Source of the DNA: Bacteroidota bacterium
GTDB lineage: Bacteria > Bacteroidota > Bacteroidia > AKYH767-A > OLB10
Direction of reading: 5' to 3'
DNA: 64,000 nt
NCBI GenBank assembly: GCA_023251535.1
Contig: JAHEYP010000002.1
Coordinates: forward strand, 1 to 64,000
Below are positions 1-64,000 of the stretch, in pieces. The position numbers were made by a program, and so were the translations under genes. The notes beneath the pieces were generated by a model, which was given only the letters and a program-made list of their open reading frames with translations, searched no databases and was not told the DNA's origin. The first letter of the stretch is position 1. Each line of letters starts with the position of its first letter.

Positions 1-1
1 A

Positions 2-1354
2 GGACCACGGTCAGGAATAATGTGGGAATGCTTTTTTGCCGGCAATAATTATTCAGGTGATCTTCCATTAAACTATTATAGCGTATATAGCGGTGCAGTG
101 GTAAATTATATTGATGTTAGTATTGCAAAAGAAATAAACAGCAATGTTATTCATGCCTTAGCTGTTTTTTCGGTTAATTCTATTTATGGAAACCAATGGT
201 TGTTGGAAGATTTTATTTGGAACGGCTCAGCATTTATTTCAAATCCTTCAATTCCTCAGTGGAGCATAGCTTACGGAAATTTTGGAACTACCATACATAT
301 TGATGCTAATACCAATGGCGAGTTTATTGTGGTGTATGATGATGCTGGAGGAAATTTGTATCACATTACAGGAAATTTAGCGGGTGGTGTGAATTTGCTT
401 TCTTTGTATTCAGATCAAGTAAATTCAACTTTTCCTGATGTAACACTATCACATGACATCTTTGGTAATAGCTATGTTTATGAATCTGCAATTATTTCTG
501 GAAAATTAACAATAAATGAAGATCAATTTTCAGCAGTATCAACATCATCATTTTCATTTTTTTCCCAAATAAATAATTTTGGGGTAATAGTTAACAGACC
601 AAGAATATCAAGTCCGAATTCATTCGGCGGATCCTATGAATATGAGGTGGTATATGAAGCTACTAACAATGCGCGTACCTATTATGAAATTAGAGGATAC
701 AACAATGCTGCAGCATTTGGGTTCAGGTATAATATAGGGTCATTCGTACCTGGAGGAAATACAACTTCGGTTCCTAATCATCATCCTGTTGTGTCTTACG
801 ACCAATATAACAACGTAAATGTGGGATGGGTATTAGACAATTCTACCGGAGCAATTTCAGGAGCGTTTCAATCACATTATCCAATTGTAGTTCCTTGCGA
901 CAACACAGGAACACCAACTGTTTCTACATACTGGGAAACACCACGAGCAGGAGCCAATTTCGGCAACTATTTTAGCATTCCTTATTTAGCTCTATCAGGG
1001 CGACATTCATTCACATTTGACAAAACATTTGTATCAACTTATAGTCAAACGAATACAGATTTTTTAACAAAATGGGCTTCAATAAATAGCTCAAGTAGTT
1101 TGAAAATAGCCAATGTAAAAAACACTGTTACAAGCAACTTGCAAACCTTTATCCAAACTGCCGATCCCTTTAGTAAATACAAAACTACTATTTGGAATAC
1201 TGAAGGTCGAGAGGTATCTAGTCGTTATTTAAACTTAAGTGAAATAGAAAATTTCATCAAATCAAATTTAGATGAATTGCCCATCGGCATCTATTTCACC
1301 CGTTTAATTAACGACAAAAACCAAACTGTTTTCGCAGGAAAAATAAGCAATTAA
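2..1354 (+). CDS. T9SS-secreted protein, 5' truncated by window edge
   Basis: Extracellular or cell-surface protein of unknown function. The frame is already open at base 2 with no stop before the first ATG at 20, so the true start and signal peptide lie outside the window. The visible ~450 residues are rich in Asn, Ser, Thr and aromatics and contain beta-strand-like stretches, typical of secreted Bacteroidota proteins. The last ~75 residues (TIWNTEGREVSS... then ELPIGIYFTRL) resemble a divergent T9SS type A sorting domain, which would direct export across the outer membrane. A strong hairpin follows the stop. No catalytic motif was recognised. Confidence 0.7.
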   Translation, partial: GPRSGIMWECFFAGNNYSGDLPLNYYSVYSGAVVNYIDVSIAKEINSNVIHALAVFSVNSIYGNQWLLEDFIWNGSAFISNPSIPQWSIAYGNFGTTIHIDANTNGEFIVVYDDAGGNLYHITGNLAGGVNLLSLYSDQVNSTFPDVTLSHDIFGNSYVYESAIISGKLTINEDQFSAVSTSSFSFFSQINNFGVIVNRPRISSPNSFGGSYEYEVVYEATNNARTYYEIRGYNNAAAFGFRYNIGSFVPGGNTTSVPNHHPVVSYDQYNNVNVGWVLDNSTGAISGAFQSHYPIVVPCDNTGTPTVSTYWETPRAGANFGNYFSIPYLALSGRHSFTFDKTFVSTYSQTNTDFLTKWASINSSSSLKIANVKNTVTSNLQTFIQTADPFSKYKTTIWNTEGREVSSRYLNLSEIENFIKSNLDELPIGIYFTRLINDKNQTVFAGKISN

Positions 1355-1366
1355 TAATGTTAATCA

Positions 1367-1401
1367 CAGGCTACTGTAATTTTACGGTAGCCTGAAAATT
1401 T
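1367..1401 (+). terminator. Rho-independent terminator after first T9SS gene
   Basis: CAGGCTAC at 1367 pairs with GTAGCCTG ending at 1394, the stem extends inward through GTAA/TTAC, and AAAATTTTT follows. It sits between two same-strand genes, so the second gene probably needs its own promoter. Confidence 0.75.
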
Positions 1402-1409
1402 TTACAACT

Positions 1410-3116
1410 ATGAAACGCTCTATATTAGCAATAATTGTTGCTGTTATATATATGCCAATTTTCTCTAACGCTCAAATATTTGAAATCATTAAAGACAAAG
1501 CGATTGGAACTGTTGGTCATGAATTCTTCCCATCATTAATAGCAATAAACGATCATGAGTTGATTATGGCTTGTCGTACGGATTGTGATATTGATGGTGA
1601 TAAAACAGATCCTATATGCGATGACATAACCCAACCAATAAGATCAGATATCTGGTTGGTTAAAATGGATACTGCTCTTAATATTATTTGGGATAAAAGT
1701 ATCGGAGGTGCGTATACCGAATCTGAGTCTAAGCTGACTTTCGATTCCATTAGCGGGCACATTTTTATTGCGAGCACATCCATTTCAGATTCTTCATGCG
1801 ACAAATCATCCAATAGTTTTGGAAATATCTCAGATTTTTGGGTTGTTGAATTGGATACTGCCGGCAATATTTTAAGTGATCATCGATATGGTGGATTAGA
1901 TGAAGAAGCATGGCCAACTTTAGTATTTCTTCCGAATCGAAAGCGCTTTATCTGTGGATATAGTAAATCATCTATCGGAGGAGACAAAACATCTGCAAAC
2001 CACAGTATACAAAGCGACTTTTGGGTAATCAAAACCGATTCGATTGGTCAAATGATTTGGGATAAATCATATGGAGGAACAGGAGTTGAAAATGGATTAT
2101 CAGGAGACCACTTAAATTCTCCAAATACAATTCATTATGACCCATACAATAAGGGATTTACAATCATAGGAATGACAAATAGTCCTCAAAATGGTGACAT
2201 ATCATTTCCACCTATACCGACTTTTCAAAATTCGCCAAATTTATGGCTTGCAAAATTCGACTCATCCGGCAATAAAATATGGGACAAAAGATATTTAGGC
2301 TTAATGGATAGCTATATAACCTCACTACCATTGGACTCTGGAAAATTTTTGATTGCCACTCACGGAATATCAGGTTTCGATATGACAGATAGCAACAAAA
2401 TAGCAGGAAAACCAAATATTTGGATAGTCAAAATTGATTCAACAGGGAACAAAATTTGGGATCGTTTTTATGGAGGAAGCGGTGGAATAGTGAATGGGAT
2501 TGGAGGAACCGATAGATGGCCTTCTCAAATAGAAAAGTCAATTGATGGAGGGTATTTAATTGCCGCGACAACTAATAATGACATTGGCTATGATATATCA
2601 GAGCCAACATATGGAGGATTAGATTATTGGTTATTTAATATTGATGAAAACGGGAATAAGCTTTGGGACAAACGTTTTGGTGGTTCAAAAAACGATGTTT
2701 GTGCCGGTTTTTTACAAATGCCGGATTCATCAATATATATTTATGGATATTCAGATGCCGGTGGTGTAACAAGCATGAAAACCGATTCAGGTCATTTTTA
2801 TCAAGACATTTGGATTGTCCATTTCAAATACCATGATACCACCACTGTAACTTCTGTAAATTCCAATTTCGAGTTTGAACAGGGGATAAAACTTTTCCCT
2901 AATCCTGCAAACAATTTCTGCACCGTACAGTCGAGCAAAGAGCGCATCAACAGTGTATTAGTTTATAATACTGTTGGAGAGTTAATCGATGAAATTAGGT
3001 CGCCTTCGGCTACAAGTATTCAAATACCTCTGGCTTCTTATGCTCCGGGCTTGTATTTTGCAACAATAAAAAGTGCGAATTATAAAGTCACCAAGAAAAT
3101 GGTGGTGTCGAAGTAA
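1410..3116 (+). CDS. T9SS type A sorting domain protein with WDKxxGG repeats
   Basis: Predicted secreted, surface-attached repeat protein of 568 residues. An N-terminal signal peptide (residues 1-21, ending SNAQ) is followed by repeated units in which a strand ending in W(D)K is followed by a GG turn (WDKSIGG, WDKSYGG, WDRFYGG, WDKRFGG) and by FWVxxxDxxGN segments. This spacing fits a beta-propeller-like fold. The last ~75 residues (KLFPNPANNF... LYFATIKSANYKVTKKMVVSK) form a typical T9SS type A sorting domain with its PNPA motif. The start at 1410 is supported by the signal peptide. Ligand and role are not visible from the sequence. Confidence 0.85.
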   Translation: MKRSILAIIVAVIYMPIFSNAQIFEIIKDKAIGTVGHEFFPSLIAINDHELIMACRTDCDIDGDKTDPICDDITQPIRSDIWLVKMDTALNIIWDKSIGGAYTESESKLTFDSISGHIFIASTSISDSSCDKSSNSFGNISDFWVVELDTAGNILSDHRYGGLDEEAWPTLVFLPNRKRFICGYSKSSIGGDKTSANHSIQSDFWVIKTDSIGQMIWDKSYGGTGVENGLSGDHLNSPNTIHYDPYNKGFTIIGMTNSPQNGDISFPPIPTFQNSPNLWLAKFDSSGNKIWDKRYLGLMDSYITSLPLDSGKFLIATHGISGFDMTDSNKIAGKPNIWIVKIDSTGNKIWDRFYGGSGGIVNGIGGTDRWPSQIEKSIDGGYLIAATTNNDIGYDISEPTYGGLDYWLFNIDENGNKLWDKRFGGSKNDVCAGFLQMPDSSIYIYGYSDAGGVTSMKTDSGHFYQDIWIVHFKYHDTTTVTSVNSNFEFEQGIKLFPNPANNFCTVQSSKERINSVLVYNTVGELIDEIRSPSATSIQIPLASYAPGLYFATIKSANYKVTKKMVVSK

Positions 3117-3180
3117 AAAATAGTATGGTTAATAGGTTTGAAAATCTGCCAATCCTGAAATTCCCTCTACGTCATTCCCA

Positions 3181-3420
3181 TTACTTCTTTCGCATAATCG
3201 AATATAGTCCAAATAGGGAAATGGTGGTCCACGAGGCTTCCAGAATTACGAATGGCCAATAATGGATGAGATAGCTGGCAAATCCCGCAATACCGGCTCC
3301 TATCGCATTTAATGCAGGATACCACTTATTGTCGGAGGGAAGCTTCCCCGATAAATTCAGGAAATAGGTCACCAGCAGTATGAAAACACCGGAAGCACCG
3401 ATTAAATCATTTAACGACAT
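3181..3420 (-). CDS. Small CBU_0592-like membrane protein
   Basis: A 79-residue inner-membrane protein with about three hydrophobic segments (residues ~7-25, 38-53, 55-75). The pattern IGxxGVxxLLxxYxLN near the start, with a later W and a short basic tail (MRKK), resembles the CBU_0592 family of small membrane proteins of unknown function. It lies on the same strand as and downstream of the pnt operon, but a hairpin terminator separates them, so it may be transcribed only by readthrough or from its own promoter. Confidence 0.65.
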   Translation of the reverse strand: MSLNDLIGASGVFILLVTYFLNLSGKLPSDNKWYPALNAIGAGIAGFASYLIHYWPFVILEASWTTISLFGLYSIMRKK

Positions 3421-3446
3421 ATAATATTTGAGTTTAGTTTAAAATA

Positions 3447-3475
3447 AAAAGGCTGTCTAGTAATGACAGCCTTTT
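3447..3475 (-). terminator. Terminator of the pnt operon
   Basis: AAAAGGCTGTC (3447-3457) pairs with GACAGCCTTTT (3465-3475) around a 7-nt loop. On the minus strand the stem is followed by TTTTATTTT. It lies 22 bp past the end of pntB. Confidence 0.8.
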
Positions 3476-3497
3476 AGTTTTATCTAATAATGTCAAA

Positions 3498-4910
3498 TTA
3501 CATTGACTTTAATTCAGCTACTAATTTCGTTAACACATCTTTCGCATCGCCAAACAACATACTTGTTTTCGGATTGAAGAATAATTCGTTTTCAATTCCT
3601 GCATATCCTGCATTCATTGAACGTTTGTTAACGATGATATGTGTTGCGTTTTCTACATCTAAAATCGGCATTCCGTAGATAGGAGAGGAAGGATCATTGT
3701 GAGCCGCAGGATTTACTACGTCGTTCGCTCCAACTACTAATACCACATCGGTAGATGCAAACTCAGGATTGATATCTTCCATCTCTACTAATTTGTCGTA
3801 CGATACGTTCGACTCGGCAAGGAGTACGTTCATATGTCCCGGCATACGTCCCGCAACAGGGTGAATCGCATATTTAACAGTAACTCCACGTTCTTCTAAA
3901 ATTGTTTCTAATTCGTGAATTACGTGTTGTGCTTGTGCTACTGCTAATCCGTAACCCGGCACGATAATAACTTTCTTAGAGTAGTTCATCAACACAGCTG
4001 TATCAGATACGTTGATGTCTTTGATGCTTCCAGAAACTTCATGTCCTGCGCCTGCAGTATCGCCACCACCGAATGCTCCAAAGATTACATTGCTCAACGG
4101 ACGATTCATTGCTTTACACATGATCAACGTAAGTAATGTACCTGCAGATCCAACTAGGATACCACCCGTTAACATGATTTTATTATCGTAAAGGAATCCT
4201 CCGAAAGCAGCAGCTAATCCCGTAAACGAGTTCAACAATGAAATGACTACCGGCATATCGGCTCCGCCAATTGGAATGGTAAACAATACTCCGTAAACAA
4301 TTGCCACTGCAAATAAGCCATACAATAAAACTGAATTTTCAGGTGAGTTGTAAACCATCCATACTCCGTATGCGATCGTTAAGATCATCACTACAGTATT
4401 CAAGATATTATAAGAAGGCAAACGAACCGGCTTTTTCATGGTTCCGTTAAGCTTCAAATAAGCGATCACTGAACCTGAGAAGGATACCGAACCGATAACC
4501 ATTCCTGCAATGATTGCAGAAAGAGCTCCGGGATTTCCTAGGTTATGGTGATATTCCATCAATCCGATTAATGCAGCACAAGCACCACCCATACCGTTAA
4601 ACATCGATACCAACTCGGGCATCTTTGTCATTTGTACGCGCTTCGCTGTTAACCAACCAATGATGGTTCCTACGATAATTGCTCCGAAGATTAAAGCGTA
4701 AACTAATCCTGAAACAGTATAGTCGGGATTCACCACTCCGTTTTCTTTCTTCTCGAATAAAAAGATAGTTCCGAGGATGGCAAGCGTCATTCCCGCCGCT
4801 CCAATAAGGTTTCCTTTTCTGGCTGTCTTCGGATTCCCCATCATTTTTAGTCCGACGATGAAGGTAACCGAGCCGATTAGGTATGATATTTCGAGTAATG
4901 CACTCTTCAT
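3498..4910 (-). CDS. pntB: NAD(P) transhydrogenase subunit beta
   Basis: Membrane and NADP(H)-binding subunit of the proton-translocating transhydrogenase, which transfers hydride from NADH to NADP+ using the proton gradient. At 470 residues it has the family's usual length. The first ~270 residues hold about nine hydrophobic segments (domain II). The C-terminal ~190 residues form domain III, with VPGYGLAVAQAQ as the nucleotide-binding Gly-rich loop and VVGANDVVNPAA as the conserved NADP-contact motif. It is the last gene of the pntA1, four-helix-bundle gene, pntA2, pntB run on the minus strand, 40 bp after pntA2, and is closed by a terminator. Confidence 0.97.
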   Translation of the reverse strand: MKSALLEISYLIGSVTFIVGLKMMGNPKTARKGNLIGAAGMTLAILGTIFLFEKKENGVVNPDYTVSGLVYALIFGAIIVGTIIGWLTAKRVQMTKMPELVSMFNGMGGACAALIGLMEYHHNLGNPGALSAIIAGMVIGSVSFSGSVIAYLKLNGTMKKPVRLPSYNILNTVVMILTIAYGVWMVYNSPENSVLLYGLFAVAIVYGVLFTIPIGGADMPVVISLLNSFTGLAAAFGGFLYDNKIMLTGGILVGSAGTLLTLIMCKAMNRPLSNVIFGAFGGGDTAGAGHEVSGSIKDINVSDTAVLMNYSKKVIIVPGYGLAVAQAQHVIHELETILEERGVTVKYAIHPVAGRMPGHMNVLLAESNVSYDKLVEMEDINPEFASTDVVLVVGANDVVNPAAHNDPSSPIYGMPILDVENATHIIVNKRSMNAGYAGIENELFFNPKTSMLFGDAKDVLTKLVAELKSM

Positions 4911-4950
4911 AAATTTCTTAATTAAGGTAAACTGTAATAATTAATGGGGA

Positions 4951-5256
4951 TTATTTTTTCTTGAACATTTCAAGCATGCGGTCGGTTACTACGAATCCAC
5001 CAACAACGTTCAATGTTCCTAATAATACCGCCAATGTTCCTAACGCTAATGCAACAACATTGTCGGCATCAACATTTAACATTACATATATTGCTCCTAC
5101 GATTACAACCCCGTGAATAGCATTCGCGCCACTCATTAATGGAGTATGTAATACTGTTGGTACTCCGCCAATCACTTCAATTCCTACGAATATGCTCAAC
5201 ACTACGAAATAGATCATTTCGCGGTGGTTTGAGATAAGTTCTAGTATTTGTTCCAT
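4951..5256 (-). CDS. pntA2: NAD(P) transhydrogenase alpha, membrane part (PntA C-terminal half)
   Basis: A 101-residue membrane protein equivalent to the C-terminal membrane segment of E. coli PntA. It has about three membrane helices after an amphipathic N-terminus, with the family-typical GVPTVLHTPLMSGANAIHG stretch at residues 31-49. In many bacteria PntA is split into a soluble NAD-binding gene and this short membrane gene, as here. It lies 40 bp before pntB, but is separated from its pntA1 partner by ~570 bp containing an unrelated gene. Confidence 0.95.
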   Translation of the reverse strand: MEQILELISNHREMIYFVVLSIFVGIEVIGGVPTVLHTPLMSGANAIHGVVIVGAIYVMLNVDADNVVALALGTLAVLLGTLNVVGGFVVTDRMLEMFKKK

Positions 5257-5284
5257 GTGTATATTTTGATTCTTTATTGGTAAA

Positions 5285-5323
5285 TTAATGAATGACTGAA
5301 TTAATGAATGACTGAATGTTGGG
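5285..5323. repeat. TGAATGACTGAATG-type repeat, left arm
   Basis: Two near copies of TTAATGAATGACTGAA in tandem, ending in TGTTGGG. A related tract in opposite orientation lies at 5771-5830 (beginning CCCCAACATT), so the four-helix-bundle gene is bracketed by inverted copies. Confidence 0.7.
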
Positions 5324-5331
5324 TTCTCGGT

Positions 5332-5727
5332 TCAATTTTGATATCTATCTCCGAATGTACTTCTAGATGTCGCTAAAATTGCAGTAATTTCTTTTGATTC
5401 TTTAATTAGGTGATTTATTTCTTCAGTTACTTCAATTTCAGCTTCTTTTATTACTTCAAGCCATAAGTTTGTTTCATCTATCTCTTCAACAACGATACTC
5501 AATTTTGAAAAGAATTCATTATTTGATCTCGATCTGCATACTGCTCTGTAATTTGAGGCTACTGATGTAGCTGAACGAATCATTTGTTGCTTGATTATAT
5601 AGGTTACATAATCATTTTTTATTGTTCGGCTAAATTTTATGACTTCAACCGCTAGTCTTTTTGTTCGATCTTGCATTTGATTTGCAAAATCAACTTTAGC
5701 TTTTGTGCTTTTGTTTTCTTGATTCAT
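5332..5727 (-). CDS. Four helix bundle protein (IVS-type, TIGR02436-like)
   Basis: A 131-residue, all-helical protein matching the four-helix-bundle family first described from proteins encoded in 23S rRNA intervening sequences. Diagnostic features are FSRTIKN, QMIRSATSVASNYR with the conserved RS.TSV.NY.E/A core at residues ~50-62, and EEIDETNLWLEVI. Members form homopentamers in solved structures; their role is unclear. Here it is not in an rRNA gene but inside the pnt operon, between the two halves of pntA, and bracketed by inverted TGAATGACTGAATG-type tracts. That arrangement suggests insertion of a repeat-bounded cassette. It is in the same orientation as the operon, so it is probably co-transcribed. 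Confidence 0.88.
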   Translation of the reverse strand: MNQENKSTKAKVDFANQMQDRTKRLAVEVIKFSRTIKNDYVTYIIKQQMIRSATSVASNYRAVCRSRSNNEFFSKLSIVVEEIDETNLWLEVIKEAEIEVTEEINHLIKESKEITAILATSRSTFGDRYQN

Positions 5728-5770
5728 TGGAAAGGGGGTTTATAAAAAGTATTTTAAACACTAATCATTT

Positions 5771-5830
5771 CCCCAACATTCAATCATTCAGTCATTCAAT
5801 CATTCAGTCATTTATTTCATTCAGTCATTT
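5771..5830. repeat. CATTCAATCATTCAGT-type repeat, right arm
   Basis: Starts CCCCAACATT and continues as alternating TCATTCAA and TCATTCAG units followed by two copies of TCATTTATTTCA up to the pntA1 stop codon. It is the inverted counterpart of 5285-5323. Confidence 0.7.
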
Positions 5831-6932
5831 ATTTCAATTTCTGACCTTGGTGCGTAATCAACGATCCTTTTGTGATTTCTTCATCCATTTCCCACTTGAA
5901 GCCATCTTTTGTAGCGAGGTGTAAAAGGAATGTTTGAATGTTTTTTGCGTATAAGTCGGATGCATTTAATGGTAGAAGGGAAGGGATGTTCGATTCTCCG
6001 ATAATGGTCACTCCGTGTTTTACTACTGTTTTGTTTACTTCACTTAACACGCAGTTTCCGCCTTGTTCTACTGCCATGTCCACAATTACTGATCCGAAGC
6101 GCATGCTTTTTACCATGTCTTCGGTGACTAATACCGGTGCTTTGCGTCCCGGGATTAATGCTGTGGTGATAACGATGTCGGCTTCCGATACATGTTTCGC
6201 AACTAATTCTTGTTGGTTTTTAAGGAATTCTTCCGATACTCCTTTCACATATCCACCTTCTATCTTGATAGATGCATCACCTTTTACCATGATGAATTTA
6301 CCACCCAATGATTCTACTTGTTCTTTGGTCTCTGGACGAATATCGGTTACTTCTACAATTGCACCTAAACGCTTCGCTGTCGCAATAGCTTGTAATCCAG
6401 CAACACCGGCGCCGAAGATTACCACCTTCGATGGCTTAATCGTCCCTGCAGCTGTCATTAGAAGGGGGAAGATTTTTCCTAAGGTGTTGGCAGCAAGAAT
6501 TACCGACTTATATCCAGCAAGGTTGGCTTGAGAACTAAGAGCGTCCATTTTCTGTGCACGAGAAATACGCGGAATCGCATCTACTGAAAATGCTGAAATG
6601 CCTTTCGCAGCACATGCATCCACTAACTCGGGATTCGTTGCAGCCCACATGAACGATAATAATACCGCCCCACTTTTCATTCCGCCGATTTCGGCAGTTG
6701 AAGGTGCATTAACTTTTAAAATTACATCTGAGTTTGCGTAAAGCTTGTTGACATCGCTTTCGAGGGTCGCACCCGCCGCCACATATTGGTCGTCGGAAAA
6801 ATAGGAACTAAGTCCTGCACCCGCTTCTATGTTTACCGAAAAGCCCGCTTTAATCAGTTGCTCGGCAACGACAGGGGTAATGGCTACTCTTTTTTCAAAT
6901 TCTTTGGTTTCTTTCGGAACTCCTATCAGCAT
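5829..6932 (-). CDS. pntA1: NAD(P) transhydrogenase alpha, NAD-binding part
   Basis: Soluble NAD(H)-binding domain I of transhydrogenase, 367 residues, the normal length for the split form. Seen: N-terminal GVPKETKEFEKRVAITP, typical of the alanine dehydrogenase/PNT family, and the Rossmann loop FGAGVAGLQAIATAKRLGA followed by VEVTDIRPE around residues 170-200. It works with PntA2 and PntB in the inner membrane to make NADPH. As first gene of the operon it carries the promoter region; its leader (6933-6990) contains a small palindrome. Confidence 0.97.
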   Translation of the reverse strand: MLIGVPKETKEFEKRVAITPVVAEQLIKAGFSVNIEAGAGLSSYFSDDQYVAAGATLESDVNKLYANSDVILKVNAPSTAEIGGMKSGAVLLSFMWAATNPELVDACAAKGISAFSVDAIPRISRAQKMDALSSQANLAGYKSVILAANTLGKIFPLLMTAAGTIKPSKVVIFGAGVAGLQAIATAKRLGAIVEVTDIRPETKEQVESLGGKFIMVKGDASIKIEGGYVKGVSEEFLKNQQELVAKHVSEADIVITTALIPGRKAPVLVTEDMVKSMRFGSVIVDMAVEQGGNCVLSEVNKTVVKHGVTIIGESNIPSLLPLNASDLYAKNIQTFLLHLATKDGFKWEMDEEITKGSLITHQGQKLK

Positions 6933-6960
6933 AATCGATGAATAAGGATTAATAAATAAA

Positions 6961-6977
6961 TAACCGTAGTTCGGTTA
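6961..6977 (-). promoter_or_regulatory. Palindrome in the pnt operon leader
   Basis: TAACCG-TAGTT-CGGTTA is a 6-bp inverted repeat 29 bp upstream of the pntA1 start. It could be an operator half-site pair or a leader hairpin. No regulator is identified. Confidence 0.35.
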
Positions 6978-7292
6978 CGGGTGCAAAGGAAACTAAAATC
7001 AACGATTTTTGGGGTGATATTCTACCATGTTTCGTGAGATTTATGTCACAATGAAATCATTTATTAAATTATTGATGAGCTTGAGTTTTTTAATGTTTGG
7101 TTTGAAATTATATGTTATTTAATTTAAAATGTTTAAAAACAGATTATTACAGTAATTAACTTAAAGTAATGCTTTACATGCTGATTTTAACCCTTATAAT
7201 GACTTTTAGCAGTGATGTCGAAATATTTATTCCCGATTATATTTTTTAGGTTGCTTTAGTTTTACGATTTTTGTTGAGTAATATTCACTCGA
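6978..7292. other. Divergent intergenic region, pntA1 and hypothetical gene
   Basis: About 315 bp of A+T-rich sequence between divergently transcribed genes. It must contain promoters for both, but no clean -33/-7 pair stands out; TTCCTTTG on the minus strand near 6983-6990 is one mismatch from TAnnTTTG. No reading frame or RNA gene is seen. Confidence 0.5.
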
Positions 7293-7634
7293 ATGGCCAA
7301 GTTTACTCCCGCATTTCTGAAAAAATTGGAAGACCTCTTGAAAGAGCAAGGCTACGACGTACGCTATGAAAAGGGTAATTTTAAGTCGGGGTTTTGTGTG
7401 CTGGAGGATAAGAAAGTGGTGGTTATCAATAAGTTCTCGACATTGGAAAGCCGAATTCAGGCTTTAACCGAGATTATTGTTTCACTTACAAAAGGCGGAC
7501 AAATTAACGCTGATTTGAGATCGGTGGGATTGAAAAATCCGATGGTTGATTCTGCTTCCGATGCTGAAATTGAATTCGACGCACCTGAATCGACCGACGT
7601 TCCTTCTGAAGAATCATCAAATACTGGAGAGTAA
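7293..7634 (+). CDS. Hypothetical protein, 113 aa
   Basis: A small soluble protein of unknown function with a globular N-terminal ~80 residues (LKKLEDLLKEQGYDVRYEKG at 10-29, then a beta-rich FCVLEDKKVVVINKF) and an acidic, low-complexity tail (SDAEIEFDAPESTDVPSEES). No signal peptide or membrane segment. It is separated by 4 nt from the metallo-beta-lactamase-fold gene that follows, so the two are probably co-transcribed and perhaps co-translated. I do not recognise a named family. Confidence 0.75.
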   Translation: MAKFTPAFLKKLEDLLKEQGYDVRYEKGNFKSGFCVLEDKKVVVINKFSTLESRIQALTEIIVSLTKGGQINADLRSVGLKNPMVDSASDAEIEFDAPESTDVPSEESSNTGE

Positions 7635-7638
7635 AAAA

Positions 7639-8409
7639 TTGGCACTAAAAGTTACATTTTTAGGGACGGGTACTTCGCAAGGTGTGCCAGTAATTGCTTG
7701 TGATTGTGAGGTTTGCACTTCGCTAGATCCTCGTGATAACCGATTACGTACTTCAATAATGGTTGAAGATGACTCAACAACCGTTGTTATTGATTCGGGT
7801 CCCGATTTCCGCCAGCAGCTATTACGCGCTAAAGTCAAAAAACTCGACGGCTTACTATTTACGCACGAACATAAAGATCATATTGCTGGTATGGATGATA
7901 TTCGTGCTTTCAACTATATCTGCCGACAACCCGTTGATATTTACGCTACTAAGCAAGTGCAATCGGCTTTAGAGCGAGAGTTTCATTATGCATTCGATGA
8001 GATTAAATATCCCGGAGTTCCTGAGTTAACTGTGCATACAATTGAAAATAAGCAGTTTAATATCGGAACTATTTCGTTTCTTCCCATTTTGGTAAAGCAC
8101 TTTAAGCTAGATGTTTTCGGATATCGAATTGGTGATTTTACCTATATCACTGATGCGAATTTTATATCTGATGACGAAATAGAAAAGATTAAAGGATCGA
8201 AAGTTTTAGTCATCAATGCTTTGCGTCGCGAGCCCCATGTATCGCATTTTACTTTAGACGAAGCCATTAAAATGATCGATCGCATTGCGCCCGAAAAGGC
8301 ATACTTGACGCATTTGAGTCACCAAATGGGCCGTCATGAAGACATAGCCAAAGAACTACCCTCATATATTGAATGTGCCTTCGACGGATTAGTCCTTAAT
8401 TTCGGATAA
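7639..8409 (+). CDS. MBL-fold metal-dependent hydrolase (PhnP-like)
   Basis: Metallo-beta-lactamase-fold hydrolase of ~256 residues. Seen: N-terminal VTFLGTGTSQGVPV, a CDCEVC pair of cysteines as in PhnP-type phosphodiesterases, the metal site THEHKDH (HxHxDH) around residues 75-81, and the later TDANFIS and HLSHQMGRH motifs. The family includes cyclic phosphodiesterases; the substrate here is unknown. The frame stays open upstream to an ATG at 7546 inside the previous gene, but conserved sequence begins only at LALKVTFLG, so I choose TTG at 7639, 4 nt after the upstream stop. Confidence 0.85.
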   Translation: MALKVTFLGTGTSQGVPVIACDCEVCTSLDPRDNRLRTSIMVEDDSTTVVIDSGPDFRQQLLRAKVKKLDGLLFTHEHKDHIAGMDDIRAFNYICRQPVDIYATKQVQSALEREFHYAFDEIKYPGVPELTVHTIENKQFNIGTISFLPILVKHFKLDVFGYRIGDFTYITDANFISDDEIEKIKGSKVLVINALRREPHVSHFTLDEAIKMIDRIAPEKAYLTHLSHQMGRHEDIAKELPSYIECAFDGLVLNFG

Positions 8410-8483
8410 CAATAATTCTCGACACATTCAGTTTTGTTAGAAATTCAGTGATATTTTAATAGGAAAAATCAGCTTTAACATCG

Positions 8484-8491
8484 TATCTTTG
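8484..8491 (+). promoter_or_regulatory. -7 element TATCTTTG of cmk
   Basis: TATCTTTG matches the Bacteroidota -7 consensus TAnnTTTG. Its last G is only 5 nt before the ATG at 8497, so transcription would begin at or next to the start codon. No TTTG at the expected -33 position is evident. Confidence 0.6.
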
Positions 8492-8496
8492 TGAAC

Positions 8497-9216
8497 ATGC
8501 ATCCTCGATTGATTATTGCCATAGACGGATACTCTTCGTGTGGCAAAAGCACTGTTGCGAAAGCCCTAGCCAAACGCTTGGGACTTCAGTATATCGACTC
8601 CGGAGCAATGTACAGAGCTGTGACTCTGTATTTTATGCAGAATAACATCCCGATTCCTTCTCCTGAACAACTACATAACCTGGATTTCAATTTTGAACCG
8701 GTACTCGATAAAATCCATATTGAATTTCGTGTAAATCCCGAAACTGGACTCAGCGACGTTCATTTAAATGGAGTAGATGTAGAGCAAGAAATCCGATCAA
8801 TGACTATCAGCGAACAAGTGAGTCACGTAAGTGCCATTAAAGCTGTTCGTGTAAGATTGGTTGAATTGCAGAAGAAAGCAGGGGTGATGGGAGGATTAGT
8901 AATGGACGGAAGAGATATCGGCACCACTGTATTTCCTCATGCCGACCTCAAAATTTTCATGAAAGCCGATCCGATGGTTCGTGCAGAAAGAAGATTTAAA
9001 GAACTTTCACTAAAAGGAGCGGAGGTATCGATGGAAGATGTGATTAATAATGTTGTAGGACGTGATTATGAAGATACGCACAGAGAAGAAAGTCCTTTGC
9101 GTAAAGCTAACGATGCAATTGTTCTCGACAATACTTACCTTACACAAGAAGAGCAAGTAGAATTTGTGATGAAGGAAATCGTTAAGTTAAACGATAGTGT
9201 AAAACAGGATTTTTAA
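8497..9216 (+). CDS. cmk: Cytidylate kinase
   Basis: Phosphorylates CMP and dCMP with ATP, in pyrimidine nucleotide recycling. It is 239 residues, normal for the family. Seen: P-loop GYSSCGKST near the N-terminus, YIDSGAMYRAVT (substrate binding), MDGRDIGTTVFP, and the lid region RAERRFKEL. A GTG at 8491 would add two residues, but it is part of the likely -7 promoter element, so ATG 8497 is preferred. It is followed after 32 bp by ispH. In many bacteria cmk, ispH and rpsA are neighbours, as here. Confidence 0.96.
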   Translation: MHPRLIIAIDGYSSCGKSTVAKALAKRLGLQYIDSGAMYRAVTLYFMQNNIPIPSPEQLHNLDFNFEPVLDKIHIEFRVNPETGLSDVHLNGVDVEQEIRSMTISEQVSHVSAIKAVRVRLVELQKKAGVMGGLVMDGRDIGTTVFPHADLKIFMKADPMVRAERRFKELSLKGAEVSMEDVINNVVGRDYEDTHREESPLRKANDAIVLDNTYLTQEEQVEFVMKEIVKLNDSVKQDF

Positions 9217-9248
9217 ACTTTTCAGTACTTTTAATTGTTACTGCTAAA

Positions 9249-10151
9249 ATGGACAAAGTGAAAATTACAATTGACGGAAATTCAGGATTTTGCTTCGGGG
9301 TAGTATATGCTATTCAGATGGCAGAAGACGAATTAGATCAAAATGGACATCTTTATTGCCTTGGCGATATTGTACATAATAATATGGAGGTTGATCGCTT
9401 AAAGGCGAAAGGACTCGAAATTATTGATCACGCTCAATTGGAATCACTTCACGATTGTAAAGTGCTAATAAGAGCACATGGAGAACCACCATCAACGTAC
9501 AAGACTGCACTAAAGAACAATATCGAATTAATTGATGCCTCTTGTCCCGTAGTACTAAAGTTACAACATCGCGTAAAAACGAGCTTTGAAGATGTAACGG
9601 AAGGAGGGCAGATAGTGATTTACGGTCAGCCTGGACATGCCGAAGTAAACGGATTAGTAGGGCAAACCAACGGCGATGCGATTGTAGTATTTTCAGAAGA
9701 AGACCTCGATAATATCGACTATAACAAGCCAGTACATTTTTTCTCACAAACCACCAAAAGTACGTTAGGGTTTGAGAAAATGGAGCAATTGATTCAAGAG
9801 CGAATTTTAAAGCACAAAGGATCGATTGAAGAAGGAGATTTTGTATCGAACGATACGCTATGCCGACAAGTATCGAACCGCGAACCACAACTAAAACGCT
9901 TCTCAAAAGAGCACGACGTAATTGTATTTGTAAGCGGAAAGAAAAGCTCCAACGGAAAAGCCCTTTACAGCGTTTGTAAAGCACAAAACGAGCAAAGCTA
10001 CTTTGTATCGAGTCCCGATGAAATCGAAGCCGCCTGGTTCGAAAACAAGCACTCGGTAGGCATTGCGGGAGCAACCTCAACACCAATGTGGTTAATGAAG
10101 AAAGTACAAGAAAAAATCGCCGGATTTGTTGGCGAAGCACAATTTGCTTAA
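9249..10151 (+). CDS. ispH: 4-hydroxy-3-methylbut-2-enyl diphosphate reductase
   Basis: Last step of the MEP pathway: reduces HMBPP to IPP and DMAPP with a [4Fe-4S] cluster in the cytosol. The three cluster cysteines are visible in SGFCFGV (Cys15), DASCPVV and NDTLCRQ. Substrate-binding motifs GDIVHN, RAHGEPP and VSGKKSSNGK are also present. At 300 residues it has the usual length. It lies downstream of cmk and upstream of rpsA, a common arrangement. A long reading frame on the opposite strand (9421-10140) is only a shadow. Confidence 0.96.
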   Translation: MDKVKITIDGNSGFCFGVVYAIQMAEDELDQNGHLYCLGDIVHNNMEVDRLKAKGLEIIDHAQLESLHDCKVLIRAHGEPPSTYKTALKNNIELIDASCPVVLKLQHRVKTSFEDVTEGGQIVIYGQPGHAEVNGLVGQTNGDAIVVFSEEDLDNIDYNKPVHFFSQTTKSTLGFEKMEQLIQERILKHKGSIEEGDFVSNDTLCRQVSNREPQLKRFSKEHDVIVFVSGKKSSNGKALYSVCKAQNEQSYFVSSPDEIEAAWFENKHSVGIAGATSTPMWLMKKVQEKIAGFVGEAQFA

Positions 10152-10262
10152 CTGATTTTCATCCTGTTATCCACAGGAAACCCCTTTTGTAATATTTAAT
10201 TCACTGATAATCAGAAATTTTGGTATTTAGGCAGGGTGGTCATAAATGATTACCATAAATGC

Positions 10263-10293
10263 TTTGATATTCATTATTAGTTTATTACATTTG
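10263..10293 (+). promoter_or_regulatory. rpsA promoter (TTTG / TACATTTG)
   Basis: TTTG at 10263-10266 and TACATTTG at 10286-10293 are separated by 19 nt, the textbook Bacteroidota -33/-7 arrangement. Transcription would start near 10300, giving a leader of ~37 nt. Confidence 0.8.
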
Positions 10294-10302
10294 CGCTCCT
10301 TT

Positions 10303-10321
10303 TTTACGGAAGGTCCGTAAA
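10303..10321 (+). promoter_or_regulatory. Hairpin in the rpsA leader
   Basis: TTTACGGA (10303-10310) and TCCGTAAA (10314-10321) form a perfect 8-bp stem with a 3-nt loop, right at the predicted 5' end of the rpsA mRNA and 15 nt before the ATG. It could protect the 5' end or take part in autoregulation by S1. Confidence 0.55.
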
Positions 10322-10336
10322 GAGTTAACAATTTAG

Positions 10337-12178
10337 ATGGCAACTACTACCAATATCATGGAGAAAAACTCCGCAGTGAAGTTTGCAACGCCTGACCCGA
10401 ACGATTTCGATTGGGACAACACAGGCAAAGCTTTTGAAACCTACAAAGCAGAGGATCGCGAGAAACTCGAGTCATTGTATGACCAAAAGTTGAATCAAGT
10501 GCTGGAACGTGAAATCGTAATAGGTTCTATTATCGGTTTAACCAGCAAGGAAGCCGTAGTCAATATTGGCTACAAGTCAGACGGCTTAATTCCATTAACT
10601 GAATTCCGTCACATGCCTGATTTAAAGGCTGGTGATCAGATTGAAGTTTATGTGGAGACAGCAGAAGACAAAAACGGTCAGCTAATTCTTTCTCACAAGA
10701 AAGCTCGCGCTATGAAATCATGGGAGCGTGTTAATGAGTCTTTAGAAAAAGATGAAGTAATTACTGGATACGTGAAATGCCGCACAAAAGGTGGTTTGAT
10801 CGTTGACGTATTCGGCATCGAAGCGTTCCTTCCCGGCTCGCAAATCGATGTTAAACCTATTCGTGACTATGATGTTTACGTAGGTAAAACCATGGAATTC
10901 AAGATTGTGAAAATCAATCAGGAGTTCAAAAACGTGGTTGTTTCTCACAAAGTTCTTATCGAGAATGAATTGGAGAAACAAAAGCTTGAAATCATGAGTA
11001 AGTTGGAGAAAGGTCAAGTACTCGAAGGAACTGTGAAAAACATCACTTCTTATGGTGTGTTCATGGATCTTGGCGGTGTTGACGGATTACTTCACATCAC
11101 TGATATCAGCTGGGGCCGTATAAGCCATCCGGAAGAAGTGCTTAAATTAGATGAGAAAGTAAATGTGGTAATTCTCGACTTTGATGACGAGAAAAAACGC
11201 ATCGCTTTAGGATTGAAACAACTTACTGCTCAACCTTGGGAATCACTTGATCAAAACCTTAAACAAGGTGATCGCGTGAAAGGTAAAGTAGTGGTGTTAA
11301 CCGATTACGGTGCATTTGTTGAAATCATCCCTGGAGTTGAAGGTTTGATCCACGTTTCTGAAATGTCATGGTCGCAACACTTACGTAGCCCTCAAGATTT
11401 CTTGAAAGTGGGTGACGAAGTGGAGACAGTGATCCTTTCTATCGATCGCGACGAACACAAAATGTCGTTAGGTCTGAAACAACTTTCTGATGATCCTTGG
11501 GGAGCTATCTTAGCGAAATACCCTGTTGGTTCTCAACACAAAGCTAAAGTGCGTAACTTCACTAACTTCGGAGTATTCGTTGAGTTAGAAGAAGGAGTTG
11601 ACGGACTTATCCATATCAGCGATTTAAGCTGGAACAAGAAAATCAAACATCCTGCTGAATTCACTAAAATTGGTGAAGAGTTAGCAGTAGTTGTTCTTGA
11701 AGTTGACGTTGAAAACCGTCGCTTAAGCTTAGGTCACAAACAACTTGAAGAAAACCCTTGGGATGCTTATGAAACAGTATTTACTGTTGGTAGCGCACAC
11801 GAAGGTGTTATCGGAAAAGTAACTGATAAAGGTGCTTCTGTAATGTTTGCAGCTTACGGTGTTGAAGCTTTCGCTCCTTACCGTCAGTTATCTAAAGAAG
11901 ATGGAACTGTTGCTAAAGAAAACGAAACACTTGAGTTCCGAGTGATCGAATTCAGCAAAGAAAACCGTCGTATCGTAGTTTCTCACTCTCGTGTATTTGA
12001 TGAAAAAGCACATGAAGTGAAGAAAGCTGAAGCTTCTGAAAAAGATGCAGCTCAGCAAACTACTGCGAAAGCGGTGAAGAAAATCAAGGACACTCAAGAA
12101 AAATCTACTTTAGGTGATATTTCTGCCCTTGCTGCTCTTAAGTCTTCAATGGAAGAAAACGAAAAGAAAGATAAATAA
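10337..12178 (+). CDS. rpsA: 30S ribosomal protein S1
   Basis: Large RNA-binding ribosomal protein that recruits and unfolds mRNA at the 30S subunit. It is 613 residues with six S1 (OB-fold) repeats; clear cores read GSIIGLTSKEAVV, VITGYVKCRTKGGLIVD, LEGTVKNITSYGVFMDLGG, VKGKVVVLTDYGAFVEI, HKAKVRNFTNFGVFVEL and HEGVIGKVTDKGASVMF, with LHITDISW, IHVSEMSW and IHISDLSW loops. The C-terminal ~45 residues are Lys/Glu/Ala-rich and likely disordered. It has its own promoter and leader hairpin upstream and a strong terminator downstream, so it is probably monocistronic. Confidence 0.97.
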   Translation: MATTTNIMEKNSAVKFATPDPNDFDWDNTGKAFETYKAEDREKLESLYDQKLNQVLEREIVIGSIIGLTSKEAVVNIGYKSDGLIPLTEFRHMPDLKAGDQIEVYVETAEDKNGQLILSHKKARAMKSWERVNESLEKDEVITGYVKCRTKGGLIVDVFGIEAFLPGSQIDVKPIRDYDVYVGKTMEFKIVKINQEFKNVVVSHKVLIENELEKQKLEIMSKLEKGQVLEGTVKNITSYGVFMDLGGVDGLLHITDISWGRISHPEEVLKLDEKVNVVILDFDDEKKRIALGLKQLTAQPWESLDQNLKQGDRVKGKVVVLTDYGAFVEIIPGVEGLIHVSEMSWSQHLRSPQDFLKVGDEVETVILSIDRDEHKMSLGLKQLSDDPWGAILAKYPVGSQHKAKVRNFTNFGVFVELEEGVDGLIHISDLSWNKKIKHPAEFTKIGEELAVVVLEVDVENRRLSLGHKQLEENPWDAYETVFTVGSAHEGVIGKVTDKGASVMFAAYGVEAFAPYRQLSKEDGTVAKENETLEFRVIEFSKENRRIVVSHSRVFDEKAHEVKKAEASEKDAAQQTTAKAVKKIKDTQEKSTLGDISALAALKSSMEENEKKDK

Positions 12179-12200
12179 TATCTTCTCGAATATTTAAAAA

Positions 12201-12233
12201 TGCCCTGACAGATATCGTCAGGGCATTTTTTTT
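12201..12233 (+). terminator. rpsA terminator
   Basis: TGCCCTGAC (12201-12209) pairs with GTCAGGGCA (12217-12225) around a 7-nt loop, followed by eight T. It lies 22 bp after the rpsA stop. Confidence 0.92.
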
Positions 12234-12248
12234 GCATTAAATTTCTAT

Positions 12249-12256
12249 TACTTTTG
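12249..12256 (+). promoter_or_regulatory. -7 element TACTTTTG of pyrR
   Basis: TACTTTTG ends 7 nt before the pyrR ATG at 12264, so the transcript would start at or next to the initiation codon. A TTTG at 12231-12234 lies only 14 nt upstream, in the T tract of the rpsA terminator, closer than the usual spacing. Confidence 0.6.
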
Positions 12257-12263
12257 TATCCCG

Positions 12264-12821
12264 ATGTCGACGGCTTTAACTAAACGGATTTTTGATAAGG
12301 AATTACTTTCCATCACGATTGATCGTTTGTGTTATCAACTGATCGAAAATCACGATAATTTTCATGATGCCGTTATCGTAGGCCTTCAGCCCCGCGGTGT
12401 TTACCTTTCTCGTCGTATCTACCAACGTATTAAAGAGATTAATCCCAAAGCCGAATTGAAGCATGGAGAGCTCGATATTAGCTTCTTCCGTGACGATTTT
12501 CGCCGCCGTGAGATGATCGTCCCAAGCTCTACTAATATGGAGTTTATTGTGGAGGATAAAGACGTGATCTTGGTAGATGATGTTCTCTTTACTGGTCGTA
12601 CTATCAGAGCAGGAATGGATGCACTGATGGCTTTCGGTCGACCGAAAAAGGTAGAATTACTCGTGCTCATCAACCGTAAGTTTAGCCGACAATTACCTAT
12701 TGCTCCCGATTATACAGGGCAGTCCATCGATACAGTTACATCCGAAAAGGTAAAAGTTCAATTGCAGTCGACAGATGGTGACGACGGCGTGTGGATAATT
12801 TCATCAGATTCAAAATTATGA
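12264..12821 (+). CDS. pyrR: PyrR-type uracil phosphoribosyltransferase/regulator
   Basis: A 185-residue type I phosphoribosyltransferase of the PyrR family, which in Gram-positives binds UMP and pyr mRNA and also converts uracil and PRPP to UMP. The PRPP loop is seen as DVILVDDVLFTGRTIRAGMDA (residues ~93-113), with GLQPRGVYLSRR near residue 42. It overlaps pyrB by 4 nt (ATGA), so pyrR and pyrB are translationally coupled, supporting a pyrimidine role. Because the likely promoter lies directly at the start codon, there is no 5' leader in which PyrR could attenuate pyrR itself. Confidence 0.9.
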   Translation: MSTALTKRIFDKELLSITIDRLCYQLIENHDNFHDAVIVGLQPRGVYLSRRIYQRIKEINPKAELKHGELDISFFRDDFRRREMIVPSSTNMEFIVEDKDVILVDDVLFTGRTIRAGMDALMAFGRPKKVELLVLINRKFSRQLPIAPDYTGQSIDTVTSEKVKVQLQSTDGDDGVWIISSDSKL

Positions 12822-13744
12822 GCCAACAACTGAGTGTACAACATCTTCTAGGAATTAAAGACCTTACTAAAGAGGATATTGAACTCATTTTTAATACGGC
12901 CGATAATTTTAAAGATGTTATTAATCGCCCTATCAAGAAAGTCCCTTCGCTTCGCGATATCACCGTAGCAAATATCTTTTTCGAAAATTCAACGCGTACC
13001 CGTTTAAGCTTCGAACTTGCCGAAAAACGCCTCTCTGCCGATGTTGTTAATTTCTCTGCCTCAGGATCTTCAGTGTCGAAGGGCGAGACGTTAATCGATA
13101 CCGTGAATAATATCCTCGCCATGAAGGTGGACATGGTAGTGATGCGTCACCCGAAACCTGGTGCTGCCGTTTTCCTCGCTAAACATATTCAAGCTAACGT
13201 GGTGAATGCCGGCGATGGAACACACGAACATCCCACTCAAGCCTTACTTGATGCATTCTCAATTCGCGAGAAACTGGGTAGTGTAGAAGGGAAGAAAGTG
13301 GTTATTGTAGGAGATATTCTTCACTCTCGCGTAGCTTTATCTAATATCTTCTGCCTTAAAAAGCTGGGTGCCGAAGTGATGGTTTGCGGTCCAGCTACGT
13401 TGATTCCTCGCTACATTAGCGAGCTAGATGTAAAAGTTGAACATAATCTGCTTAAAGCGCTCGAATGGTGCGATGTTGCCAATATGCTTCGCATTCAGCT
13501 CGAACGTCAAGATATCAAGTACTTCCCGTCGCTAAGAGAATATAGTATGATGTACGGTCTCAATAAGGAAATCCTCGATAACCTGCCTAAGGAAATTGTA
13601 GTGATGCACCCTGGACCCATCAATCGCGGAGTTGAAATTACGAGTGATGTAGCCGATAGTAAACAGAGTATTATCCTCGATCAAGTAGAGAATGGAGTGG
13701 CAGTTAGGATGGCTGTTCTGTATCTTTTGGCACAAACTCGCTGA
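12818..13744 (+). CDS. pyrB: Aspartate carbamoyltransferase catalytic subunit
   Basis: Forms N-carbamoyl-aspartate from carbamoyl phosphate and aspartate, the first committed step of pyrimidine synthesis. Seen: carbamoyl-phosphate motif FFENSTRTRLSFE, SVSKGETLIDTVNN, EHPTQALLDA and HPGPINRGVEI. At 308 residues it is normal for class B or C catalytic chains. The start is ATG 12818, which overlaps the pyrR stop as ATGA; a GTG at 12791 would add nine non-conserved residues. No pyrI is visible nearby. Confidence 0.96.
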   Translation: MSQQLSVQHLLGIKDLTKEDIELIFNTADNFKDVINRPIKKVPSLRDITVANIFFENSTRTRLSFELAEKRLSADVVNFSASGSSVSKGETLIDTVNNILAMKVDMVVMRHPKPGAAVFLAKHIQANVVNAGDGTHEHPTQALLDAFSIREKLGSVEGKKVVIVGDILHSRVALSNIFCLKKLGAEVMVCGPATLIPRYISELDVKVEHNLLKALEWCDVANMLRIQLERQDIKYFPSLREYSMMYGLNKEILDNLPKEIVVMHPGPINRGVEITSDVADSKQSIILDQVENGVAVRMAVLYLLAQTR

Positions 13745-13805
13745 TTTTAACAATTCATCGTTAACAAAGTAGGGGATCACCCCCGACAGTAGAATCATTT
13801 TTACT

Positions 13806-13813
13806 TATATTTG
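13806..13813 (+). promoter_or_regulatory. -7 element TATATTTG of the STAS gene
   Basis: TATATTTG fits TAnnTTTG, with its last G 19 nt before the ATG at 13833. No -33 TTTG is evident. Confidence 0.5.
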
Positions 13814-13832
13814 TTTAAAACTAACAGGTATT

Positions 13833-14204
13833 ATGCACTTTACCTTAGACAAGAACGAAAAATATGTGGTCGTGAAACTTCACGAACAAAAATTAAATAC
13901 GCTCATTGCCGCGGAGTTAAAATCAGAATTGTTGCTGCTGAACACGCAGGGATTCAACAATATTATTCTGGATTTATCAGAGTCATTATACTGTGATTCT
14001 TCGGGATTAAGCGCCATCTTGGTTGGAAATCGTTTGTGCCGTAATTCGAACGGAGCATTCGTGATAACTGGCCTTAGCGATACCGTTAAGAAGCTGGTTC
14101 AAATTTCACAACTCGACCAAGTGCTTAACATCAAAGCGAACATTCAAGAGGCGGTAGAATTTGTTATTGCCGACGAACTAGAAAGAAATATCAACAATAA
14201 TTAA
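13833..14204 (+). CDS. STAS-domain protein (anti-sigma factor antagonist-like)
   Basis: A 123-residue single-domain STAS protein related to SpoIIAA/RsbV anti-anti-sigma factors. Seen: N-terminal strand KYVVVKLHEQKLNTLIA, the strand FNNIILDLSES, then LYCDSSGLSAILVGNRL, where the DSSGLS loop carries the phosphorylatable serine position. Partners would be a serine kinase/anti-sigma factor and a sigma factor, but none is encoded in the window. It lies 88 bp after pyrB with its own likely promoter and a terminator behind it, so it is probably a single-gene unit. Confidence 0.85.
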   Translation: MHFTLDKNEKYVVVKLHEQKLNTLIAAELKSELLLLNTQGFNNIILDLSESLYCDSSGLSAILVGNRLCRNSNGAFVITGLSDTVKKLVQISQLDQVLNIKANIQEAVEFVIADELERNINNN

Positions 14205-14220
14205 TCCGTAAGGATGAACA

Positions 14221-14260
14221 AGAAAGGGAAATTACAATGTAGTTTCCCTTTCTTTATTTT
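14221..14260 (+). terminator. Terminator after the STAS gene
   Basis: AGAAAGGGAAA (14221-14231) pairs with TTTCCCTTTCT (14243-14253), followed by TTATTTT. Confidence 0.8.
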
Positions 14261-14281
14261 CGGCATTCGAAAATCAATTCT

Positions 14282-14289
14282 TATCTTCG
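14282..14289 (+). promoter_or_regulatory. -7-like element TATCTTCG
   Basis: TATCTTCG differs from TAnnTTTG by one base; the same octamer occurs upstream of the YbaB gene. Its last G is 21 nt before the ATG at 14311. Confidence 0.45.
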
Positions 14290-14310
14290 TATTCAGAAAA
14301 CACCTATCCC

Positions 14311-15066
14311 ATGAACAAACTTCTACTTCTTATATGCACCGTTTTTGCTTTAAGCGCTACCAATAGTTATTCTCAGTGTACGCCGAATACCGCTATTACT
14401 ACTCCGGGAATTTTCCCTGATAGTGCTACGGGTTTATCGCCTGCAGTGACTGGCCAATTGTACACGCAAATAATGCAATTGAGAGTGCCAGTAGATACGG
14501 TAACTATGATCGGACCGCTTCCAGTTACAGTTCCAATTATCTCAATTGAACTATTGTCGTTCGCGGGATTACCTGCGGGATTAACGTATTCATGTAATCC
14601 TACAAATTGTGTTTATCCGGGCGGTACAAACGGTTGCGTTGCCATTACAGGAACACCAAGTGTAGCGGGACATTATCCTATCACAGCCATTACTAAAACA
14701 ATTGCTAATATTTTCGGTTCGAACGTATCTCAATTCGATACAATCGACTATTACTATATTGATGTAACTACAACATCAGGATTAATGAGTGAAGATGGTT
14801 TGCCAACATTTACAATGAGTCAGAATATGCCGAATCCTTCAGAAGATTTCACCAATATCGTTTATACATTACCATCGAAATCGGATGTAGAATTTTTCAT
14901 GTTTAACATGATCGGAAAAGAAGTTTATCATAAAGTATTAGACGGTGATCAAGGCGAAAATGCACTTAAAATCGATGTGCGTGATTTTACTCCCGGCATA
15001 TACATGTACACTATGACAGTAGGAGGGGAATCGATCTCCAAACGCATGGTGATTTCGAAAAAATAA
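14311..15066 (+). CDS. Small T9SS type A sorting domain protein
   Basis: A secreted 251-residue protein with a signal peptide (residues 1-21, ending SYSQ), a central Ig/cadherin-like region (LPAGLTYSCNP, GCVAITGTPSVAGHYPITA, reminiscent of putative-Ig repeats), and a C-terminal T9SS type A sorting domain from about residue 165 (FTMSQNMPNPSEDFTNIVY ... GIYMYTMTVGGESISKRMVI). The TAA stop is directly followed by the ATG of the ribonuclease Z gene with no gap, so the two are translationally linked although functionally unrelated. Confidence 0.85.
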   Translation: MNKLLLLICTVFALSATNSYSQCTPNTAITTPGIFPDSATGLSPAVTGQLYTQIMQLRVPVDTVTMIGPLPVTVPIISIELLSFAGLPAGLTYSCNPTNCVYPGGTNGCVAITGTPSVAGHYPITAITKTIANIFGSNVSQFDTIDYYYIDVTTTSGLMSEDGLPTFTMSQNMPNPSEDFTNIVYTLPSKSDVEFFMFNMIGKEVYHKVLDGDQGENALKIDVRDFTPGIYMYTMTVGGESISKRMVISKK

Positions 15067-15981
15067 ATGGGATTTGAACTGACTATCTTGGGAAGTAGTT
15101 CTGCTACGCCCATCTATAATCGACACCCTACTTCTCAATTACTTTCTATTCGTGATCACATCTTTTTGATTGATTGCGGAGAAGGTACTTTGATGCAGTT
15201 ACTCAACTATCGAATAAAATACCACCGAATTTCTCGGATCTTTATTAGTCACTTGCATGGCGATCACTATCTCGGATTATTGGGATTGATTTCCACATTC
15301 CATCTCCAAGGTCGTACCAGCGATTTGCATATCTACGGACAGCAAGAATTGATGGATATAATCGAGTTACAATTACGCATATCCAATACACATCTTCGTT
15401 ACAATCTCATTTTTCATGCGGTGCGACATTACACGCCTGAAATTATATTTGAAGACGAAGAAGTGATTGTTCGATCAATCGTATTGAATCACCGAGTGCC
15501 ATGCACCGGATTTATCTTTTTAGAAAAACCTCGTCCGAGGAAACTAAAGATCGAGAAACTGCAAGAATACAATGTCCCTTTTACCTTTTTCAACCGCATC
15601 CGCAAAGGTGATAACTTCCAAACGCAAGACGGAGAAACAATATCGAACGATATCCTTACCGAACCACCGGCTAAGCCACGTTCATATGCTTATTGCTCCG
15701 ATACCGTTTATGAACCGAGAATAGCTGATGAAGTAAAAGAAGTAGATTTACTTTACCACGAAGCCACTTTTTTGCACGACCAAGCTGAACGAGCAGCATT
15801 CACCTATCATTCCACGTGTTTACAAGCCGCTGAGGTCGCTTTGAATGCCAATGTGGGTAAGTTGCTCATCGGACATTTTTCCGCGCGTTATAGAGACCTA
15901 CAGCCGCTTTTGGCAGAAGCTCGATCGTTATTCCCGAATACGGAATTAGCCCTTGAAGGACGTAAGTTTAAAATCGATTAA
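15067..15981 (+). CDS. rnz: Ribonuclease Z
   Basis: tRNA 3'-processing endonuclease of the metallo-beta-lactamase fold. It is 304 residues, the short RNase Z form. Zinc ligands are visible in SHLHGDHYLG (His62, His64, Asp66, His67), with further ligands expected in the AYCSDT and FSARY regions; GSSSATP near the start is family-typical. The ATG follows the stop of the upstream T9SS gene directly. It converges with the Nudix gene with a 1-nt gap and no terminator between them. Confidence 0.95.
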   Translation: MGFELTILGSSSATPIYNRHPTSQLLSIRDHIFLIDCGEGTLMQLLNYRIKYHRISRIFISHLHGDHYLGLLGLISTFHLQGRTSDLHIYGQQELMDIIELQLRISNTHLRYNLIFHAVRHYTPEIIFEDEEVIVRSIVLNHRVPCTGFIFLEKPRPRKLKIEKLQEYNVPFTFFNRIRKGDNFQTQDGETISNDILTEPPAKPRSYAYCSDTVYEPRIADEVKEVDLLYHEATFLHDQAERAAFTYHSTCLQAAEVALNANVGKLLIGHFSARYRDLQPLLAEARSLFPNTELALEGRKFKID

Positions 15982-15982
15982 G

Positions 15983-16543
15983 CTATAGCTTACCTTCTAA
16001 AATTAGCAACTTAGCTTTGAAGATAGTTGCCAAGGATAATCCGTCCTTAATCTCACCACGCATCGCCATTTGAAATAACTCCTCAAAAGGAAGTTTACGC
16101 ACTTGTAATTGCTCCGTTTCTTCGGGTTCACTAGAAGAGAGTGTTAATCCTTTCGCCACATAACTATAACCGATTTCATCGGAAACGGAATTCGACAATT
16201 GCGATTCCATAATCATCTCCCATGAAGTAGCTTCTAGCCCCGTTTCCTCTTTGAGTTCGCGTTTGGCTCCCTCCAAAATATCCTCGTTCAACGGACAACC
16301 ACCTTCAACTACTTCCCATTCGTACGAATTCAAAGTGTAGCGATATTGGCCCACGATCCACGTATTGTACTCATCGTCGAGCGGCAGAATGGCCATCGCA
16401 CGATTTTTAAAATGTACCACACCATAAATTCCGGGATTCCCTGCAGGATTTAATACTTGCGACTCAGAAAGACTGATCCATTGATTATCATATTTTTTCT
16501 CAGTAGAAAGTGTTTTCCAAGGGTTATGTTGAGTGGATTCCAT
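15983..16543 (-). CDS. Nudix hydrolase (ADP-ribose pyrophosphatase-like)
   Basis: A 186-residue Nudix enzyme. The Nudix box matches GX5EX7REUXEEXGU exactly, from GGCPLNE through RELKEETGL around residues 81-103. The preceding YRYTLNSYEWEVVEGG has the E(W/F)E(V/I)P(A/G)G layout of ADP-sugar pyrophosphatases, so ADP-ribose or a similar nucleotide sugar is the likely substrate. It is cytosolic, with no signal peptide. Convergent with rnz; the upstream region (16544-16700) lies between divergently transcribed genes. Confidence 0.9.
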   Translation of the reverse strand: MESTQHNPWKTLSTEKKYDNQWISLSESQVLNPAGNPGIYGVVHFKNRAMAILPLDDEYNTWIVGQYRYTLNSYEWEVVEGGCPLNEDILEGAKRELKEETGLEATSWEMIMESQLSNSVSDEIGYSYVAKGLTLSSSEPEETEQLQVRKLPFEELFQMAMRGEIKDGLSLATIFKAKLLILEGKL

Positions 16544-16708
16544 CTTCCAAAAATAAGAATGCCTGTGGTTAGAATATTTTGGGAAACAAAAAGTTTTAAA
16601 CGGATATTATTGAAAATTGAATTTTTGGTTGATCTGTTTTTACGAATATTACATCCCATTAAAGAGTGCAGATAAAAACCAATTATATTAGCCAAACAAT
16701 TTTAAACG

Positions 16709-17683
16709 ATGAAAAGAATAGCTGTTTTTACTTCCGGTGGCGATGCTCCCGGTATGAATGCTTGTATACGTGCCGTAGTGCGAACCTGTTTGGTAAACAA
16801 GATTCAGGTATATGGAGTGATGAGAGGATACCAGGGAATGATTGAAGGGGAATTCAAGCCTATGACGTCGCGATCGGTGAGTAATATTATTCAACGTGGA
16901 GGAACCATTTTAAAGGCTGCCAGAAGCAAAGATTTCATGACTCCCGAAGGAATGGCGAAAGCCTATAAAAACCTTCAAGATCATCAAATAGACGGGATCG
17001 TAGCGATTGGCGGTGATGGTACATTCAAAGGTGCTGAAGAATTTACGGCTCGTTATCCCGATATTAAAATTGTAGGAATTCCCGGTACCATTGATAACGA
17101 TTTAGCTGGAACAGATTTTACTTTAGGCTTCGATACCGCATTAAATACCGTTGTAAGTGCAGTCGATAAGATTAAAGATACTGCGGCATCTCACGATCGA
17201 TGTTTCTTTATTGAAGTAATGGGTCGCGATTCAGGATGCATTGCGCTCTGGGCTGCAGTTGCGGGAGGGGCAGAGTCGGTTTTGTTGCCTGAAAAAGAAA
17301 CCAACCTCGACGATTTAGTTGCGAAGCTCGAACTCGGAAAAGCACATAATAAATCGAGTAGTATTGTGATTGTTGCCGAAGGTGAGAAGAATGGAGGGGC
17401 TCAGAATATTGCCAATCAACTGAAAGAAAGAATTGATGAATACGAAACCAAAGTAACGGTACTCGGACATATTCAACGCGGCGGAAGTCCTACAGTATTC
17501 GACAGGATCTTGGCAGCTCGCTTTGGAGTTACTGCCGTTGATACTTTGCTTGCCGGAGGTAATAAAGTAATGATCGGTATTCGCAACAATGAAGTATGTT
17601 TAACCGAACTTTGCAAAGCCACCAAACAACATGATCCACTCGACGAAAAGCTATTCAGAATAGCCAATATTTTATCATATTAA
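16709..17683 (+). CDS. pfkA: 6-phosphofructokinase
   Basis: ATP-dependent phosphofructokinase of glycolysis, 324 residues as in bacterial PfkA. Seen: TSGGDAPGMNACIRAVV (ATP site), AIGGDGTFKGA (Gly after GGD, the ATP-type signature rather than the PPi-type Asp), GIPGTIDNDLAGTDFTLGFDTA (catalytic Asp), EVMGRDSGCIAL and GHIQRGGSPT. It is followed after 56 bp by an outer-membrane barrel gene on the same strand. Confidence 0.97.
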   Translation: MKRIAVFTSGGDAPGMNACIRAVVRTCLVNKIQVYGVMRGYQGMIEGEFKPMTSRSVSNIIQRGGTILKAARSKDFMTPEGMAKAYKNLQDHQIDGIVAIGGDGTFKGAEEFTARYPDIKIVGIPGTIDNDLAGTDFTLGFDTALNTVVSAVDKIKDTAASHDRCFFIEVMGRDSGCIALWAAVAGGAESVLLPEKETNLDDLVAKLELGKAHNKSSSIVIVAEGEKNGGAQNIANQLKERIDEYETKVTVLGHIQRGGSPTVFDRILAARFGVTAVDTLLAGGNKVMIGIRNNEVCLTELCKATKQHDPLDEKLFRIANILSY

Positions 17684-17739
17684 CAAGCTTCGTATAATTT
17701 AAAAAGCGATTTAACGTTATCTGCCCAGAACTAACCAAA

Positions 17740-18531
17740 ATGAAAAAAATACTTCTCTTATCACTCTGTTTATCACTTGCCGGAATCAGTAATGCGCAAG
17801 AAGTTTTAACCGACAAACAAGGTCACCCGATATTGCCGAAAGCAGGCGATTATAGTCTAGGTTTCGATGCTGCGCCTTTTATTACTTACTTCGGAAACCT
17901 CTTTAACCACGGATCTAATAATTCGCCTGAAGCGCTATTTACACAGCAACATCCCATGACCATTTCGGGAATGTATCTCAAGAAAGATGACTTGGCCTAC
18001 AGAGGGAAAATACGTGTCGGATTCGGAACCGAAAAATCAGATACAATGGTTCAAAAGAATGGAAGTACTAATCCCAATGAAACCGTTGCCAACGAAACCA
18101 AACGCAATACCAGTAATGTTACCTTGGGATTCGGCATTCAAAAGTGGAGAGGTTATGGAAGACTGAGAGCATTTTACGGAGGAGAAATTTTATTCGGAGT
18201 AGGTACCGACAAAACGACCTATACTTACGGAAATGCATTAAGTAACGAAAATCAAGATACACGAAATACTTCCTATAAACCAGGCAATACAATTGCGTTT
18301 TCATTACGCGGAATTATTGGCGTTGAATACTTCTTTGCTCCGAAAGTTTCATTGAGTGCTGAATACGGCTGGGGACCATCAGTAGCGTCGAAAGGACAAG
18401 GAGAATTGGTACGTGAAAAATGGAATGGAGGAGGACTCGAAACTGTTACCACCAACACCGGAAAATCATCTAAATTCTTATTCGACAACGACAATAACGG
18501 AGGATCAATTAACTTGAACTTTTATTTTTAA
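17740..18531 (+). CDS. Predicted outer-membrane beta-barrel protein
   Basis: A 263-residue protein with a clear signal peptide (residues 1-19, ending SNAQ). The mature part has alternating-residue strands and glycines (FGTEKSDT, VTLGFGIQKWRGYGRLRAFYGGEILFGVGT, SLRGIIGVEYFFAPKVSLSAEYGWG) and ends in NLNFYF with a terminal Phe, the signature recognised by the Bam machinery. Function is unknown; it resembles small OmpA-like or porin-like barrels. A TCATTCAG-type repeat tract follows directly after the stop. Confidence 0.75.
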   Translation: MKKILLLSLCLSLAGISNAQEVLTDKQGHPILPKAGDYSLGFDAAPFITYFGNLFNHGSNNSPEALFTQQHPMTISGMYLKKDDLAYRGKIRVGFGTEKSDTMVQKNGSTNPNETVANETKRNTSNVTLGFGIQKWRGYGRLRAFYGGEILFGVGTDKTTYTYGNALSNENQDTRNTSYKPGNTIAFSLRGIIGVEYFFAPKVSLSAEYGWGPSVASKGQGELVREKWNGGGLETVTTNTGKSSKFLFDNDNNGGSINLNFYF

Positions 18532-18533
18532 TT

Positions 18534-18640
18534 ACATTCAGTCATTCAATCAATCACTCATTCAATCATTCAGTCATTCAGTCATTCAATCATTCAATCA
18601 TTCAGTCATTCATCCCTTCAGTCATTCACTCACTGCCCTC
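18534..18640. repeat. TCATTCAG/TCATTCAA degenerate tandem tract
   Basis: About twelve head-to-tail units of the form (A/G)TCATTCA with small variations (ATCACTCATTC, TCATCCCTTCAG) between two convergent genes. The same unit occurs at 5285, 5771, 43227, 43446 and 45053. Confidence 0.8.
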
Positions 18641-19169
18641 ACTGCCCAACATACTCTTCCCATTTCTTGGTTTTATAAATATCCTCACCAAAATATTTTA
18701 AAATTGGGATTAACTGCTCAGGTGTTTGATATCCCGGTAAGGGAGTTAGCAATTGGTATTTTTCATCCATGAAAATAAAAGAAGGATAGCTCATTTTTCC
18801 CTGTAAGAGCGAAAGAGCTAATTCGTTCGATTTGTAATCAGATTTATAAACAAATTCTTTTCCTTTAAAACGAATGGTATCTTTTGTTTCTGCGTCCAAT
18901 TTTACGGCATAATAATGATCGTTCATGTAGCGCACAACAGCAGTATCCTTAAAGGTAGAAGCATCCATGCGTTTACACCATCCGCACCATTGCGTATAGG
19001 TATCGATAAATATTTTCTTCGGTGCTTTATCGTTCAATGCAACCGCTTGCTCAAAACTCATCCAATGAATTCCATTGGGATCGTATTTTTCATGCTCAGT
19101 TTGAGCATTACAAGAAGAAATGGAGAAATAACTTAGTAGAATTATAAAACTGAATATTTTTTTCATCAT
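18639..19169 (-). CDS. Thioredoxin-fold lipoprotein (DUF255/SoxW-like)
   Basis: An envelope thioredoxin-like protein of ~176 residues. The N-terminal hydrophobic stretch ends in a lipobox-like SISSC, so it is probably a lipoprotein. The redox site TYTQWCGWCKRMD (CxxC) lies about residues 62-74, followed by DTAVVRYMNDHYYAVKLDAE and the cis-Pro region MSYPSFIF. It is likely a periplasmic disulfide reductase or oxidase. ATG 19169 (MMKKIF) is preferred over ATG 19187 because the signal sequence starts there. It is 36 bp after the POT transporter on the same strand. Confidence 0.85.
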   Translation of the reverse strand: MMKKIFSFIILLSYFSISSCNAQTEHEKYDPNGIHWMSFEQAVALNDKAPKKIFIDTYTQWCGWCKRMDASTFKDTAVVRYMNDHYYAVKLDAETKDTIRFKGKEFVYKSDYKSNELALSLLQGKMSYPSFIFMDEKYQLLTPLPGYQTPEQLIPILKYFGEDIYKTKKWEEYVGQ

Positions 19170-19205
19170 TTGCGGTTGTACGTGCAATTTACAATAAAGA
19201 TCATA

Positions 19206-20708
19206 TTATTTAACATCACCCATTAACTTTTTCACGAGAGGAGAGATGGCGATAAGTACCACTCCACTAATTACTGCATAGATTGCAAGTTGCTGATAAC
19301 CATCGGTATATGATATTAGTTTCTCTGTAAGCGATGCGTTTTCATTGGGAGATACCATTCCTGCCCCCAAAATTCCTGCCACATATTGTCCGTAGGCACT
19401 TGCAAGGAACCACATTCCCATCATCACTCCTTGTAAAGGCTGGGGCGAAAGTTTGGTCATGATCGATAATCCAATAGGAGATAGGCAAAGTTCTCCGAAG
19501 GTGATAACAAAGTAGGCCATCGTAAATACTTCCAATGATGTTTTTCCGTCGCTGCCAGCGAAGAATCGAGTGGCATAAAATGTATAAAATGCTAAAGCCA
19601 GGAAAATAAATCCTAGTCCAAATTTGATAATTGTATTTGGTTCGCTATTTCGTTTGCTGAGCCACACCCAAAGCAATCCCAAGAGAGGAGCGAAGATGAT
19701 GACGAATAATGAATTTGATGAGTTATTGATACCATTCGGATCGAAGTGCATTCCCAAAATAGTATCGTTTAAGTTATTCGATGCAAAGAGATTTAGCGAT
19801 CCTCCGCTTTGTTCGAAGAAAGCCCAAAACAAAATGGAGAAAATAATAAATACCAAGGCTGCCAGTAATTTCTTTTGTTCGACAGCACTGTATTTACGCA
19901 TTTCATAAAACAAGTAAATCAAAGTACAAGGACCGATAATGTACATAAACCAATCGGTATATTCCGTTTTAGCAACCATCACCATGATTACAGGAATAAT
20001 CGCTAATGATCCTATGTAGGTAGCATATTCGTACCATTTTTTACCTTTCGATTTACCGCTTTCAATCGGACTTAATCCGATAGGCCCCATTTTACGTTGC
20101 GTGAACACAAAAGTGATTAATGAAATAGTCATCACAATTGCTGCCAAACCGAAAGCTAAATTCCAGCTATAATTTTTAGCGATAGTAACGCAAGCATATC
20201 CTCCTAAAAGTGCACCGATATTAATCCCAGCATAGAACAACGAAAATCCGGCATCGCGGCGCGAATCATTCTCGTGGTACAAGGCACCCACCATAGTGGA
20301 GATATTAGGCTTAAAAAATCCAGTACCAACAATGGTAAAACTCAATCCCAAAAAGAACCAGAAGCTATTCAATTCAACTGTTTGTGCTTTTCCTAATCCG
20401 AACGCCAAGATACAGCTACCGGTAATCATGAGTAATCCGCCCCAGAACAGCGATTTTCTGAACCCTAAAATTTTATCGGCAAATAATCCACCAATAAACG
20501 TAAAGGCATAAACGAAAGCTTGAGTAGCACCATATTGAAGATTCGCCACATCCTCTTTCATCATTAACTGACTTACCATGAATACGGTAAGCATACCTCT
20601 CATTCCATAGAAACAGAAGCGTTCCCACATTTCAGAGAAGAACAAATACCAAAGTTGTTTAGGGTATTTGCCTTTAAAATCTTGTATTTCTTCGAGAGTT
20701 GTTTGCAT
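19206..20708 (-). CDS. Peptide MFS transporter (POT/PTR family)
   Basis: Proton-coupled di/tripeptide importer in the inner membrane, 500 residues with about 12-14 hydrophobic segments. Seen: N-terminal FFSEMWERFCFYGMRGML, the ExxERFxYYG POT signature (E26, E29, R30), then FIGGLFADKILGFRKS, GTGFFKPNISTMVGALY and, late, GELCLSPIGLSIMTKLSP. It lies in tandem with a second POT gene upstream, with a hairpin between them. Both are next to prolyl oligopeptidase and a DUF885 protein, suggesting peptide uptake and degradation. Confidence 0.93.
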   Translation of the reverse strand: MQTTLEEIQDFKGKYPKQLWYLFFSEMWERFCFYGMRGMLTVFMVSQLMMKEDVANLQYGATQAFVYAFTFIGGLFADKILGFRKSLFWGGLLMITGSCILAFGLGKAQTVELNSFWFFLGLSFTIVGTGFFKPNISTMVGALYHENDSRRDAGFSLFYAGINIGALLGGYACVTIAKNYSWNLAFGLAAIVMTISLITFVFTQRKMGPIGLSPIESGKSKGKKWYEYATYIGSLAIIPVIMVMVAKTEYTDWFMYIIGPCTLIYLFYEMRKYSAVEQKKLLAALVFIIFSILFWAFFEQSGGSLNLFASNNLNDTILGMHFDPNGINNSSNSLFVIIFAPLLGLLWVWLSKRNSEPNTIIKFGLGFIFLALAFYTFYATRFFAGSDGKTSLEVFTMAYFVITFGELCLSPIGLSIMTKLSPQPLQGVMMGMWFLASAYGQYVAGILGAGMVSPNENASLTEKLISYTDGYQQLAIYAVISGVVLIAISPLVKKLMGDVK

Positions 20709-20773
20709 AGTAGTTGGAGTAATTATTCAAAGAAAGTCTTTTTAGGAGAAATAGACAAACTTCATAAACGACA

Positions 20774-20797
20774 AAGTCCCGCTTTAGGGCGGGACTT
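20774..20797 (-). terminator. Hairpin between the two POT genes
   Basis: AAGTCCCGC (20774-20782) pairs with GCGGGACTT (20789-20797), 22 bp beyond the stop of the upstream POT gene. The T tract is weak on the minus strand (TTTGTCGTTT), so termination may be partial. Confidence 0.65.
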
Positions 20798-20818
20798 CAT
20801 CTTTATTTTAAAGTGCTA

Positions 20819-22567
20819 TTAGTTTACTCCGTGCATCATTTTGATGATTTTGCGGAATAGCGCTAATAAGATTAACGATGCTGCACCGCTTAATACGATG
20901 AATACGCAGAAGAAAATAAATAAGTTAGAGATTTCAATTCCCATAAAGCTTGGAATAGCTGCTCCTGCTGCTGCAGGCTCTTCTCCAGCTCCCGGAGGAA
21001 TTAATGCGCTTAATGTTCCTGCAAATTTATTAGCAACAGCATTTGCTAAGAACCATGTTCCCATTAATAATGATGACAAACGAGCAGGCGCTAATTTACT
21101 CACCATACTTAATCCGATAGGTGATAGGCAAAGTTCTCCCATGGTATGTACAATGTACAATGCAAATAACCAGAACATCGCAATTTTTGTTGATGGAGAA
21201 ATTCCATGTACGGCATAGGCAATAATCACGTATCCTAACGCTACTAATCCTAATCCCATCGCCATCTTTAATGGTGATGATGGTTCCATATTTACATTCG
21301 CTAATTTACCCCATAACATGGTAAAGAATGGAGCCAAAATGATAATCGCTAACGGATTAATCGACTGGAACCATGGTGAAGGGAATTCGCTTAAATGGAT
21401 GTCAGAAATTTTGTCGATTAGTGTTAATGCTACGATTGCAACAACGCCTACAATTTGAATCATCGAAATCGTTTTTTTCGACCATTCAAAGAACCATCCT
21501 AATGCTTTTCCTAAGTAGAAAATGATCACTGAGAATAATGCAGCAATCATAAATTTACTAATATGCACATCTATTGCTCTGTCAACTTGTTGATCAGCGA
21601 AGAGTGTAAGTGAAGCTCCTGCTTGTTCGAAACATGCCCAGAAGAAGATTACGAAGAATGCAAGAATGAAAATTACAATGATTCGCTCTCTTTCGTCTTT
21701 CGTTAATGATTTATCTGTTAAGATAATCAATGGCATAATGATCAATGATGCGTAGATTAAGTAAGCAACTAAATCAAGGTGCTCAATCATGTACGACATT
21801 GAATTCGGGTCTGCTAATGCTCCTGCACTGCAAACCATTGCAATAATATTTTTGAAGTTCAATAATCCGAAGATCAATAGAATCGATCCGATAATTGCTC
21901 CATATGTTTTTCCATCAACTTTAGCTACAGGCATTCCCAATGGCTTGCCATCTGGTCCGTTGAGGTGTTTGTTTTTCAATAGTTCGAATGATATCAAACT
22001 CGCAATCATTCCAATTGCTGCTGCAAGGAATCCGTATTTGAATTCTGAGAAGCTTCCGCAAATAAGTGGAGAGAAGAAGGCTCCCATGTTAATACCCATG
22101 TAGAAAATGGTAAACGCTCCGTCAACGCGTGAGTCGTTTTGCGGATATAATTGTCCTACCATGGTAGAGATATTCGGCTTGAAGAATCCGTTACCGATAA
22201 TCAATAGCGTAAGTCCCGCCCACATAAATGTGACTGCCGATGCTGATTGTACATCAGGCGTAGCCATACTCGCACTTAAATAAAGGAATATCTGACCAAT
22301 GGCCATTAAAATCCCTCCGTAGAGAATACTTCTTCTGTTACCCCAGAATTTATCGCATAAATATCCTCCTAATAAGGGAGTTAAGTAAACGAGTCCGGTG
22401 AAGCTTCCATAGATATTAGAGGCAAAGGCTTTATCAATAAATAAAGCTTTGGTCATGTATAATATGAATATGGCACGCATACCATAGTAACTGAAACGTT
22501 CCCACATTTCAGTAAAGAATAAGAGATATAGGCCTCTTGGATGGCCTTGCTCAGAAGTTTTGCTCAT
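20819..22567 (-). CDS. Peptide MFS transporter (POT/PTR family), second copy
   Basis: Second proton-coupled oligopeptide transporter, ~582 residues with about 14 predicted membrane helices. Signatures: FFTEMWERFSYYGMRAIF (ExxERFxYYG), LLGGYLCDKFWGNRRS, GNGFFKPNISTMVGQLYP and GELCLSPIGLSMVSKLAP. It is longer than its neighbour, with an extended segment around residues 260-420. The frame runs upstream to an ATG at 22684, but those 39 residues are not transporter-like; ATG 22567 (MSKTSEQ) puts the signature where it lies in its paralogue. Confidence 0.92.
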   Translation of the reverse strand: MSKTSEQGHPRGLYLLFFTEMWERFSYYGMRAIFILYMTKALFIDKAFASNIYGSFTGLVYLTPLLGGYLCDKFWGNRRSILYGGILMAIGQIFLYLSASMATPDVQSASAVTFMWAGLTLLIIGNGFFKPNISTMVGQLYPQNDSRVDGAFTIFYMGINMGAFFSPLICGSFSEFKYGFLAAAIGMIASLISFELLKNKHLNGPDGKPLGMPVAKVDGKTYGAIIGSILLIFGLLNFKNIIAMVCSAGALADPNSMSYMIEHLDLVAYLIYASLIIMPLIILTDKSLTKDERERIIVIFILAFFVIFFWACFEQAGASLTLFADQQVDRAIDVHISKFMIAALFSVIIFYLGKALGWFFEWSKKTISMIQIVGVVAIVALTLIDKISDIHLSEFPSPWFQSINPLAIIILAPFFTMLWGKLANVNMEPSSPLKMAMGLGLVALGYVIIAYAVHGISPSTKIAMFWLFALYIVHTMGELCLSPIGLSMVSKLAPARLSSLLMGTWFLANAVANKFAGTLSALIPPGAGEEPAAAGAAIPSFMGIEISNLFIFFCVFIVLSGAASLILLALFRKIIKMMHGVN

Positions 22568-22749
22568 GATTTTCTCAGGTTGTTGTATTAGAGGGCTCCA
22601 ATATAACAAAAAGTTCAAATGGCGGGGCCGCCAATCGACCAATAGCCTCTTTGTTTTCCTTAATCCATTGATTTTATCGACCATTTATTCCGTCGATAGC
22701 TGCTTTTTTCTTTTTTATAGGTTCTTTTCAAGGTTTCGTTTCCTCTTTT

Positions 22750-22757
22750 TATCTTCG
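22750..22757 (+). promoter_or_regulatory. -7-like element TATCTTCG of the YbaB gene
   Basis: TATCTTCG lies with its last G 24 nt before the ATG at 22782. Identical octamer to that at 14282; one base from TAnnTTTG. Confidence 0.45.
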
Positions 22758-22781
22758 TATCCGAAATCAATTCTAATTATT

Positions 22782-23087
22782 ATGTTCGATATTTTAAGTA
22801 AACTGGGCGATGTGAAGAAGAAAATGGACGAGATTAAGTCTCGCCTCGATGCCGTTTCAGTGGATGGTGATGCCGGCAACGGTAAGGTGAAGGTAACGGT
22901 GACCGGTAACCGAAAATTGAAGTCGATTCATATCGATGATAGCTTGCTTTCTATGGATGCCAAGGATGAGTTAATCGATTTACTCGAAATGGCTACGAAT
23001 AATGCTTTGGAGCGTGCCGAACAGGTTTCGGAGGCCGAAATGAAGGCTGCTGGCCGCGATTTCTTACCGGGGATGCCGGGATTTTAA
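22782..23087 (+). CDS. YbaB/EbfC nucleoid-associated protein
   Basis: A 101-residue dimeric DNA-binding protein of the YbaB/EbfC family. Seen: an N-terminal helix with KKKMDEIKSRL, the strand pair GKVKVTVTGNRKLKSIHIDDSLL and a C-terminal helical region ending FLPGMPGF, the family-typical Gly/Met/Pro tail. The frame is open back to 22560, but those residues are basic and Phe-rich junk opposite the POT gene start; ATG 22782 is the conserved start. The usual neighbours dnaX and recR are absent here. Confidence 0.9.
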   Translation: MFDILSKLGDVKKKMDEIKSRLDAVSVDGDAGNGKVKVTVTGNRKLKSIHIDDSLLSMDAKDELIDLLEMATNNALERAEQVSEAEMKAAGRDFLPGMPGF

Positions 23088-23105
23088 TTTAAATACTATC
23101 TGACC

Positions 23106-23573
23106 ATGACTCATCAACAAAAAGTCGACTTTTTATTACTCGAGTTCCCTGAGCGTTTACATGAACTCGATCCGAATGCTGCTCCGCAATGGGGAAAAAT
23201 GAATGTGCAGCAGATGATTGAACATATGGTGGATGCCGTGAGTAATGCGAACGGAAAAATTAGTCTTCCGCTTGTAACGCCCGCCGATAAATTGCAGTTG
23301 TTTAGGGATTTTATGCTTAGCGATAAGGACTTTCGTCCCGATACTAAAAACCCTTTAATGCCCGAAACTCCTGCGCCCGTTCATTTTGAGGATGTGCAAA
23401 AGGCAATTGGTAAGTTGCGTGTCGAGCTTTCTGATTTTGTGGATTTCTACAAAGAGAATCCTGAAAAGAAATTCTTGAATCCTATTTTCGGGGAGTTGAA
23501 TTATGAGGAGTGGACGCATTTATTGTATAAACACGCCCACCATCATTTGCGTCAGTTTGCGATGATTATTTAA
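23106..23573 (+). CDS. DUF1569/DinB-like protein
   Basis: A 155-residue cytosolic protein resembling the DUF1569 family of the DinB-like four-helix-bundle superfamily. Seen: WGKMNVQQMIEHMVDAVS, with a histidine typical of the first metal ligand, and YEEWTHLLYKHAHHHLRQFAMI near the end, carrying the HxxxHHxxQF pattern. Members bind a metal or act in thiol-related chemistry; the function here is unknown. It is 18 bp after the YbaB gene, so probably co-transcribed, and overlaps the convergent lipoprotein gene by 8 bp at the 3' ends. Confidence 0.7.
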   Translation: MTHQQKVDFLLLEFPERLHELDPNAAPQWGKMNVQQMIEHMVDAVSNANGKISLPLVTPADKLQLFRDFMLSDKDFRPDTKNPLMPETPAPVHFEDVQKAIGKLRVELSDFVDFYKENPEKKFLNPIFGELNYEEWTHLLYKHAHHHLRQFAMII

Positions 23574-24558
23574 CGTAAATATCGCGTCGCGTAATATTTT
23601 GTAATACTCCTAAAGTGTCGGTATAGACGTCACTATAATCGAGCTGGATTTTGTTCGATTGACCAACTTGTGTTAGTGATCCTGCAATTCCTGAAAAACT
23701 ATGTACAGAGGTATCAGTAGGTGTTAAGCAATAAAACCATTGCATTGGTAATACAAAAGTCGAATTTGCCGGATCAAAGGTGATAATAGGATCTGCAAGG
23801 TAGCTATCGCCAATCTTAAATACTTTTAAGGTATTGTTTACTGTTACTCCAGCTTGAATGGTGGTGGTCCAGTGCGTGGTGTCGAGGCCAGTTACGGTCA
23901 TACAGGTATATTGTCCCGATAAATAGTTAAGGGAATTTAAGACATGCACGGCACGTGTTACCGAATCTTTTAATCCTCCCGAATCATATACCACGTAGCT
24001 GATGGTATAGACTCCAACCGAATCAGCATTTACGGTTCCGCTAATAACAACTGATGAATTCAGATTGCCATCTTCAGGGTCAATAGCCGTCGCGCCTGGC
24101 TCTGAATAAGTGGAGTTTAGGACGATGTCGATCGATGATGGTCCGTTGAGGTTTAGCGTAGGACTAATATTCGGCTTCGCCGATACTTGTAAAACAAATG
24201 TCCTTGAAAACGATTTTCCCGATTCGGCAGTTGCAGTAACGGTGATGGAGTAACTACCAGTATCTGTTTGGTTAGTGATGATCGTTTGCGTGCATGAAAA
24301 ATCGGCTGTCCCTGAATTCGGACTAAATTTTATGCTCGTTCCAGAAGGCAATCCCGCTACCGAAAAATGGACTTCTTCATGCTTCCCGCCTAAATATAAT
24401 ACGGTTACTGTTCGGTCAATGCTATCGGTAGGATATAGGGCAAGATTTTTTAATCCGTTGATTTTAAAATCCATGCCGTCGTCTTCTTCCTTCGTACAGG
24501 CATTAAATAATGTTGAAAGGCCGATGATTATCAGCAGATAAAAAGTGTTTTTTCTCAT
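23566..24558 (-). CDS. Lipoprotein with Ig-like/DUF5011 domain
   Basis: A 330-residue predicted lipoprotein: the signal sequence ends in the lipobox FNAC (Cys21). It is followed by a cadherin/Ig-like region (residues ~35-125), a DUF5011-type Ig domain (GPSSIDIVLNSTYSEPGATA ... DSVGVYTISYVVYDSGGLKDSVTRAVHV, residues ~140-207), and a C-terminal beta-rich domain of unknown type (residues ~210-330). It starts within the stop codon of the prolyl oligopeptidase gene (ATGA overlap), so the two are translationally coupled and both exported. Specific function unknown. Confidence 0.8.
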   Translation of the reverse strand: MRKNTFYLLIIIGLSTLFNACTKEEDDGMDFKINGLKNLALYPTDSIDRTVTVLYLGGKHEEVHFSVAGLPSGTSIKFSPNSGTADFSCTQTIITNQTDTGSYSITVTATAESGKSFSRTFVLQVSAKPNISPTLNLNGPSSIDIVLNSTYSEPGATAIDPEDGNLNSSVVISGTVNADSVGVYTISYVVYDSGGLKDSVTRAVHVLNSLNYLSGQYTCMTVTGLDTTHWTTTIQAGVTVNNTLKVFKIGDSYLADPIITFDPANSTFVLPMQWFYCLTPTDTSVHSFSGIAGSLTQVGQSNKIQLDYSDVYTDTLGVLQNITRRDIYVK

Positions 24559-26657
24559 AATGACATGCCTAAATTATAAAATAAAAAGGTAAAAATATCA
24601 GCTTGCTCATCAATCAATTTCGATTTTGGCTTTCCAGCACCATGTCCCGCGTTCGAATCTATCCTAATTAACATCGGACGATCGCCTTTATATTTTTCTT
24701 GCAAAGTAGCGGCAAACTTAAATGAATGCGCTGGCACAACACGATCATCGTGATCTGCTGTGGTGACCATCGTACAAGGGTATTGCACGTTCTCTTTCAG
24801 ATTATGCAAAGGTGAATAAGCATACAGCGCTTTGAATTGAGTGCTGTCGTCGCTGCTACCATAGTCTCCTGTCCACGACCAACCGATAGTGAATTTATGG
24901 AAGCGTAGCATATCCATAACACCAACCGCAGGAAGTGCCACTTTAAATAAATCGGGACGCTGCGTCATTACTGCACCAATTAATAATCCGCCGTTTGAAC
25001 GCCCGCTAACAGCGAGCTTCGACGAATTCGTATATTTTTCTTTGATTAAATATTCCGCAGCAGCAATGAAATCGTCGAATACATTTTGCTTTTTCAACTT
25101 CGTTCCTGCTTCATGCCATTCACTTCCATACTCGCCGCCGCCTCTCAAGCAAGGCATGGCAAAAACACCGCCACTCATTAAAAACACTAAACGTTCAGCT
25201 TTAAATTCGGGCGTTTTACTAATGTTAAATCCCCCGTAACCGAACAGTAGAGTAGGGTTATTCCCATCAAGAGTAATTCCTTTTTTATGCACTATAAACA
25301 TGGGGATTTTAGTGCCATCCTTCGAAGTATAAAACACCTGTTTTGTTTCAAACATTTCAGGATCATACGGCAATTTGGTTTTAAATTGATCGTACCTTTT
25401 GCTCGTATACATGTTGTAGCGATACACATGCGAAGGAGTAGTGAAATTAGAGATAGAAACGAATAGATTAGTATCACTTTGCGATCCTACCATTCCGTCA
25501 ACTGTACCAATCATCGAAGAAGTTAATTCGCCTTTTAGGGCTCCAGTGAAATCATACAGCAACATTTTACTCATGGCATCATGCATATAATGAGTCACGA
25601 TGTTTTTAAAACTCACTACGGCTCCTTGCAATATATCTTTCGACTCAGGAATTAAATCCTTCCACATAGCAGGCAATGGGAATTTCGGATCAATTTGAAT
25701 GATCTTTTTATGCGGTGCTTTATAGTCGGTGATGAATAATAATTTACCGTTCACTAATCCGATGAACTCAAAATCATTATTAAATGATTTTACGATTGTA
25801 TTAAATACTCTCTTAGTACCTGTGAGTGATTGAATGATTACATTATTACCACTGGTTCCTTCCGATCCTGAAATAATCAACATGGATTCATCTTCGCTTA
25901 CCGCTGCCGAAAAGTTTCTTAGTGGATGTTCTTTATCTTCAAATACCAATGAATCTTTACTCTGATCTGTATTTAATTTATGATAATAAATCTTGTGATA
26001 TTCATTCTTAGCGGTGTACATTGAATCACCGTTTTCTGAATCATAGCGGCTGTAGAAGAATCCGTCTTTATACCATGCTGTACTCGAAAATTTAACTCCT
26101 TTTAAGACTTCGGGAAGCGATTTTAATGTCTTCGTTTCTTTTATACGCATAATATTCCAATCACTGCCAGCACTAGCAACTTGAAATGCTAGATGCATTC
26201 CGTCAGCCGACGATGTTGTTTCTGTAATATGAGTAGTGCCATCGGCCGATAATTTATTCTGATCGAAATAGGCCATCGGAACATATTCCAACGATCGCAT
26301 GTAATACAATACTGGCTGATTGGTATTCGCATCATCGCGATAATACAAATACGAGCTGCCCGCTCTGATAGGCAATGAGTATTTGTTGAAATTCCACAAA
26401 GCTTTCATACTATCTTTCAAAGCTTGACGAAATGGTATAGTATTCAAGTAGTTATCTGTAACCGAATTTTCTTCTTTCACCCATTGTTCCGTCTCAGGAG
26501 CATGGTCGTTTTCCATCCAACGATAAGGATCGTAGACGAATGTCCCGAAATAGTTGTCAACACGTTCTATTTTTTTGGGCTGAGGATACTTCAATGGTTG
26601 AGCTCCTGCGCTGATAATTGCGAATAAAAACAGGGCTGTAAGTCGTAGCGATTTCAT
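24555..26657 (-). CDS. Prolyl oligopeptidase family serine peptidase
   Basis: Periplasmic serine peptidase cleaving after proline in short peptides. ~700 residues: signal peptide (MKSLRLTALFLFAIISAGAQ), N-terminal YPQPKKIERVDNYFGTFVYDPYRWME typical of family S9A, a seven-bladed propeller, then the alpha/beta hydrolase domain with catalytic Ser in SGRSNGGLL (about residue 545), Asp in DHDDRV (about 635) and His in NAGHGAGK (about 670). The frame extends to 26708, but the signal peptide begins at ATG 26657. It heads a two-gene unit with the Ig-like lipoprotein and is divergent from the DUF885 gene. Confidence 0.95.
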   Translation of the reverse strand: MKSLRLTALFLFAIISAGAQPLKYPQPKKIERVDNYFGTFVYDPYRWMENDHAPETEQWVKEENSVTDNYLNTIPFRQALKDSMKALWNFNKYSLPIRAGSSYLYYRDDANTNQPVLYYMRSLEYVPMAYFDQNKLSADGTTHITETTSSADGMHLAFQVASAGSDWNIMRIKETKTLKSLPEVLKGVKFSSTAWYKDGFFYSRYDSENGDSMYTAKNEYHKIYYHKLNTDQSKDSLVFEDKEHPLRNFSAAVSEDESMLIISGSEGTSGNNVIIQSLTGTKRVFNTIVKSFNNDFEFIGLVNGKLLFITDYKAPHKKIIQIDPKFPLPAMWKDLIPESKDILQGAVVSFKNIVTHYMHDAMSKMLLYDFTGALKGELTSSMIGTVDGMVGSQSDTNLFVSISNFTTPSHVYRYNMYTSKRYDQFKTKLPYDPEMFETKQVFYTSKDGTKIPMFIVHKKGITLDGNNPTLLFGYGGFNISKTPEFKAERLVFLMSGGVFAMPCLRGGGEYGSEWHEAGTKLKKQNVFDDFIAAAEYLIKEKYTNSSKLAVSGRSNGGLLIGAVMTQRPDLFKVALPAVGVMDMLRFHKFTIGWSWTGDYGSSDDSTQFKALYAYSPLHNLKENVQYPCTMVTTADHDDRVVPAHSFKFAATLQEKYKGDRPMLIRIDSNAGHGAGKPKSKLIDEQADIFTFLFYNLGMSL

Positions 26658-26725
26658 AGGCTGCAAAATAAAGATTAATTTCGTGAAGATTGTGGTAAGA
26701 AACGCCACAAATTCAAACGAAAACT

Positions 26726-28495
26726 ATGAAAAAGAACTTTCTAATAGGTTGTATGGCGGCAGGATTGGCAATTGCCGGTTGTTCGGGGAATAAATCGGGC
26801 TCCACTGCTTCAACCGATGCCGACTTCGAGGCTTATAAAGGCCGATTTGTGGAGAAAATGTGGGAAATGAATCCTTCAGCGGCCATCTACGCTGGTTTCC
26901 ATAAATACGATAGCTTATTGCTGATTCCAGATGCTGCCGCACGCGCTGCTTCCGATCAACAGTACAATGCTATGCTCGATAGCTTAGCTAAATTCGACGA
27001 GAATAAATTATCGCAAGCTAATAAAACGGATTTGTGGATGATGCGCGATTACTTGAAGTCGAATATTTGGTACGATACTGCTTTTAAGTCGTTTGAATGG
27101 AATCCTGCTTCATTTAATGTTGCTGGTGATTTTGCTGAAATCCTCAATGGAAATTATGATAAACTGGACGCTCGTTTAACGATGTTCGATAAGCGACTCG
27201 TTAATGTGAAAGCCTATTATGCTGCTGCAAAGACGCAAATCACACAACCTACTATCGAGCATACCGATCTTGCTATTATGCAGCATGAAGGCTCTATCGA
27301 GGAGGTTTTCGGAAAATCATTAGCCGATTCGGTTGCCGCTTCGGGATTATCCGACGACACTAAAAAGCATCTGTTAGCTTATGCCGATTCGGCGAAGTCT
27401 GCCATGCTCGATTACGCTGCTTGGTTGAAGGAGAAAAGAAAAACGATGACTCCCGAAAATAGCCGCAGCTTCCGCATCGGAAAAGAATTGTATGACAAGA
27501 AATTCGATTTCGATATTGCCAGCGGATATACTGCTGAATCGATCTACGAAAAAGCAGTGAACCGCAAAGCTGAACTGCATCATGAAATGGCGAATCTTAG
27601 TCGCCAATTATGGCCGAAGTATTTCGGTAAAGCACCTATGCCTGTCGATAGTTTACAGCTCATCCGCCAGATGATCGACAAGTTATCGTTGAAGCATGTC
27701 AACCGCGATTCCTTCTTGCAATCGATCGAGGCTCAAATTCCTACATTGGTGAAGTTTATCAATGATAAAAACTTAATCTATATCGATCCTTCAAAACCTT
27801 TGGTAGTGCGCAAAACTCCTGCATATATGGAAGGTAGTGGAGCAGGGGCTTCAATTTCGGCTCCGGGACCGTATGATAAAGGTGGAAATACGTACTATAA
27901 TGTATCGCCGTTAACGGGATATTCACCAGAGGAAGCAGAGAGCTATTTGAGAGAATACAACTATTATATTTTGCAAATCTTGAATATCCACGAAGCTATT
28001 CCGGGACATTATACGCAGTTAGTTTACAGCAATAATTCTCCTTCAATTATCAAGAGTTTAATGGGTAATGGAGCAATGGTAGAAGGATGGGCTGTTTATT
28101 CAGAACGTATGATGTTGGAAAGCGGATACGGTAATAATGAACCTGAAATGTGGTTGATGTATTACAAATGGCATTTGCGATCTGTTTGTAATACGATTCT
28201 CGATTACAGTGTTCATGTGAACAATATGAGTGAGCAAGATGCCATGAAATTGTTGGTGGATGGTGCTTTCCAACAACAAGCTGAGGCAGCTGGAAAATGG
28301 CGTCGCGTGAAGTTATCACAAGTTCAACTTACTAGTTATTTCACAGGATTTAGTGAAATCTATGACTTAAGAGAAGACATCAAAAAATCGGATCCTAATT
28401 TCGACTTGAAGAAATTCCATGAGAAATTCTTGAGCTATGGCTCGGCACCGGTAAAATACATCCGTCAGTTGATGATGGACGAGAAAAAGAAATAG
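26726..28495 (+). CDS. DUF885 family lipoprotein (metallopeptidase-like)
   Basis: A 589-residue DUF885 protein, a family related to gluzincin-type metallopeptidases. The signal peptide ends in the lipobox IAGC (Cys19), so it is a lipoprotein. The putative zinc site is ILNIHEAIPGHYTQ (HExxxGH, about residues 421-428), and GWAVYSERMMLE (about residue 455) provides the further glutamate. The first half is helical and the C-terminus is basic. It is divergent from the prolyl oligopeptidase gene across 68 bp and near two peptide transporters, fitting a role in peptide breakdown. Catalytic activity is inferred. Confidence 0.88.
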   Translation: MKKNFLIGCMAAGLAIAGCSGNKSGSTASTDADFEAYKGRFVEKMWEMNPSAAIYAGFHKYDSLLLIPDAAARAASDQQYNAMLDSLAKFDENKLSQANKTDLWMMRDYLKSNIWYDTAFKSFEWNPASFNVAGDFAEILNGNYDKLDARLTMFDKRLVNVKAYYAAAKTQITQPTIEHTDLAIMQHEGSIEEVFGKSLADSVAASGLSDDTKKHLLAYADSAKSAMLDYAAWLKEKRKTMTPENSRSFRIGKELYDKKFDFDIASGYTAESIYEKAVNRKAELHHEMANLSRQLWPKYFGKAPMPVDSLQLIRQMIDKLSLKHVNRDSFLQSIEAQIPTLVKFINDKNLIYIDPSKPLVVRKTPAYMEGSGAGASISAPGPYDKGGNTYYNVSPLTGYSPEEAESYLREYNYYILQILNIHEAIPGHYTQLVYSNNSPSIIKSLMGNGAMVEGWAVYSERMMLESGYGNNEPEMWLMYYKWHLRSVCNTILDYSVHVNNMSEQDAMKLLVDGAFQQQAEAAGKWRRVKLSQVQLTSYFTGFSEIYDLREDIKKSDPNFDLKKFHEKFLSYGSAPVKYIRQLMMDEKKK

Positions 28496-28544
28496 TTTTT
28501 GAGTTTTGCAATAAACTGTTTTTGTATTCGACTGTTCTATCACT

Positions 28545-29741
28545 GTGAGCGCTAAAAAAGAAAATATTATAAGTCAAAGAAGCCTTCTCTCAACAGAGGG
28601 CTTCTTTAATTCTATCGATAAGATTGATCCCGAATTTTTTGTATTGCATCCCATCTCTAATGTATTTCTTAATGCGGAATATTTCAGAAGTATTGAGCGA
28701 GCTGGGTTTCAGGGATTATCGTTTCGTTATTATTTGCATCCTTTGAAGGATGGCAGCTTTCAATTTCAGTATTTTCAGTTGCTCGATTTGTCGACGCGCG
28801 ATTTAGAGTCGATCGTGAACCTCGATCCGTATGGCAAGGTGCTGACGGGATTATCGGGCGTGCTTGATAAATTTATCTTCGGTATTCAGCGCAACAAACC
28901 GCATTATCTGGTGATTTGTGGCAATATGTTGATGAGTGGCAACCATGGACTTCATTGTGGAAGCGGAAATCATCAAGCCTTATTAGAAACTATCACGAAA
29001 GTGAAGCAAGATCTTTCTAAATCGGGGAAGGTAGCTGCAATGATTGTTAAAGATTTTGAGGCCGATCGCGATCCTTTAGGACCATTGCTAAAGAAAGATA
29101 AGTTTCATTCAATGATAATGGATCCGATCATGGAAATGGATCTTGCTCCGAATTGGAAATCGTTCAGTGATTATTTGGCTGCTATGTCGTCGAAATACCG
29201 CGTGCGTACCAATAATGTCAGGAAAAAATTAGCCAATACTACGATCAAGCAATTATCGCTTGCCGATGTTGAAGAGCATTACGATCGTCTTGAATTCCTT
29301 TATAAATCGGTGCAACAAAAGAGTCCGATTCGCTTGATACAATGCAGCTTTTTGTATCTCAAAAATCTGATGATGTATATGTCGGACAAAGTTGTGATGG
29401 AAGCCTATATAGAGAATGGTGAAATCATCGCTTTCCTCTGCGGAATCAAGAACGGAAAATCACTCGAAGCACATCATATTGGTATCGATTATAAGTATAA
29501 TAAGAGCCACGCATTATATCAGAATATCTTGTACGATTTTATTGAGATGGGTATTCAGGAATCGATGAATCATGTTTCATTCGGAAGAACTGCGATGGAG
29601 ATGAAGTCGACGGTAGGAGCGGTGCCGGTGACGTATAATGCGTATATACGTTTTGAAAACAGAGTTGTGAATTCGTTGATTTGTCATTTTTTACCTGACG
29701 AGCCCGCAGGCGATTGGGTGCAGCGTAATCCTTTTAAGTAA
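28545..29741 (+). CDS. Putative GNAT-fold acyltransferase
   Basis: A 398-residue cytosolic protein with no signal peptide. The C-terminal half reads like a GNAT/FemAB-type domain: YLAAMSSKYRVRTNNVRKKL (residues ~210-229), then VMEAYIENGEIIAFLCGI followed by EAHHIGIDYKYNKSHALYQNILYDFIEMGIQ, the strand-helix layout of the acyl-CoA-binding core, and HVSFGRTAMEMKSTVGA near the end. The N-terminal half is unassigned. The start is GTG at 28545. The substrate is unknown; amino-acid or peptidoglycan-related acylation is possible but unproved. Confidence 0.55.
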   Translation: MSAKKENIISQRSLLSTEGFFNSIDKIDPEFFVLHPISNVFLNAEYFRSIERAGFQGLSFRYYLHPLKDGSFQFQYFQLLDLSTRDLESIVNLDPYGKVLTGLSGVLDKFIFGIQRNKPHYLVICGNMLMSGNHGLHCGSGNHQALLETITKVKQDLSKSGKVAAMIVKDFEADRDPLGPLLKKDKFHSMIMDPIMEMDLAPNWKSFSDYLAAMSSKYRVRTNNVRKKLANTTIKQLSLADVEEHYDRLEFLYKSVQQKSPIRLIQCSFLYLKNLMMYMSDKVVMEAYIENGEIIAFLCGIKNGKSLEAHHIGIDYKYNKSHALYQNILYDFIEMGIQESMNHVSFGRTAMEMKSTVGAVPVTYNAYIRFENRVVNSLICHFLPDEPAGDWVQRNPFK

Positions 29742-29825
29742 ATTTTTTTCTTTAGATTGAAGACTACGGAATAAGGTGTAATTTGTTTTTAAGTCAAAAG
29801 ATTTTATATTTTCAATTGATTTATT

Positions 29826-30099
29826 CAACGATTGGAATACAGGATAAAACATTTTCCCTCTTCCAACGCGCTACAGCCGCGCGATGGCGCAGGCTTTTTC
29901 CTGCAGTGGGAGAATTTAGCCGCTGTAAATTTTTTAGCGGGAACGATTTCAACTCCAACGGAAAGAAACAAACTCGGCCTGAAAGAAAACCTCTTCAGGC
30001 CTCAAACAGTGTTTCTTTCTATCGTTGTCGTTCTCATCGTTCTTTCCGCAAAAATTTAAGGCGGACGTTCTGCTTCGAATAGAGATTCAGATATACCGA
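29826..30099 (+). repeat. Dispersed 0.3-kb repeat, copy 1
   Basis: Begins near ACGATTGGAATACAGGATAA and ends near GATTCAGATATACCG. The same sequence recurs inverted at 52829-53127. Shared blocks include the left ~60 bp, a central ~55-bp block around GGGAACGATTTCAACTCCAA, and the right ~75 bp. Between them, internal hairpins differ in sequence and length between copies (here GCAGG/CCTGC and GGCCTGAA/TTCAGGCC). Two short open frames here change frame relative to copy 2, so it is unlikely to code for protein. Confidence 0.85.
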
Positions 30100-30498
30100 T
30101 TCAAAAATGAAACGTTGAAAAAAAATCTAGATTATATTGGAGAAGATATAATTCTTGGGATTTGACTTTTGCAATTATTAGCTATTCTGCATTCCCAATA
30201 GTTTTCGGGACTGAGTTTTTCTTTGTTTATTTAATTTTGTTTGAGAGAATTCAATGTAGGCCCCTGTTGTAGCAGAAATTCAAAATTTAATCGGTAGAAT
30301 CCTTAAAATAAGTTAATTGATATTATCCAATAATCAATTTTGAAACTACTTGTAACGATGATTTAGTCATCAAAATTTAGCTTTACAAAAACAAAAAACA
30401 TAACTTTAATCCCTTTCAACCGACATTCACCCCCAATTTTCTGAAGTTTACACAAAAAACGAGCATGGCTTTTTAGGTTGATATAACTTGCATGCATT
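30100..30498. other. A+T-rich intergenic region
   Basis: About 400 bp of A+T-rich sequence between the repeat and the next gene. I see no convincing reading frame, RNA gene or hairpin terminator; it must contain the promoter of the 30499 gene. Confidence 0.5.
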
Positions 30499-30885
30499 GT
30501 GAGAAAGATAGGACTATTATTAGTGATGACGGCAGCGATGTTATCCCTCCCGGAAGCTTCAGTGCGTGCAGGAAATATTGATATTCCTGTTGCGGGAAAA
30601 TCGTGCCTTTCATCGTTATCGGTATCGTCGTATCCTATGGCATATCCTAACCCTTTCAGAGGAGAAACCAGTATCTTTTACAAAGCAGATAAAGACGAAA
30701 CTATTGCTTTGCGCTTATTTACAAAAGACGGTAAGTTGATTGATGTAATATACAGTGGAAAGGTGGAAAAAGAAACAATAAATCGTTTTGAACTTGACGG
30801 AAAATACATGCCCCCTGGGGTCTATTATTACTCTATAGAGAATGGTGAGAAAATTGTTCACAAGCGACTTGAATTAGTCCGGTGA
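30499..30885 (+). CDS. Secreted protein consisting mainly of a T9SS sorting domain
   Basis: A 128-residue protein with a signal peptide (residues 1-24, ending VRAG), a short linker of ~25 residues, then a sorting-domain-like module filling the rest: YPMAYPNPFRGETSIFYKA, IALRLFTKDGKLIDVI, PPGVYYYSIENGEKIVHKRLELVR. There is essentially no cargo domain. The start is GTG at 30499 (ATG absent in a suitable place). It is followed by two hairpins. It could be an orphan adaptor or surface protein; function unknown. Confidence 0.75.
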   Translation: MRKIGLLLVMTAAMLSLPEASVRAGNIDIPVAGKSCLSSLSVSSYPMAYPNPFRGETSIFYKADKDETIALRLFTKDGKLIDVIYSGKVEKETINRFELDGKYMPPGVYYYSIENGEKIVHKRLELVR

Positions 30886-30920
30886 ACGCAAGAGGTGTTT
30901 TTATGGTTTGATTGAGCATT

Positions 30921-30986
30921 CGTGGTCCTCGTTGACCACGTTTGCAATTAATAGGGATGCCATCGCGAGACGGCATCCCTTAATTT
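30921..30986 (+). terminator. Double hairpin between convergent genes
   Basis: First stem CGTGGTC (30921-30927) with GACCACG (30934-30940); second stem AGGGATGCC (30953-30961) with GGCATCCCT (30972-30980), followed by TAATTTTTATT. Serves the plus-strand gene and perhaps the convergent AIM24 gene. Confidence 0.7.
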
Positions 30987-30989
30987 TTA

Positions 30990-31748
30990 TTATTCATTAC
31001 CGCTAATAAATCCTCCAAGCATTCCGCCTAATCCGCGTGACTCTTCTCGTCCGCCGCCATAGCGACTAGCCGAAATAATTCGGTCGGCTAGGCGAGAGAA
31101 TGGAACGCTTTGTAGGTACACCAATCCCGGACCAGTTAGCACGGCATAAAACAATCCTTCACCGCCAAACAACGCGTTTTTAAATCCGCCAATGAATTTA
31201 ATATCGTAGTCAACCGATGTTTCTAGTCCCACCAAACAGCCTGTATCGACTCTCAATTGTTCTCCCACCGCTAGTTGACGTTTCAAGATTGTTCCTCCAG
31301 CATGAATGAACGTATTTCCGTCGCCCGACAGCTCTTGCAAGATAAATCCCTCACCACCGAAAAGTCCGGCGCCAATTTTCTTAGTAAATGCAATATTGAT
31401 ATCGATACCCTGAGCAGCGGCCAAGAAACCATCTTTCTGGCAAAGGAATTTACCTCCGTAGTTAGCAGGGTTAATTGGGATGATTTTTCCGGGATAAGGA
31501 GCTGCAAAAGCCAATTTTCTTTTCACCGACCCATTATTGGTGAATGAAGTAATAAAGAAACTCTCACCAGTAATCATTCGCTTAAGTCCCTTTAAAATTC
31601 CGCCTCCGGTACCCGTTTGCATGTCAATATCATTTTCCATGTAAAGCATGGCGCCTGCCTCAGCGCGAACGCCTTCTGCGGGATCTAGTTCAATTTCTAC
31701 AACCTGAATATCGTCGCCGATAATTTTGTAATCAATATCGTGTGCCAT
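30990..31748 (-). CDS. TIGR00266/AIM24 family protein
   Basis: A ~252-residue soluble protein of the AIM24/TIGR00266 family, a beta-rich fold of unknown biochemical role (the yeast member acts at mitochondrial membranes). Seen: YKIIGDDIQVVEIELDPAEGV at the start, EAGAMLYMENDIDMQT, GESFFITSFTN and the Gly-rich KIGAGLFGGEGFILQELSGDG. The C-terminus is Gly-rich (RYGGGREESRGLGGMLGGF), like a shortened SHOCT-less tail. ATG 31748 (MAHDIDYK) is chosen; the open frame further upstream to 32114 runs opposite another gene and is not protein-like. Confidence 0.85.
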   Translation of the reverse strand: MAHDIDYKIIGDDIQVVEIELDPAEGVRAEAGAMLYMENDIDMQTGTGGGILKGLKRMITGESFFITSFTNNGSVKRKLAFAAPYPGKIIPINPANYGGKFLCQKDGFLAAAQGIDINIAFTKKIGAGLFGGEGFILQELSGDGNTFIHAGGTILKRQLAVGEQLRVDTGCLVGLETSVDYDIKFIGGFKNALFGGEGLFYAVLTGPGLVYLQSVPFSRLADRIISASRYGGGREESRGLGGMLGGFISGNE

Positions 31749-31887
31749 AATAGTTTTTGTTTTCTTTTCGGGGATGAAAATAGGAGATAGAAACAACTTT
31801 TTAAAGCCAAAAGCATGAAATATCAATTCTTCCTTCCAAAACGACGAAATAGCCGAATGAAATGATATAAAATTTGTACATTGCAGA

Positions 31888-32223
31888 ATGAAACGACGGG
31901 TTTTACTACTTACTTTTTTGGTGTCGATTAGCTTTTCGGCAGTGAAGGCACAGTCGCTGCGCAATGATTCATTATTTGTTCCCGATGCACTTCGCAGATA
32001 CCAGTTCAACCTCGAGAATCCTGTAAAATCAATCGAGAATTTACGGTACGACAAATCCAACGAGCCCATTCGAGGAGAGCTCTCGAAAGACGGCAAGAAA
32101 GTGATCATGGACAACTACAAAAAAGGACAACGTATAAAATTCGATGCGACCTTCCCCGACGGCAGGGTAGAGCACTTCGAAAAATCACCTTGTTTTATTG
32201 ATCCAGTGGTTTATGAGATTTAG
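31888..32223 (+). CDS. Small secreted protein, unknown
   Basis: A 111-residue protein with a signal peptide (residues 1-21, ending VKAQ). The mature part is basic and hydrophilic (NLENPVKSIENLRYDKSNEP, then KGQRIKFDATFPDGRVEHFEKSPCFIDPVVYEI). One cysteine near the C-terminus; no recognised domain. It lies divergent from the AIM24 gene and just upstream of the IS30 region. Confidence 0.65.
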   Translation: MKRRVLLLTFLVSISFSAVKAQSLRNDSLFVPDALRRYQFNLENPVKSIENLRYDKSNEPIRGELSKDGKKVIMDNYKKGQRIKFDATFPDGRVEHFEKSPCFIDPVVYEI

Positions 32224-32245
32224 GTAGATTTTAAATAAATATAGG

Positions 32246-32283
32246 TTTGTTTGTAAAAGTTATGTTTTTATTATATACTTTTG
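32246..32283 (+). promoter_or_regulatory. Promoter upstream of the IS30 transposase
   Basis: TTTG at 32250-32253 (another at 32246) and TACTTTTG at 32276-32283, spaced 22 nt. It would transcribe across the hairpin into the transposase frame. Confidence 0.5.
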
Positions 32284-32323
32284 ATTATAACGTATTAAAA
32301 TTTAAAGGCAGATTCAACTTTCT

Positions 32324-32354
32324 AGTGCAACGCTAAAAAGCGTTAAGTTGCACT
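32324..32354 (+). promoter_or_regulatory. Hairpin at the transposase 5' end
   Basis: AGTGCAAC/GTTGCACT forms an 8-bp outer stem, with inner GCT/AGC or alternatively AACGCT/AGCGTT around AAAA. It contains an in-frame TAA (32334-32336) just ahead of the transposase reading frame and may limit its expression or be the inner part of the left terminal repeat. Confidence 0.6.
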
Positions 32355-33344
32355 AAGGCTAAATACACAAGATTCAGTTTAGAAGAACGGATTAAAATAG
32401 AAGTATATCGTTTATTAAAATGGACTTTAGAAGAAATTGGGAAGGAAATAAATCGATCTAAAAGTAGCATTAGTCGAGAGCTGTCTAGATATCCTGGCAA
32501 ATATTCAGCCTTCAAAGCCCATGAGTTAGCAATTAAAAGAAGCAGGGATCATAATTCAAACTGCAAGATTGCTGACAATCCACTGCTTTTCAAAAAAATC
32601 CATGAATTGTTAAAAAAGCGATGGTCACCCGAACAAATTTCCACATATTTGAGGAAAGATTACTCGGAATTTAAAGACATGCAAATATCGCACGAATCGA
32701 TTTATACCTTCATATACATTCTACCAAGGGGAGAACTGCGTAAGGAGCTAATAGGCTATTTACGGCAAAAGAAAAAAATGAGAAACAGCAGAAAAGGAGA
32801 ATATATCCAGAGAGGTAAAATTCCGGACATGATTAGTATTGAAGAGCGTCCAGCCGAAGTCGAGTCGCGATCAATTGCAGGTCATTGGGAAGGAGATCTA
32901 ATTATGGGTAAAGATCACAAGTCAGCAATGGGTACAATAGTGGAGCGTAAGACAAGGTCTGTCCTATTAGTAAAGCTAAAAAACAAAGATGCTGCCTCAG
33001 TAAGAAAAGCCTTTGAAAATGAAGTAAAAACTTTACCTGAACAGATGAAGTTGTCTCTTACATATGATCAAGGAAAGGAAATGACTGAACATAAATTATT
33101 TACCAAAAACACCAATATCAAAGTTTATTTTTGTCACCCCGCTTCGCCTTGGGAGCGAGGTACAAATGAAAATACTAACATGCTCATTCGTGATTATTTT
33201 CCTAAAGGCACTGATTTCAATTTGGTAAGTAAAAAGGAAATGAAGCGGGTGCAAAATGAGTTAAATGAACGTATTCGCAAAACGTTGAATTGGGAGTCTC
33301 CGAAAGCTGTTTTTGAAAAGGAAATACTTGAACAATGTAAATGA
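32337..33344 (+). CDS. IS30 family transposase, no normal start codon
   Basis: DDE transposase of the IS30 family. The frame read from 32337 gives the full family architecture: N-terminal helix-turn-helix (RFSLEERIKIEV, EEIGKEINRSKSSISREL), the middle region SPEQISTYL ... ISHESIYTFIY, and the catalytic core with Asp in GHWEGDLIMG, Asp in LTYDQGKEM and Glu in PWERGTNENTNMLIRDYFPKG. The frame contains no ATG, GTG or TTG before TTG 32607, which would cut off the helix-turn-helix. A TAA at 32334 blocks extension to an in-frame ATG at 32262. Either it starts at a rare codon or it is decayed. Confidence 0.8.
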   Translation, partial: KALSCTKAKYTRFSLEERIKIEVYRLLKWTLEEIGKEINRSKSSISRELSRYPGKYSAFKAHELAIKRSRDHNSNCKIADNPLLFKKIHELLKKRWSPEQISTYLRKDYSEFKDMQISHESIYTFIYILPRGELRKELIGYLRQKKKMRNSRKGEYIQRGKIPDMISIEERPAEVESRSIAGHWEGDLIMGKDHKSAMGTIVERKTRSVLLVKLKNKDAASVRKAFENEVKTLPEQMKLSLTYDQGKEMTEHKLFTKNTNIKVYFCHPASPWERGTNENTNMLIRDYFPKGTDFNLVSKKEMKRVQNELNERIRKTLNWESPKAVFEKEILEQCK

Positions 33345-33434
33345 GTTTTTAAGGCATGATCCAAATGCGTATTAAAAAAAGCAAAGGAGTAATATCTACT
33401 CCTCCGCCTCGCTATTGGATTAAGTTATTCCTTA

Positions 33435-33926
33435 TTGAGTTGCTCTCCAGCAGAGCTCAATTCCGCTTCACTTAATTATGCTAATATATTATCCAAATTG
33501 TTTAAATTTGTAATACTCAAAAATTGTTGCATTAGAGTTTTGATCCGAAGTAACTCGGGTAAAGTATTTATTGGTATGTCAAATTGTACTGGTTGCCTTA
33601 ATAGCGGTTATTCACTTTATGTTAACGACGGAATAATGACCCGTGATGTATTAGTAACAGCGCAAATTCCATTCCCGGATTATGTTTTTGATAAGTCTTA
33701 TAAAAGAATGAGCCTTTACGAACTAGAAAATTATATTCATAAGAATCATCGATTACCTGATATGCCTTCCGCTGAAGAAGTTGAATCTAAAAACGGTTTC
33801 GAAGTAGGCGAAATTATTACAAAATTGCTAAAGCAAAATGAAGAGCAAGCACTTTATCTAATAGAAATGCAAAAGCAATTAGATGTTTTGAAAAATCAAA
33901 TTAGAGATTTTAAAGGAGGAAAATGA
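33435..33926 (+). pseudogene. C-terminal remnant of a secreted/fibre-type protein
   Basis: From about 33546 the frame matches a C-terminal module common in large Bacteroidota surface proteins: SGKVFIGMSN, YSLYVNDGIMTRDVLV, then PDYVFDKSYKRMSLYELENY, HRLPDMPSAEEV, VGEIITKLLKQNEEQALYLIE and a terminal coiled coil. The N-terminal part that normally precedes it is missing; upstream lies ~200 bp of unremarkable sequence and the IS30 element, so it was probably truncated by insertion or deletion. The first ~37 residues of the open frame (33435-33545) do not look coding. It ends 1 nt before the glycoside hydrolase start. Confidence 0.65.
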
Positions 33927-33927
33927 G

Positions 33928-36249
33928 ATGATAAGGAAAATTGTATTATCGATATGTCTCACTACTTCTTTTATAATAGGTTATGGACAGAATAATTTTA
34001 ATGTTCTTAATTCCGGTACAGGTTATGTTCGATTAGAAGGGAAACAATTTATAGATGGTTCAGGTACCCCATTTTATCCTTTATTATGTAATTGGGAACC
34101 GCAAATTGTTTATGATTCTCCAGGTAATTATCATTTATCACCGTATAATTCATATGGTAATAATAATAGTTTTGAATGTACAAATGATGTGGATTGCGAT
34201 CAACAAATTTTAAATGAATTTAATTACATTCGATCATTAGGATTTAATGGCGTACGAATAAATGGATTTTATCCACAATATGATTTTGCTTCTGGAAATT
34301 TTTATTTACCTGCAGTTGACCAAGTTTTGCAAAAGCAAGTAATGCCTTTGCCAATAATGACACCTCCTTTTATAAATGATGCAAATACGAATGTTCTATT
34401 TGATATGTATCAAAAAATTCTTGATATAGCTTCTCAAGTAAACAGCAATAATCAAGGTCCATTTTTCGTTATTATTAATACATGTGGACTCACAAATGAA
34501 TATAGTTCTGGTAGCCATATTGATTATCTAACCACTATGCACCCGCTTTATATTCAATATTTAAGAGAGTTAGGTAAAAAACTTCAAGGTGCTCCAAACT
34601 TAATTGCATATGATTTTTGGAATGAACCTTGTTATTCGCTTAAAGGTGTTTTTTCGAAAGAAGAAGTATGTAATATGGTAAGTGACTGGGTAGATAATAT
34701 TAAATTCTATGATCAACACCATTTAACTACTGTTGGTAACTGTTGGGATGATGTTATAAGGTTTGATGCTGCTGTGATGAAAATCGACTTTATGTCACCA
34801 CATTTTTATCCCCTCAATAAAATTTACGATAACCAACAAACACCCATAGCTGAATACTTAGATCAAGCAAGAGGTGCATTTTATTGGCTTGGAAAAAATG
34901 CACCTTTGCCATGGATTATTGGTGAAACGGGTTTTACAGCCTCATCAAGCGCACCATTAGGTTGGGCGCCCAATGAAACCTTTGGAACATTAACTGAACA
35001 AAAAGATTATGCAGAATTTATTACCAATTTGACACGAGATTGTGGAGGAAGTGGATTTAGTTGGTGGAATTTTCAAGACACACATAATAATACCGATGGA
35101 AGCGATACAGAAGGTCTTAATCATTGGGGATTACTTGAAAGAGATATACCTTGTAGCAATCCTCTTGAACCTTGTCCGACACAGGAAAAACCTTTAATTA
35201 CCAATTTCTTTCGTACTTATGGTGCTTCTATCCCCGCACCAAATCCGGCTAACTTTACCCCGCCAATAAAATATTTAGATCCTTACAATCATTCGAACCT
35301 TAGTACTACTCAAAATTTTACATTGACAGGATATATTTCCGATCAGTTTGGCAATCCAGTGGAAGACGCTATTGTGGGAGGATGGAATTTTACTGAGACG
35401 GTGATTGATCCTAATGATCCCAACCAAACGATAGATCAATATTATTATCACTATACTTACAGTGATGCTAACGGTTATTATCAATTGATTCCTTATGAGT
35501 ATGCATTACCCGTTACAAGAGGTTATATAGAACACATGAATCTTTCAGCTTCCAGTAGCCAGGTATTCGTTGTCAACAATTGGGGCACGGGTACCCCTAA
35601 TTCAATCAATATTAATCAGAATTTAAGCCAGATTACCACAGTAAATGCAGTAATTAGCCGTAATTGTTTTGGCTACGATGAAACTGTTAATAATGTAAAT
35701 GTTACTCTCGCCTCTCCTGCTCCAATTAACTTCAAAGGCTGGAACACACTTACTCTGAATAATGTAACTATTGAGGGCAATGGATCTATAGGTGCAAGAA
35801 GTGATATCAGCGCGCGACAGCAAGTTCAAGTAAACCATGTATTTCATGCCGCTAAAGGCAGCGAGGTACATATTTATATCAACCATAACCTGTTTGCTGA
35901 ATGTAATGATTATTTAGGTTATCGTCAGCCTTCTTCAACGGCAACTTCTTCAACAACCAATTCATTCAATGAAAAATGGATTGAGCTTGCATTCACTTCT
36001 TCTGTTACTTCACTTGGTTTTACTGTTAAGCCCAATCCAACGAGTGGTTTATGCGTTGTAGAAATATTCAATATTAAAAAAATTGAAGGCATATTAACAT
36101 TGAGTGAATCTTCAGGCAGAAAAATATTAAGCAGGCAAATTACCACTGCAATTGAGGAATTAGATCTCAGCTTCCTATCAAGCGGCATTTATTATCTCCA
36201 ATTAAAAACGGAAAACATGGTTTTAAATAAAATAATAGTATTAAATTAG
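33928..36249 (+). CDS. T9SS-secreted glycoside hydrolase (GH5-like cellulase family)
   Basis: A 773-residue secreted polysaccharide hydrolase. Signal peptide (1-21, ending GYGQ); a clan GH-A TIM barrel (~30-425) with acid/base Glu233 in YDFWNEP, Glu333 as nucleophile in IIGETGF, SPHFYP (His292), and GFSWWNFQDT at the barrel end. Then a carboxypeptidase-regulatory-like domain (LTGYISDQFGNPVEDAIVGGW), a beta-rich linker (ITTVNAVISRN, GWNTLTLNNVTIEGNGSIGA) and a T9SS sorting domain (GFTVKPNPTSGLCVVEI to the end). Substrate is likely a beta-linked glucan or mannan, not decidable here. It follows the truncated fragment by 1 nt and precedes the propeller array by 6 bp. Confidence 0.88.
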   Translation: MIRKIVLSICLTTSFIIGYGQNNFNVLNSGTGYVRLEGKQFIDGSGTPFYPLLCNWEPQIVYDSPGNYHLSPYNSYGNNNSFECTNDVDCDQQILNEFNYIRSLGFNGVRINGFYPQYDFASGNFYLPAVDQVLQKQVMPLPIMTPPFINDANTNVLFDMYQKILDIASQVNSNNQGPFFVIINTCGLTNEYSSGSHIDYLTTMHPLYIQYLRELGKKLQGAPNLIAYDFWNEPCYSLKGVFSKEEVCNMVSDWVDNIKFYDQHHLTTVGNCWDDVIRFDAAVMKIDFMSPHFYPLNKIYDNQQTPIAEYLDQARGAFYWLGKNAPLPWIIGETGFTASSSAPLGWAPNETFGTLTEQKDYAEFITNLTRDCGGSGFSWWNFQDTHNNTDGSDTEGLNHWGLLERDIPCSNPLEPCPTQEKPLITNFFRTYGASIPAPNPANFTPPIKYLDPYNHSNLSTTQNFTLTGYISDQFGNPVEDAIVGGWNFTETVIDPNDPNQTIDQYYYHYTYSDANGYYQLIPYEYALPVTRGYIEHMNLSASSSQVFVVNNWGTGTPNSININQNLSQITTVNAVISRNCFGYDETVNNVNVTLASPAPINFKGWNTLTLNNVTIEGNGSIGARSDISARQQVQVNHVFHAAKGSEVHIYINHNLFAECNDYLGYRQPSSTATSSTTNSFNEKWIELAFTSSVTSLGFTVKPNPTSGLCVVEIFNIKKIEGILTLSESSGRKILSRQITTAIEELDLSFLSSGIYYLQLKTENMVLNKIIVLN

Positions 36250-36255
36250 CTACTC

Positions 36256-37920
36256 ATGAAAAAAATAATTCTAATCTCAATATTGTTTATAACAAATTAT
36301 GCACAATCCCAAACATGGCAATGGGCAGTTAGCTGTGGCAAAAGCCTTGGTGATGATATTGGAACGCTTGCTATTGATAATAATTCAAATCTCTATCTAA
36401 GTAGTTTTTTTTATACCACTCAAGGCGTGTATGGTAACGACACTTTGATCCCCAGCGGGATTAACGATATTGCGTTTTCCAAGGTAGATAATAATGGTAA
36501 TTTTATCTGGACAAAACAGATAGGAGGTAATAATATAGGTCCAGGCATTGAGAGAGCTTCTGTTTATTTTGACCCAGCTTCCAGTAGTTTATTGCTTTCT
36601 GGCGAGTTTTATGGTAATATATCGCTTGGTAATAATACTTTAACTTCTGTTGGTGAGAAGGACATATTCCTTTCAAAATTTGATGCAAATGGAAATTGTA
36701 TATGGGCGGTAAAAGCTGGTGGAATTGGTAATGACGATGCCAGATTTATTACTACGGATGCAAATGGTAACATTTACTTAATTGGTCAAGTAGGGGATAC
36801 CGCATTTTTTGATGCACACTCTATTCATCGAAGTTACTATTTTGCAAAATATAATAATGTAGGCAATTGTTTATGGGTAAATAATATACTTGATAACCCA
36901 ATGTTGGTACAACCAGATGCATATTTTTCAAGTATATCAAATTTTAATAATGAAGTTCTTCTATCAGGATGGACAACCAATGATACTGTAGTATTTGCAA
37001 AGGATACATTGTTTGCAAATAGCCTTTATGGATATGATTTAATGCTTGCTAAGTTTGATTTAAATGGAAATCTTACATGGTCTAAATTAGATGGAGGCGG
37101 CGTTCTAGAATCTACAACCGGAGCTAAATACGATAACTCAGGGAATATATATGCAACTGGTTCAATGGGAGGTGATACAGCTTATTTTGGAAGTATAATG
37201 TTACCAAATGATCCAGGAAGCGAAATGTTTCTTGTAAAATATGACAATAGTGGTAATGAGTTATGGGCTAGGCAAACTATTAATTCCAATAACTATAGAT
37301 CAAAAGGATTCTCCGTTTCACAATTAGATGGTAGTATTTATTTAACAGGTAATTTTCAAGGTACATTAACAATGGGTAACTTTACTGTAAGTAACGTTTG
37401 GGGAGTTGATGTAGATTTGTTCATAGCAAGATATAGTGCAAATGGTGATTGTCTTGGTTTAAGAAATGTACGAGTAGATTCACCTGCTCCTAACCCGGGC
37501 GGAGGGATATCTATAGCGCAGGATGCAAGTAATAATTGCTTTGTAGCTGGTCAGTTTAATGGAACTTCATATTTTGATAGCTATTCAATTACGAGTGTAG
37601 CACAAAAAGATATTTTCATCGCCAAATCAGATGCGATCACCGGACTTGGAGGTCAAAATAGGGTAGTGCAAAATCAACTTATTATTTACGCCAACCCTAA
37701 CAAAGGAACCTTCAACATAAAAGTTCCCGATGAAATTAAATCGTTCAAACAGGCTTGGCTTTTTGTATATGATATGTCAGGAAAAGAAATAGCCCGATTT
37801 AATTTAGACAATGAAAGCGATACCCCGCATTTTGATATTTCCAATTCAAATCCCGGTTCATATAGTGTTAAATTGGTGCAGGGTGAGAAAGTTTATTCCG
37901 GTAAAATGGTGGTTGAATAA
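36256..37920 (+). CDS. SBBP-type beta-propeller T9SS protein, paralogue 1
   Basis: A 554-residue secreted repeat protein. Signal peptide (1-18, ending YAQS) then SQTWQWAVSCG. About eight repeats of ~45-60 residues follow the scheme GNxYLxGxFxG...FG...LxSxGxxDxFLxKFDxNGNCxWA, as in SBBP beta-propeller repeats. The T9SS type A sorting domain starts at YANPNKGTFNIKVPDEIKS (~residue 475). First of three tandem paralogues; the middles differ but the sorting domains are nearly identical. It begins 6 bp after the glycoside hydrolase stop, so they may be co-transcribed. Likely surface-anchored; ligand unknown. Confidence 0.85.
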   Translation: MKKIILISILFITNYAQSQTWQWAVSCGKSLGDDIGTLAIDNNSNLYLSSFFYTTQGVYGNDTLIPSGINDIAFSKVDNNGNFIWTKQIGGNNIGPGIERASVYFDPASSSLLLSGEFYGNISLGNNTLTSVGEKDIFLSKFDANGNCIWAVKAGGIGNDDARFITTDANGNIYLIGQVGDTAFFDAHSIHRSYYFAKYNNVGNCLWVNNILDNPMLVQPDAYFSSISNFNNEVLLSGWTTNDTVVFAKDTLFANSLYGYDLMLAKFDLNGNLTWSKLDGGGVLESTTGAKYDNSGNIYATGSMGGDTAYFGSIMLPNDPGSEMFLVKYDNSGNELWARQTINSNNYRSKGFSVSQLDGSIYLTGNFQGTLTMGNFTVSNVWGVDVDLFIARYSANGDCLGLRNVRVDSPAPNPGGGISIAQDASNNCFVAGQFNGTSYFDSYSITSVAQKDIFIAKSDAITGLGGQNRVVQNQLIIYANPNKGTFNIKVPDEIKSFKQAWLFVYDMSGKEIARFNLDNESDTPHFDISNSNPGSYSVKLVQGEKVYSGKMVVE

Positions 37921-38058
37921 AAGCGGTAGCAATCAAAAAAATGATTAAAAAAAATTAAATTTGGATAACAATGATGGTTTTGCAAACTATATAGATTAAT
38001 GAAGAAAATCATTAAAGTTTTATTTTTGTATTTTTTCTTTGTCCTTAATCAAGGCTAC
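37780..38058 (+). repeat. 279-bp direct repeat, copy 1
   Basis: Reads as base-for-base identical with 39481-39759. It covers the last ~47 codons of paralogue 1, the 78-bp spacer and the first 20 codons of paralogue 2. Confidence 0.92.
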
Positions 38059-39621
38059 TCCCAGTCTTGGCAATGGGCAGATCACCTAGGTAGTTCGTAT
38101 AATCAATATTCAGAAAGAGGATTGATTACCACAGATGGATCCAATGTATATATGATTGGATCTTATAGTGGGACATTAGATTTGGGCTTTGATACCATTT
38201 ATGGTGGTGGTGGGAATGATATTATGATGGCAAAATTTGATGGAAGTGGCAACGGTATTTGGGCAAAAACTTTGGGTAGCGGTAATAATCTGCCATATGA
38301 ATGGGAAGATGCTAATGGGATTTATGATCCAATTGGAAATTGTTTATACGTTGCAGGTAATTTTTATCAAACAATAAATTTTGGTTCAAATTTGTCCTTA
38401 ACTTCTATTGGTGGTTCAGATGTTTTTTTAGCAAAGTTTAATTTAAATGGAAATTGTATTTGGGCTAAACGCGCAGGTGGTATTGCAGATGATAATGCAA
38501 GACTATATGTTAGTCCCAATGGTTTACCTTATTTAGTAGCGGAAACAAAAGATTCGGCAAATTTTGGCAGTCTTTCTCTGCCATCTGGTGGTTGTATTGC
38601 AAAATATGATACAAGTGGAAACTGCCTATGGGCGTCATATAAATATAATTTGGTTGATTCCAATTCACTTAAACTTGGTTTTATTAATGATGACTTGCTT
38701 TTGTATGGAAGTTTTCGTTCTGCATTATTTATACTTGATACGGCTTCAATTCAAAATTTTGGTGATCAAGACATTTTTGTTGCAAGAGCGGATTCAAATG
38801 CAAATGTTAAATGGATAAAACATTATGGAGAAAGCGGTTGGGATGTGGTAAATAATTTGGCAATTGATGGAAATAACAATATTTATAGTTTAATTTCTTT
38901 TCAAAATATTATTACAATTGATGGAAATCATTTGACAAGTTCTGGTAACGGAGATATGGTATGGTTAAAATTTGATCAAAATGGAATTTTAACATCGTAT
39001 AAACAAATTAGTTCTAATGGTTATGTTTATCCCATATGTACTAAGTGTGATAATGATGGCAATTTGTATGTGTCAGGATTTTTGAATGGTAATGTAAATT
39101 TTGATTCCTTTAGTATTAATTCCAGTAATCCTTATGAATTGTTTTTAACTCGATTTGATGCAGATGGCAATATATTAGGGCTTAAAAATATTGCCAATGC
39201 TCAACCAACCAGTATTGAAATAGACAATTTTGGAAACGTTTTTTGTGCTGGCGGATTTCAAAATATTGTTACAATTGGATTAAACACATTTTCAAGTTTA
39301 GGTTCTTGGGATATTTTTATTGCAAAAACAGGTTCTATTACCGGCATTGTTGGCGAAGGAAGAATAACAAAAAATAAACTAGTTATTTACGCCAACCCTA
39401 ACAAAGGCACCTTCAACATAAAAGTTCCCGATGAAATTAAATCGTTCAAACAAGCTTGGCTTTATGTATATGATGTTTCGGGAAAAGAAATAGCCCGATT
39501 TAATTTAGACAATGAAAGCGATACCCCGCATTTTGATATTTCCAATTCAAATCCCGGTTCATATAGTGTTAAATTGGTGCAGGGTGAGAAAGTTTATTCC
39601 GGTAAAATGGTGGTTGAATAA
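37999..39621 (+). CDS. SBBP-type beta-propeller T9SS protein, paralogue 2
   Basis: A 540-residue paralogue of its neighbours: signal peptide (MKKIIKVLFLYFFFVLNQGY), mature start SQSWQWADHLGSS, repeats such as DIMMAKFDGSGNGIWAKTLG, DVFLAKFNLNGNCIWAKRAG and GNLYVSGFLNGNVNFDSF, and a C-terminal sorting domain (YANPNKGTFNIKVPDEIKS to KMVVE). The signal peptide coding region is identical to that of paralogue 3, and the last ~47 codons to those of paralogue 1, while the repeat region has diverged. Expression presumably depends on the 78-bp A+T-rich spacer, which is duplicated before paralogue 3. Confidence 0.85.
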   Translation: MKKIIKVLFLYFFFVLNQGYSQSWQWADHLGSSYNQYSERGLITTDGSNVYMIGSYSGTLDLGFDTIYGGGGNDIMMAKFDGSGNGIWAKTLGSGNNLPYEWEDANGIYDPIGNCLYVAGNFYQTINFGSNLSLTSIGGSDVFLAKFNLNGNCIWAKRAGGIADDNARLYVSPNGLPYLVAETKDSANFGSLSLPSGGCIAKYDTSGNCLWASYKYNLVDSNSLKLGFINDDLLLYGSFRSALFILDTASIQNFGDQDIFVARADSNANVKWIKHYGESGWDVVNNLAIDGNNNIYSLISFQNIITIDGNHLTSSGNGDMVWLKFDQNGILTSYKQISSNGYVYPICTKCDNDGNLYVSGFLNGNVNFDSFSINSSNPYELFLTRFDADGNILGLKNIANAQPTSIEIDNFGNVFCAGGFQNIVTIGLNTFSSLGSWDIFIAKTGSITGIVGEGRITKNKLVIYANPNKGTFNIKVPDEIKSFKQAWLYVYDVSGKEIARFNLDNESDTPHFDISNSNPGSYSVKLVQGEKVYSGKMVVE

Positions 39622-39759
39622 AAGCGGTAGCAATCAAAAAAATGATTAAAAAAAATTAAATTTGGATAACAATGATGGTTTTGCAAACTATATAGATTAA
39701 TGAAGAAAATCATTAAAGTTTTATTTTTGTATTTTTTCTTTGTCCTTAATCAAGGCTAC
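39481..39759 (+). repeat. 279-bp direct repeat, copy 2
   Basis: Second copy, starting 1701 bp after the first (567 codons exactly). It covers the end of paralogue 2, the spacer and the signal peptide of paralogue 3. Recombination between copies would remove or add one whole gene in frame. Confidence 0.92.
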
Positions 39760-41361
39760 GCCCAATCTTGGCAATGGGCAGTTAGTGCTGGTGGAATTAA
39801 TAGAGATGTTGGTGGTTTTAGTTGTATTGACGCATTGGGTAATATTTATTTAACAGGCAATGTTGATAGTAATATTGTATTCTTTCAAACTGATACATTA
39901 CAGGTAAGTGGAATCAATGATATTTTTATTGCAAAATATGATATTAGTGGTAATGAAATTTGGGTAAAATCTTTTGGTGGAAACTACAATAATCAATTTC
40001 AACAAAAGTATGAGGGGGTTAGTAAGCCTGTCATGGATCCAACTTCAAATTATTTTTATATCACAGGATCATTTGTCGGATCTTGTAGTTTTGGGACTAC
40101 AAATCTATTTTCTCAAGGAGGAATTAGCGATAAAGAAATATTTGTCGCAAAATTTGATTTGAATGGAAACTGTATATGGGCTAAAAGTGCAGGTAGTTCA
40201 GGTGATGATGAATCTTACGGATTAGCTGTCCGTTCAAATGGGGAAATTTATATATCAGGAACTTTGAAAGGAAATGGAGTATTTGATTCAATAAGTATTT
40301 TTAATGGAGGATTTTTAGCAAAGTTTGATAGTGCTGGGAATTGTATATTTTCTAAGATAATTTGTAATGGAATAAATTTGTTCTCTGGTGCAAGTGGGGT
40401 ACCTTGGGTTATAAATAATTTTAACAATAGTATTTTTTTGGTAATTGGGAAAGTTTCGGATACATTAATATTAGATACAAGTTCAATAGTAATACCCTCT
40501 AACAACAGCTTTATTCTAGCAAAGTTTGATTTAAATGGAAATATCCAATCATATAAAGTTTGTGGTGGCCCTAATCCCGAATTTGGAGAATTGAGTATTG
40601 ATAATAATGGTAATTGCTATTTTGTAAGTCGATTTTTTGGTGGAGAAGCAATTTTTGAAAATGATACAATTCATGCATTTGGTAATACTGATTTCTTTTT
40701 AGCAAAATACGATTTCAACTTAAATTTTCAATGGGTTCGTCAAAGTCATGCTAGTATTAATGCAAGAGCTATCGGATGCTCTTCAGATTTAAATGGCAAT
40801 GTTTATATTTCAGGAAGTTTTTCAGGAAGTGCATTATTTGGAACTTATGGAATTACTTCAAATACTTCAGAAGATTTATTTGTTGCTAGATATGATAAAA
40901 ATGGAAATTGTCTAGGCGTAAGACATCAAGGACAAGGTTTGGCATATGGTGTCCAAACTATAAGTGATGGTTCATGTATCGTTACAGGTTCTTATGTTGG
41001 AAATGTTACATTTGGTAGTTTATCAACTTTGATAAATCATGGAGATAAAGATATTTTCATTGCCAAATCAGATGCGATCACCGGACTTGGAGGTCAAAAT
41101 AGGGTAGTGCAAAATCAACTTATTATTTACGCCAACCCTAACAAAGGCACCTTCAACATAAAAGTTCCCGATGAAATTAAATCGTTCAAACAGGCTTGGC
41201 TTTTTGTATATGATGTGTCAGGAAAAGAAATAGCCCGATTTAATTTAGACAATGAAAGCGATACCCCGCATTTTGATATTTCCAATTCAAATCCCGGTTC
41301 ATATAGTGTTAAATTGGTGCAGGGTGAGAAAATGTACAGCGGACAAATGATAGTGGAGTAA
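39700..41361 (+). CDS. SBBP-type beta-propeller T9SS protein, paralogue 3
   Basis: A 553-residue third member of the tandem set. Signal peptide identical in its first 20 codons to paralogue 2; mature start AQSWQWAVSAGG; repeats such as DIFIAKYDISGNEIWVKSFGG, EIFVAKFDLNGNCIWAKSAG and GNVYISGSFSGSALFG. From IAKSDAITGLGGQNR the C-terminus matches paralogue 1 nearly perfectly, but the last ~10 codons differ (KMYSGQMIVE instead of KVYSGKMVVE). So this gene combines a paralogue-2-like 5' end with a paralogue-1-like 3' end, a mosaic expected from gene conversion. Confidence 0.85.
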   Translation: MKKIIKVLFLYFFFVLNQGYAQSWQWAVSAGGINRDVGGFSCIDALGNIYLTGNVDSNIVFFQTDTLQVSGINDIFIAKYDISGNEIWVKSFGGNYNNQFQQKYEGVSKPVMDPTSNYFYITGSFVGSCSFGTTNLFSQGGISDKEIFVAKFDLNGNCIWAKSAGSSGDDESYGLAVRSNGEIYISGTLKGNGVFDSISIFNGGFLAKFDSAGNCIFSKIICNGINLFSGASGVPWVINNFNNSIFLVIGKVSDTLILDTSSIVIPSNNSFILAKFDLNGNIQSYKVCGGPNPEFGELSIDNNGNCYFVSRFFGGEAIFENDTIHAFGNTDFFLAKYDFNLNFQWVRQSHASINARAIGCSSDLNGNVYISGSFSGSALFGTYGITSNTSEDLFVARYDKNGNCLGVRHQGQGLAYGVQTISDGSCIVTGSYVGNVTFGSLSTLINHGDKDIFIAKSDAITGLGGQNRVVQNQLIIYANPNKGTFNIKVPDEIKSFKQAWLFVYDVSGKEIARFNLDNESDTPHFDISNSNPGSYSVKLVQGEKMYSGQMIVE

Positions 41362-41442
41362 GACAATTTATTGTCCTGCATATTAGTCCTAAAACCTGCT
41401 GCAGCTAAAAAAATAGGCAATCCAATAAATTAGAAAATAAAA

Positions 41443-41476
41443 AAGGGCTGCTTCAAAATGCCTTGAAGCAGCCCTT
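41443..41476. terminator. Bidirectional terminator between convergent genes
   Basis: AAGGGCTGCTTCAA (41443-41456) pairs perfectly with TTGAAGCAGCCCTT (41463-41476). T-rich on the minus strand (TTTTATTTT) and AATCTTTT on the plus strand. Serves the propeller array and the DUF4139 gene. Confidence 0.88.
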
Positions 41477-41482
41477 AATCTT

Positions 41483-43108
41483 TTACAACCCACTCAGTTG
41501 TTTATCCTTCGGATATTTGATGGAGTAACTCAAAGTTTTCTTAGTGGATTCGCCTGGTTGAAGCGTGATTTTCCATTTCACGATTCCGCTGCCAGTGAAT
41601 TGTATTCCTCCACTTAGTTCACTTACTTTAATTTCTATGTCTTTTTCTTGACTCAATGGTACTTGATCTTCTACAATAATCGTAATCGGTTCTTTCTTCG
41701 TATTACGTACTGTAAGCTCGTAGGCAAACGATTTTTCTTTGTTGCTTCCGAATAGTTTCGATGAGGTGAGTTCTTTTACTTTCTCACGTTTGAAGGTGAT
41801 GCGTTGATCGCGTCCTAATGAGAGTGTTAATGTGTCGTTGGTTTCGACAGGATTGATAAATGATTGTCCTACATATGCTCCATCAAAGTAAACATTGGCT
41901 TGTCCCGGTGATAGATTTAAGTTCTCCCATTCGGTGATTTGCGCAGTGAGGAATGCATCATTATCGATTTTTGGTACAGCAACATATTCGTAGTTGGCAT
42001 TCGTAGTATAATGTTGTATTTCTACTTGCGTCTCGCTGCTTCCGTTTAAGATGCTGTAGTGTCCCGGGATTTCATACGCTACGTTTAATTGATTTTGGGT
42101 GACTGTTGCCATATCCCACATCATCACTTTTTGCTCCGCATTGGTGCTTTCCATCATTGTAGGTGCAGCAGGTCGCATTCTAATCCCATCTATATAATAA
42201 TCAGTTGCACCTGATCGTGAACCTCTAACATCTACTATTGGCTGTAAAAATCCTACTACCCAAGGATATAAAATAGGCTTGTCGCCGCTCTGCGAAGGAT
42301 TACCAGTGTTGAGCGTTAAAGCAACATTTTTCCAGTCTTCACCTGTTGTTTGGTTCACTTTAGCTTTGAAAACAATTTCAACAGGACTTTTCACATCTTT
42401 CACTCTTAAATCGTAAAATGGCTGCCAATTGACATTGCTTTCGATGAGATAGCTGAACTCAAAAGTAGCTTGCGTTTTCGATTTACCATCAACCGTAACA
42501 ATTATGTTTCCTTCTGGTTGGTTATTGCGATTATTGATCTCGTTAAGTTGATTATCTATTTTGCTGATCTGCTCTTGAAGTTTTTTCTGACGTAGACTAT
42601 TATCGAGGATATCGTCTTTTAACGCCATCATTTTCTTAGTAAAATATTCAACTACAGGCTCTAATTCATCGGCCATCACTCCGTTGTTATTTCCGCCAAT
42701 CGATTTGTTGGCTTGTAAAACAGTAACAGTTTCGTTTAATACCGCAATCTTATTGTTTACTTGGCTGAGTTTGTATTGTACTGAGTCGCGCTGCTCTTCG
42801 AGACTCTGTTGTTCTTTGGTCTTGCGGTTAGCCGTAAGGTAATTTTGCTGATAGTTAACTGAGAGAATAGTGGCATCGCCCAATCCTTTTACAGTAATAC
42901 TTTGGGGATTAATGTAAGGTGATAATCCGTCGAATACTACTTCTTGATTTCCTGTGCTTACCATGGCTTTTCCCGTTCTAGTAACGAGGGCTCCGTTTTG
43001 GTAAATTTTCACCTCTTTAATGTCGGTGTTGTTGATTCTGATTCTCTCTTGTGAGAATAAAAGCGAGCTGTTTAAAATAAGCAGCATGGCTACTAAGGTC
43101 TTTTTCAT
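41483..43108 (-). CDS. DUF4139 (mucoidy-inhibitor MuiA-like) protein
   Basis: A ~541-residue exported protein. Signal peptide (MKKTLVAMLLILNSSLLFSQ), an N-terminal DUF4140-like domain (IKEVKIYQNGALVTRTGK ... VVFDGLSPYINPQSITVKG), a long coiled coil (EEQRDSVQYKLSQVNNKIAVLNE ... KKLQEQISKIDNQLNEINN, residues ~100-210), and a C-terminal DUF4139 beta domain (VNWQPFYDLRV, LTLNTGNPSQSGDKP, LSLGRDQRITFKREKVKEL, GVVKWKITLQPGESTKKTL-like). Family function is poorly known. ATG 43108 or 43126 are possible starts; 43108 gives the best signal peptide. Confidence 0.85.
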   Translation of the reverse strand: MKKTLVAMLLILNSSLLFSQERIRINNTDIKEVKIYQNGALVTRTGKAMVSTGNQEVVFDGLSPYINPQSITVKGLGDATILSVNYQQNYLTANRKTKEQQSLEEQRDSVQYKLSQVNNKIAVLNETVTVLQANKSIGGNNNGVMADELEPVVEYFTKKMMALKDDILDNSLRQKKLQEQISKIDNQLNEINNRNNQPEGNIIVTVDGKSKTQATFEFSYLIESNVNWQPFYDLRVKDVKSPVEIVFKAKVNQTTGEDWKNVALTLNTGNPSQSGDKPILYPWVVGFLQPIVDVRGSRSGATDYYIDGIRMRPAAPTMMESTNAEQKVMMWDMATVTQNQLNVAYEIPGHYSILNGSSETQVEIQHYTTNANYEYVAVPKIDNDAFLTAQITEWENLNLSPGQANVYFDGAYVGQSFINPVETNDTLTLSLGRDQRITFKREKVKELTSSKLFGSNKEKSFAYELTVRNTKKEPITIIVEDQVPLSQEKDIEIKVSELSGGIQFTGSGIVKWKITLQPGESTKKTLSYSIKYPKDKQLSGL

Positions 43109-43226
43109 TTGAATTGGGCTCTTCATATTTGTCAAAATTAAGATTTCTAAGCACCCGATGCGTAAAGTCCCAAAATTCCATAAAAGATTTTTCAATTTTT
43201 TAGGAATCAATGTCTAGAATGGGGGA

Positions 43227-43345
43227 GAACTGAATGACTGAATGATTGAATGATTGAATGGATGGATGACTGAATGATTGAATGACTGAGGGAATGAATG
43301 ACTGAATGATTGAATGAGGGTCCAACCGAGATCTTTGGTAATGTT
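43227..43345. repeat. TGAATGA(C/T)TGAATGA tract plus GTCCAACCGAGATC tail, copy A
   Basis: Tandem (A/C)TGAATGA(C/T)TGAATG units with GGATGGATGAC interruptions up to ~43318, then GGGTCCAACCGAGATCTTTGG. A second copy of tract plus tail is at 43446-43513. Confidence 0.75.
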
Positions 43346-43445
43346 ATGCATTTCGGTTTTATTGAAAAGTCTTTGGGGCGAAATTCTAATTCATTTAATT
43401 CCTGTAACCCAAAATCTATCGCCTAAAATCTATCATCTATCGCCA

Positions 43446-43513
43446 ATAATTGAATGACTGAATGAATGGATGATTGAATGACTGAATGTGGGTCCAACCG
43501 AGATCATTGGCGG
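43446..43513. repeat. TGAATGA tract plus GTCCAACCGAGATC tail, copy B
   Basis: ATTGAATGACTGAATGAATGGATGATTGAATGACTGAATG followed by TGGGTCCAACCGAGATCATTGG, matching copy A except for a few bases. The region 43109-43640 between DUF4139 and recF contains only these repeats and A+T-rich filler. Confidence 0.75.
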
Positions 43514-43625
43514 TTTTATGGAATAATCTTCTAGGTGAACTACTCATTCATCTTTTGCCAATATCAAAAATCTAATATCCAACATCCAATATCCCCAAAA
43601 CACACTCCCAACGCAATTAAAATCG

Positions 43626-43633
43626 TACTTTTG
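43626..43633 (+). promoter_or_regulatory. -7 element TACTTTTG of recF
   Basis: TACTTTTG ends 7 nt before the recF ATG at 43641, the same octamer and spacing as at pyrR. No -33 TTTG is seen upstream. Confidence 0.6.
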
Positions 43634-43640
43634 CGCCGTC

Positions 43641-44732
43641 ATGTATTTAAGTCGTTTAACGCTGTTCAATTTTAAAAATTACGAGGAAGCTGAGTTTGAT
43701 TTCAGTCCCGGAGCCAATGCCCTCACAGGCGCGAATGGCAGCGGTAAAACGAATGTACTTGATGCGATTCACTATTTGTGCCTTTGCAAAAGTTATTTCC
43801 ATTCTACCGATAGTCTTAATATCCGCCACGATAGCGGATTTTTCTCGATAGCGGGTAAGTTCCATTTGGGACAAGATGATAATAGCGATGATGTTTTTGT
43901 GGGTATGAAAGCGGGACAAAAGAAGATCGTTAAACGCAATCAGAAGGAATACCAGCGTTTTAGTGAGCATATCGGTTTGTTGCCCGTGGTGATGGTGGCT
44001 CCAATTGATCAAGAGCTCATAACTGGTCCCGGTGATGAGCGTCGTAAGTTAATGGATAGCATCATTAGCCAATATGATCATCAGTATCTCGAGAATTTGG
44101 TGAATTATAATAAAGTCCTCCAGCAACGAAATGCACTTTTAAAACAAGCAGGAAAAGGGGGATATGTTGAGGCTTCGATGTGGCAGATCTGGGATGAACA
44201 GCTTGCAACTTATGGTACCCGTATCTATGAAGCGCGAAAGGAATTTATCGCTCGCTTTGTGCCAGTGTTTAATCGCTATTATGCTTACTTGACCGATGAT
44301 AGTGAGCAGGTGAGCTTCGGATATGAATCGAAATTACACAATGATCCGTTGCTCGATTTATTGCAAAAAACGCATAGCCGCGATTTGATGCTTCAATATA
44401 CTTCGGTGGGTGTTCACCGCGACGATCTAGAGTTGCTGTTGAACAATTATCCCGTGAAGAAAATCGGATCGCAAGGGCAACAGAAATCGTTTGTATTAGC
44501 AGTAAAACTGGCGCAATTTGAATTGATAAAGGAGTCGAGTGGGGTGAAACCGTTTTTATTGCTCGACGATATTTTCGATAAGCTCGATATTCACCGAATT
44601 ACTCGTTTGATGGAGTTGGTGAGTAACGATACCTTCGGACAACTATTTATTACCGACACCGCCGAGGAGCATATCAGAGGTGTTTTTGAGAGGATAAATG
44701 TGGAGTTGAAGGTGTTTGAATGTAAAAAATGA
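43641..44732 (+). CDS. recF: DNA replication and repair protein RecF
   Basis: SMC-like ATPase that helps load RecA at gaps and at stalled forks. 363 residues, usual length. Seen: LTLFNFKNYEEAEFDFSPG at the start, Walker A in LTGANGSGKTNVLDAIHYL (residues ~31-49), the signature GSQGQQKSFVLAVKLAQ and Walker B FLLLDDIFDKLD near residue 300. Not part of a dnaA-dnaN-recF-gyrB cluster here; it stands alone between repeat-rich intergenic regions, with a very short predicted leader. Confidence 0.96.
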   Translation: MYLSRLTLFNFKNYEEAEFDFSPGANALTGANGSGKTNVLDAIHYLCLCKSYFHSTDSLNIRHDSGFFSIAGKFHLGQDDNSDDVFVGMKAGQKKIVKRNQKEYQRFSEHIGLLPVVMVAPIDQELITGPGDERRKLMDSIISQYDHQYLENLVNYNKVLQQRNALLKQAGKGGYVEASMWQIWDEQLATYGTRIYEARKEFIARFVPVFNRYYAYLTDDSEQVSFGYESKLHNDPLLDLLQKTHSRDLMLQYTSVGVHRDDLELLLNNYPVKKIGSQGQQKSFVLAVKLAQFELIKESSGVKPFLLLDDIFDKLDIHRITRLMELVSNDTFGQLFITDTAEEHIRGVFERINVELKVFECKK

Positions 44733-44746
44733 ATTTTGGATTTTGG

Positions 44747-45015
44747 ATTGGCTGACGCGGTTGGGGCTAGCGCGGTTGGGCCATTCGGCCGGAACACAGA
44801 TGAATGGATTTGAAAAGGATTTAAAAGGATTTCTTGCGCTGATGGTGGCTGACGCGGTTGGGCCATTCGGCCGGAACACAGATGAATGGATTTGAAATGG
44901 ATTTAAAAGGATTGGCTGACGCGGTTTGGGCTTACGCGGTTGGGCCATTCGGCCGGAACACCCCATTGGGACAAGCAGATGAATGGATTTGAAATGGATT
45001 TAAAAGGATAGGCTG
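44747..45015. repeat. Tandem ~70-100-bp intergenic repeat
   Basis: Three imperfect copies of a unit starting GGCTGACGCGGTT, containing GGGCCATTCGGCCGGAACA and ending GATGAATGGATTTGAAATGG plus ATTTAAAAGGAT, begin near 44749, 44846 and 44912; a partial fourth starts at 45011. Units differ by small insertions (GGGCTAGCGCGGTT; CCCATTGGGACAAG). GGCC-ATTC-GGCC can fold as a short hairpin. No coding potential is evident. Confidence 0.85.
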
Positions 45016-45052
45016 ACGCGTTATTTATATTAGGAACAATGACCACAAAATT

Positions 45053-45125
45053 CATTCATTCAATCATTCATTCACCCAGTCATTCACTCACTCAATCATT
45101 CATTGATCCCTTCAGTCATTGATTT
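45053..45125. repeat. TCATTCAA/TCATTCAG degenerate tract
   Basis: ATTCATTCATTCAATCATTCATTCACCCAGTCATTC-type tract, same family as at 18534. The rest of 45126-45302 is A+T-rich with AAAATCCAAGATTCAAAATTC-type simple sequence and no gene. Confidence 0.75.
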
Positions 45126-45302
45126 TTATTTTCCGCTTCGCTTAATTGGCCGCTGATGACGCAGATTTACAAGATTTACGCAGATTATTTTCGAATATAA
45201 TTCAAAATCCAAGATTCAAAATTCAAAATCGAATTAAATCTCATATGATTTAGGATACTTTAAAATATTGAGAATTTCAACAGGAACTAAATTCCCAGCC
45301 CA

Positions 45303-46718
45303 TTATTTCCCGCTTCGCTGAAGTATCGTTCGTACTGTATAAAAAAGGATTTTAAAATCAAGGGCGAGCGACATGTTTTCGATATAAATGATATCGTATT
45401 TTAGTCGTTGAATCATTTGCGTTACGTTCTCTGCGTATCCGTATTTTACTTGTCCCCAAGAGGTGATGCCCGGACGAACTTTATGCAGATGTCGGTAGTG
45501 CGGTGCTTCTTGCATGATTTGGTCGATGAAGTATTGTCGCTCGGGACGAGGACCTACTAGCGACATATCGCCAATTAATACATTATAAAACTGCGGGATT
45601 TCATCGAGTCGTACTTTACGCATGAATTTACCGAATGGTGTGATGCGTGAATCCGATGAACTACTCAACATTGGCGTACCTTTTTCGGCACCAACAAACA
45701 TGGAGCGAAACTTGTAAATGGTAAAAGGATTTCCGTGTAGTCCTATTCGTTCCTGTGCAAAAAAGATTGGTCCGCGTGAACCAGTTTTGATGATGAGTGC
45801 AGTGAAAATATACACCGGCGATAACAACAATAAAAAGATCATTGAGACAACTATGTCGATGATGCGCTTAAACGATTGTTGCCATACCGGCATTAAACTC
45901 GGATTAATAATAATCAACGGCGATCCGAAAATCGACGACATCTTAACTGATCCCGAGAGGATGTCGTACATGTCGGGCATAATTTTAATGATCAGATCTT
46001 TATCTTCTAATTCATTAATAATTCTTCCTATAAACTCGTGTTCCGACGATTCAATGGCAATGATTACTTCCTCAATTTTATACTGATCGATGATCTGTGA
46101 AAGGTCTTCTAGTCCTCCTAAATGCGGTAAATTATCTTTGAAATACTTCCCGTTATTATGATCGATATGGATGAATCCAACGAATTTATATCCCTGACTT
46201 AAAGGCTCTGATTCCAGTTCGGTATATAATCCAACAGCACGTTGTGAACTACCAATGATAAGTGTTGGGAATCCGATTTTACGACTCTTAATTTTTCGAG
46301 CGGTGAATGTGGTGATGAAAAATCGGAATAGCGCTGTAATCAGGAAATGCAGTAAGAACAGCGCCATAAAAGTGCTGTAATAACTACGGTAAGATACAAT
46401 GACATCGTCGAGTAAAAGGGAGAAGAAAATGATCAAACAACCAATCAACGCAACGATAAGTGTTTGTCCGAATTCCTTTAAACGCGACTTACGATAGATG
46501 TCGTTATAAGTACCCATCAAAGCATAAACGATCACCCATGCAACAGGTAGAACGGTAACGCCCATAAAGAAATTCTTGTCAGGCTGAAGTGGTAGCTTAT
46601 ATCCGTACAACACCGATTCTATCTCTAGTTTACGGTAGAGATAAAAGATGCTCCAGGCCAAAGTCGCTGCCAGTAAATCGGCAAAAACGTACTTCGTAAT
46701 TTGTAATACTCTGTTCAT
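45303..46718 (-). CDS. Undecaprenyl-phosphate sugar phosphotransferase
   Basis: Polyprenyl glycosylphosphotransferase (WcaJ/PssY type) starting surface polysaccharide synthesis by moving a sugar-1-phosphate onto undecaprenyl phosphate. 471 residues: about four N-terminal membrane helices (12-135), a CoA-binding-like Rossmann domain (FPTLIIGSSQRAVGLYTELE, ~150-250), one more helix (~290-312) and the C-terminal sugar transferase domain (KRIIDIVVS, PIFFAQERIGLHGNPFTIYKFRSM, RKVRLDEIPQFYNVLIGDMSLVGPRPER). The start overlaps the upstream lipoprotein stop by 1 nt (TAATG). No other glycosyltransferases or wzx/wzy are in view. Confidence 0.93.
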   Translation of the reverse strand: MNRVLQITKYVFADLLAATLAWSIFYLYRKLEIESVLYGYKLPLQPDKNFFMGVTVLPVAWVIVYALMGTYNDIYRKSRLKEFGQTLIVALIGCLIIFFSLLLDDVIVSYRSYYSTFMALFLLHFLITALFRFFITTFTARKIKSRKIGFPTLIIGSSQRAVGLYTELESEPLSQGYKFVGFIHIDHNNGKYFKDNLPHLGGLEDLSQIIDQYKIEEVIIAIESSEHEFIGRIINELEDKDLIIKIMPDMYDILSGSVKMSSIFGSPLIIINPSLMPVWQQSFKRIIDIVVSMIFLLLLSPVYIFTALIIKTGSRGPIFFAQERIGLHGNPFTIYKFRSMFVGAEKGTPMLSSSSDSRITPFGKFMRKVRLDEIPQFYNVLIGDMSLVGPRPERQYFIDQIMQEAPHYRHLHKVRPGITSWGQVKYGYAENVTQMIQRLKYDIIYIENMSLALDFKILFYTVRTILQRSGK

Positions 46719-47596
46719 TAGTTACTAATCAGCTTCACATTATCGATGTATAAAGTCCCGGAAGATTCCCCGCTTTCTAATTGCATGTAGAAATAAACTT
46801 TAAACTTTGATACATCGTAATTCGCATTCACGAACTTGCTTAGGTTAATATAGGTTTTGTTCCAATCGGTACTCGGATTAAAGAGGATCACAGGAATATT
46901 TCTGGTATCACTCGATAAAATTCCTTTTAATCCCACAGTAAAGGCGTGGTTACTTTTGTAATTTACTTCTAGATAGATGTCTTTTCCTCTCGGAAGATAG
47001 TATCCATCATTAACGCTCGTTACTTCAATAATATAATTCGTTGAGGTGGCTTCTAATTTTAAGCTTCGCTGTCCTTCAAATACAATAGTTGAATCAATTG
47101 CTAATCCCGCAAGCGAATTAGTCGTTGTTTCCATGCTAATTCCTCCACCGCTTGTGTCTTTTTCAAAGTCTTCGTACCAAGTATAGGATAGAGCAGGGTA
47201 GTACGATACGGGGAATGTATCAACAAGCGTAGTTTGTCCAGGAGTAAAATTGAGGGTAGTGGTATAACCTTTATACAAAGGATAAGCCGATCGAGTAGCT
47301 GCGATTCCGTTTTCGTAAATTCCAGGAAGTAGAATTACTTGTTTGCTTCCTTCTGCTAAGACTGGAATTTTTGCAGGTAGCTCGAAGGTGCCTAAGTATT
47401 GTCCGTCGACATAAACCCAAACATCTTTTACTTTACTTGCATTGGTTCCTTGCGAAGGATAATTAGAACTTACTGATACGTGATTTACTTCTAAATATGC
47501 AGGTTGTGGTTCCTCCGGATTAATCAGGTTACAGCTCTGCATAGTAAATGCAAAAGCAATAATGAATAGAAAGAAATTAGTACGGAATGAATACAT
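46718..47596 (-). CDS. Lipoprotein with carbohydrate-binding-like domain
   Basis: A 292-residue lipoprotein: signal sequence ending in lipobox MQSC (Cys22). The middle (residues ~35-120) is beta-rich with VYVDGQYLGTFELPAKIPVLAEG, PEGA-like in style. The C-terminal ~150 residues (SLAGLAIDSTIVFEGQRSLKLEAT ... LYIDNVKLISN) have the jelly-roll layout of carbohydrate-binding domains. It lies between an oxidoreductase (13 bp) and a sugar transferase (1-nt overlap) and so probably functions with surface polysaccharide, but this is inferred from context only. Confidence 0.75.
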   Translation of the reverse strand: MYSFRTNFFLFIIAFAFTMQSCNLINPEEPQPAYLEVNHVSVSSNYPSQGTNASKVKDVWVYVDGQYLGTFELPAKIPVLAEGSKQVILLPGIYENGIAATRSAYPLYKGYTTTLNFTPGQTTLVDTFPVSYYPALSYTWYEDFEKDTSGGGISMETTTNSLAGLAIDSTIVFEGQRSLKLEATSTNYIIEVTSVNDGYYLPRGKDIYLEVNYKSNHAFTVGLKGILSSDTRNIPVILFNPSTDWNKTYINLSKFVNANYDVSKFKVYFYMQLESGESSGTLYIDNVKLISN

Positions 47597-47609
47597 ATTG
47601 GTGGGTAGG

Positions 47610-48587
47610 TTAGGAAACGATTGCCGGCAACGATTTCAATTTATCGGCAATTTGATGTGCAACTACGAGGGCTGAATAACCGTCTTCGATAGGTACTAAC
47701 GGTTTTCGGTCGTTTAAAATTGCATCAGCAAACGAATCTAGCTCTTCTTTTATTGCGTTGGTTTCGTCGACTTTCGGATTTTCGAAGTAAATCTGCTTCG
47801 AGCCTTTGTTTTCGCCTAGGTCGATGGTGAGGGCTAACGGATCGGGAGTACCGTCAACTTCTTTTAGTCGTACTACTTCGGTGGCTTTCTTTAAAAAGTC
47901 GACAGCGATATACGCATCTTTCTGGAAGAAGCGCGTTTTACGCATGTTCTTTAACGAGATGCGGCTAGCAGTTAAGTTTGCTACGCATCCATTGTCGAAT
48001 TCAATACGCGCATTGGCAATATCGGGAGTATCACTCACAACAGCCACGCCGCTGGTGCTGATTTTCTTTACTGTCGATTTTACGGTGCTTAATACGATGT
48101 CGATATCGTGAATCATTAAATCTAGCACGACAGATACATCGGTTCCTCTCGGATTAAATTGCGCCAAACGATGTGTCTCTATAAACATCGGTTGTTTGAT
48201 ATATGAAACAGCGGATTTAAAAGCGGGATTGAATCGCTCTACATGTCCCACTTGGACCTTCACATTCGCTTCCTCTGCTAAGCCCATCATTTCTTTGGCT
48301 TCAGCAACAGTATTCGCAAGCGGTTTCTCAATGAAAATATGTTTCGAAAGACGTAAAGCCTTTACCGCACACTCGTAGTGATTTACGGTAGGAGTAACAA
48401 TATCGATCACATCGCATGACTGTAATAAACGGTCGATAGAATCGAAATAAGTCACACCCGGCACTTGCTGCGCCGTATTCGGATCTGGATCATAAAATCC
48501 TACTAATTCATATTTAGGCAGTTCTTGAATCAACCGGATATGTATTTTACCCAGATGCCCCGCTCCTAAAACTCCGATCTTTAACAT
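47610..48587 (-). CDS. Gfo/Idh/MocA family oxidoreductase
   Basis: NAD(P)-dependent sugar (or nucleotide-sugar) dehydrogenase, ~325 residues. Seen: the Rossmann loop KIGVLGAGHLGKIHIRL at the N-terminus, DVIDIVTPTVNHYECAVKAL, HIFIEKPLANTVAEAKEM (the EKP motif) and VGHVERFNPAF, then the alpha/beta catalytic domain. ATG 48587 (MLKIGVLG) is chosen over ATG 48623, as the fold begins there. First gene of a three-gene minus-strand set with a lipoprotein and a sugar transferase, consistent with making a modified sugar for surface glycans. Confidence 0.92.
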   Translation of the reverse strand: MLKIGVLGAGHLGKIHIRLIQELPKYELVGFYDPDPNTAQQVPGVTYFDSIDRLLQSCDVIDIVTPTVNHYECAVKALRLSKHIFIEKPLANTVAEAKEMMGLAEEANVKVQVGHVERFNPAFKSAVSYIKQPMFIETHRLAQFNPRGTDVSVVLDLMIHDIDIVLSTVKSTVKKISTSGVAVVSDTPDIANARIEFDNGCVANLTASRISLKNMRKTRFFQKDAYIAVDFLKKATEVVRLKEVDGTPDPLALTIDLGENKGSKQIYFENPKVDETNAIKEELDSFADAILNDRKPLVPIEDGYSALVVAHQIADKLKSLPAIVS

Positions 48588-48689
48588 TCTTGAAATTTTG
48601 TGCGAAATTACAGCATTTTTCAATCTCTCCTTGTTGAAAACATGACGGAAGATGAGAACATTTTTATCTTTCCCTACCGATTCAATCTA

Positions 48690-48697
48690 TAATTTCG
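48690..48697 (+). promoter_or_regulatory. -7-like element TAATTTCG of pcm
   Basis: TAATTTCG is one base from TAnnTTTG; its last G lies 4 nt before the GTG start at 48702, again implying a leader of almost no length. Confidence 0.45.
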
Positions 48698-48701
48698 CAA
48701 A

Positions 48702-49358
48702 GTGAACGTGAATGATACCTTCCGCCATCAAGGGTTAAGGCGACAATTAGTAGATCTACTTAAGGAAAAAGGAATAACTAACCGATTGGTTTTAGATGCA
48801 ATAGGGAAGATTCCGCGCCATCTTTTTATGGATAATGCATTCCTCGAGTATGCTTATCAGGATAAGGCTTTTCCTATTGATTGTGAGCAGACTATCTCTC
48901 AACCGTTCACTGTTGCTTACCAAACTCAGTTGCTTGATCCTGTGAAAGGGGAGAAGGTGCTCGAAATCGGAACTGGCTCTGGATATCAGAGTTGTGTTTT
49001 GGCCGAAACTGGTGCGAAAGTATTTACCATCGAACGTCATCGTCCGTTGCACGACGCTACTAAAAAACGTTTCGAATCACTCGGGTATTTTACCATTAAG
49101 TCGTTTTATGGCGACGGATTTAAAGGGCAGGCTTCTTATGGTCCGTACGACAAGATTTTAGTTACCTGCGGGGCTCCCGAAATTCCTGCAGCGTTGGTGG
49201 CTCAGCTGAAAATCGGCGGATTAATGGTGATTCCCGTAGGCGATATTTTAGCTGAACAGGTAATGACTACCGTGCTGAAAAAGTCGGAAAATGAGGTCGA
49301 AATCTTCGAATTCGATAAATTTCGCTTCGTTCCTATGCTTCAGCAAAAAGCCAGATAG
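48702..49358 (+). CDS. pcm: Protein-L-isoaspartate O-methyltransferase
   Basis: Repairs isoaspartyl residues in aged proteins using S-adenosylmethionine. 218 residues. Seen: IPRHLFMD, YQDKAFPIDCEQTISQPFTVAYQTQLL (substrate region) and the SAM-binding VLEIGTGSGYQSCVLAE (residues ~85-101), then VTCGAPEIPAALVAQLKIGG. The start is GTG 48702; GTG 48708 is an alternative. It is divergent from the oxidoreductase gene across 114 bp. Confidence 0.95.
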   Translation: MNVNDTFRHQGLRRQLVDLLKEKGITNRLVLDAIGKIPRHLFMDNAFLEYAYQDKAFPIDCEQTISQPFTVAYQTQLLDPVKGEKVLEIGTGSGYQSCVLAETGAKVFTIERHRPLHDATKKRFESLGYFTIKSFYGDGFKGQASYGPYDKILVTCGAPEIPAALVAQLKIGGLMVIPVGDILAEQVMTTVLKKSENEVEIFEFDKFRFVPMLQQKAR

Positions 49359-49384
49359 TCAGTTGTTTAAGCTTATATTTTGAC

Positions 49385-49420
49385 AAATTGACGTGTTTTT
49401 AATCAACTTTACGTCAATTT
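49385..49420. promoter_or_regulatory. Inverted repeat upstream of hsp20
   Basis: AAATTGACGT (49385-49394) and ACGTCAATTT (49411-49420) are perfect inverted copies separated by 16 nt; the match continues imperfectly outward (TGAC/GACA). It lies ~80 bp before the hsp20 start and resembles an operator for a dimeric regulator. It has no T tract, so it is a poor terminator for pcm. Confidence 0.55.
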
Positions 49421-49497
49421 GACATGCAGAAATGTGTTTTTTCGGATTGGTATATTAGTTGAGAATGGGGTTTCAAACAATTTAAAAAATTAAACCC

Positions 49498-49944
49498 ATG
49501 ACACTAATTAAATTTCAAAACGAAAACGCAACAAGAAAACCAGTCGTATTCCCAGCATTCAATGATTTATGGGGTGATATTTTCGACGGAATGGTAACAG
49601 GTGATTTTAAAAGATGGAGTTCTCCATCAGTAAACATTAAGGAAAGTGATTCGGCTTATACACTCGAATTAGCTGCTCCGGGATTAGCGAAAGAAGATTT
49701 TAAAATTCGCGTAGAAGAAAATCAACTCACCATTTCAGGCGAGAAAAAGCAAGAGCAGAACGAGAAAAACGAAAAATACAGCCGTAAAGAGTTCTCCTTT
49801 ACATCGTTCACTAGAAGCTTTACGCTTCCTGAAAATGTAAATATGGAAGGTATTCAAGCCAATTATAATCACGGGATTATGATGGTTGTCCTTCCAAAAA
49901 CAGAACCGGCAAAACCGAAAACAAAAGAGATTAACATTGGTTAA
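49498..49944 (+). CDS. Hsp20/alpha-crystallin family small heat-shock protein
   Basis: A 148-residue ATP-independent holdase chaperone. The alpha-crystallin domain runs from about residue 45: SPSVNIKESDSAYTLELAAPGLAKEDFKIRVEENQLTISGEKK, then FTRSFTLPENVNMEGIQANYNHGIMMVVLPK, with the A-x-x-x-N-G-(I/V)-L-like signature, and a short basic tail ending KEINIG with an I-x-I-like motif. The long A+T-rich leader holds an inverted repeat ~80 bp upstream that could be the stress operator. A terminator follows at 50035. Confidence 0.95.
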   Translation: MTLIKFQNENATRKPVVFPAFNDLWGDIFDGMVTGDFKRWSSPSVNIKESDSAYTLELAAPGLAKEDFKIRVEENQLTISGEKKQEQNEKNEKYSRKEFSFTSFTRSFTLPENVNMEGIQANYNHGIMMVVLPKTEPAKPKTKEINIG

Positions 49945-50034
49945 TTCTCTTGAATTTCAAGTCATTTTTTTCCTAAGGGTAACCATTTGCAATCACTTTT
50001 TATAATTACGCATGTAGCGTAATGCAATTCAGGT

Positions 50035-50068
50035 AACGGCTCCGGATAGCATTCGGGGCCGTTTTTTT
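50035..50068 (+). terminator. Terminator downstream of hsp20
   Basis: AACGGCTCCGGA (from 50035) pairs imperfectly with TTCGGGGCCGTT (ending 50062), followed by a run of T. Confidence 0.8.
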
Positions 50069-50124
50069 GTTGGGTAGGTTATTAAGTTTTCTGTCGACAT
50101 TATGGCTCACCCAAATTATCGGTG

Positions 50125-50132
50125 TAACTTCG
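50125..50132 (+). promoter_or_regulatory. -7-like element TAACTTCG of surE operon
   Basis: TAACTTCG, one base from TAnnTTTG, has its last G 21 nt before the surE ATG at 50154. Confidence 0.4.
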
Positions 50133-50153
50133 TGCCCGTAAAATAATCCTACC

Positions 50154-50978
50154 ATGGCGGTAAAAAAAGAAGTAAAAAGCGCGCGTAAAACGAAGTCGGT
50201 TGTAAAATCATCGAAGCCAGTTATCTTAATTTCTAACGACGATGGAATTACAGCTCCCGGGTTACGAAACTTGGTTGAAGTAATGAAAACAATAGGGGAG
50301 GTGGTTGTTGTTGCGCCCGATAGTCCCCAGTCGGCAATGGGTCACGCCATAACCATCAATAAGCCTTTGCGTCTCGATAAAGTGGATGTTTTTCCGGGTG
50401 TATTATCATACCAATGCTCAGGAACTCCAGCCGATTGCGTGAAGTTGGCAGTGAATAAAGTGTTGCATCGTAAACCGGATTTATTGGTATCTGGAATTAA
50501 TCACGGATCGAATTCTTCTATCAACGTGATTTATTCGGGCACTATGTCGGCAGCCATGGAAGGTGCCATTGAAGGAATTCCTTCTATCGGATTCAGCTTA
50601 TGTAATTTTAGTCTAGATTCAGATTTTACAGCTGCCAAGCATTATGTAAAAATCATTGCCAAGAATATCTTGAAAATAGGATTGCAAGAAGGCACCTTAT
50701 TAAATGTCAATTTTCCATACTTGCCGTTGAGTAAAATTAAAGGCATCAAAATCTGTCGCCAGGCAAATGCAAAATGGAAAGAAGAATTTGATGAGCGCAT
50801 GGATCCGAATAAACGCAAATACTATTGGCTCACCGGTGAATTCATCAATAATGATAAAGGAGAAGATACTGATGAATGGGCTTTATCGAAAGGATATGTG
50901 TCGATTGTTCCCGTGCACTTCGATCTAACTGCGCATCATGCGATCTTACATTTAAACAGTGTAAAATGGAATGGCTGA
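50154..50978 (+). CDS. surE: 5'/3'-nucleotidase SurE
   Basis: Metal-dependent nucleoside monophosphatase important in stationary-phase survival. 274 residues; a basic N-terminal extension of ~22 residues (KKEVKSARKTKSVVKSS) precedes the conserved core ILISNDDGITAPGLRNL (metal-binding DD). Also seen: APDSPQSAMGHAIT, CSGTPADCVKLA, LVSGINHGSNSSINVIYSGTMSAAMEGA. It is first in a tight four-gene run with two small membrane proteins and lpxB; the next gene starts 13 nt inside its 3' end. Confidence 0.96.
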   Translation: MAVKKEVKSARKTKSVVKSSKPVILISNDDGITAPGLRNLVEVMKTIGEVVVVAPDSPQSAMGHAITINKPLRLDKVDVFPGVLSYQCSGTPADCVKLAVNKVLHRKPDLLVSGINHGSNSSINVIYSGTMSAAMEGAIEGIPSIGFSLCNFSLDSDFTAAKHYVKIIAKNILKIGLQEGTLLNVNFPYLPLSKIKGIKICRQANAKWKEEFDERMDPNKRKYYWLTGEFINNDKGEDTDEWALSKGYVSIVPVHFDLTAHHAILHLNSVKWNG

Positions 50979-51256
50979 AAAAAGACAGCATCTTCAACGG
51001 AGTGTTGATGGGGATGATGACTTTTATTTCAACTTACTGTTTAATTAGTGGTGCCGATTGGCTAAGGACGAAGTACTTGAATCTCTCGCCATTCATGATA
51101 GCACCGCGAATACAACTGCTGATGTTATTCCTGAATATGCTCTTATTTCGGTGGTTAATGATTACAAAAGAACAAACAGAAAAAGGACGAGGCGTATTAC
51201 TTATTACCTTTGTTGTTACTATCGCTTACGTCTATACGCATAAAGTAAAAATTTAA
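50966..51256 (+). CDS. Small membrane protein between surE and lpxB (1)
   Basis: A 96-residue protein with three predicted membrane helices (residues ~10-28, 42-60, 75-92) and a basic C-terminus (THKVKI). ATG 50966 (MEWLKKDS) overlaps the surE end by 13 nt, so translation is coupled; an upstream ATG in the same frame at 50876 lies well inside surE and adds non-hydrophobic residues. No family recognised. Located between surE and lpxB with a second small membrane protein, so an envelope role is plausible. Confidence 0.7.
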   Translation: MEWLKKDSIFNGVLMGMMTFISTYCLISGADWLRTKYLNLSPFMIAPRIQLLMLFLNMLLFRWLMITKEQTEKGRGVLLITFVVTIAYVYTHKVKI

Positions 51257-51277
51257 TTAATAGATTATAAAATACTG

Positions 51278-51565
51278 ATGTTCAAGAAAGATGCATTTCT
51301 TACGGGATTAATTCCCGGATTAGTACTTCCCTTCGTGGGCTTCTATTTGTATTACCTTTTGTTTTTTAATTACATGGGATTACATTCGTTCATTGATCAT
51401 GTAGTTCGTATCAATAAAGCGATATCAGTATTGAGTTTAGGTGCGATTTTAAACTTGTTGATGTTTTTTATTTTCTATCAACTGCAGTTGGATAAATCGG
51501 CGCGCGGTGTAATTGCTGCCACCTTTATTTATGCTTTCGTTGTTGTTTATTTTAAAGTGTTGTGA
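51278..51565 (+). CDS. Small membrane protein between surE and lpxB (2)
   Basis: A 95-residue protein with three hydrophobic segments (LIPGLVLPFVGFYLYYLLFF at ~11-30; SVLSLGAILNLLMFFIFY at ~50-67; GVIAATFIYAFVVVYFKVL at the end). Length and topology resemble the preceding protein, so the two may form a pair. Its TGA stop overlaps the lpxB ATG by 1 nt (TGATG). Family not recognised. Confidence 0.7.
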   Translation: MFKKDAFLTGLIPGLVLPFVGFYLYYLLFFNYMGLHSFIDHVVRINKAISVLSLGAILNLLMFFIFYQLQLDKSARGVIAATFIYAFVVVYFKVL

Positions 51566-52674
51566 TGAAATATTACGTGATTGCCGGCGAGGCTTCAGGC
51601 GATTTGCACGGTGCAAATCTGTTACATCAGCTCAAAAAGCATGATGCGAATGCTTCTTTTCGTTGCTGGGGTGGCGACTTAATGAAAGCCGAAGGTGCTG
51701 AATTAGTAAAGCATTACCGCGATTTAGCGTTCATGGGATTTCTTGAAGTGATTAAAAACCTCAAGACCATACTTTCAAATATCGACTATTGTAAAAAAGA
51801 TATCCTCGATTATGCTCCTGATGTTTTGGTGTTAATCGACTATCCTGGATTTAACCTACGCATAGCCGAATTTGCTAAGCAACAAGGAATTAAAGTTGTT
51901 TATTATATCTCTCCGCAAGTTTGGGCATGGAAACAATCGCGCGTGAAAAAGATCAAACGCGATGTTGATCTCATGCTGGTGATTCTTCCTTTTGAAAAGG
52001 ACTTTTATAAAAAGTTCGGCATGGAAGTGAAATTTGTGGGACATCCTTTGCTCGATGCAATTGCTAAATTTAAGTTGCCGGAAAATGCGGGACAAGTTCA
52101 ACTGAATTTGCCCAACGATAAACCACTTATTGCCTTATTGCCTGGAAGTCGCAAGCAAGAGATCGATGTGAAATTACCCATCATGTTATCGGTGGTTGAT
52201 TCCTTTCCGGAATACCGATTTGTGATAGCAGGAGCACCGGGACAAACAGCAGAAGTTTATCGCGAACATATCGGTAATAAAGACATTCATTTGATTTTCG
52301 GTGAGACGTATCCGTTATTAAATGCAGCACATGCCGCATTGGTAACAAGCGGAACAGCGACGTTAGAAACTGCTTTATTTAAAGTGCCCGAAGTAGTTTG
52401 TTATAAGGGTAGTTACGTTTCTTATGTGATTGCAAAACAGCTTGTGAAAATCAAGTTTATTTCACTCGTAAATTTGATCATGGATCGCATGGTAGTGACT
52501 GAATTAATTCAAGAAGAACTCAACAAAAAAAATGTGGAAGTTGAATTAAGAAAGATTTTATCGGGTGCGGGACGCGAAAAAATGATGCAGGATTATAACG
52601 AACTAGAACGCGTTCTAGGCGGACCAGGTGCATCAGACCAAGCAGCAAAAGCTATTGTTGAAATGATGAAATAG
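51565..52674 (+). CDS. lpxB: Lipid-A-disaccharide synthase
   Basis: GT19 glycosyltransferase that joins UDP-2,3-diacylglucosamine and lipid X to give the lipid A disaccharide at the inner membrane. ~369 residues. Seen: YYVIAGEASGDLHGANLL at the start, RCWGGDLM, VLIDYPGFNLRIAEFAK, YYISPQVWAWKQSRVKKIK, LLPGSRKQEI and ALVTSGTATLETALFKVPEVVCYK. ATG 51565 overlaps the previous stop as TGATG; a GTG at 51562 is an alternative. Last gene of the surE unit. Confidence 0.96.
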   Translation: MKYYVIAGEASGDLHGANLLHQLKKHDANASFRCWGGDLMKAEGAELVKHYRDLAFMGFLEVIKNLKTILSNIDYCKKDILDYAPDVLVLIDYPGFNLRIAEFAKQQGIKVVYYISPQVWAWKQSRVKKIKRDVDLMLVILPFEKDFYKKFGMEVKFVGHPLLDAIAKFKLPENAGQVQLNLPNDKPLIALLPGSRKQEIDVKLPIMLSVVDSFPEYRFVIAGAPGQTAEVYREHIGNKDIHLIFGETYPLLNAAHAALVTSGTATLETALFKVPEVVCYKGSYVSYVIAKQLVKIKFISLVNLIMDRMVVTELIQEELNKKNVEVELRKILSGAGREKMMQDYNELERVLGGPGASDQAAKAIVEMMK

Positions 52675-52828
52675 GTTTAGTTAACGTTCTTAAAAATGGT
52701 TTGCCTTTTTTGTTATAGTTACTGGGCAAACAGAAGGTTTTTGGTCTTTGTGTTTACTTATTCTTGGTGACTTTAATCTCTGTTAATCACCGAATTGTAG
52801 CTTTTTTCAAGCTACAATATTATTGTCG

Positions 52829-53127
52829 AACGGTATATCAGAATCTATATTCGAAGCGGAACGTCCGCCTTAAATTTTTGCGGAAAGAACGATGAGAACG
52901 GAAACGATAGAAAGAAACACTGCCCGAGACATGAAGCGTCGACGCAGGAGACGATTCAGGGCGAGTTTGTTTCTTTCCGTTGGAGTTGAAATCGTTCCCG
53001 CTAAAAAATTTACAGCGGCGGTTTTTTTGCTTACTTTTTCAACTGAAGGAAAAAGTAAGAGCCGTCGCGCGGCTACAGCGCGTTGGAAGAGGGAAAATGT
53101 TTTATCCTGTATTCCTATCATTGAATT
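52829..53127 (-). repeat. Dispersed 0.3-kb repeat, copy 2 (inverted)
   Basis: Reverse complement matches 29826-30099: ends and the central block (GGGAACGATTTCAACTCCAACGGAAAGAAACAAACTCG) are nearly identical. Internal variable parts differ: here CTTACTTTTTC/GAAAAAGTAAG forms a 10-11-bp stem and GCCCTGA...TCTCGGGC closes another loop. The open frame on the minus strand (53121-52870) ends with the same peptide as copy 1 but the frames do not stay aligned. Confidence 0.85.
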
Positions 53128-53341
53128 ATTTTAAGAAGGAATTTGCATCAGAATTGGATTTCAATCAAAATTAGTCATCACTTATTAGACAAGTTAATAG
53201 GGTGATTATAAATCAATGAAAACTTACGGGTTTTCGATTGATTTCTTTCCTCGAGTCTTTAAAAACGAAATACATATAGCGCTAAAAAACGCAGGGTACC
53301 GAAAGACGCAGAAAACCTCAACTCCAAAACTCAATCATTCT
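53128..53341. other. Intergenic sequence after the repeat
   Basis: A+T-rich, no reading frame of note. Together with 52675-52828 and the repeat it forms a 667-bp gene-free stretch between lpxB and ssb. Confidence 0.5.
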
Positions 53342-53695
53342 TTATTCTACATCATTTTTTGTGTTGCCGGTAAGCAACATGATATCGTTAACTAATACTT
53401 CGGTATAGTACTTTTTTTGTCCCGATTTATCAGTGTAATTACGGTTAACCAATTTGCCTTCAACTACGGCTTTATTGCCCACTTTGGCGTATTTCTCAAC
53501 GTAATCGGCCGTTTTTCCCCATGCTGTGAGGTTATGCCATTGAGTTTCTGTAACACGTTCGCCCTTACTGTTTTTGTAAGTATCGTTGGTGGCGATGGAT
53601 ATTTTAACCAGTTTTAAGCCGCCATCGAGGGTTTTTACTTCTGGGTTTGTCCCGAGATTGCCAATTAAATTGACTCTGTTTTTCAAATTTTTCAT
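53342..53695 (-). CDS. ssb: Short single-stranded DNA-binding protein
   Basis: A 117-residue OB-fold SSB. Seen: NRVNLIGNLGTNPEVKTLDGG, LVKISIATND, QWHNLTAWGKTADYVEKYAKVG, VEGKLVNRNYTDKSG and KYYTEVLVNDIMLL, all typical of bacterial SSB. The protein stops right after the OB fold (TGNTKNDVE) and lacks the linker and acidic DDDIPF-type tail through which housekeeping SSB binds partner proteins. It may be an accessory SSB, with the main ssb elsewhere in the genome. Confidence 0.9.
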   Translation of the reverse strand: MKNLKNRVNLIGNLGTNPEVKTLDGGLKLVKISIATNDTYKNSKGERVTETQWHNLTAWGKTADYVEKYAKVGNKAVVEGKLVNRNYTDKSGQKKYYTEVLVNDIMLLTGNTKNDVE

Positions 53696-54093
53696 GATGA
53701 TTTTGTTTGCAATTTTTACGTGAATTCAGCAGATCTTCCGGAAGGGCTGATATTGATGTCGGCAAAGATGGGGTAGCCATAAAGCATTAGTCGGGAGTTA
53801 CGCATTTACATTCGTTTACAAACGGTTAACCGATTACAAATGCTTTCAAAATATGCCCAAAATGGCTGCAAATTGAAGGATTTTAAGAGAGAAAATTACC
53901 AAAAATCGTCAAAGCGAAAATTTGGCGAGGTTATTAAAATGGAGCTGTTAATAGAATGTAAACGAAGAATCGTAGCTGCTTAAAATCCATATTATTTTTG
54001 GATCACGTTAAACAAGGCGTCATTTTTTTAGTTCCCGGGCGATTGTTTAAATGCTAATGATTAAAGCATGTTCATTTTTAAAAAGATCAACAA
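53696..54093. other. Divergent intergenic region upstream of ssb, with palindrome
   Basis: About 400 bp between divergent genes. CGGTTAACCG (53823-53832) is a perfect 10-bp palindrome inside a larger quasi-symmetric stretch running from GCATTTA to TACAAATGC (53802-53843). Otherwise A+T-rich without genes. Confidence 0.5.
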
Positions 54094-54534
54094 ATGGAAA
54101 AACACTGTCTGGAATGTTCCGACAAGCTACGAGGTCGTACCGACAAGAAATTCTGCACCGATATGTGCAGAAATGCCTACAACAACAGGCTCAACAGCAA
54201 CATTAACAATTACGTCAGGAACGTAAATAATGTACTAAAGCGCAACAGAAGGATTCTGGAAGCCTTAACGGTTTTGAACGAATCGAAGATCCACAAAGGC
54301 AAACTGATTGAAATGGGATTCGATTTCAAATATTTCACGCATAAGAAATCGGTGAGGGCTGGAGTGATTTATTTCTGTTATGATTTGGGATATCTGGCTA
54401 CGGAAAAAGACGATTATGTATCCATCAAATTATCGATGCTCGAACTGGAAGCTGAAATGGTGAGTATTGCGGCGGAGCCGAATCCGAAATATAAAAGTAG
54501 AATGTCGGATGGAGAAAGGACTGAATTAAGGTGA
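54094..54534 (+). CDS. Zinc-finger-like protein of unknown function
   Basis: A 146-residue protein starting with a treble-clef-like cysteine motif: HCLECSDKLRGR then KKFCTDMCRNAYNN (CxxC...CxxxC within the first 25 residues), followed by a basic Asn/Arg-rich segment (NNRLNSNINNYVRNVNNVLKRNRR) and a globular C-terminal ~85 residues (GKLIEMGFDFKYFTHKKSVRAGVIYFCYDLGYLA). Zinc and nucleic-acid binding are likely, by analogy with similar fingers. It is divergent from ssb, and shares a long hairpin with the convergent TPR gene. Confidence 0.7.
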   Translation: MEKHCLECSDKLRGRTDKKFCTDMCRNAYNNRLNSNINNYVRNVNNVLKRNRRILEALTVLNESKIHKGKLIEMGFDFKYFTHKKSVRAGVIYFCYDLGYLATEKDDYVSIKLSMLELEAEMVSIAAEPNPKYKSRMSDGERTELR

Positions 54535-54647
54535 AAAATGCACTTTGGTTGAAACAGCCAAAATCGGACGATTTCCAGGGAAATACCGCCATTTATTTAC
54601 CTGGAAATTCAACTCCTTCTGTTATATAATTAATATTATGTTAAATA

Positions 54648-54694
54648 GCAAATAGCTGAAAAAGAGGGCTATGACCCTCTTTTTCGCTATTTGC
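54648..54694. terminator. Long-stem terminator between convergent genes
   Basis: GCAAATAGC-T-GAAAAAGAGGG pairs with CCCTCTTTTTC-GCTATTTGC: 20 paired bases with one bulged T and a 6-nt loop (54669-54674). It lies 3 nt past the TPR gene stop; poly-T is internal to the stem. Confidence 0.8.
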
Positions 54695-54696
54695 GT

Positions 54697-55851
54697 TTAC
54701 TTTTTAGCTGCATCAATTGCAGCTTTAATTGCTTCCGCTTTTTTGGTATCACCTATTCTCACGTACAAAGTTTTGAGTGATTGAAGTGTTGCCATATCTG
54801 TCGGATTTAGATCATGCGCCTTTTCAAGGTATGGTTGCGATTCCTTGAATTTAGCGTCGAATTGCTTCTTCGCCGCATCATATGCCGCTACCTTGCTTGC
54901 CGGTATATCGTTTGCCTTGTTCGCCATTTCAGCTGCCTGATTATAATACATCGCTCCCAAGTTGTAATTGGCATCGAAATATTCAGGTTTCAGCTCAAGT
55001 GCTTTCTTATAAGCAGCTTCTGCTTCAGCAGTTTTCTTTAACTGATCAGCTAATACCGCTTTATTGAAATACAATGTCGCGTTTGCAGGATCTTTCTGGA
55101 TTGCTTGATCGATTTGAGCAAAAGCTTCATTTGTGCGTCCTGTTAATAGATACAGGTTCAATTGTTTAGTAATTAAGTCCTTATCTTCTGGAAACTTTGT
55201 TCTTCCTTCGTTTAAAGTCTTTAATGTGTTATTGGTATCCTTTGCATCGAAATACAAACTTGATAGAATCATGTAGGTTTTAGCTCCTCCATAATTCATG
55301 TCGGATAATTGCTTGTAATAGCTAATTGCTAAAGGCGCATTTCCCGAGCGATCAGCTGCTAAAGCTGCATTCGACATTGCCAAAGTATCCGTTTCGTTAT
55401 AGAACTTCTTTTTAAGAGAAATTCCTGTTTCGAAGGCTGTTAATGATTCGCTGTATTTCTTCGCTTTGAAGAGCTCAACTCCTTCATTCATAATGCCTAC
55501 CGTTAACGAACCCATTCTTTTCTGGATATCTTCGGTATACTCTTTGTCTTTCGCATCTAATTCATTCGCCTTTTCAAATGCTTTACGTGCTTCATCGATT
55601 GATCCCGGTTTTAATGCCGCAAACTTCTCGTTTTTCGATTCGTAAATCGCTTGGTAGATACATCCTTTATAATACCAGGTCTTCGACATGCCCATTGAAC
55701 CTTCGTTCGTAGATGCTCCGTCGATTGCCGTTTTGGCTTTATCAAGATCGTCGTAACGTAAATAATTGATGGCAGATTGAACGGCAGCTTTTTGTGCCAC
55801 TACCATCTGCACTGAAAGTAACAGTGCAAATAAAACTGAAATCTTTTTCAT
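54697..55851 (-). CDS. TPR-repeat exported protein
   Basis: A 384-residue protein with a signal peptide (residues 1-19, ending VVAQ) and about eight to nine tetratricopeptide repeats, e.g. AALKPGSIDEARKAFEKANELD, KYSESLTAFETGISLKKKF, NATLYFNKAVLADQLKKTAEAEAAYKKALELKPEYFDANYNLGAMYYNQA and SQPYLEKAHDLNPTDMATLQSLKTL-type units. A periplasmic scaffold function is likely. It follows gyrA by 21 bp on the same strand, so it is probably co-transcribed although functionally distinct. Confidence 0.88.
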   Translation of the reverse strand: MKKISVLFALLLSVQMVVAQKAAVQSAINYLRYDDLDKAKTAIDGASTNEGSMGMSKTWYYKGCIYQAIYESKNEKFAALKPGSIDEARKAFEKANELDAKDKEYTEDIQKRMGSLTVGIMNEGVELFKAKKYSESLTAFETGISLKKKFYNETDTLAMSNAALAADRSGNAPLAISYYKQLSDMNYGGAKTYMILSSLYFDAKDTNNTLKTLNEGRTKFPEDKDLITKQLNLYLLTGRTNEAFAQIDQAIQKDPANATLYFNKAVLADQLKKTAEAEAAYKKALELKPEYFDANYNLGAMYYNQAAEMANKANDIPASKVAAYDAAKKQFDAKFKESQPYLEKAHDLNPTDMATLQSLKTLYVRIGDTKKAEAIKAAIDAAKK

Positions 55852-55872
55852 TATCAGCTGTTTATGGTTTTA

Positions 55873-58473
55873 TTATTCGTTTGTTTCTGGAGCTTCAGGT
55901 GCTGCATTATCAGTTCCCGGTTCTTCACCGTTATTTGGTTCTGATGGTGCTTCCGCATCTGTATTTTCTACTCCTTCTGTTGTTGCTGTTATTTCTGTCG
56001 GTTCTGATAAATCGATTTCTGATGCTAATACACTTTCTTCGATTTTAGCTACCGATGCAATATCGTCGTCGTCGCCCAAGCGAATTAACTTCACTCCTTG
56101 CGTTGCTCTTCCCATTACGCGAAGATCGTTAACCGACATACGGATAGTAATTCCGTTTTTAGTGATGATCATTAATTCATCGCCGTCAACTACGGATTTA
56201 ATCGCTACTAATTGTCCAGTTTTCTCGGTAATTTGAAGCGTCTTCACTCCTTTTCCACCACGATTTGTTACGCGATAGTCCTCAAGATCAGTACGTTTTC
56301 CATATCCTTTTTCAGAAACTACTAATACGGTTTCCTTCACTTGATCTTGAATACAAACCATTCCGATTACCTCGTCATTCGTTTCGTCGAGCGATACTCC
56401 ACGTACTCCGGAAGCATTTCTTCCCATCGGACGAACAGTGCTTTCGTTGAAACGGATAGCTCTACCCGATTTCACGGCTAAGAGGATTTCATTTTTACCG
56501 TTCGTTAAACGTGCTTCTAATAACTCATCACCATCGTTGATGGTAATGGCGTTGATACCATTTTGACGAGGACGAGAATACGCTTCTAATTGCGTTTTCT
56601 TAATTGTACCCTGGCGAGTACATAAGATGATGAAGTTATTATTGAGGTAATCTTCAACATGTAAGTTATTTACGTTGATGAAAGCTCTCACTTTATCATC
56701 AGGCGAAATATTAATTAAATTCTGAAGTGCTCTTCCTTTCGATGTTTTTGTTCCTTCAGGGATTTCGAAAATTCTTAGCCAGAAACATTTACCTTTTTCG
56801 GTGAATAATAATAAGTAGTTATGGTTAGTAGCTACAAACAAATGTTCAACGAAGTCTTCATCACGCGTAGCGGTACCCATTGCACCTTTACCTCCACGAC
56901 TTTGTGTGCGGTATTCGTTCAGTGCAGTACGCTTGATATATCCCATGTGAGAGATAGTAATAACTACAGCTTCATCGGCTATCATGTCTTCCATGCTGAT
57001 ATCATCGGCCATGTAAACGATCTCCGTGCGACGCTCATCGCCATACTTCTCTAACATTTCGTTCATCTCGCCTTTTAGAATTTTCATTCTAAGTACTTCA
57101 TCGGCAAGGACTTCCTTGTAATAGTCAATCATTTTCTTGATCTCGGCGTACTCTTCGCGGATTTTATCACGCTCAAGTCCCGTTAATCGTTGTAAACGCA
57201 TTTCGAGGATTGCCTTCGACTGAATTTCACTCAGTTGGAAGCTTTCCATCAAGCCGTTTTTCGCTTCATCTGGAGTTTGAGACTTACGGATTAACGCAAT
57301 TACTTCGTCGAGGTGATCGAGTGCTATCAATAATCCTTCCAAAATATGCGCACGTTTTTCCGCCTCCGCTAATTCGTAACGAGTTTTACGAATCAATACT
57401 TCATGACGGTGCTCCACATAATAGTGAATCATATCTTTCAGATTCAACATCATTGGGCGTCCCGCAACAAGAGCGATATTATTTACGCTAAAAGAATTTT
57501 GAAGGTCGGTGTACTTATACAAATTGTTAAGCACCACGTTTGCCATTGCATCACGTTTAATTTCATAAACGATACGCATACCATCACGATCCGACTCATC
57601 GCGGATATCGCTGATACCTTCTAGTTTTTTATCATTGATCAAGTCAGCCGTCTTTTTAATCATGTCGGCTTTATTCACTTGAAAAGGAATTTCTGTAACG
57701 ATAATTCGTTCGCGACCGTTATCAGTATTCTCGATAATAGCTTTCGCACGAATCACAATTCTTCCACGTCCCGTTTCTAAAGCATCCTTAACGCCAGTAT
57801 ATCCGTAGATAATTCCGCCGGTAGGGAAATCAGGAGCTTTTACATACTTCATTAAATCCTCAATCGTGATATCGCGGTTATCAATATATGCCATAATGGC
57901 ATTCAATACTTCCGTGATATTATGCGGAGCCATATTGGTAGCCATACCTACGGCAATACCAGACGCTCCATTAATTAATAAATTCGGGATTTTAGCAGGA
58001 AGTACAGTTGGTTCTTCCAGCGTATCGTCGAAGTTAAGTTTGAAATCGACAGTATCTTTATCGATATCATTTAACATTTCTTCAGCGATCTTCTTCAAGC
58101 GAGCCTCGGTATAACGCATGGCAGCTGGACTATCGCCATCTACCGATCCGAAGTTACCTTGTCCATCGACTAACGTATAACGTAATGACCAATCTTGGGC
58201 CATACGCACCATTGCATCATAAACGGAAGTATCGCCATGAGGATGGAATTTACCCAAAACCTCTCCAACGATCCTTGCGGACTTCTTGTGCGCGCGATTT
58301 GACATTACGCCCAACTCTTGCATTCCAAACAATACCCTGCGATGTACGGGCTTTAAACCATCCCTTACATCCGGTAAGGCACGTGATACAATTACCGACA
58401 TCGAATAATCGATGTAGGCCGTTTTCATTTCATCTTCGATGTTAATTCGAATAATCTTTTCGCCTTCTGCCAT
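55873..58473 (-). CDS. gyrA: DNA gyrase subunit A
   Basis: Breakage-reunion subunit of gyrase, which adds negative supercoils to DNA. 866 residues. Seen: [33 protein letters not shown] (residues ~76-86; Thr82 and Asp86 occupy the quinolone-resistance positions equal to E. coli Ser83 and Asp87), catalytic Tyr121 in [10 protein letters not shown], and the GyrA box QSRGGKG followed by C-terminal beta-pinwheel repeats ([24 protein letters not shown]). The GyrA box distinguishes it from topoisomerase IV. The tail is acidic ([20 protein letters not shown]). Upstream is an 11-bp inverted repeat. Confidence 0.97.
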
Positions 58474-58512
58474 GTATTCTTAATTTCGTGGTACTATGAT
58501 AATTTGTCAGTT

Positions 58513-58547
58513 ACTGTTTTTCAATAATAAACACGCTGAAAAACAGT
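58513..58547 (-). promoter_or_regulatory. 11-bp inverted repeat upstream of gyrA
   Basis: ACTGTTTTTCA (58513-58523) and TGAAAAACAGT (58537-58547) are perfect inverted copies separated by 13 nt, lying 40-74 bp before the gyrA start. It could be an operator, a leader hairpin or an attenuator (poly-T absent). The surrounding 58474-58816 is a 343-bp divergent region towards clpC; TATCTTAG at 58711-58718 is a weak -7 candidate for clpC. Confidence 0.6.
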
Positions 58548-58816
58548 GATTTACAACTGTTAATCGACGTGTTGATAACTCTATTGGACTAATGCACGAA
58601 GTTAATCATTTGGTGGCATATTTTTGGTGGTTGGCGAGAGTAATTATTAACAAAAAGTAATCCCAATGTAAGATCTCATAATTATTACTCAAATCCGGTA
58701 TTGATTCCCTTATCTTAGTGGAAAATCTGAAACGAAAAAGGCAAGATTAAAATACCGGAAGTCACCCCAAAACCTTTTTTAAAACATTACGTTCAACATA
58801 GAAAAAAATTCGGCTA

Positions 58817-61357
58817 ATGGAAGCTAAATTCTCACCCAGAGTAAAAGATGTGATCACTTACAGTCGTGAAGAAGCGTTACGTCTGGGACATGATTATATC
58901 GGTACCGAACATTTATTATTAGGTCTGATTCGCGAAGGCGAAGGCATGGCCATCAAATTTTTAAAATCATTAAACATCAACCTGGTTGAGTTGCGTAAAT
59001 CCGTTGAAAACGCGGTGAAAGGCAGTTCGGGCAGTGTTAATAATTTAAACAATATTCCTTTAACCAAGCAGGCCGAAAAAGCTTTAAAGATTACTTATCT
59101 TGAAGCAAAGATTTTCAAGAGTGAAATCATTGGCACCGAGCATTTGTTATTGGCGATATTAAAAGACGAAGACAACATCGCCACTCAGATACTCAATCAG
59201 TTTGGCATTACTTACGATATTATGCGTGAAGAACTAGAAATGTTCAAATCGAACTTCAAATCAGAAGCTCCTCAGTCGCCAAACGACGACGATCCTTATT
59301 CAAAGGATGATGAAGGTCCTTCTTTCGGTCAGACGAAAAAGACGGCCGACAGCAAATCAAAAACTCCTGTTCTCGATAACTTCGGTCGCGATTTAACGAA
59401 AGCGGCAGAGGAAGGCAAACTGGACCCTATCGTAGGGCGCGAGAAAGAGATTGAGCGTGTATCGCAAATCCTTTCCCGTCGTAAGAAAAACAATCCGATC
59501 CTTATCGGTGAGCCCGGCGTAGGTAAATCGGCTATCGCCGAAGGCTTAGCTTTACGTATTATTCAACGTAAGGTAAGTCGCGTATTGTTTAACAAACGCA
59601 TTGTTACCCTTGATTTAGCTTCTTTAGTGGCAGGTACTAAATACCGTGGTCAGTTTGAAGAGCGTATGAAAGCGGTGATGAATGAATTAGAAAAATCGCC
59701 TGATGTGATCTTGTTTATCGATGAGATTCACACTATCATCGGCGCCGGCGGAGCATCAGGATCATTAGATGCTTCTAATATGTTTAAGCCTGCTTTAGCC
59801 CGTGGCGAAATCCAATGTATTGGTGCTACTACACTCGACGAGTATCGTCAGTATATTGAGAAAGACGGCGCATTAGATCGTCGTTTCCAAAAGGTAATTG
59901 TAGATCCTACTTCTGTAGAGGAAACAGTTCAAATTTTAGGGAACATTAAAGAGAAATACGAAGAACATCACCATGTAAATTATACTGATGGTGCTATTGA
60001 AGCTTGCGTGAAGTTAACGAACCGTTATATCACCGATCGTTTCCTTCCAGATAAAGCGATTGACGCCTTAGACGAAGCTGGTTCTCGTGTCCATATTTCC
60101 AATATTCACGTACCTCAAAATATCATCGACCTTGAAACAAAAGTGTCGGATATTAAGGTGGAAAAAAATCGTGTTGTCCGCAGCCAAAAGTATGAAGAGG
60201 CAGCTCGCCTTCGTGATACTGAAAAGCAACTTTTAGAGCAATTAGATACTGCTAAAAAAGCGTGGGAAGAGGAAACGAAAACTCAACGTTATACAGTAGA
60301 TGTTGAAGATGTTGCTCAAGTGGTGGCGATGATGAGCGGAATTCCTGTGACGCGTATTGCGCAAGCAGAGACTACTCGCTTATTGAAGATGCCTGATGAA
60401 TTAAAAGGAAAAGTTATTGGTCAGGATGAAGCCGTTAAGAAAGTGGTGAAAGCCATTCAACGTAATCGCGCAGGACTAAAAGACCCTAATAAGCCAATTG
60501 GAACATTTATCTTCTTAGGACCTACTGGAGTTGGTAAAACTGAATTAGCGAAAGTATTAAGTCGTTATTTATTCGATTCGGAAGATGCGTTGATTCGTAT
60601 CGACATGAGTGAATATATGGAGAAGTTTGCCATCTCTCGTCTCGTTGGAGCGCCTCCGGGATATGTAGGATATGAAGAAGGCGGACAGCTGACTGAAAAA
60701 GTTCGACGCAAGCCCTACTCTATCGTATTGTTAGATGAGATTGAGAAAGCACATCCAGATGTATTTAACTTATTGTTACAAGTACTCGACGACGGACAAT
60801 TAACTGACAGTTTAGGACGTAAAATCGACTTCAAGAATACCATTATCATCATGACTTCTAATATTGGTTCACGCCAATTAAAAGAATTCGGACAAGGAGT
60901 AGGATTTAACACCACTGCCCGTTCAAATCAGGCTGATGACAATGCAAGAAGCGTAATTGAAAACTCATTGAAGAAAGCATTCGCTCCTGAATTCTTGAAC
61001 CGTATCGACGACGTAGTTGTATTCAACAGCTTAGTAAAAGAAGACATCTTCAAGATCATCGATATTGAACTCGAAAGTTTATACAAACGCGTAAATGATT
61101 TAGGCTATAAATTAAAATTAACCGACGATGCAAAAGAATTCTTAACCGACCGTGGTTACGACTACAACTTTGGTGCTCGTCCGTTGAAGAGAGCCATTCA
61201 GAAGTTTATCGAAGATCCGATGGCTGAAGAAATCATCAAAGGCGAACTCGCAGAAGGCGATACTATTGAATTAAGCCGCGACGGAGATGCCGATCAACTT
61301 AAGATCAGCATTGTAAAGCCCGGAAAGCCTTCGAAGAAAAAGAAAGAAGAAAGTTAA
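58817..61357 (+). CDS. clpC: ATP-dependent Clp protease ATP-binding subunit ClpC
   Basis: Hsp100 unfoldase that feeds substrates to ClpP. 846 residues. Order: two Clp-N repeats ([29 protein letters not shown] and [25 protein letters not shown]), AAA-1 with Walker [10 protein letters not shown] (~residue 230) and Walker [11 protein letters not shown], the UVR-type middle helix ([19 protein letters not shown]), AAA-2 with Walker [10 protein letters not shown] (~567) and [16 protein letters not shown] MecB/ClpC layout; a basic tail [10 protein letters not shown] ends the protein. Divergent from gyrA and followed by a strong terminator. Confidence 0.97.
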
Positions 61358-61366
61358 TATAAAGAA

Positions 61367-61395
61367 AAAGCCCTGAGGAATCAGGGCTTTTTTTA
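61367..61395 (+). terminator. clpC terminator
   Basis: AAAGCCCTGA (61367-61376) pairs with TCAGGGCTTT (61381-61390) around a GGAA loop, followed by TTTTATTT. Confidence 0.9.
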
Positions 61396-61557
61396 TTTGA
61401 AGATTTGAAAATGAGCTTATTTGAAAATGAGGAGCGAAGCTCGAGTTAATGTGCCATTCTAATCCTTTCCCAAACCTTAGGCTGCATATGTTTTTGCTTA
61501 AACAACATACGATTACATTTTTCGAAATTTAACTGTAATTTTAACCAACAAATGAAA

Positions 61558-63075
61558 TTAATTTTTAATTACCTTTCCCGTCAGCACATCCCTATCGGTA
61601 CTTAATTGAAAAATATACATTCCGTTTGCTAAGCCTTGCATGTTTACATCGGCAGTAAAATACTCGCCATTGGAAGTTCCTTTGAGGGTTGTGATTAATT
61701 GTCCGTTGAGGTTAAACAATTTCAAAATGGCATTTTTCCCTTTTAATCCTTTAGCATTTACAAAAGCCATTTGCCAACCGGCATCATAATAAACAGCTAA
61801 ATTATTTTTATAAGCAGCAATTTCGTTAAGGCCTACCGTCAGTGTATCACAACTACTCCCTGCCAACGGACCTAAATCGTAATTAGGGTTGTTGGGAAGA
61901 CCTAAATAAGTCCGCGCACCACCAAGGTAAAAGCTATAACTTGTAAAATCACACGCAGCACCTAAACTATCCGGTGAATTGATAACACTCAGGTTCATGT
62001 TATACATATTGTAGGTAGTATCAGGGTATGGATAGCTAAACGTTATTCCATCATGCCAAACGCAACTCCAATAAATTTTATTGTCTGGTGCTAGCTTTAG
62101 CATTCCTCCGGTATATTGAGGGTAATTATAATGAGCAATGGTATCAACAGTTGCAGACGGCAAACTATCCAATAAATTAAATTGCAACAAATAAGAGTCA
62201 ATACCATGGTCTGATACATAGAGTTTTGTTTTATCATTAGAGAATTCCCCACTCCAACCTCCCGGATATGGGCCAGTCAAGAAATTTTGTCTTATTGTAC
62301 GATTATTAGATAAAATACCGGTACACCTATCAAAATCATATGTCTCCACTAACCCTTGATATCCTACACAACCCAATTTACTTCCGTCGTTAGAAAAGAA
62401 ATATTGGTATGAATTAATATAAGTTATTGCTCCAATTGACTGAGTATCCGGCCCGGCTATTCCTGTAGGTGTAATCAGATATTTATAAAAAGTATTGCTC
62501 GCACTTGTTGATAAAGATGCTTTTCTGAAAAACAGCCACCAATCTCTACCATTTCCATGTTTTACAGCTGTTAAACCATCGTCTGCTTTGAAATTATTTA
62601 TTTGAACATTCTTTTGTGTTACTGCACCTAGACCATTGTTTAGAGATAAATCAATTTCAGAAAAATAAAGTCCGTAGTAATCAGTAACTCCAATATGAAA
62701 AACAAAATACTTATTCGAATCAGATGGATTTGGTATAATTACAGCCTCATAATACCAGCCGCCATACTTCAAATCATCTCCATTTTGCATTAAATTATTA
62801 AGTGAATCATAAACTTCTCCGGCCTGTATACCAGACGGTTGAAATATATCTGGATTATATGAAGTACTAAACAATAATTTCCCACTAAAGTCACAAATGT
62901 TAGCAGCTGTACCGCGAGATTTTATCGGGCTACGTCCTATAGTTGGATTTATTGGATTATTAAAATCAATTAATGAACTATCTCCAAAAACCCATACGTT
63001 GCCTCTTTGACCAAATGAGCAATAGGATAGAAAAAGTTCCACAATTATTATATTCAACAATGAGTTTAATTTCAT
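61558..63075 (-). CDS. T9SS type A sorting domain protein (WxFG family)
   Basis: A 505-residue secreted protein. Signal peptide (residues 1-22, ending SFGQ), then GNVWVFGDSSLIDFNNPINP, the W.FG....IDFN opening of a common Bacteroidota surface family with propeller-like repeats (KYFVFHIGV, DWWLFFRKASL, KLYVSDHGIDSYLLQFNLL, KLAPDNKIYWSCVW). The last ~75 residues (LAVYYDAGWQMAFVNAKGL ... NGMYIFQLSTDRDVLTGKVIKN) are a T9SS sorting domain in which the usual PNP motif is not evident. It follows the partial gene by 2 bp, so they are likely co-transcribed. Function unknown. Confidence 0.82.
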   Translation of the reverse strand: MKLNSLLNIIIVELFLSYCSFGQRGNVWVFGDSSLIDFNNPINPTIGRSPIKSRGTAANICDFSGKLLFSTSYNPDIFQPSGIQAGEVYDSLNNLMQNGDDLKYGGWYYEAVIIPNPSDSNKYFVFHIGVTDYYGLYFSEIDLSLNNGLGAVTQKNVQINNFKADDGLTAVKHGNGRDWWLFFRKASLSTSASNTFYKYLITPTGIAGPDTQSIGAITYINSYQYFFSNDGSKLGCVGYQGLVETYDFDRCTGILSNNRTIRQNFLTGPYPGGWSGEFSNDKTKLYVSDHGIDSYLLQFNLLDSLPSATVDTIAHYNYPQYTGGMLKLAPDNKIYWSCVWHDGITFSYPYPDTTYNMYNMNLSVINSPDSLGAACDFTSYSFYLGGARTYLGLPNNPNYDLGPLAGSSCDTLTVGLNEIAAYKNNLAVYYDAGWQMAFVNAKGLKGKNAILKLFNLNGQLITTLKGTSNGEYFTADVNMQGLANGMYIFQLSTDRDVLTGKVIKN

Positions 63076-63077
63076 AA

Positions 63078-64000
63078 TTAATGATTAATGACTAGTTTAG
63101 ATGTCTTATGATTGCCATCACTATATTCAAGCACCAAAAAATATATTCCATTTTGTAGGTAATTGATATCAATTTCCTTTTGATTACTACAATTTAAATC
63201 ATTAAAAACAATTTTGCCTGCCCCATCCATTATTGTTAAATTAAATTGGCCAAGGACATTTGAATTAATATTAAAAGTACCATTAGATGGATTTGGCAAA
63301 ACAGATATTGTATTTTGTGTATTGGCTGTTTGGTTAATCCCTGTCCAAGTTTCATTGTAAAGTGAATCAGTACTTACGCATACATCGTCTATGTAGTAGT
63401 AGGCTCGAGTAGGAAATTGAGAAGTAGATAATGTATCTGTATTATTATCATTAAAAAAATTACTGATACATAGGTACTGATACGCAGAGTCAGCTATAAA
63501 CGAACCGCTTATCTTAATCCAATTGAGGGTGTCAGTAAGAATACTATCGGTATATAATTTTGCAGTATTTATTAAAGGTGGCGGACAACAGGAATCAAAT
63601 GGCACTGTATAAAAATTAACTCCTAACTTATCAGATGCAATAGAGCCGAAATTTACCTCGGCATTTACAGCAAAAAATGAAACAAAGTACTTTTGACCAA
63701 TAATAAGATTGTTTGAAAGTTCAATTCCAATAGGTTCCCGGTAATTGGGCCCATTTGGAATATTTGATCTAGCGAAGAAAATAGCTCCTGCATACGCATT
63801 TCCAGTATGGGCATATTGAAAACCTGGATTTGAATTGGGCAACCCTAAATAAGTACAAGCATTAAAATAATCAGGGGAATTGCCAAAATTTAACCAGTGC
63901 TCGCTAGCATTCAATTGATTGCTGCCAAAGGGGCAATACACCGTATCTTCAAAACTAGGGTTTGGTACCAAATTTTGGCCGTGCGTTTGTGAGGTTATTA
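63078..64000 (-). CDS. T9SS-secreted protein, 5' truncated by window edge
   Basis: Secreted protein continuing beyond the window. Reading from the edge, the frame gives ITSQTHGQNLVPNPSFED, i.e. the end of a signal peptide followed by the NLVPNPSFE opening of a carbohydrate-binding/gliding-type jelly-roll domain (EHWLNFGNSPDYFNACTYLG, REPIGIELSNNLIIGQKYFVSFFAV, KISGSFIADSAYQYLCISNF, YYIDDVCVS; to about residue 205). A T9SS type A sorting domain follows (ISVLPNPSNGTFNINSNVLG to KTSKLVINH). A TTG at 63971 is in frame but lies after the likely cleavage site, so it is not the real start. Confidence 0.8.
   Translation of the reverse strand, partial: ITSQTHGQNLVPNPSFEDTVYCPFGSNQLNASEHWLNFGNSPDYFNACTYLGLPNSNPGFQYAHTGNAYAGAIFFARSNIPNGPNYREPIGIELSNNLIIGQKYFVSFFAVNAEVNFGSIASDKLGVNFYTVPFDSCCPPPLINTAKLYTDSILTDTLNWIKISGSFIADSAYQYLCISNFFNDNNTDTLSTSQFPTRAYYYIDDVCVSTDSLYNETWTGINQTANTQNTISVLPNPSNGTFNINSNVLGQFNLTIMDGAGKIVFNDLNCSNQKEIDINYLQNGIYFLVLEYSDGNHKTSKLVINH

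What the first reader, a model, noticed from the sequence alone, without database searches (positions are those of the whole stretch)
29826..30099. Paired 0.3-kb element with conserved blocks and different internal hairpins
This stretch recurs inverted at 52829-53127. Left (~60 bp), central (~55 bp) and right (~75 bp) blocks are almost identical, but the segments between them differ in sequence and length, and in each copy those segments still fold (GCAGG/CCTGC and GGCCTGAA/TTCAGGCC here; CTTACTTTTTC/GAAAAAGTAAG and GCCC/GGGC there). Keeping structure while changing sequence suggests a structured RNA or DNA, for example a small non-autonomous mobile element or a noncoding RNA family, not a passive duplicate. 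The two copies also form a 23-kb inverted pair that could flip the DNA between them.
Basis: partly seen in the sequence, partly recalled or inferred. Interest (0 to 1): 0.68.

Follow-up and report, generated by a model that had tools for sequence, protein, structure and literature searches.

The report
Structured, cassette-shuffling mini-transposon family
The paired stretch belongs to a previously unannotated family of short gene-less mobile DNA elements in Bacteroidota whose inner part keeps the same folded shape while its sequence changes, swaps cassettes and even flips in place; it looks like a mobile element carrying a conserved structured passenger, whose job is still unknown.

Summary
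The element has about 14 full or partial copies in its own genome and about 20 in a congener. Diverged relatives occur in all but one genome of the genus by covariance model (all seven by BLASTN), and in one or two other Bacteroidia families. A covariance model built only from congeners finds both window copies (E 2e-26 and 1.5e-18). Pairing is conserved by double substitutions: 17 of 48 pairs, against 5.5 in shuffles (0/500). The core sits inside transposon-like ends. In this genus these are ~23-bp inverted repeats resembling those of an IS3-family element. In a distant genome they are a different repeat with mostly perfect 8-bp target duplications and optional extra hairpin modules. Between G000 and congener G003, orthologous insertions kept the central blocks (98-100% identical) but exchanged internal cassettes. 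The core of window copy 2 is inverted in place, while the 23-kb interval is colinear. Best reading: a non-autonomous transposon (MITE) family carrying a selected, structured core that is reshuffled by recombination between copies. Whether the core works as RNA or hairpin DNA is undecided. Rfam, plasmids, phages and viral contigs gave no match.

The parts
29826..30110 (+). copy 1 of the element (core form, cassette alleles A and a; outer arms diverged beyond recognition)
29867..29883 (+). S1 hairpin CGCGC-TACAGCC-GCGCG (stem variable between species, loop TNNAGCC kept)
   Evidence: read from sequence; same place in relatives
29889..29918 (+). variable cassette 1, allele A (H2 hairpin position)
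29919..29975 (+). central conserved block = 5' arm of the long imperfect hairpin, ending AAACTC
29976..30007 (+). variable cassette 2, allele a (cap hairpin GGCCTGAA/TTCAGGCC plus CTCAAAC)
30008..30067 (+). right conserved block = 3' arm of the long imperfect hairpin
29920..30069 (+). covariance-model match (102.4 bits, E 2.2e-26; model built without this genome)
52683..53180 (-). copy 2 of the element with outer arms (left-type arm at 52683-52752 on +, right-type arm about 53135-53175); outer limits approximate
52860..53018 (-). copy 2 core, covariance-model match (76 bits, E 1.5e-18)
53066..53082 (-). copy 2 S1 hairpin CGCGC-TGTAGCC-GCGCG
   Evidence: read from sequence
53030..53059 (-). copy 2 variable cassette 1, allele B: H2 hairpin CTTACTTTTTC/GAAAAAGTAAG
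52784..53092 (-). segment of copy 2 that is inverted relative to the orthologous site in congener G003 (309 bp, 94% identity, flanks colinear)

Best explanation
The two stretches are old insertions of a MITE-like non-autonomous transposon family. The ends (about 23-bp inverted repeats in this genus) would be cut and pasted by a transposase supplied from elsewhere, probably an IS3-family enzyme here and another type in the distant relatives. Inside the ends sits a ~230-nt structured core: S1 hairpin, poly-T/poly-A hairpin, and a long imperfect hairpin with a cap. Its fold is under selection as a single-stranded form. Copies exchange the two variable hairpin cassettes, and occasionally the orientation of the core, by recombination or gene conversion between copies; the conserved blocks act as the homology. 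Shown: multicopy family, covariation, inverted-repeat ends, target duplications in relatives, differing cassettes and an inverted core at orthologous sites. Inferred: transposase identity, gene conversion as the exchange mechanism, and a function of the fold (structured transcript or hairpin DNA bound by a protein).
For: Copies. Ends: 14, 15, 18, 54. Similarity to IS3-family element ends in G003: 20, 82, 83. Mobile relatives in G283 with a different terminal repeat, mostly perfect 8-bp target duplications and optional modules: 43, 54, 55, 59. Covariation: 36, 37, 68. Conserved blocks 95-100% while flanks are 51-91% identical at orthologous sites, with cassette alleles swapped (A/a to B/b; B/a to A/b): 51, 56. 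All four allele combinations present in both genomes: 56. Core inversion: 53, 73, 75. Always intergenic without fixed orientation to genes: 69.
Against: In G000 no clean target duplications were seen, the testable insertions are shared with G003 and no empty site was found, so recent movement is not shown in this genus. No transposase with matching ends was found in G000, and the IS3-like match rests on 17-25 bp found by a pattern search. Copies in G001/G004/G005 have no evident TIR. The near absence of G-U pairs among the changes is unusual for RNA.
Confidence: 0.78

Rival explanations
1. The core is a multicopy noncoding RNA gene (a trans-acting or processed structured RNA) that is merely carried by transposon ends; selection acts on the RNA.
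For: Strong covariation; conserved loop motifs (TNNAGCC, GAACTC...CTCAAACAG) across distant families; the same core with different transposon ends; peripheral helices come and go.
Against: No conserved Bacteroidota -33/-7 promoter in the genus copies (G283 not tested, the script stopped before it); mismatch types show no consistent strand preference (2 G.T v 11 A.C event types in the genus, 5 v 3 in G283); almost no G-U intermediates; no Rfam family.
Confidence: 0.35
2. The fold matters as DNA: a hairpin or cruciform recognised during transposition or replication, as with REPINs.
For: Changes are almost all full Watson-Crick exchanges with no clear strand bias; random orientation to genes.
Against: In G283 the ends are inverted repeats with 8-bp duplications, a mode that needs no internal hairpin; the Y1 transposase of the genus is flanked by a different repeat, CGCCCCTACAGGGCG.
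Confidence: 0.35
3. Apparent covariation is made by template switching inside quasi-palindromes and gene conversion, with no function.
For: Concerted evolution is visible: species-typical variants and cassette exchange.
Against: Conserved bulges and internal loops persist beside matched helices over the genus, which template switching would be expected to erase; the conserved loop motifs are unpaired.
Confidence: 0.2
4. A 23-kb invertible segment bounded by the two copies.
For: Copies are in inverted orientation in the window.
Against: G003 has the same gene order and orientation across the interval; only the core of copy 2 differs in direction.
Confidence: 0.03

Closest known systems
Bacterial MITEs with long stem-loops (Correia/NEMIS, ERIC, CIR; reviewed in PMC2229807)
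   Same: Short, gene-less, intergenic, often with inverted-repeat ends; transcripts predicted to be highly base-paired
   Different: The core here is longer, shows measured pair covariation between species, carries exchangeable hairpin cassettes, and occurs with two unrelated sets of transposon ends
BrickBuilt MITE of Porphyromonas gingivalis (PMC4596501)
   Same: Bacteroidota, about 19 intergenic copies per genome, inverted-repeat ends
   Different: BrickBuilt is built from 23-bp tandem repeats; no such array here
REPINs / RAYT systems (PMC3116915, PMC2817692)
   Same: Dispersed palindromic noncoding elements; a Y1 transposase is present in every genome of the genus
   Different: The RAYT-like gene here is flanked by CGCCCCTACAGGGCG hairpins, not by this core; the relatives have inverted-repeat ends with 8-bp duplications

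Membership tests
MITE (non-autonomous DDE-type transposon) | terminal inverted repeats | tested here: met
   TGAACATCCCTAAATATGGTTGACC / GGTCAACCTATGTTAGGGACGTACA in G000-G003; GGCTCTATNNNGANTNNTGTGGGTAA in G283; copy 1 of the window itself has no recognisable ends
MITE (non-autonomous DDE-type transposon) | target-site duplications | tested here: inconclusive
   5 of 5 perfect 8-bp duplications in the first G283 copies and in most others read; none clear in G000
MITE (non-autonomous DDE-type transposon) | no transposase gene, multicopy, intergenic | tested here: met
MITE (non-autonomous DDE-type transposon) | an autonomous partner with the same ends | tested here: inconclusive
   IS3-family element in G003 has similar ends; not found in G000; no ISL3 transposase in G283
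Known RNA family (Rfam 15) | covariance-model match | tested here: not met
REPIN / RAYT | same hairpin flanks the RAYT gene | tested here: not met
Structured noncoding RNA | covariation beyond chance | tested here: met
   17 double-changed pairs, 0 of 500 shuffles; slid controls 0-3
Structured noncoding RNA | transcript | not testable with these tools
   no RNA-seq; no conserved promoter found in the genus copies

The most novel reading that the evidence does not exclude
The core is an ancient, selected structured RNA (or hairpin DNA) that survives by repeatedly being packaged between the ends of unrelated transposons, and it diversifies by swapping peripheral hairpin cassettes and flipping in place.
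Probability: 0.3. Interest if true: 0.8.

Novelty: new variant of a known kind. Interest (0 to 1): 0.6.

Why it matters
Bacterial MITEs are commonly regarded as decayed insertion sequences, with little constraint expected inside the ends. Here the inside is the most conserved part, shows strong pair covariation, is shared between distant Bacteroidia with different transposon ends, and carries different hairpin cassettes at the same site in two species. That makes the question of whether mini-transposons carry functional structured nucleic acid directly testable, and it gives a new covariance model for annotating Bacteroidota intergenic regions.

Tried and rejected
Rfam search of the window and of the relatives: no family for this element. 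RAYT/REP origin: the Y1 gene is flanked by another hairpin. ISL3 transposase as partner, guessed from the 8-bp duplications and GGCTC ends: none in G283, G000 or G003, with controls ringing. The 1.27-kb G283 pair of ends (L256) holds no transposase-like ORF. Plasmids, phages and viral contigs: no match. The genome contigs pattern scan returned the genus's own MAGs plus six records from unrelated taxa that look like chance hits and were not inspected. G132 class hit: a coding-looking stretch without the motif order, taken as chance. 23-kb inversion: interval colinear in G003. Strand test by G.T versus A.C mismatches: suggestive in the genus, not in G283, so inconclusive. Promoter scan: no conserved -33/-7 pair in the genus copies; the script failed before the G283 set.

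Full report
CHECK. The two stretches are present as described. Copy 1 (29826-30110 +) and copy 2 (- strand, core 52860-53018) share a left block, a 57-bp central block and a 60-bp right block; two segments between them differ. Both fold far better than shuffles (z -6.4, -4.2).

COPY NUMBER AND DISTRIBUTION. BLASTN of copy 1 gives 19 matches in its own genome G000, which resolve to about 14 full or partial copies, and 19 matches in congener G003. A query from a congener reaches all seven genomes of the genus but none of 17 others in the family. A covariance model (R1) built only from 11 cores of G001, G004 and G005 recovers the copies of G000 and G003, with copy 1 at 102 bits (E 2.2e-26) and copy 2 at 76 bits (E 1.5e-18), and misses only G002 within the genus. 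Of 295 genomes sampled over the class, only two outside the genus have credible hits: G283 (six, later many more) and G240 (one). Named MAGs of the genus are uncultured Bacteroidota bins; the exact genus name was not established.

ARCHITECTURE. In the genus and in G283 the order is: S1 hairpin with a variable stem and a loop close to TNNAGCC; GGCT; H2 hairpin (TACTTTTT/AAAAAGTA); CCGCTG; a long imperfect hairpin; a cap region between GAACTC and CTCAAACAG; and the return arm ending AAGGCGG. G283 is a different family. The G240 hit has the long hairpin and the GAACTC...CTCAAACAG cap, but its upstream part differs. The A allele of H2 in G000/G003 departs from the TACTTTTT form.

COVARIATION. On 11 congener cores, 17 of 48 pairs carry double changes against 5.5 expected by column shuffles (0 of 500), and 0 to 3 when partners are slid by one to three columns; 95.8% of cells pair. 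The shuffles do not model relatedness, but the slid controls do keep it. Adding the 24 G000/G003 cores gives 20 of 41 pairs with double changes. Almost all changes are full Watson-Crick exchanges. Mismatch types are 2 G.T against 11 A.C in the genus but 5 against 3 in G283, so the functional strand cannot be named.

MOBILITY. Most G000/G003 copies have outer arms with ~23-bp inverted repeats. These resemble the ends of an IS3-family element (rve, HTH_Tnp_1) in G003, which is absent from G000. In G283 the same core lies between other repeats, GGCTCTATNNNGANTNNTGTGGGTAA, of which 73 were found, with perfect 8-bp duplications in five of five first-read copies and in most later ones. The basic G283 element is 315 bp; longer forms of 377 to 540 bp add up to three further modules at fixed places. 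Copies are intergenic and show no fixed orientation to genes.

EXCHANGE AND INVERSION. Two variable segments of the G000/G003 cores occur in two main alleles each, and all four combinations are found in both genomes. At orthologous insertions the alleles often differ: copy 1 is A/a in G000 and B/b in G003; the C35/C75 site is B/a and A/b; two further sites carry an unrelated inner segment (type B) in G000 and the structured core in G003. At copy 2 the alleles are the same type (B/b) in both. The central block is 98-100% identical and the right block 95-100% where flanks are 51-91%. That contrast fits selection on the blocks plus recombination between copies; conversion itself was not observed. 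At copy 2 the 309-bp core is inverted relative to G003 although both flanks are colinear; of the copies with recognisable arms it is the only inverted one. The 23-kb interval between the window copies is colinear in G003.

INTERPRETATION. The best-supported reading is a MITE family whose core is under structural selection. RNA and DNA readings remain about equally likely.

Noticed in passing
L011, L012, L013, L016 (G000): The same outer element can carry an unrelated inner segment (type B) that contains the REP hairpin CGCCCCTACAGGGCG, which also flanks the RAYT-like Y1 transposase gene of G000 and G003.
   Followed up: partly
L022, L023, L025, L104, L121 downstream of the core: In G001/G004/G005 the core is often followed by a second palindromic module (CGGCCTCAGTTTATTCGG...GCAATTTTATCAAGG) and, in several, a terminator-like hairpin.
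   Followed up: no
window 5740-5828, 18506-18658, 43233-43348, 45028-45140: Arrays of 8-bp units (ATTCAATC/ATTCAGTC), mostly in spacers between ORFs and in both orientations.
   Followed up: no
window 36256-41361: Three neighbouring long ORFs with 300-bp near-identical 3' parts (89-97%) and internal ~60-bp repeats.
   Followed up: no
window 44765-44995: Three copies of an 82-bp-period unit beginning GGCTNNCGCGGTTGGGCCATTCGGCCGGAACAC.
   Followed up: no
L022 2854-2927: Flavo-1 RNA (RF01705) above its gathering score, near but separate from the element.
   Followed up: no
CALQOD010000103.1 (G005): MAG labelled Chitinophaga pinensis carries elements of this genus; the label looks doubtful.
   Followed up: no
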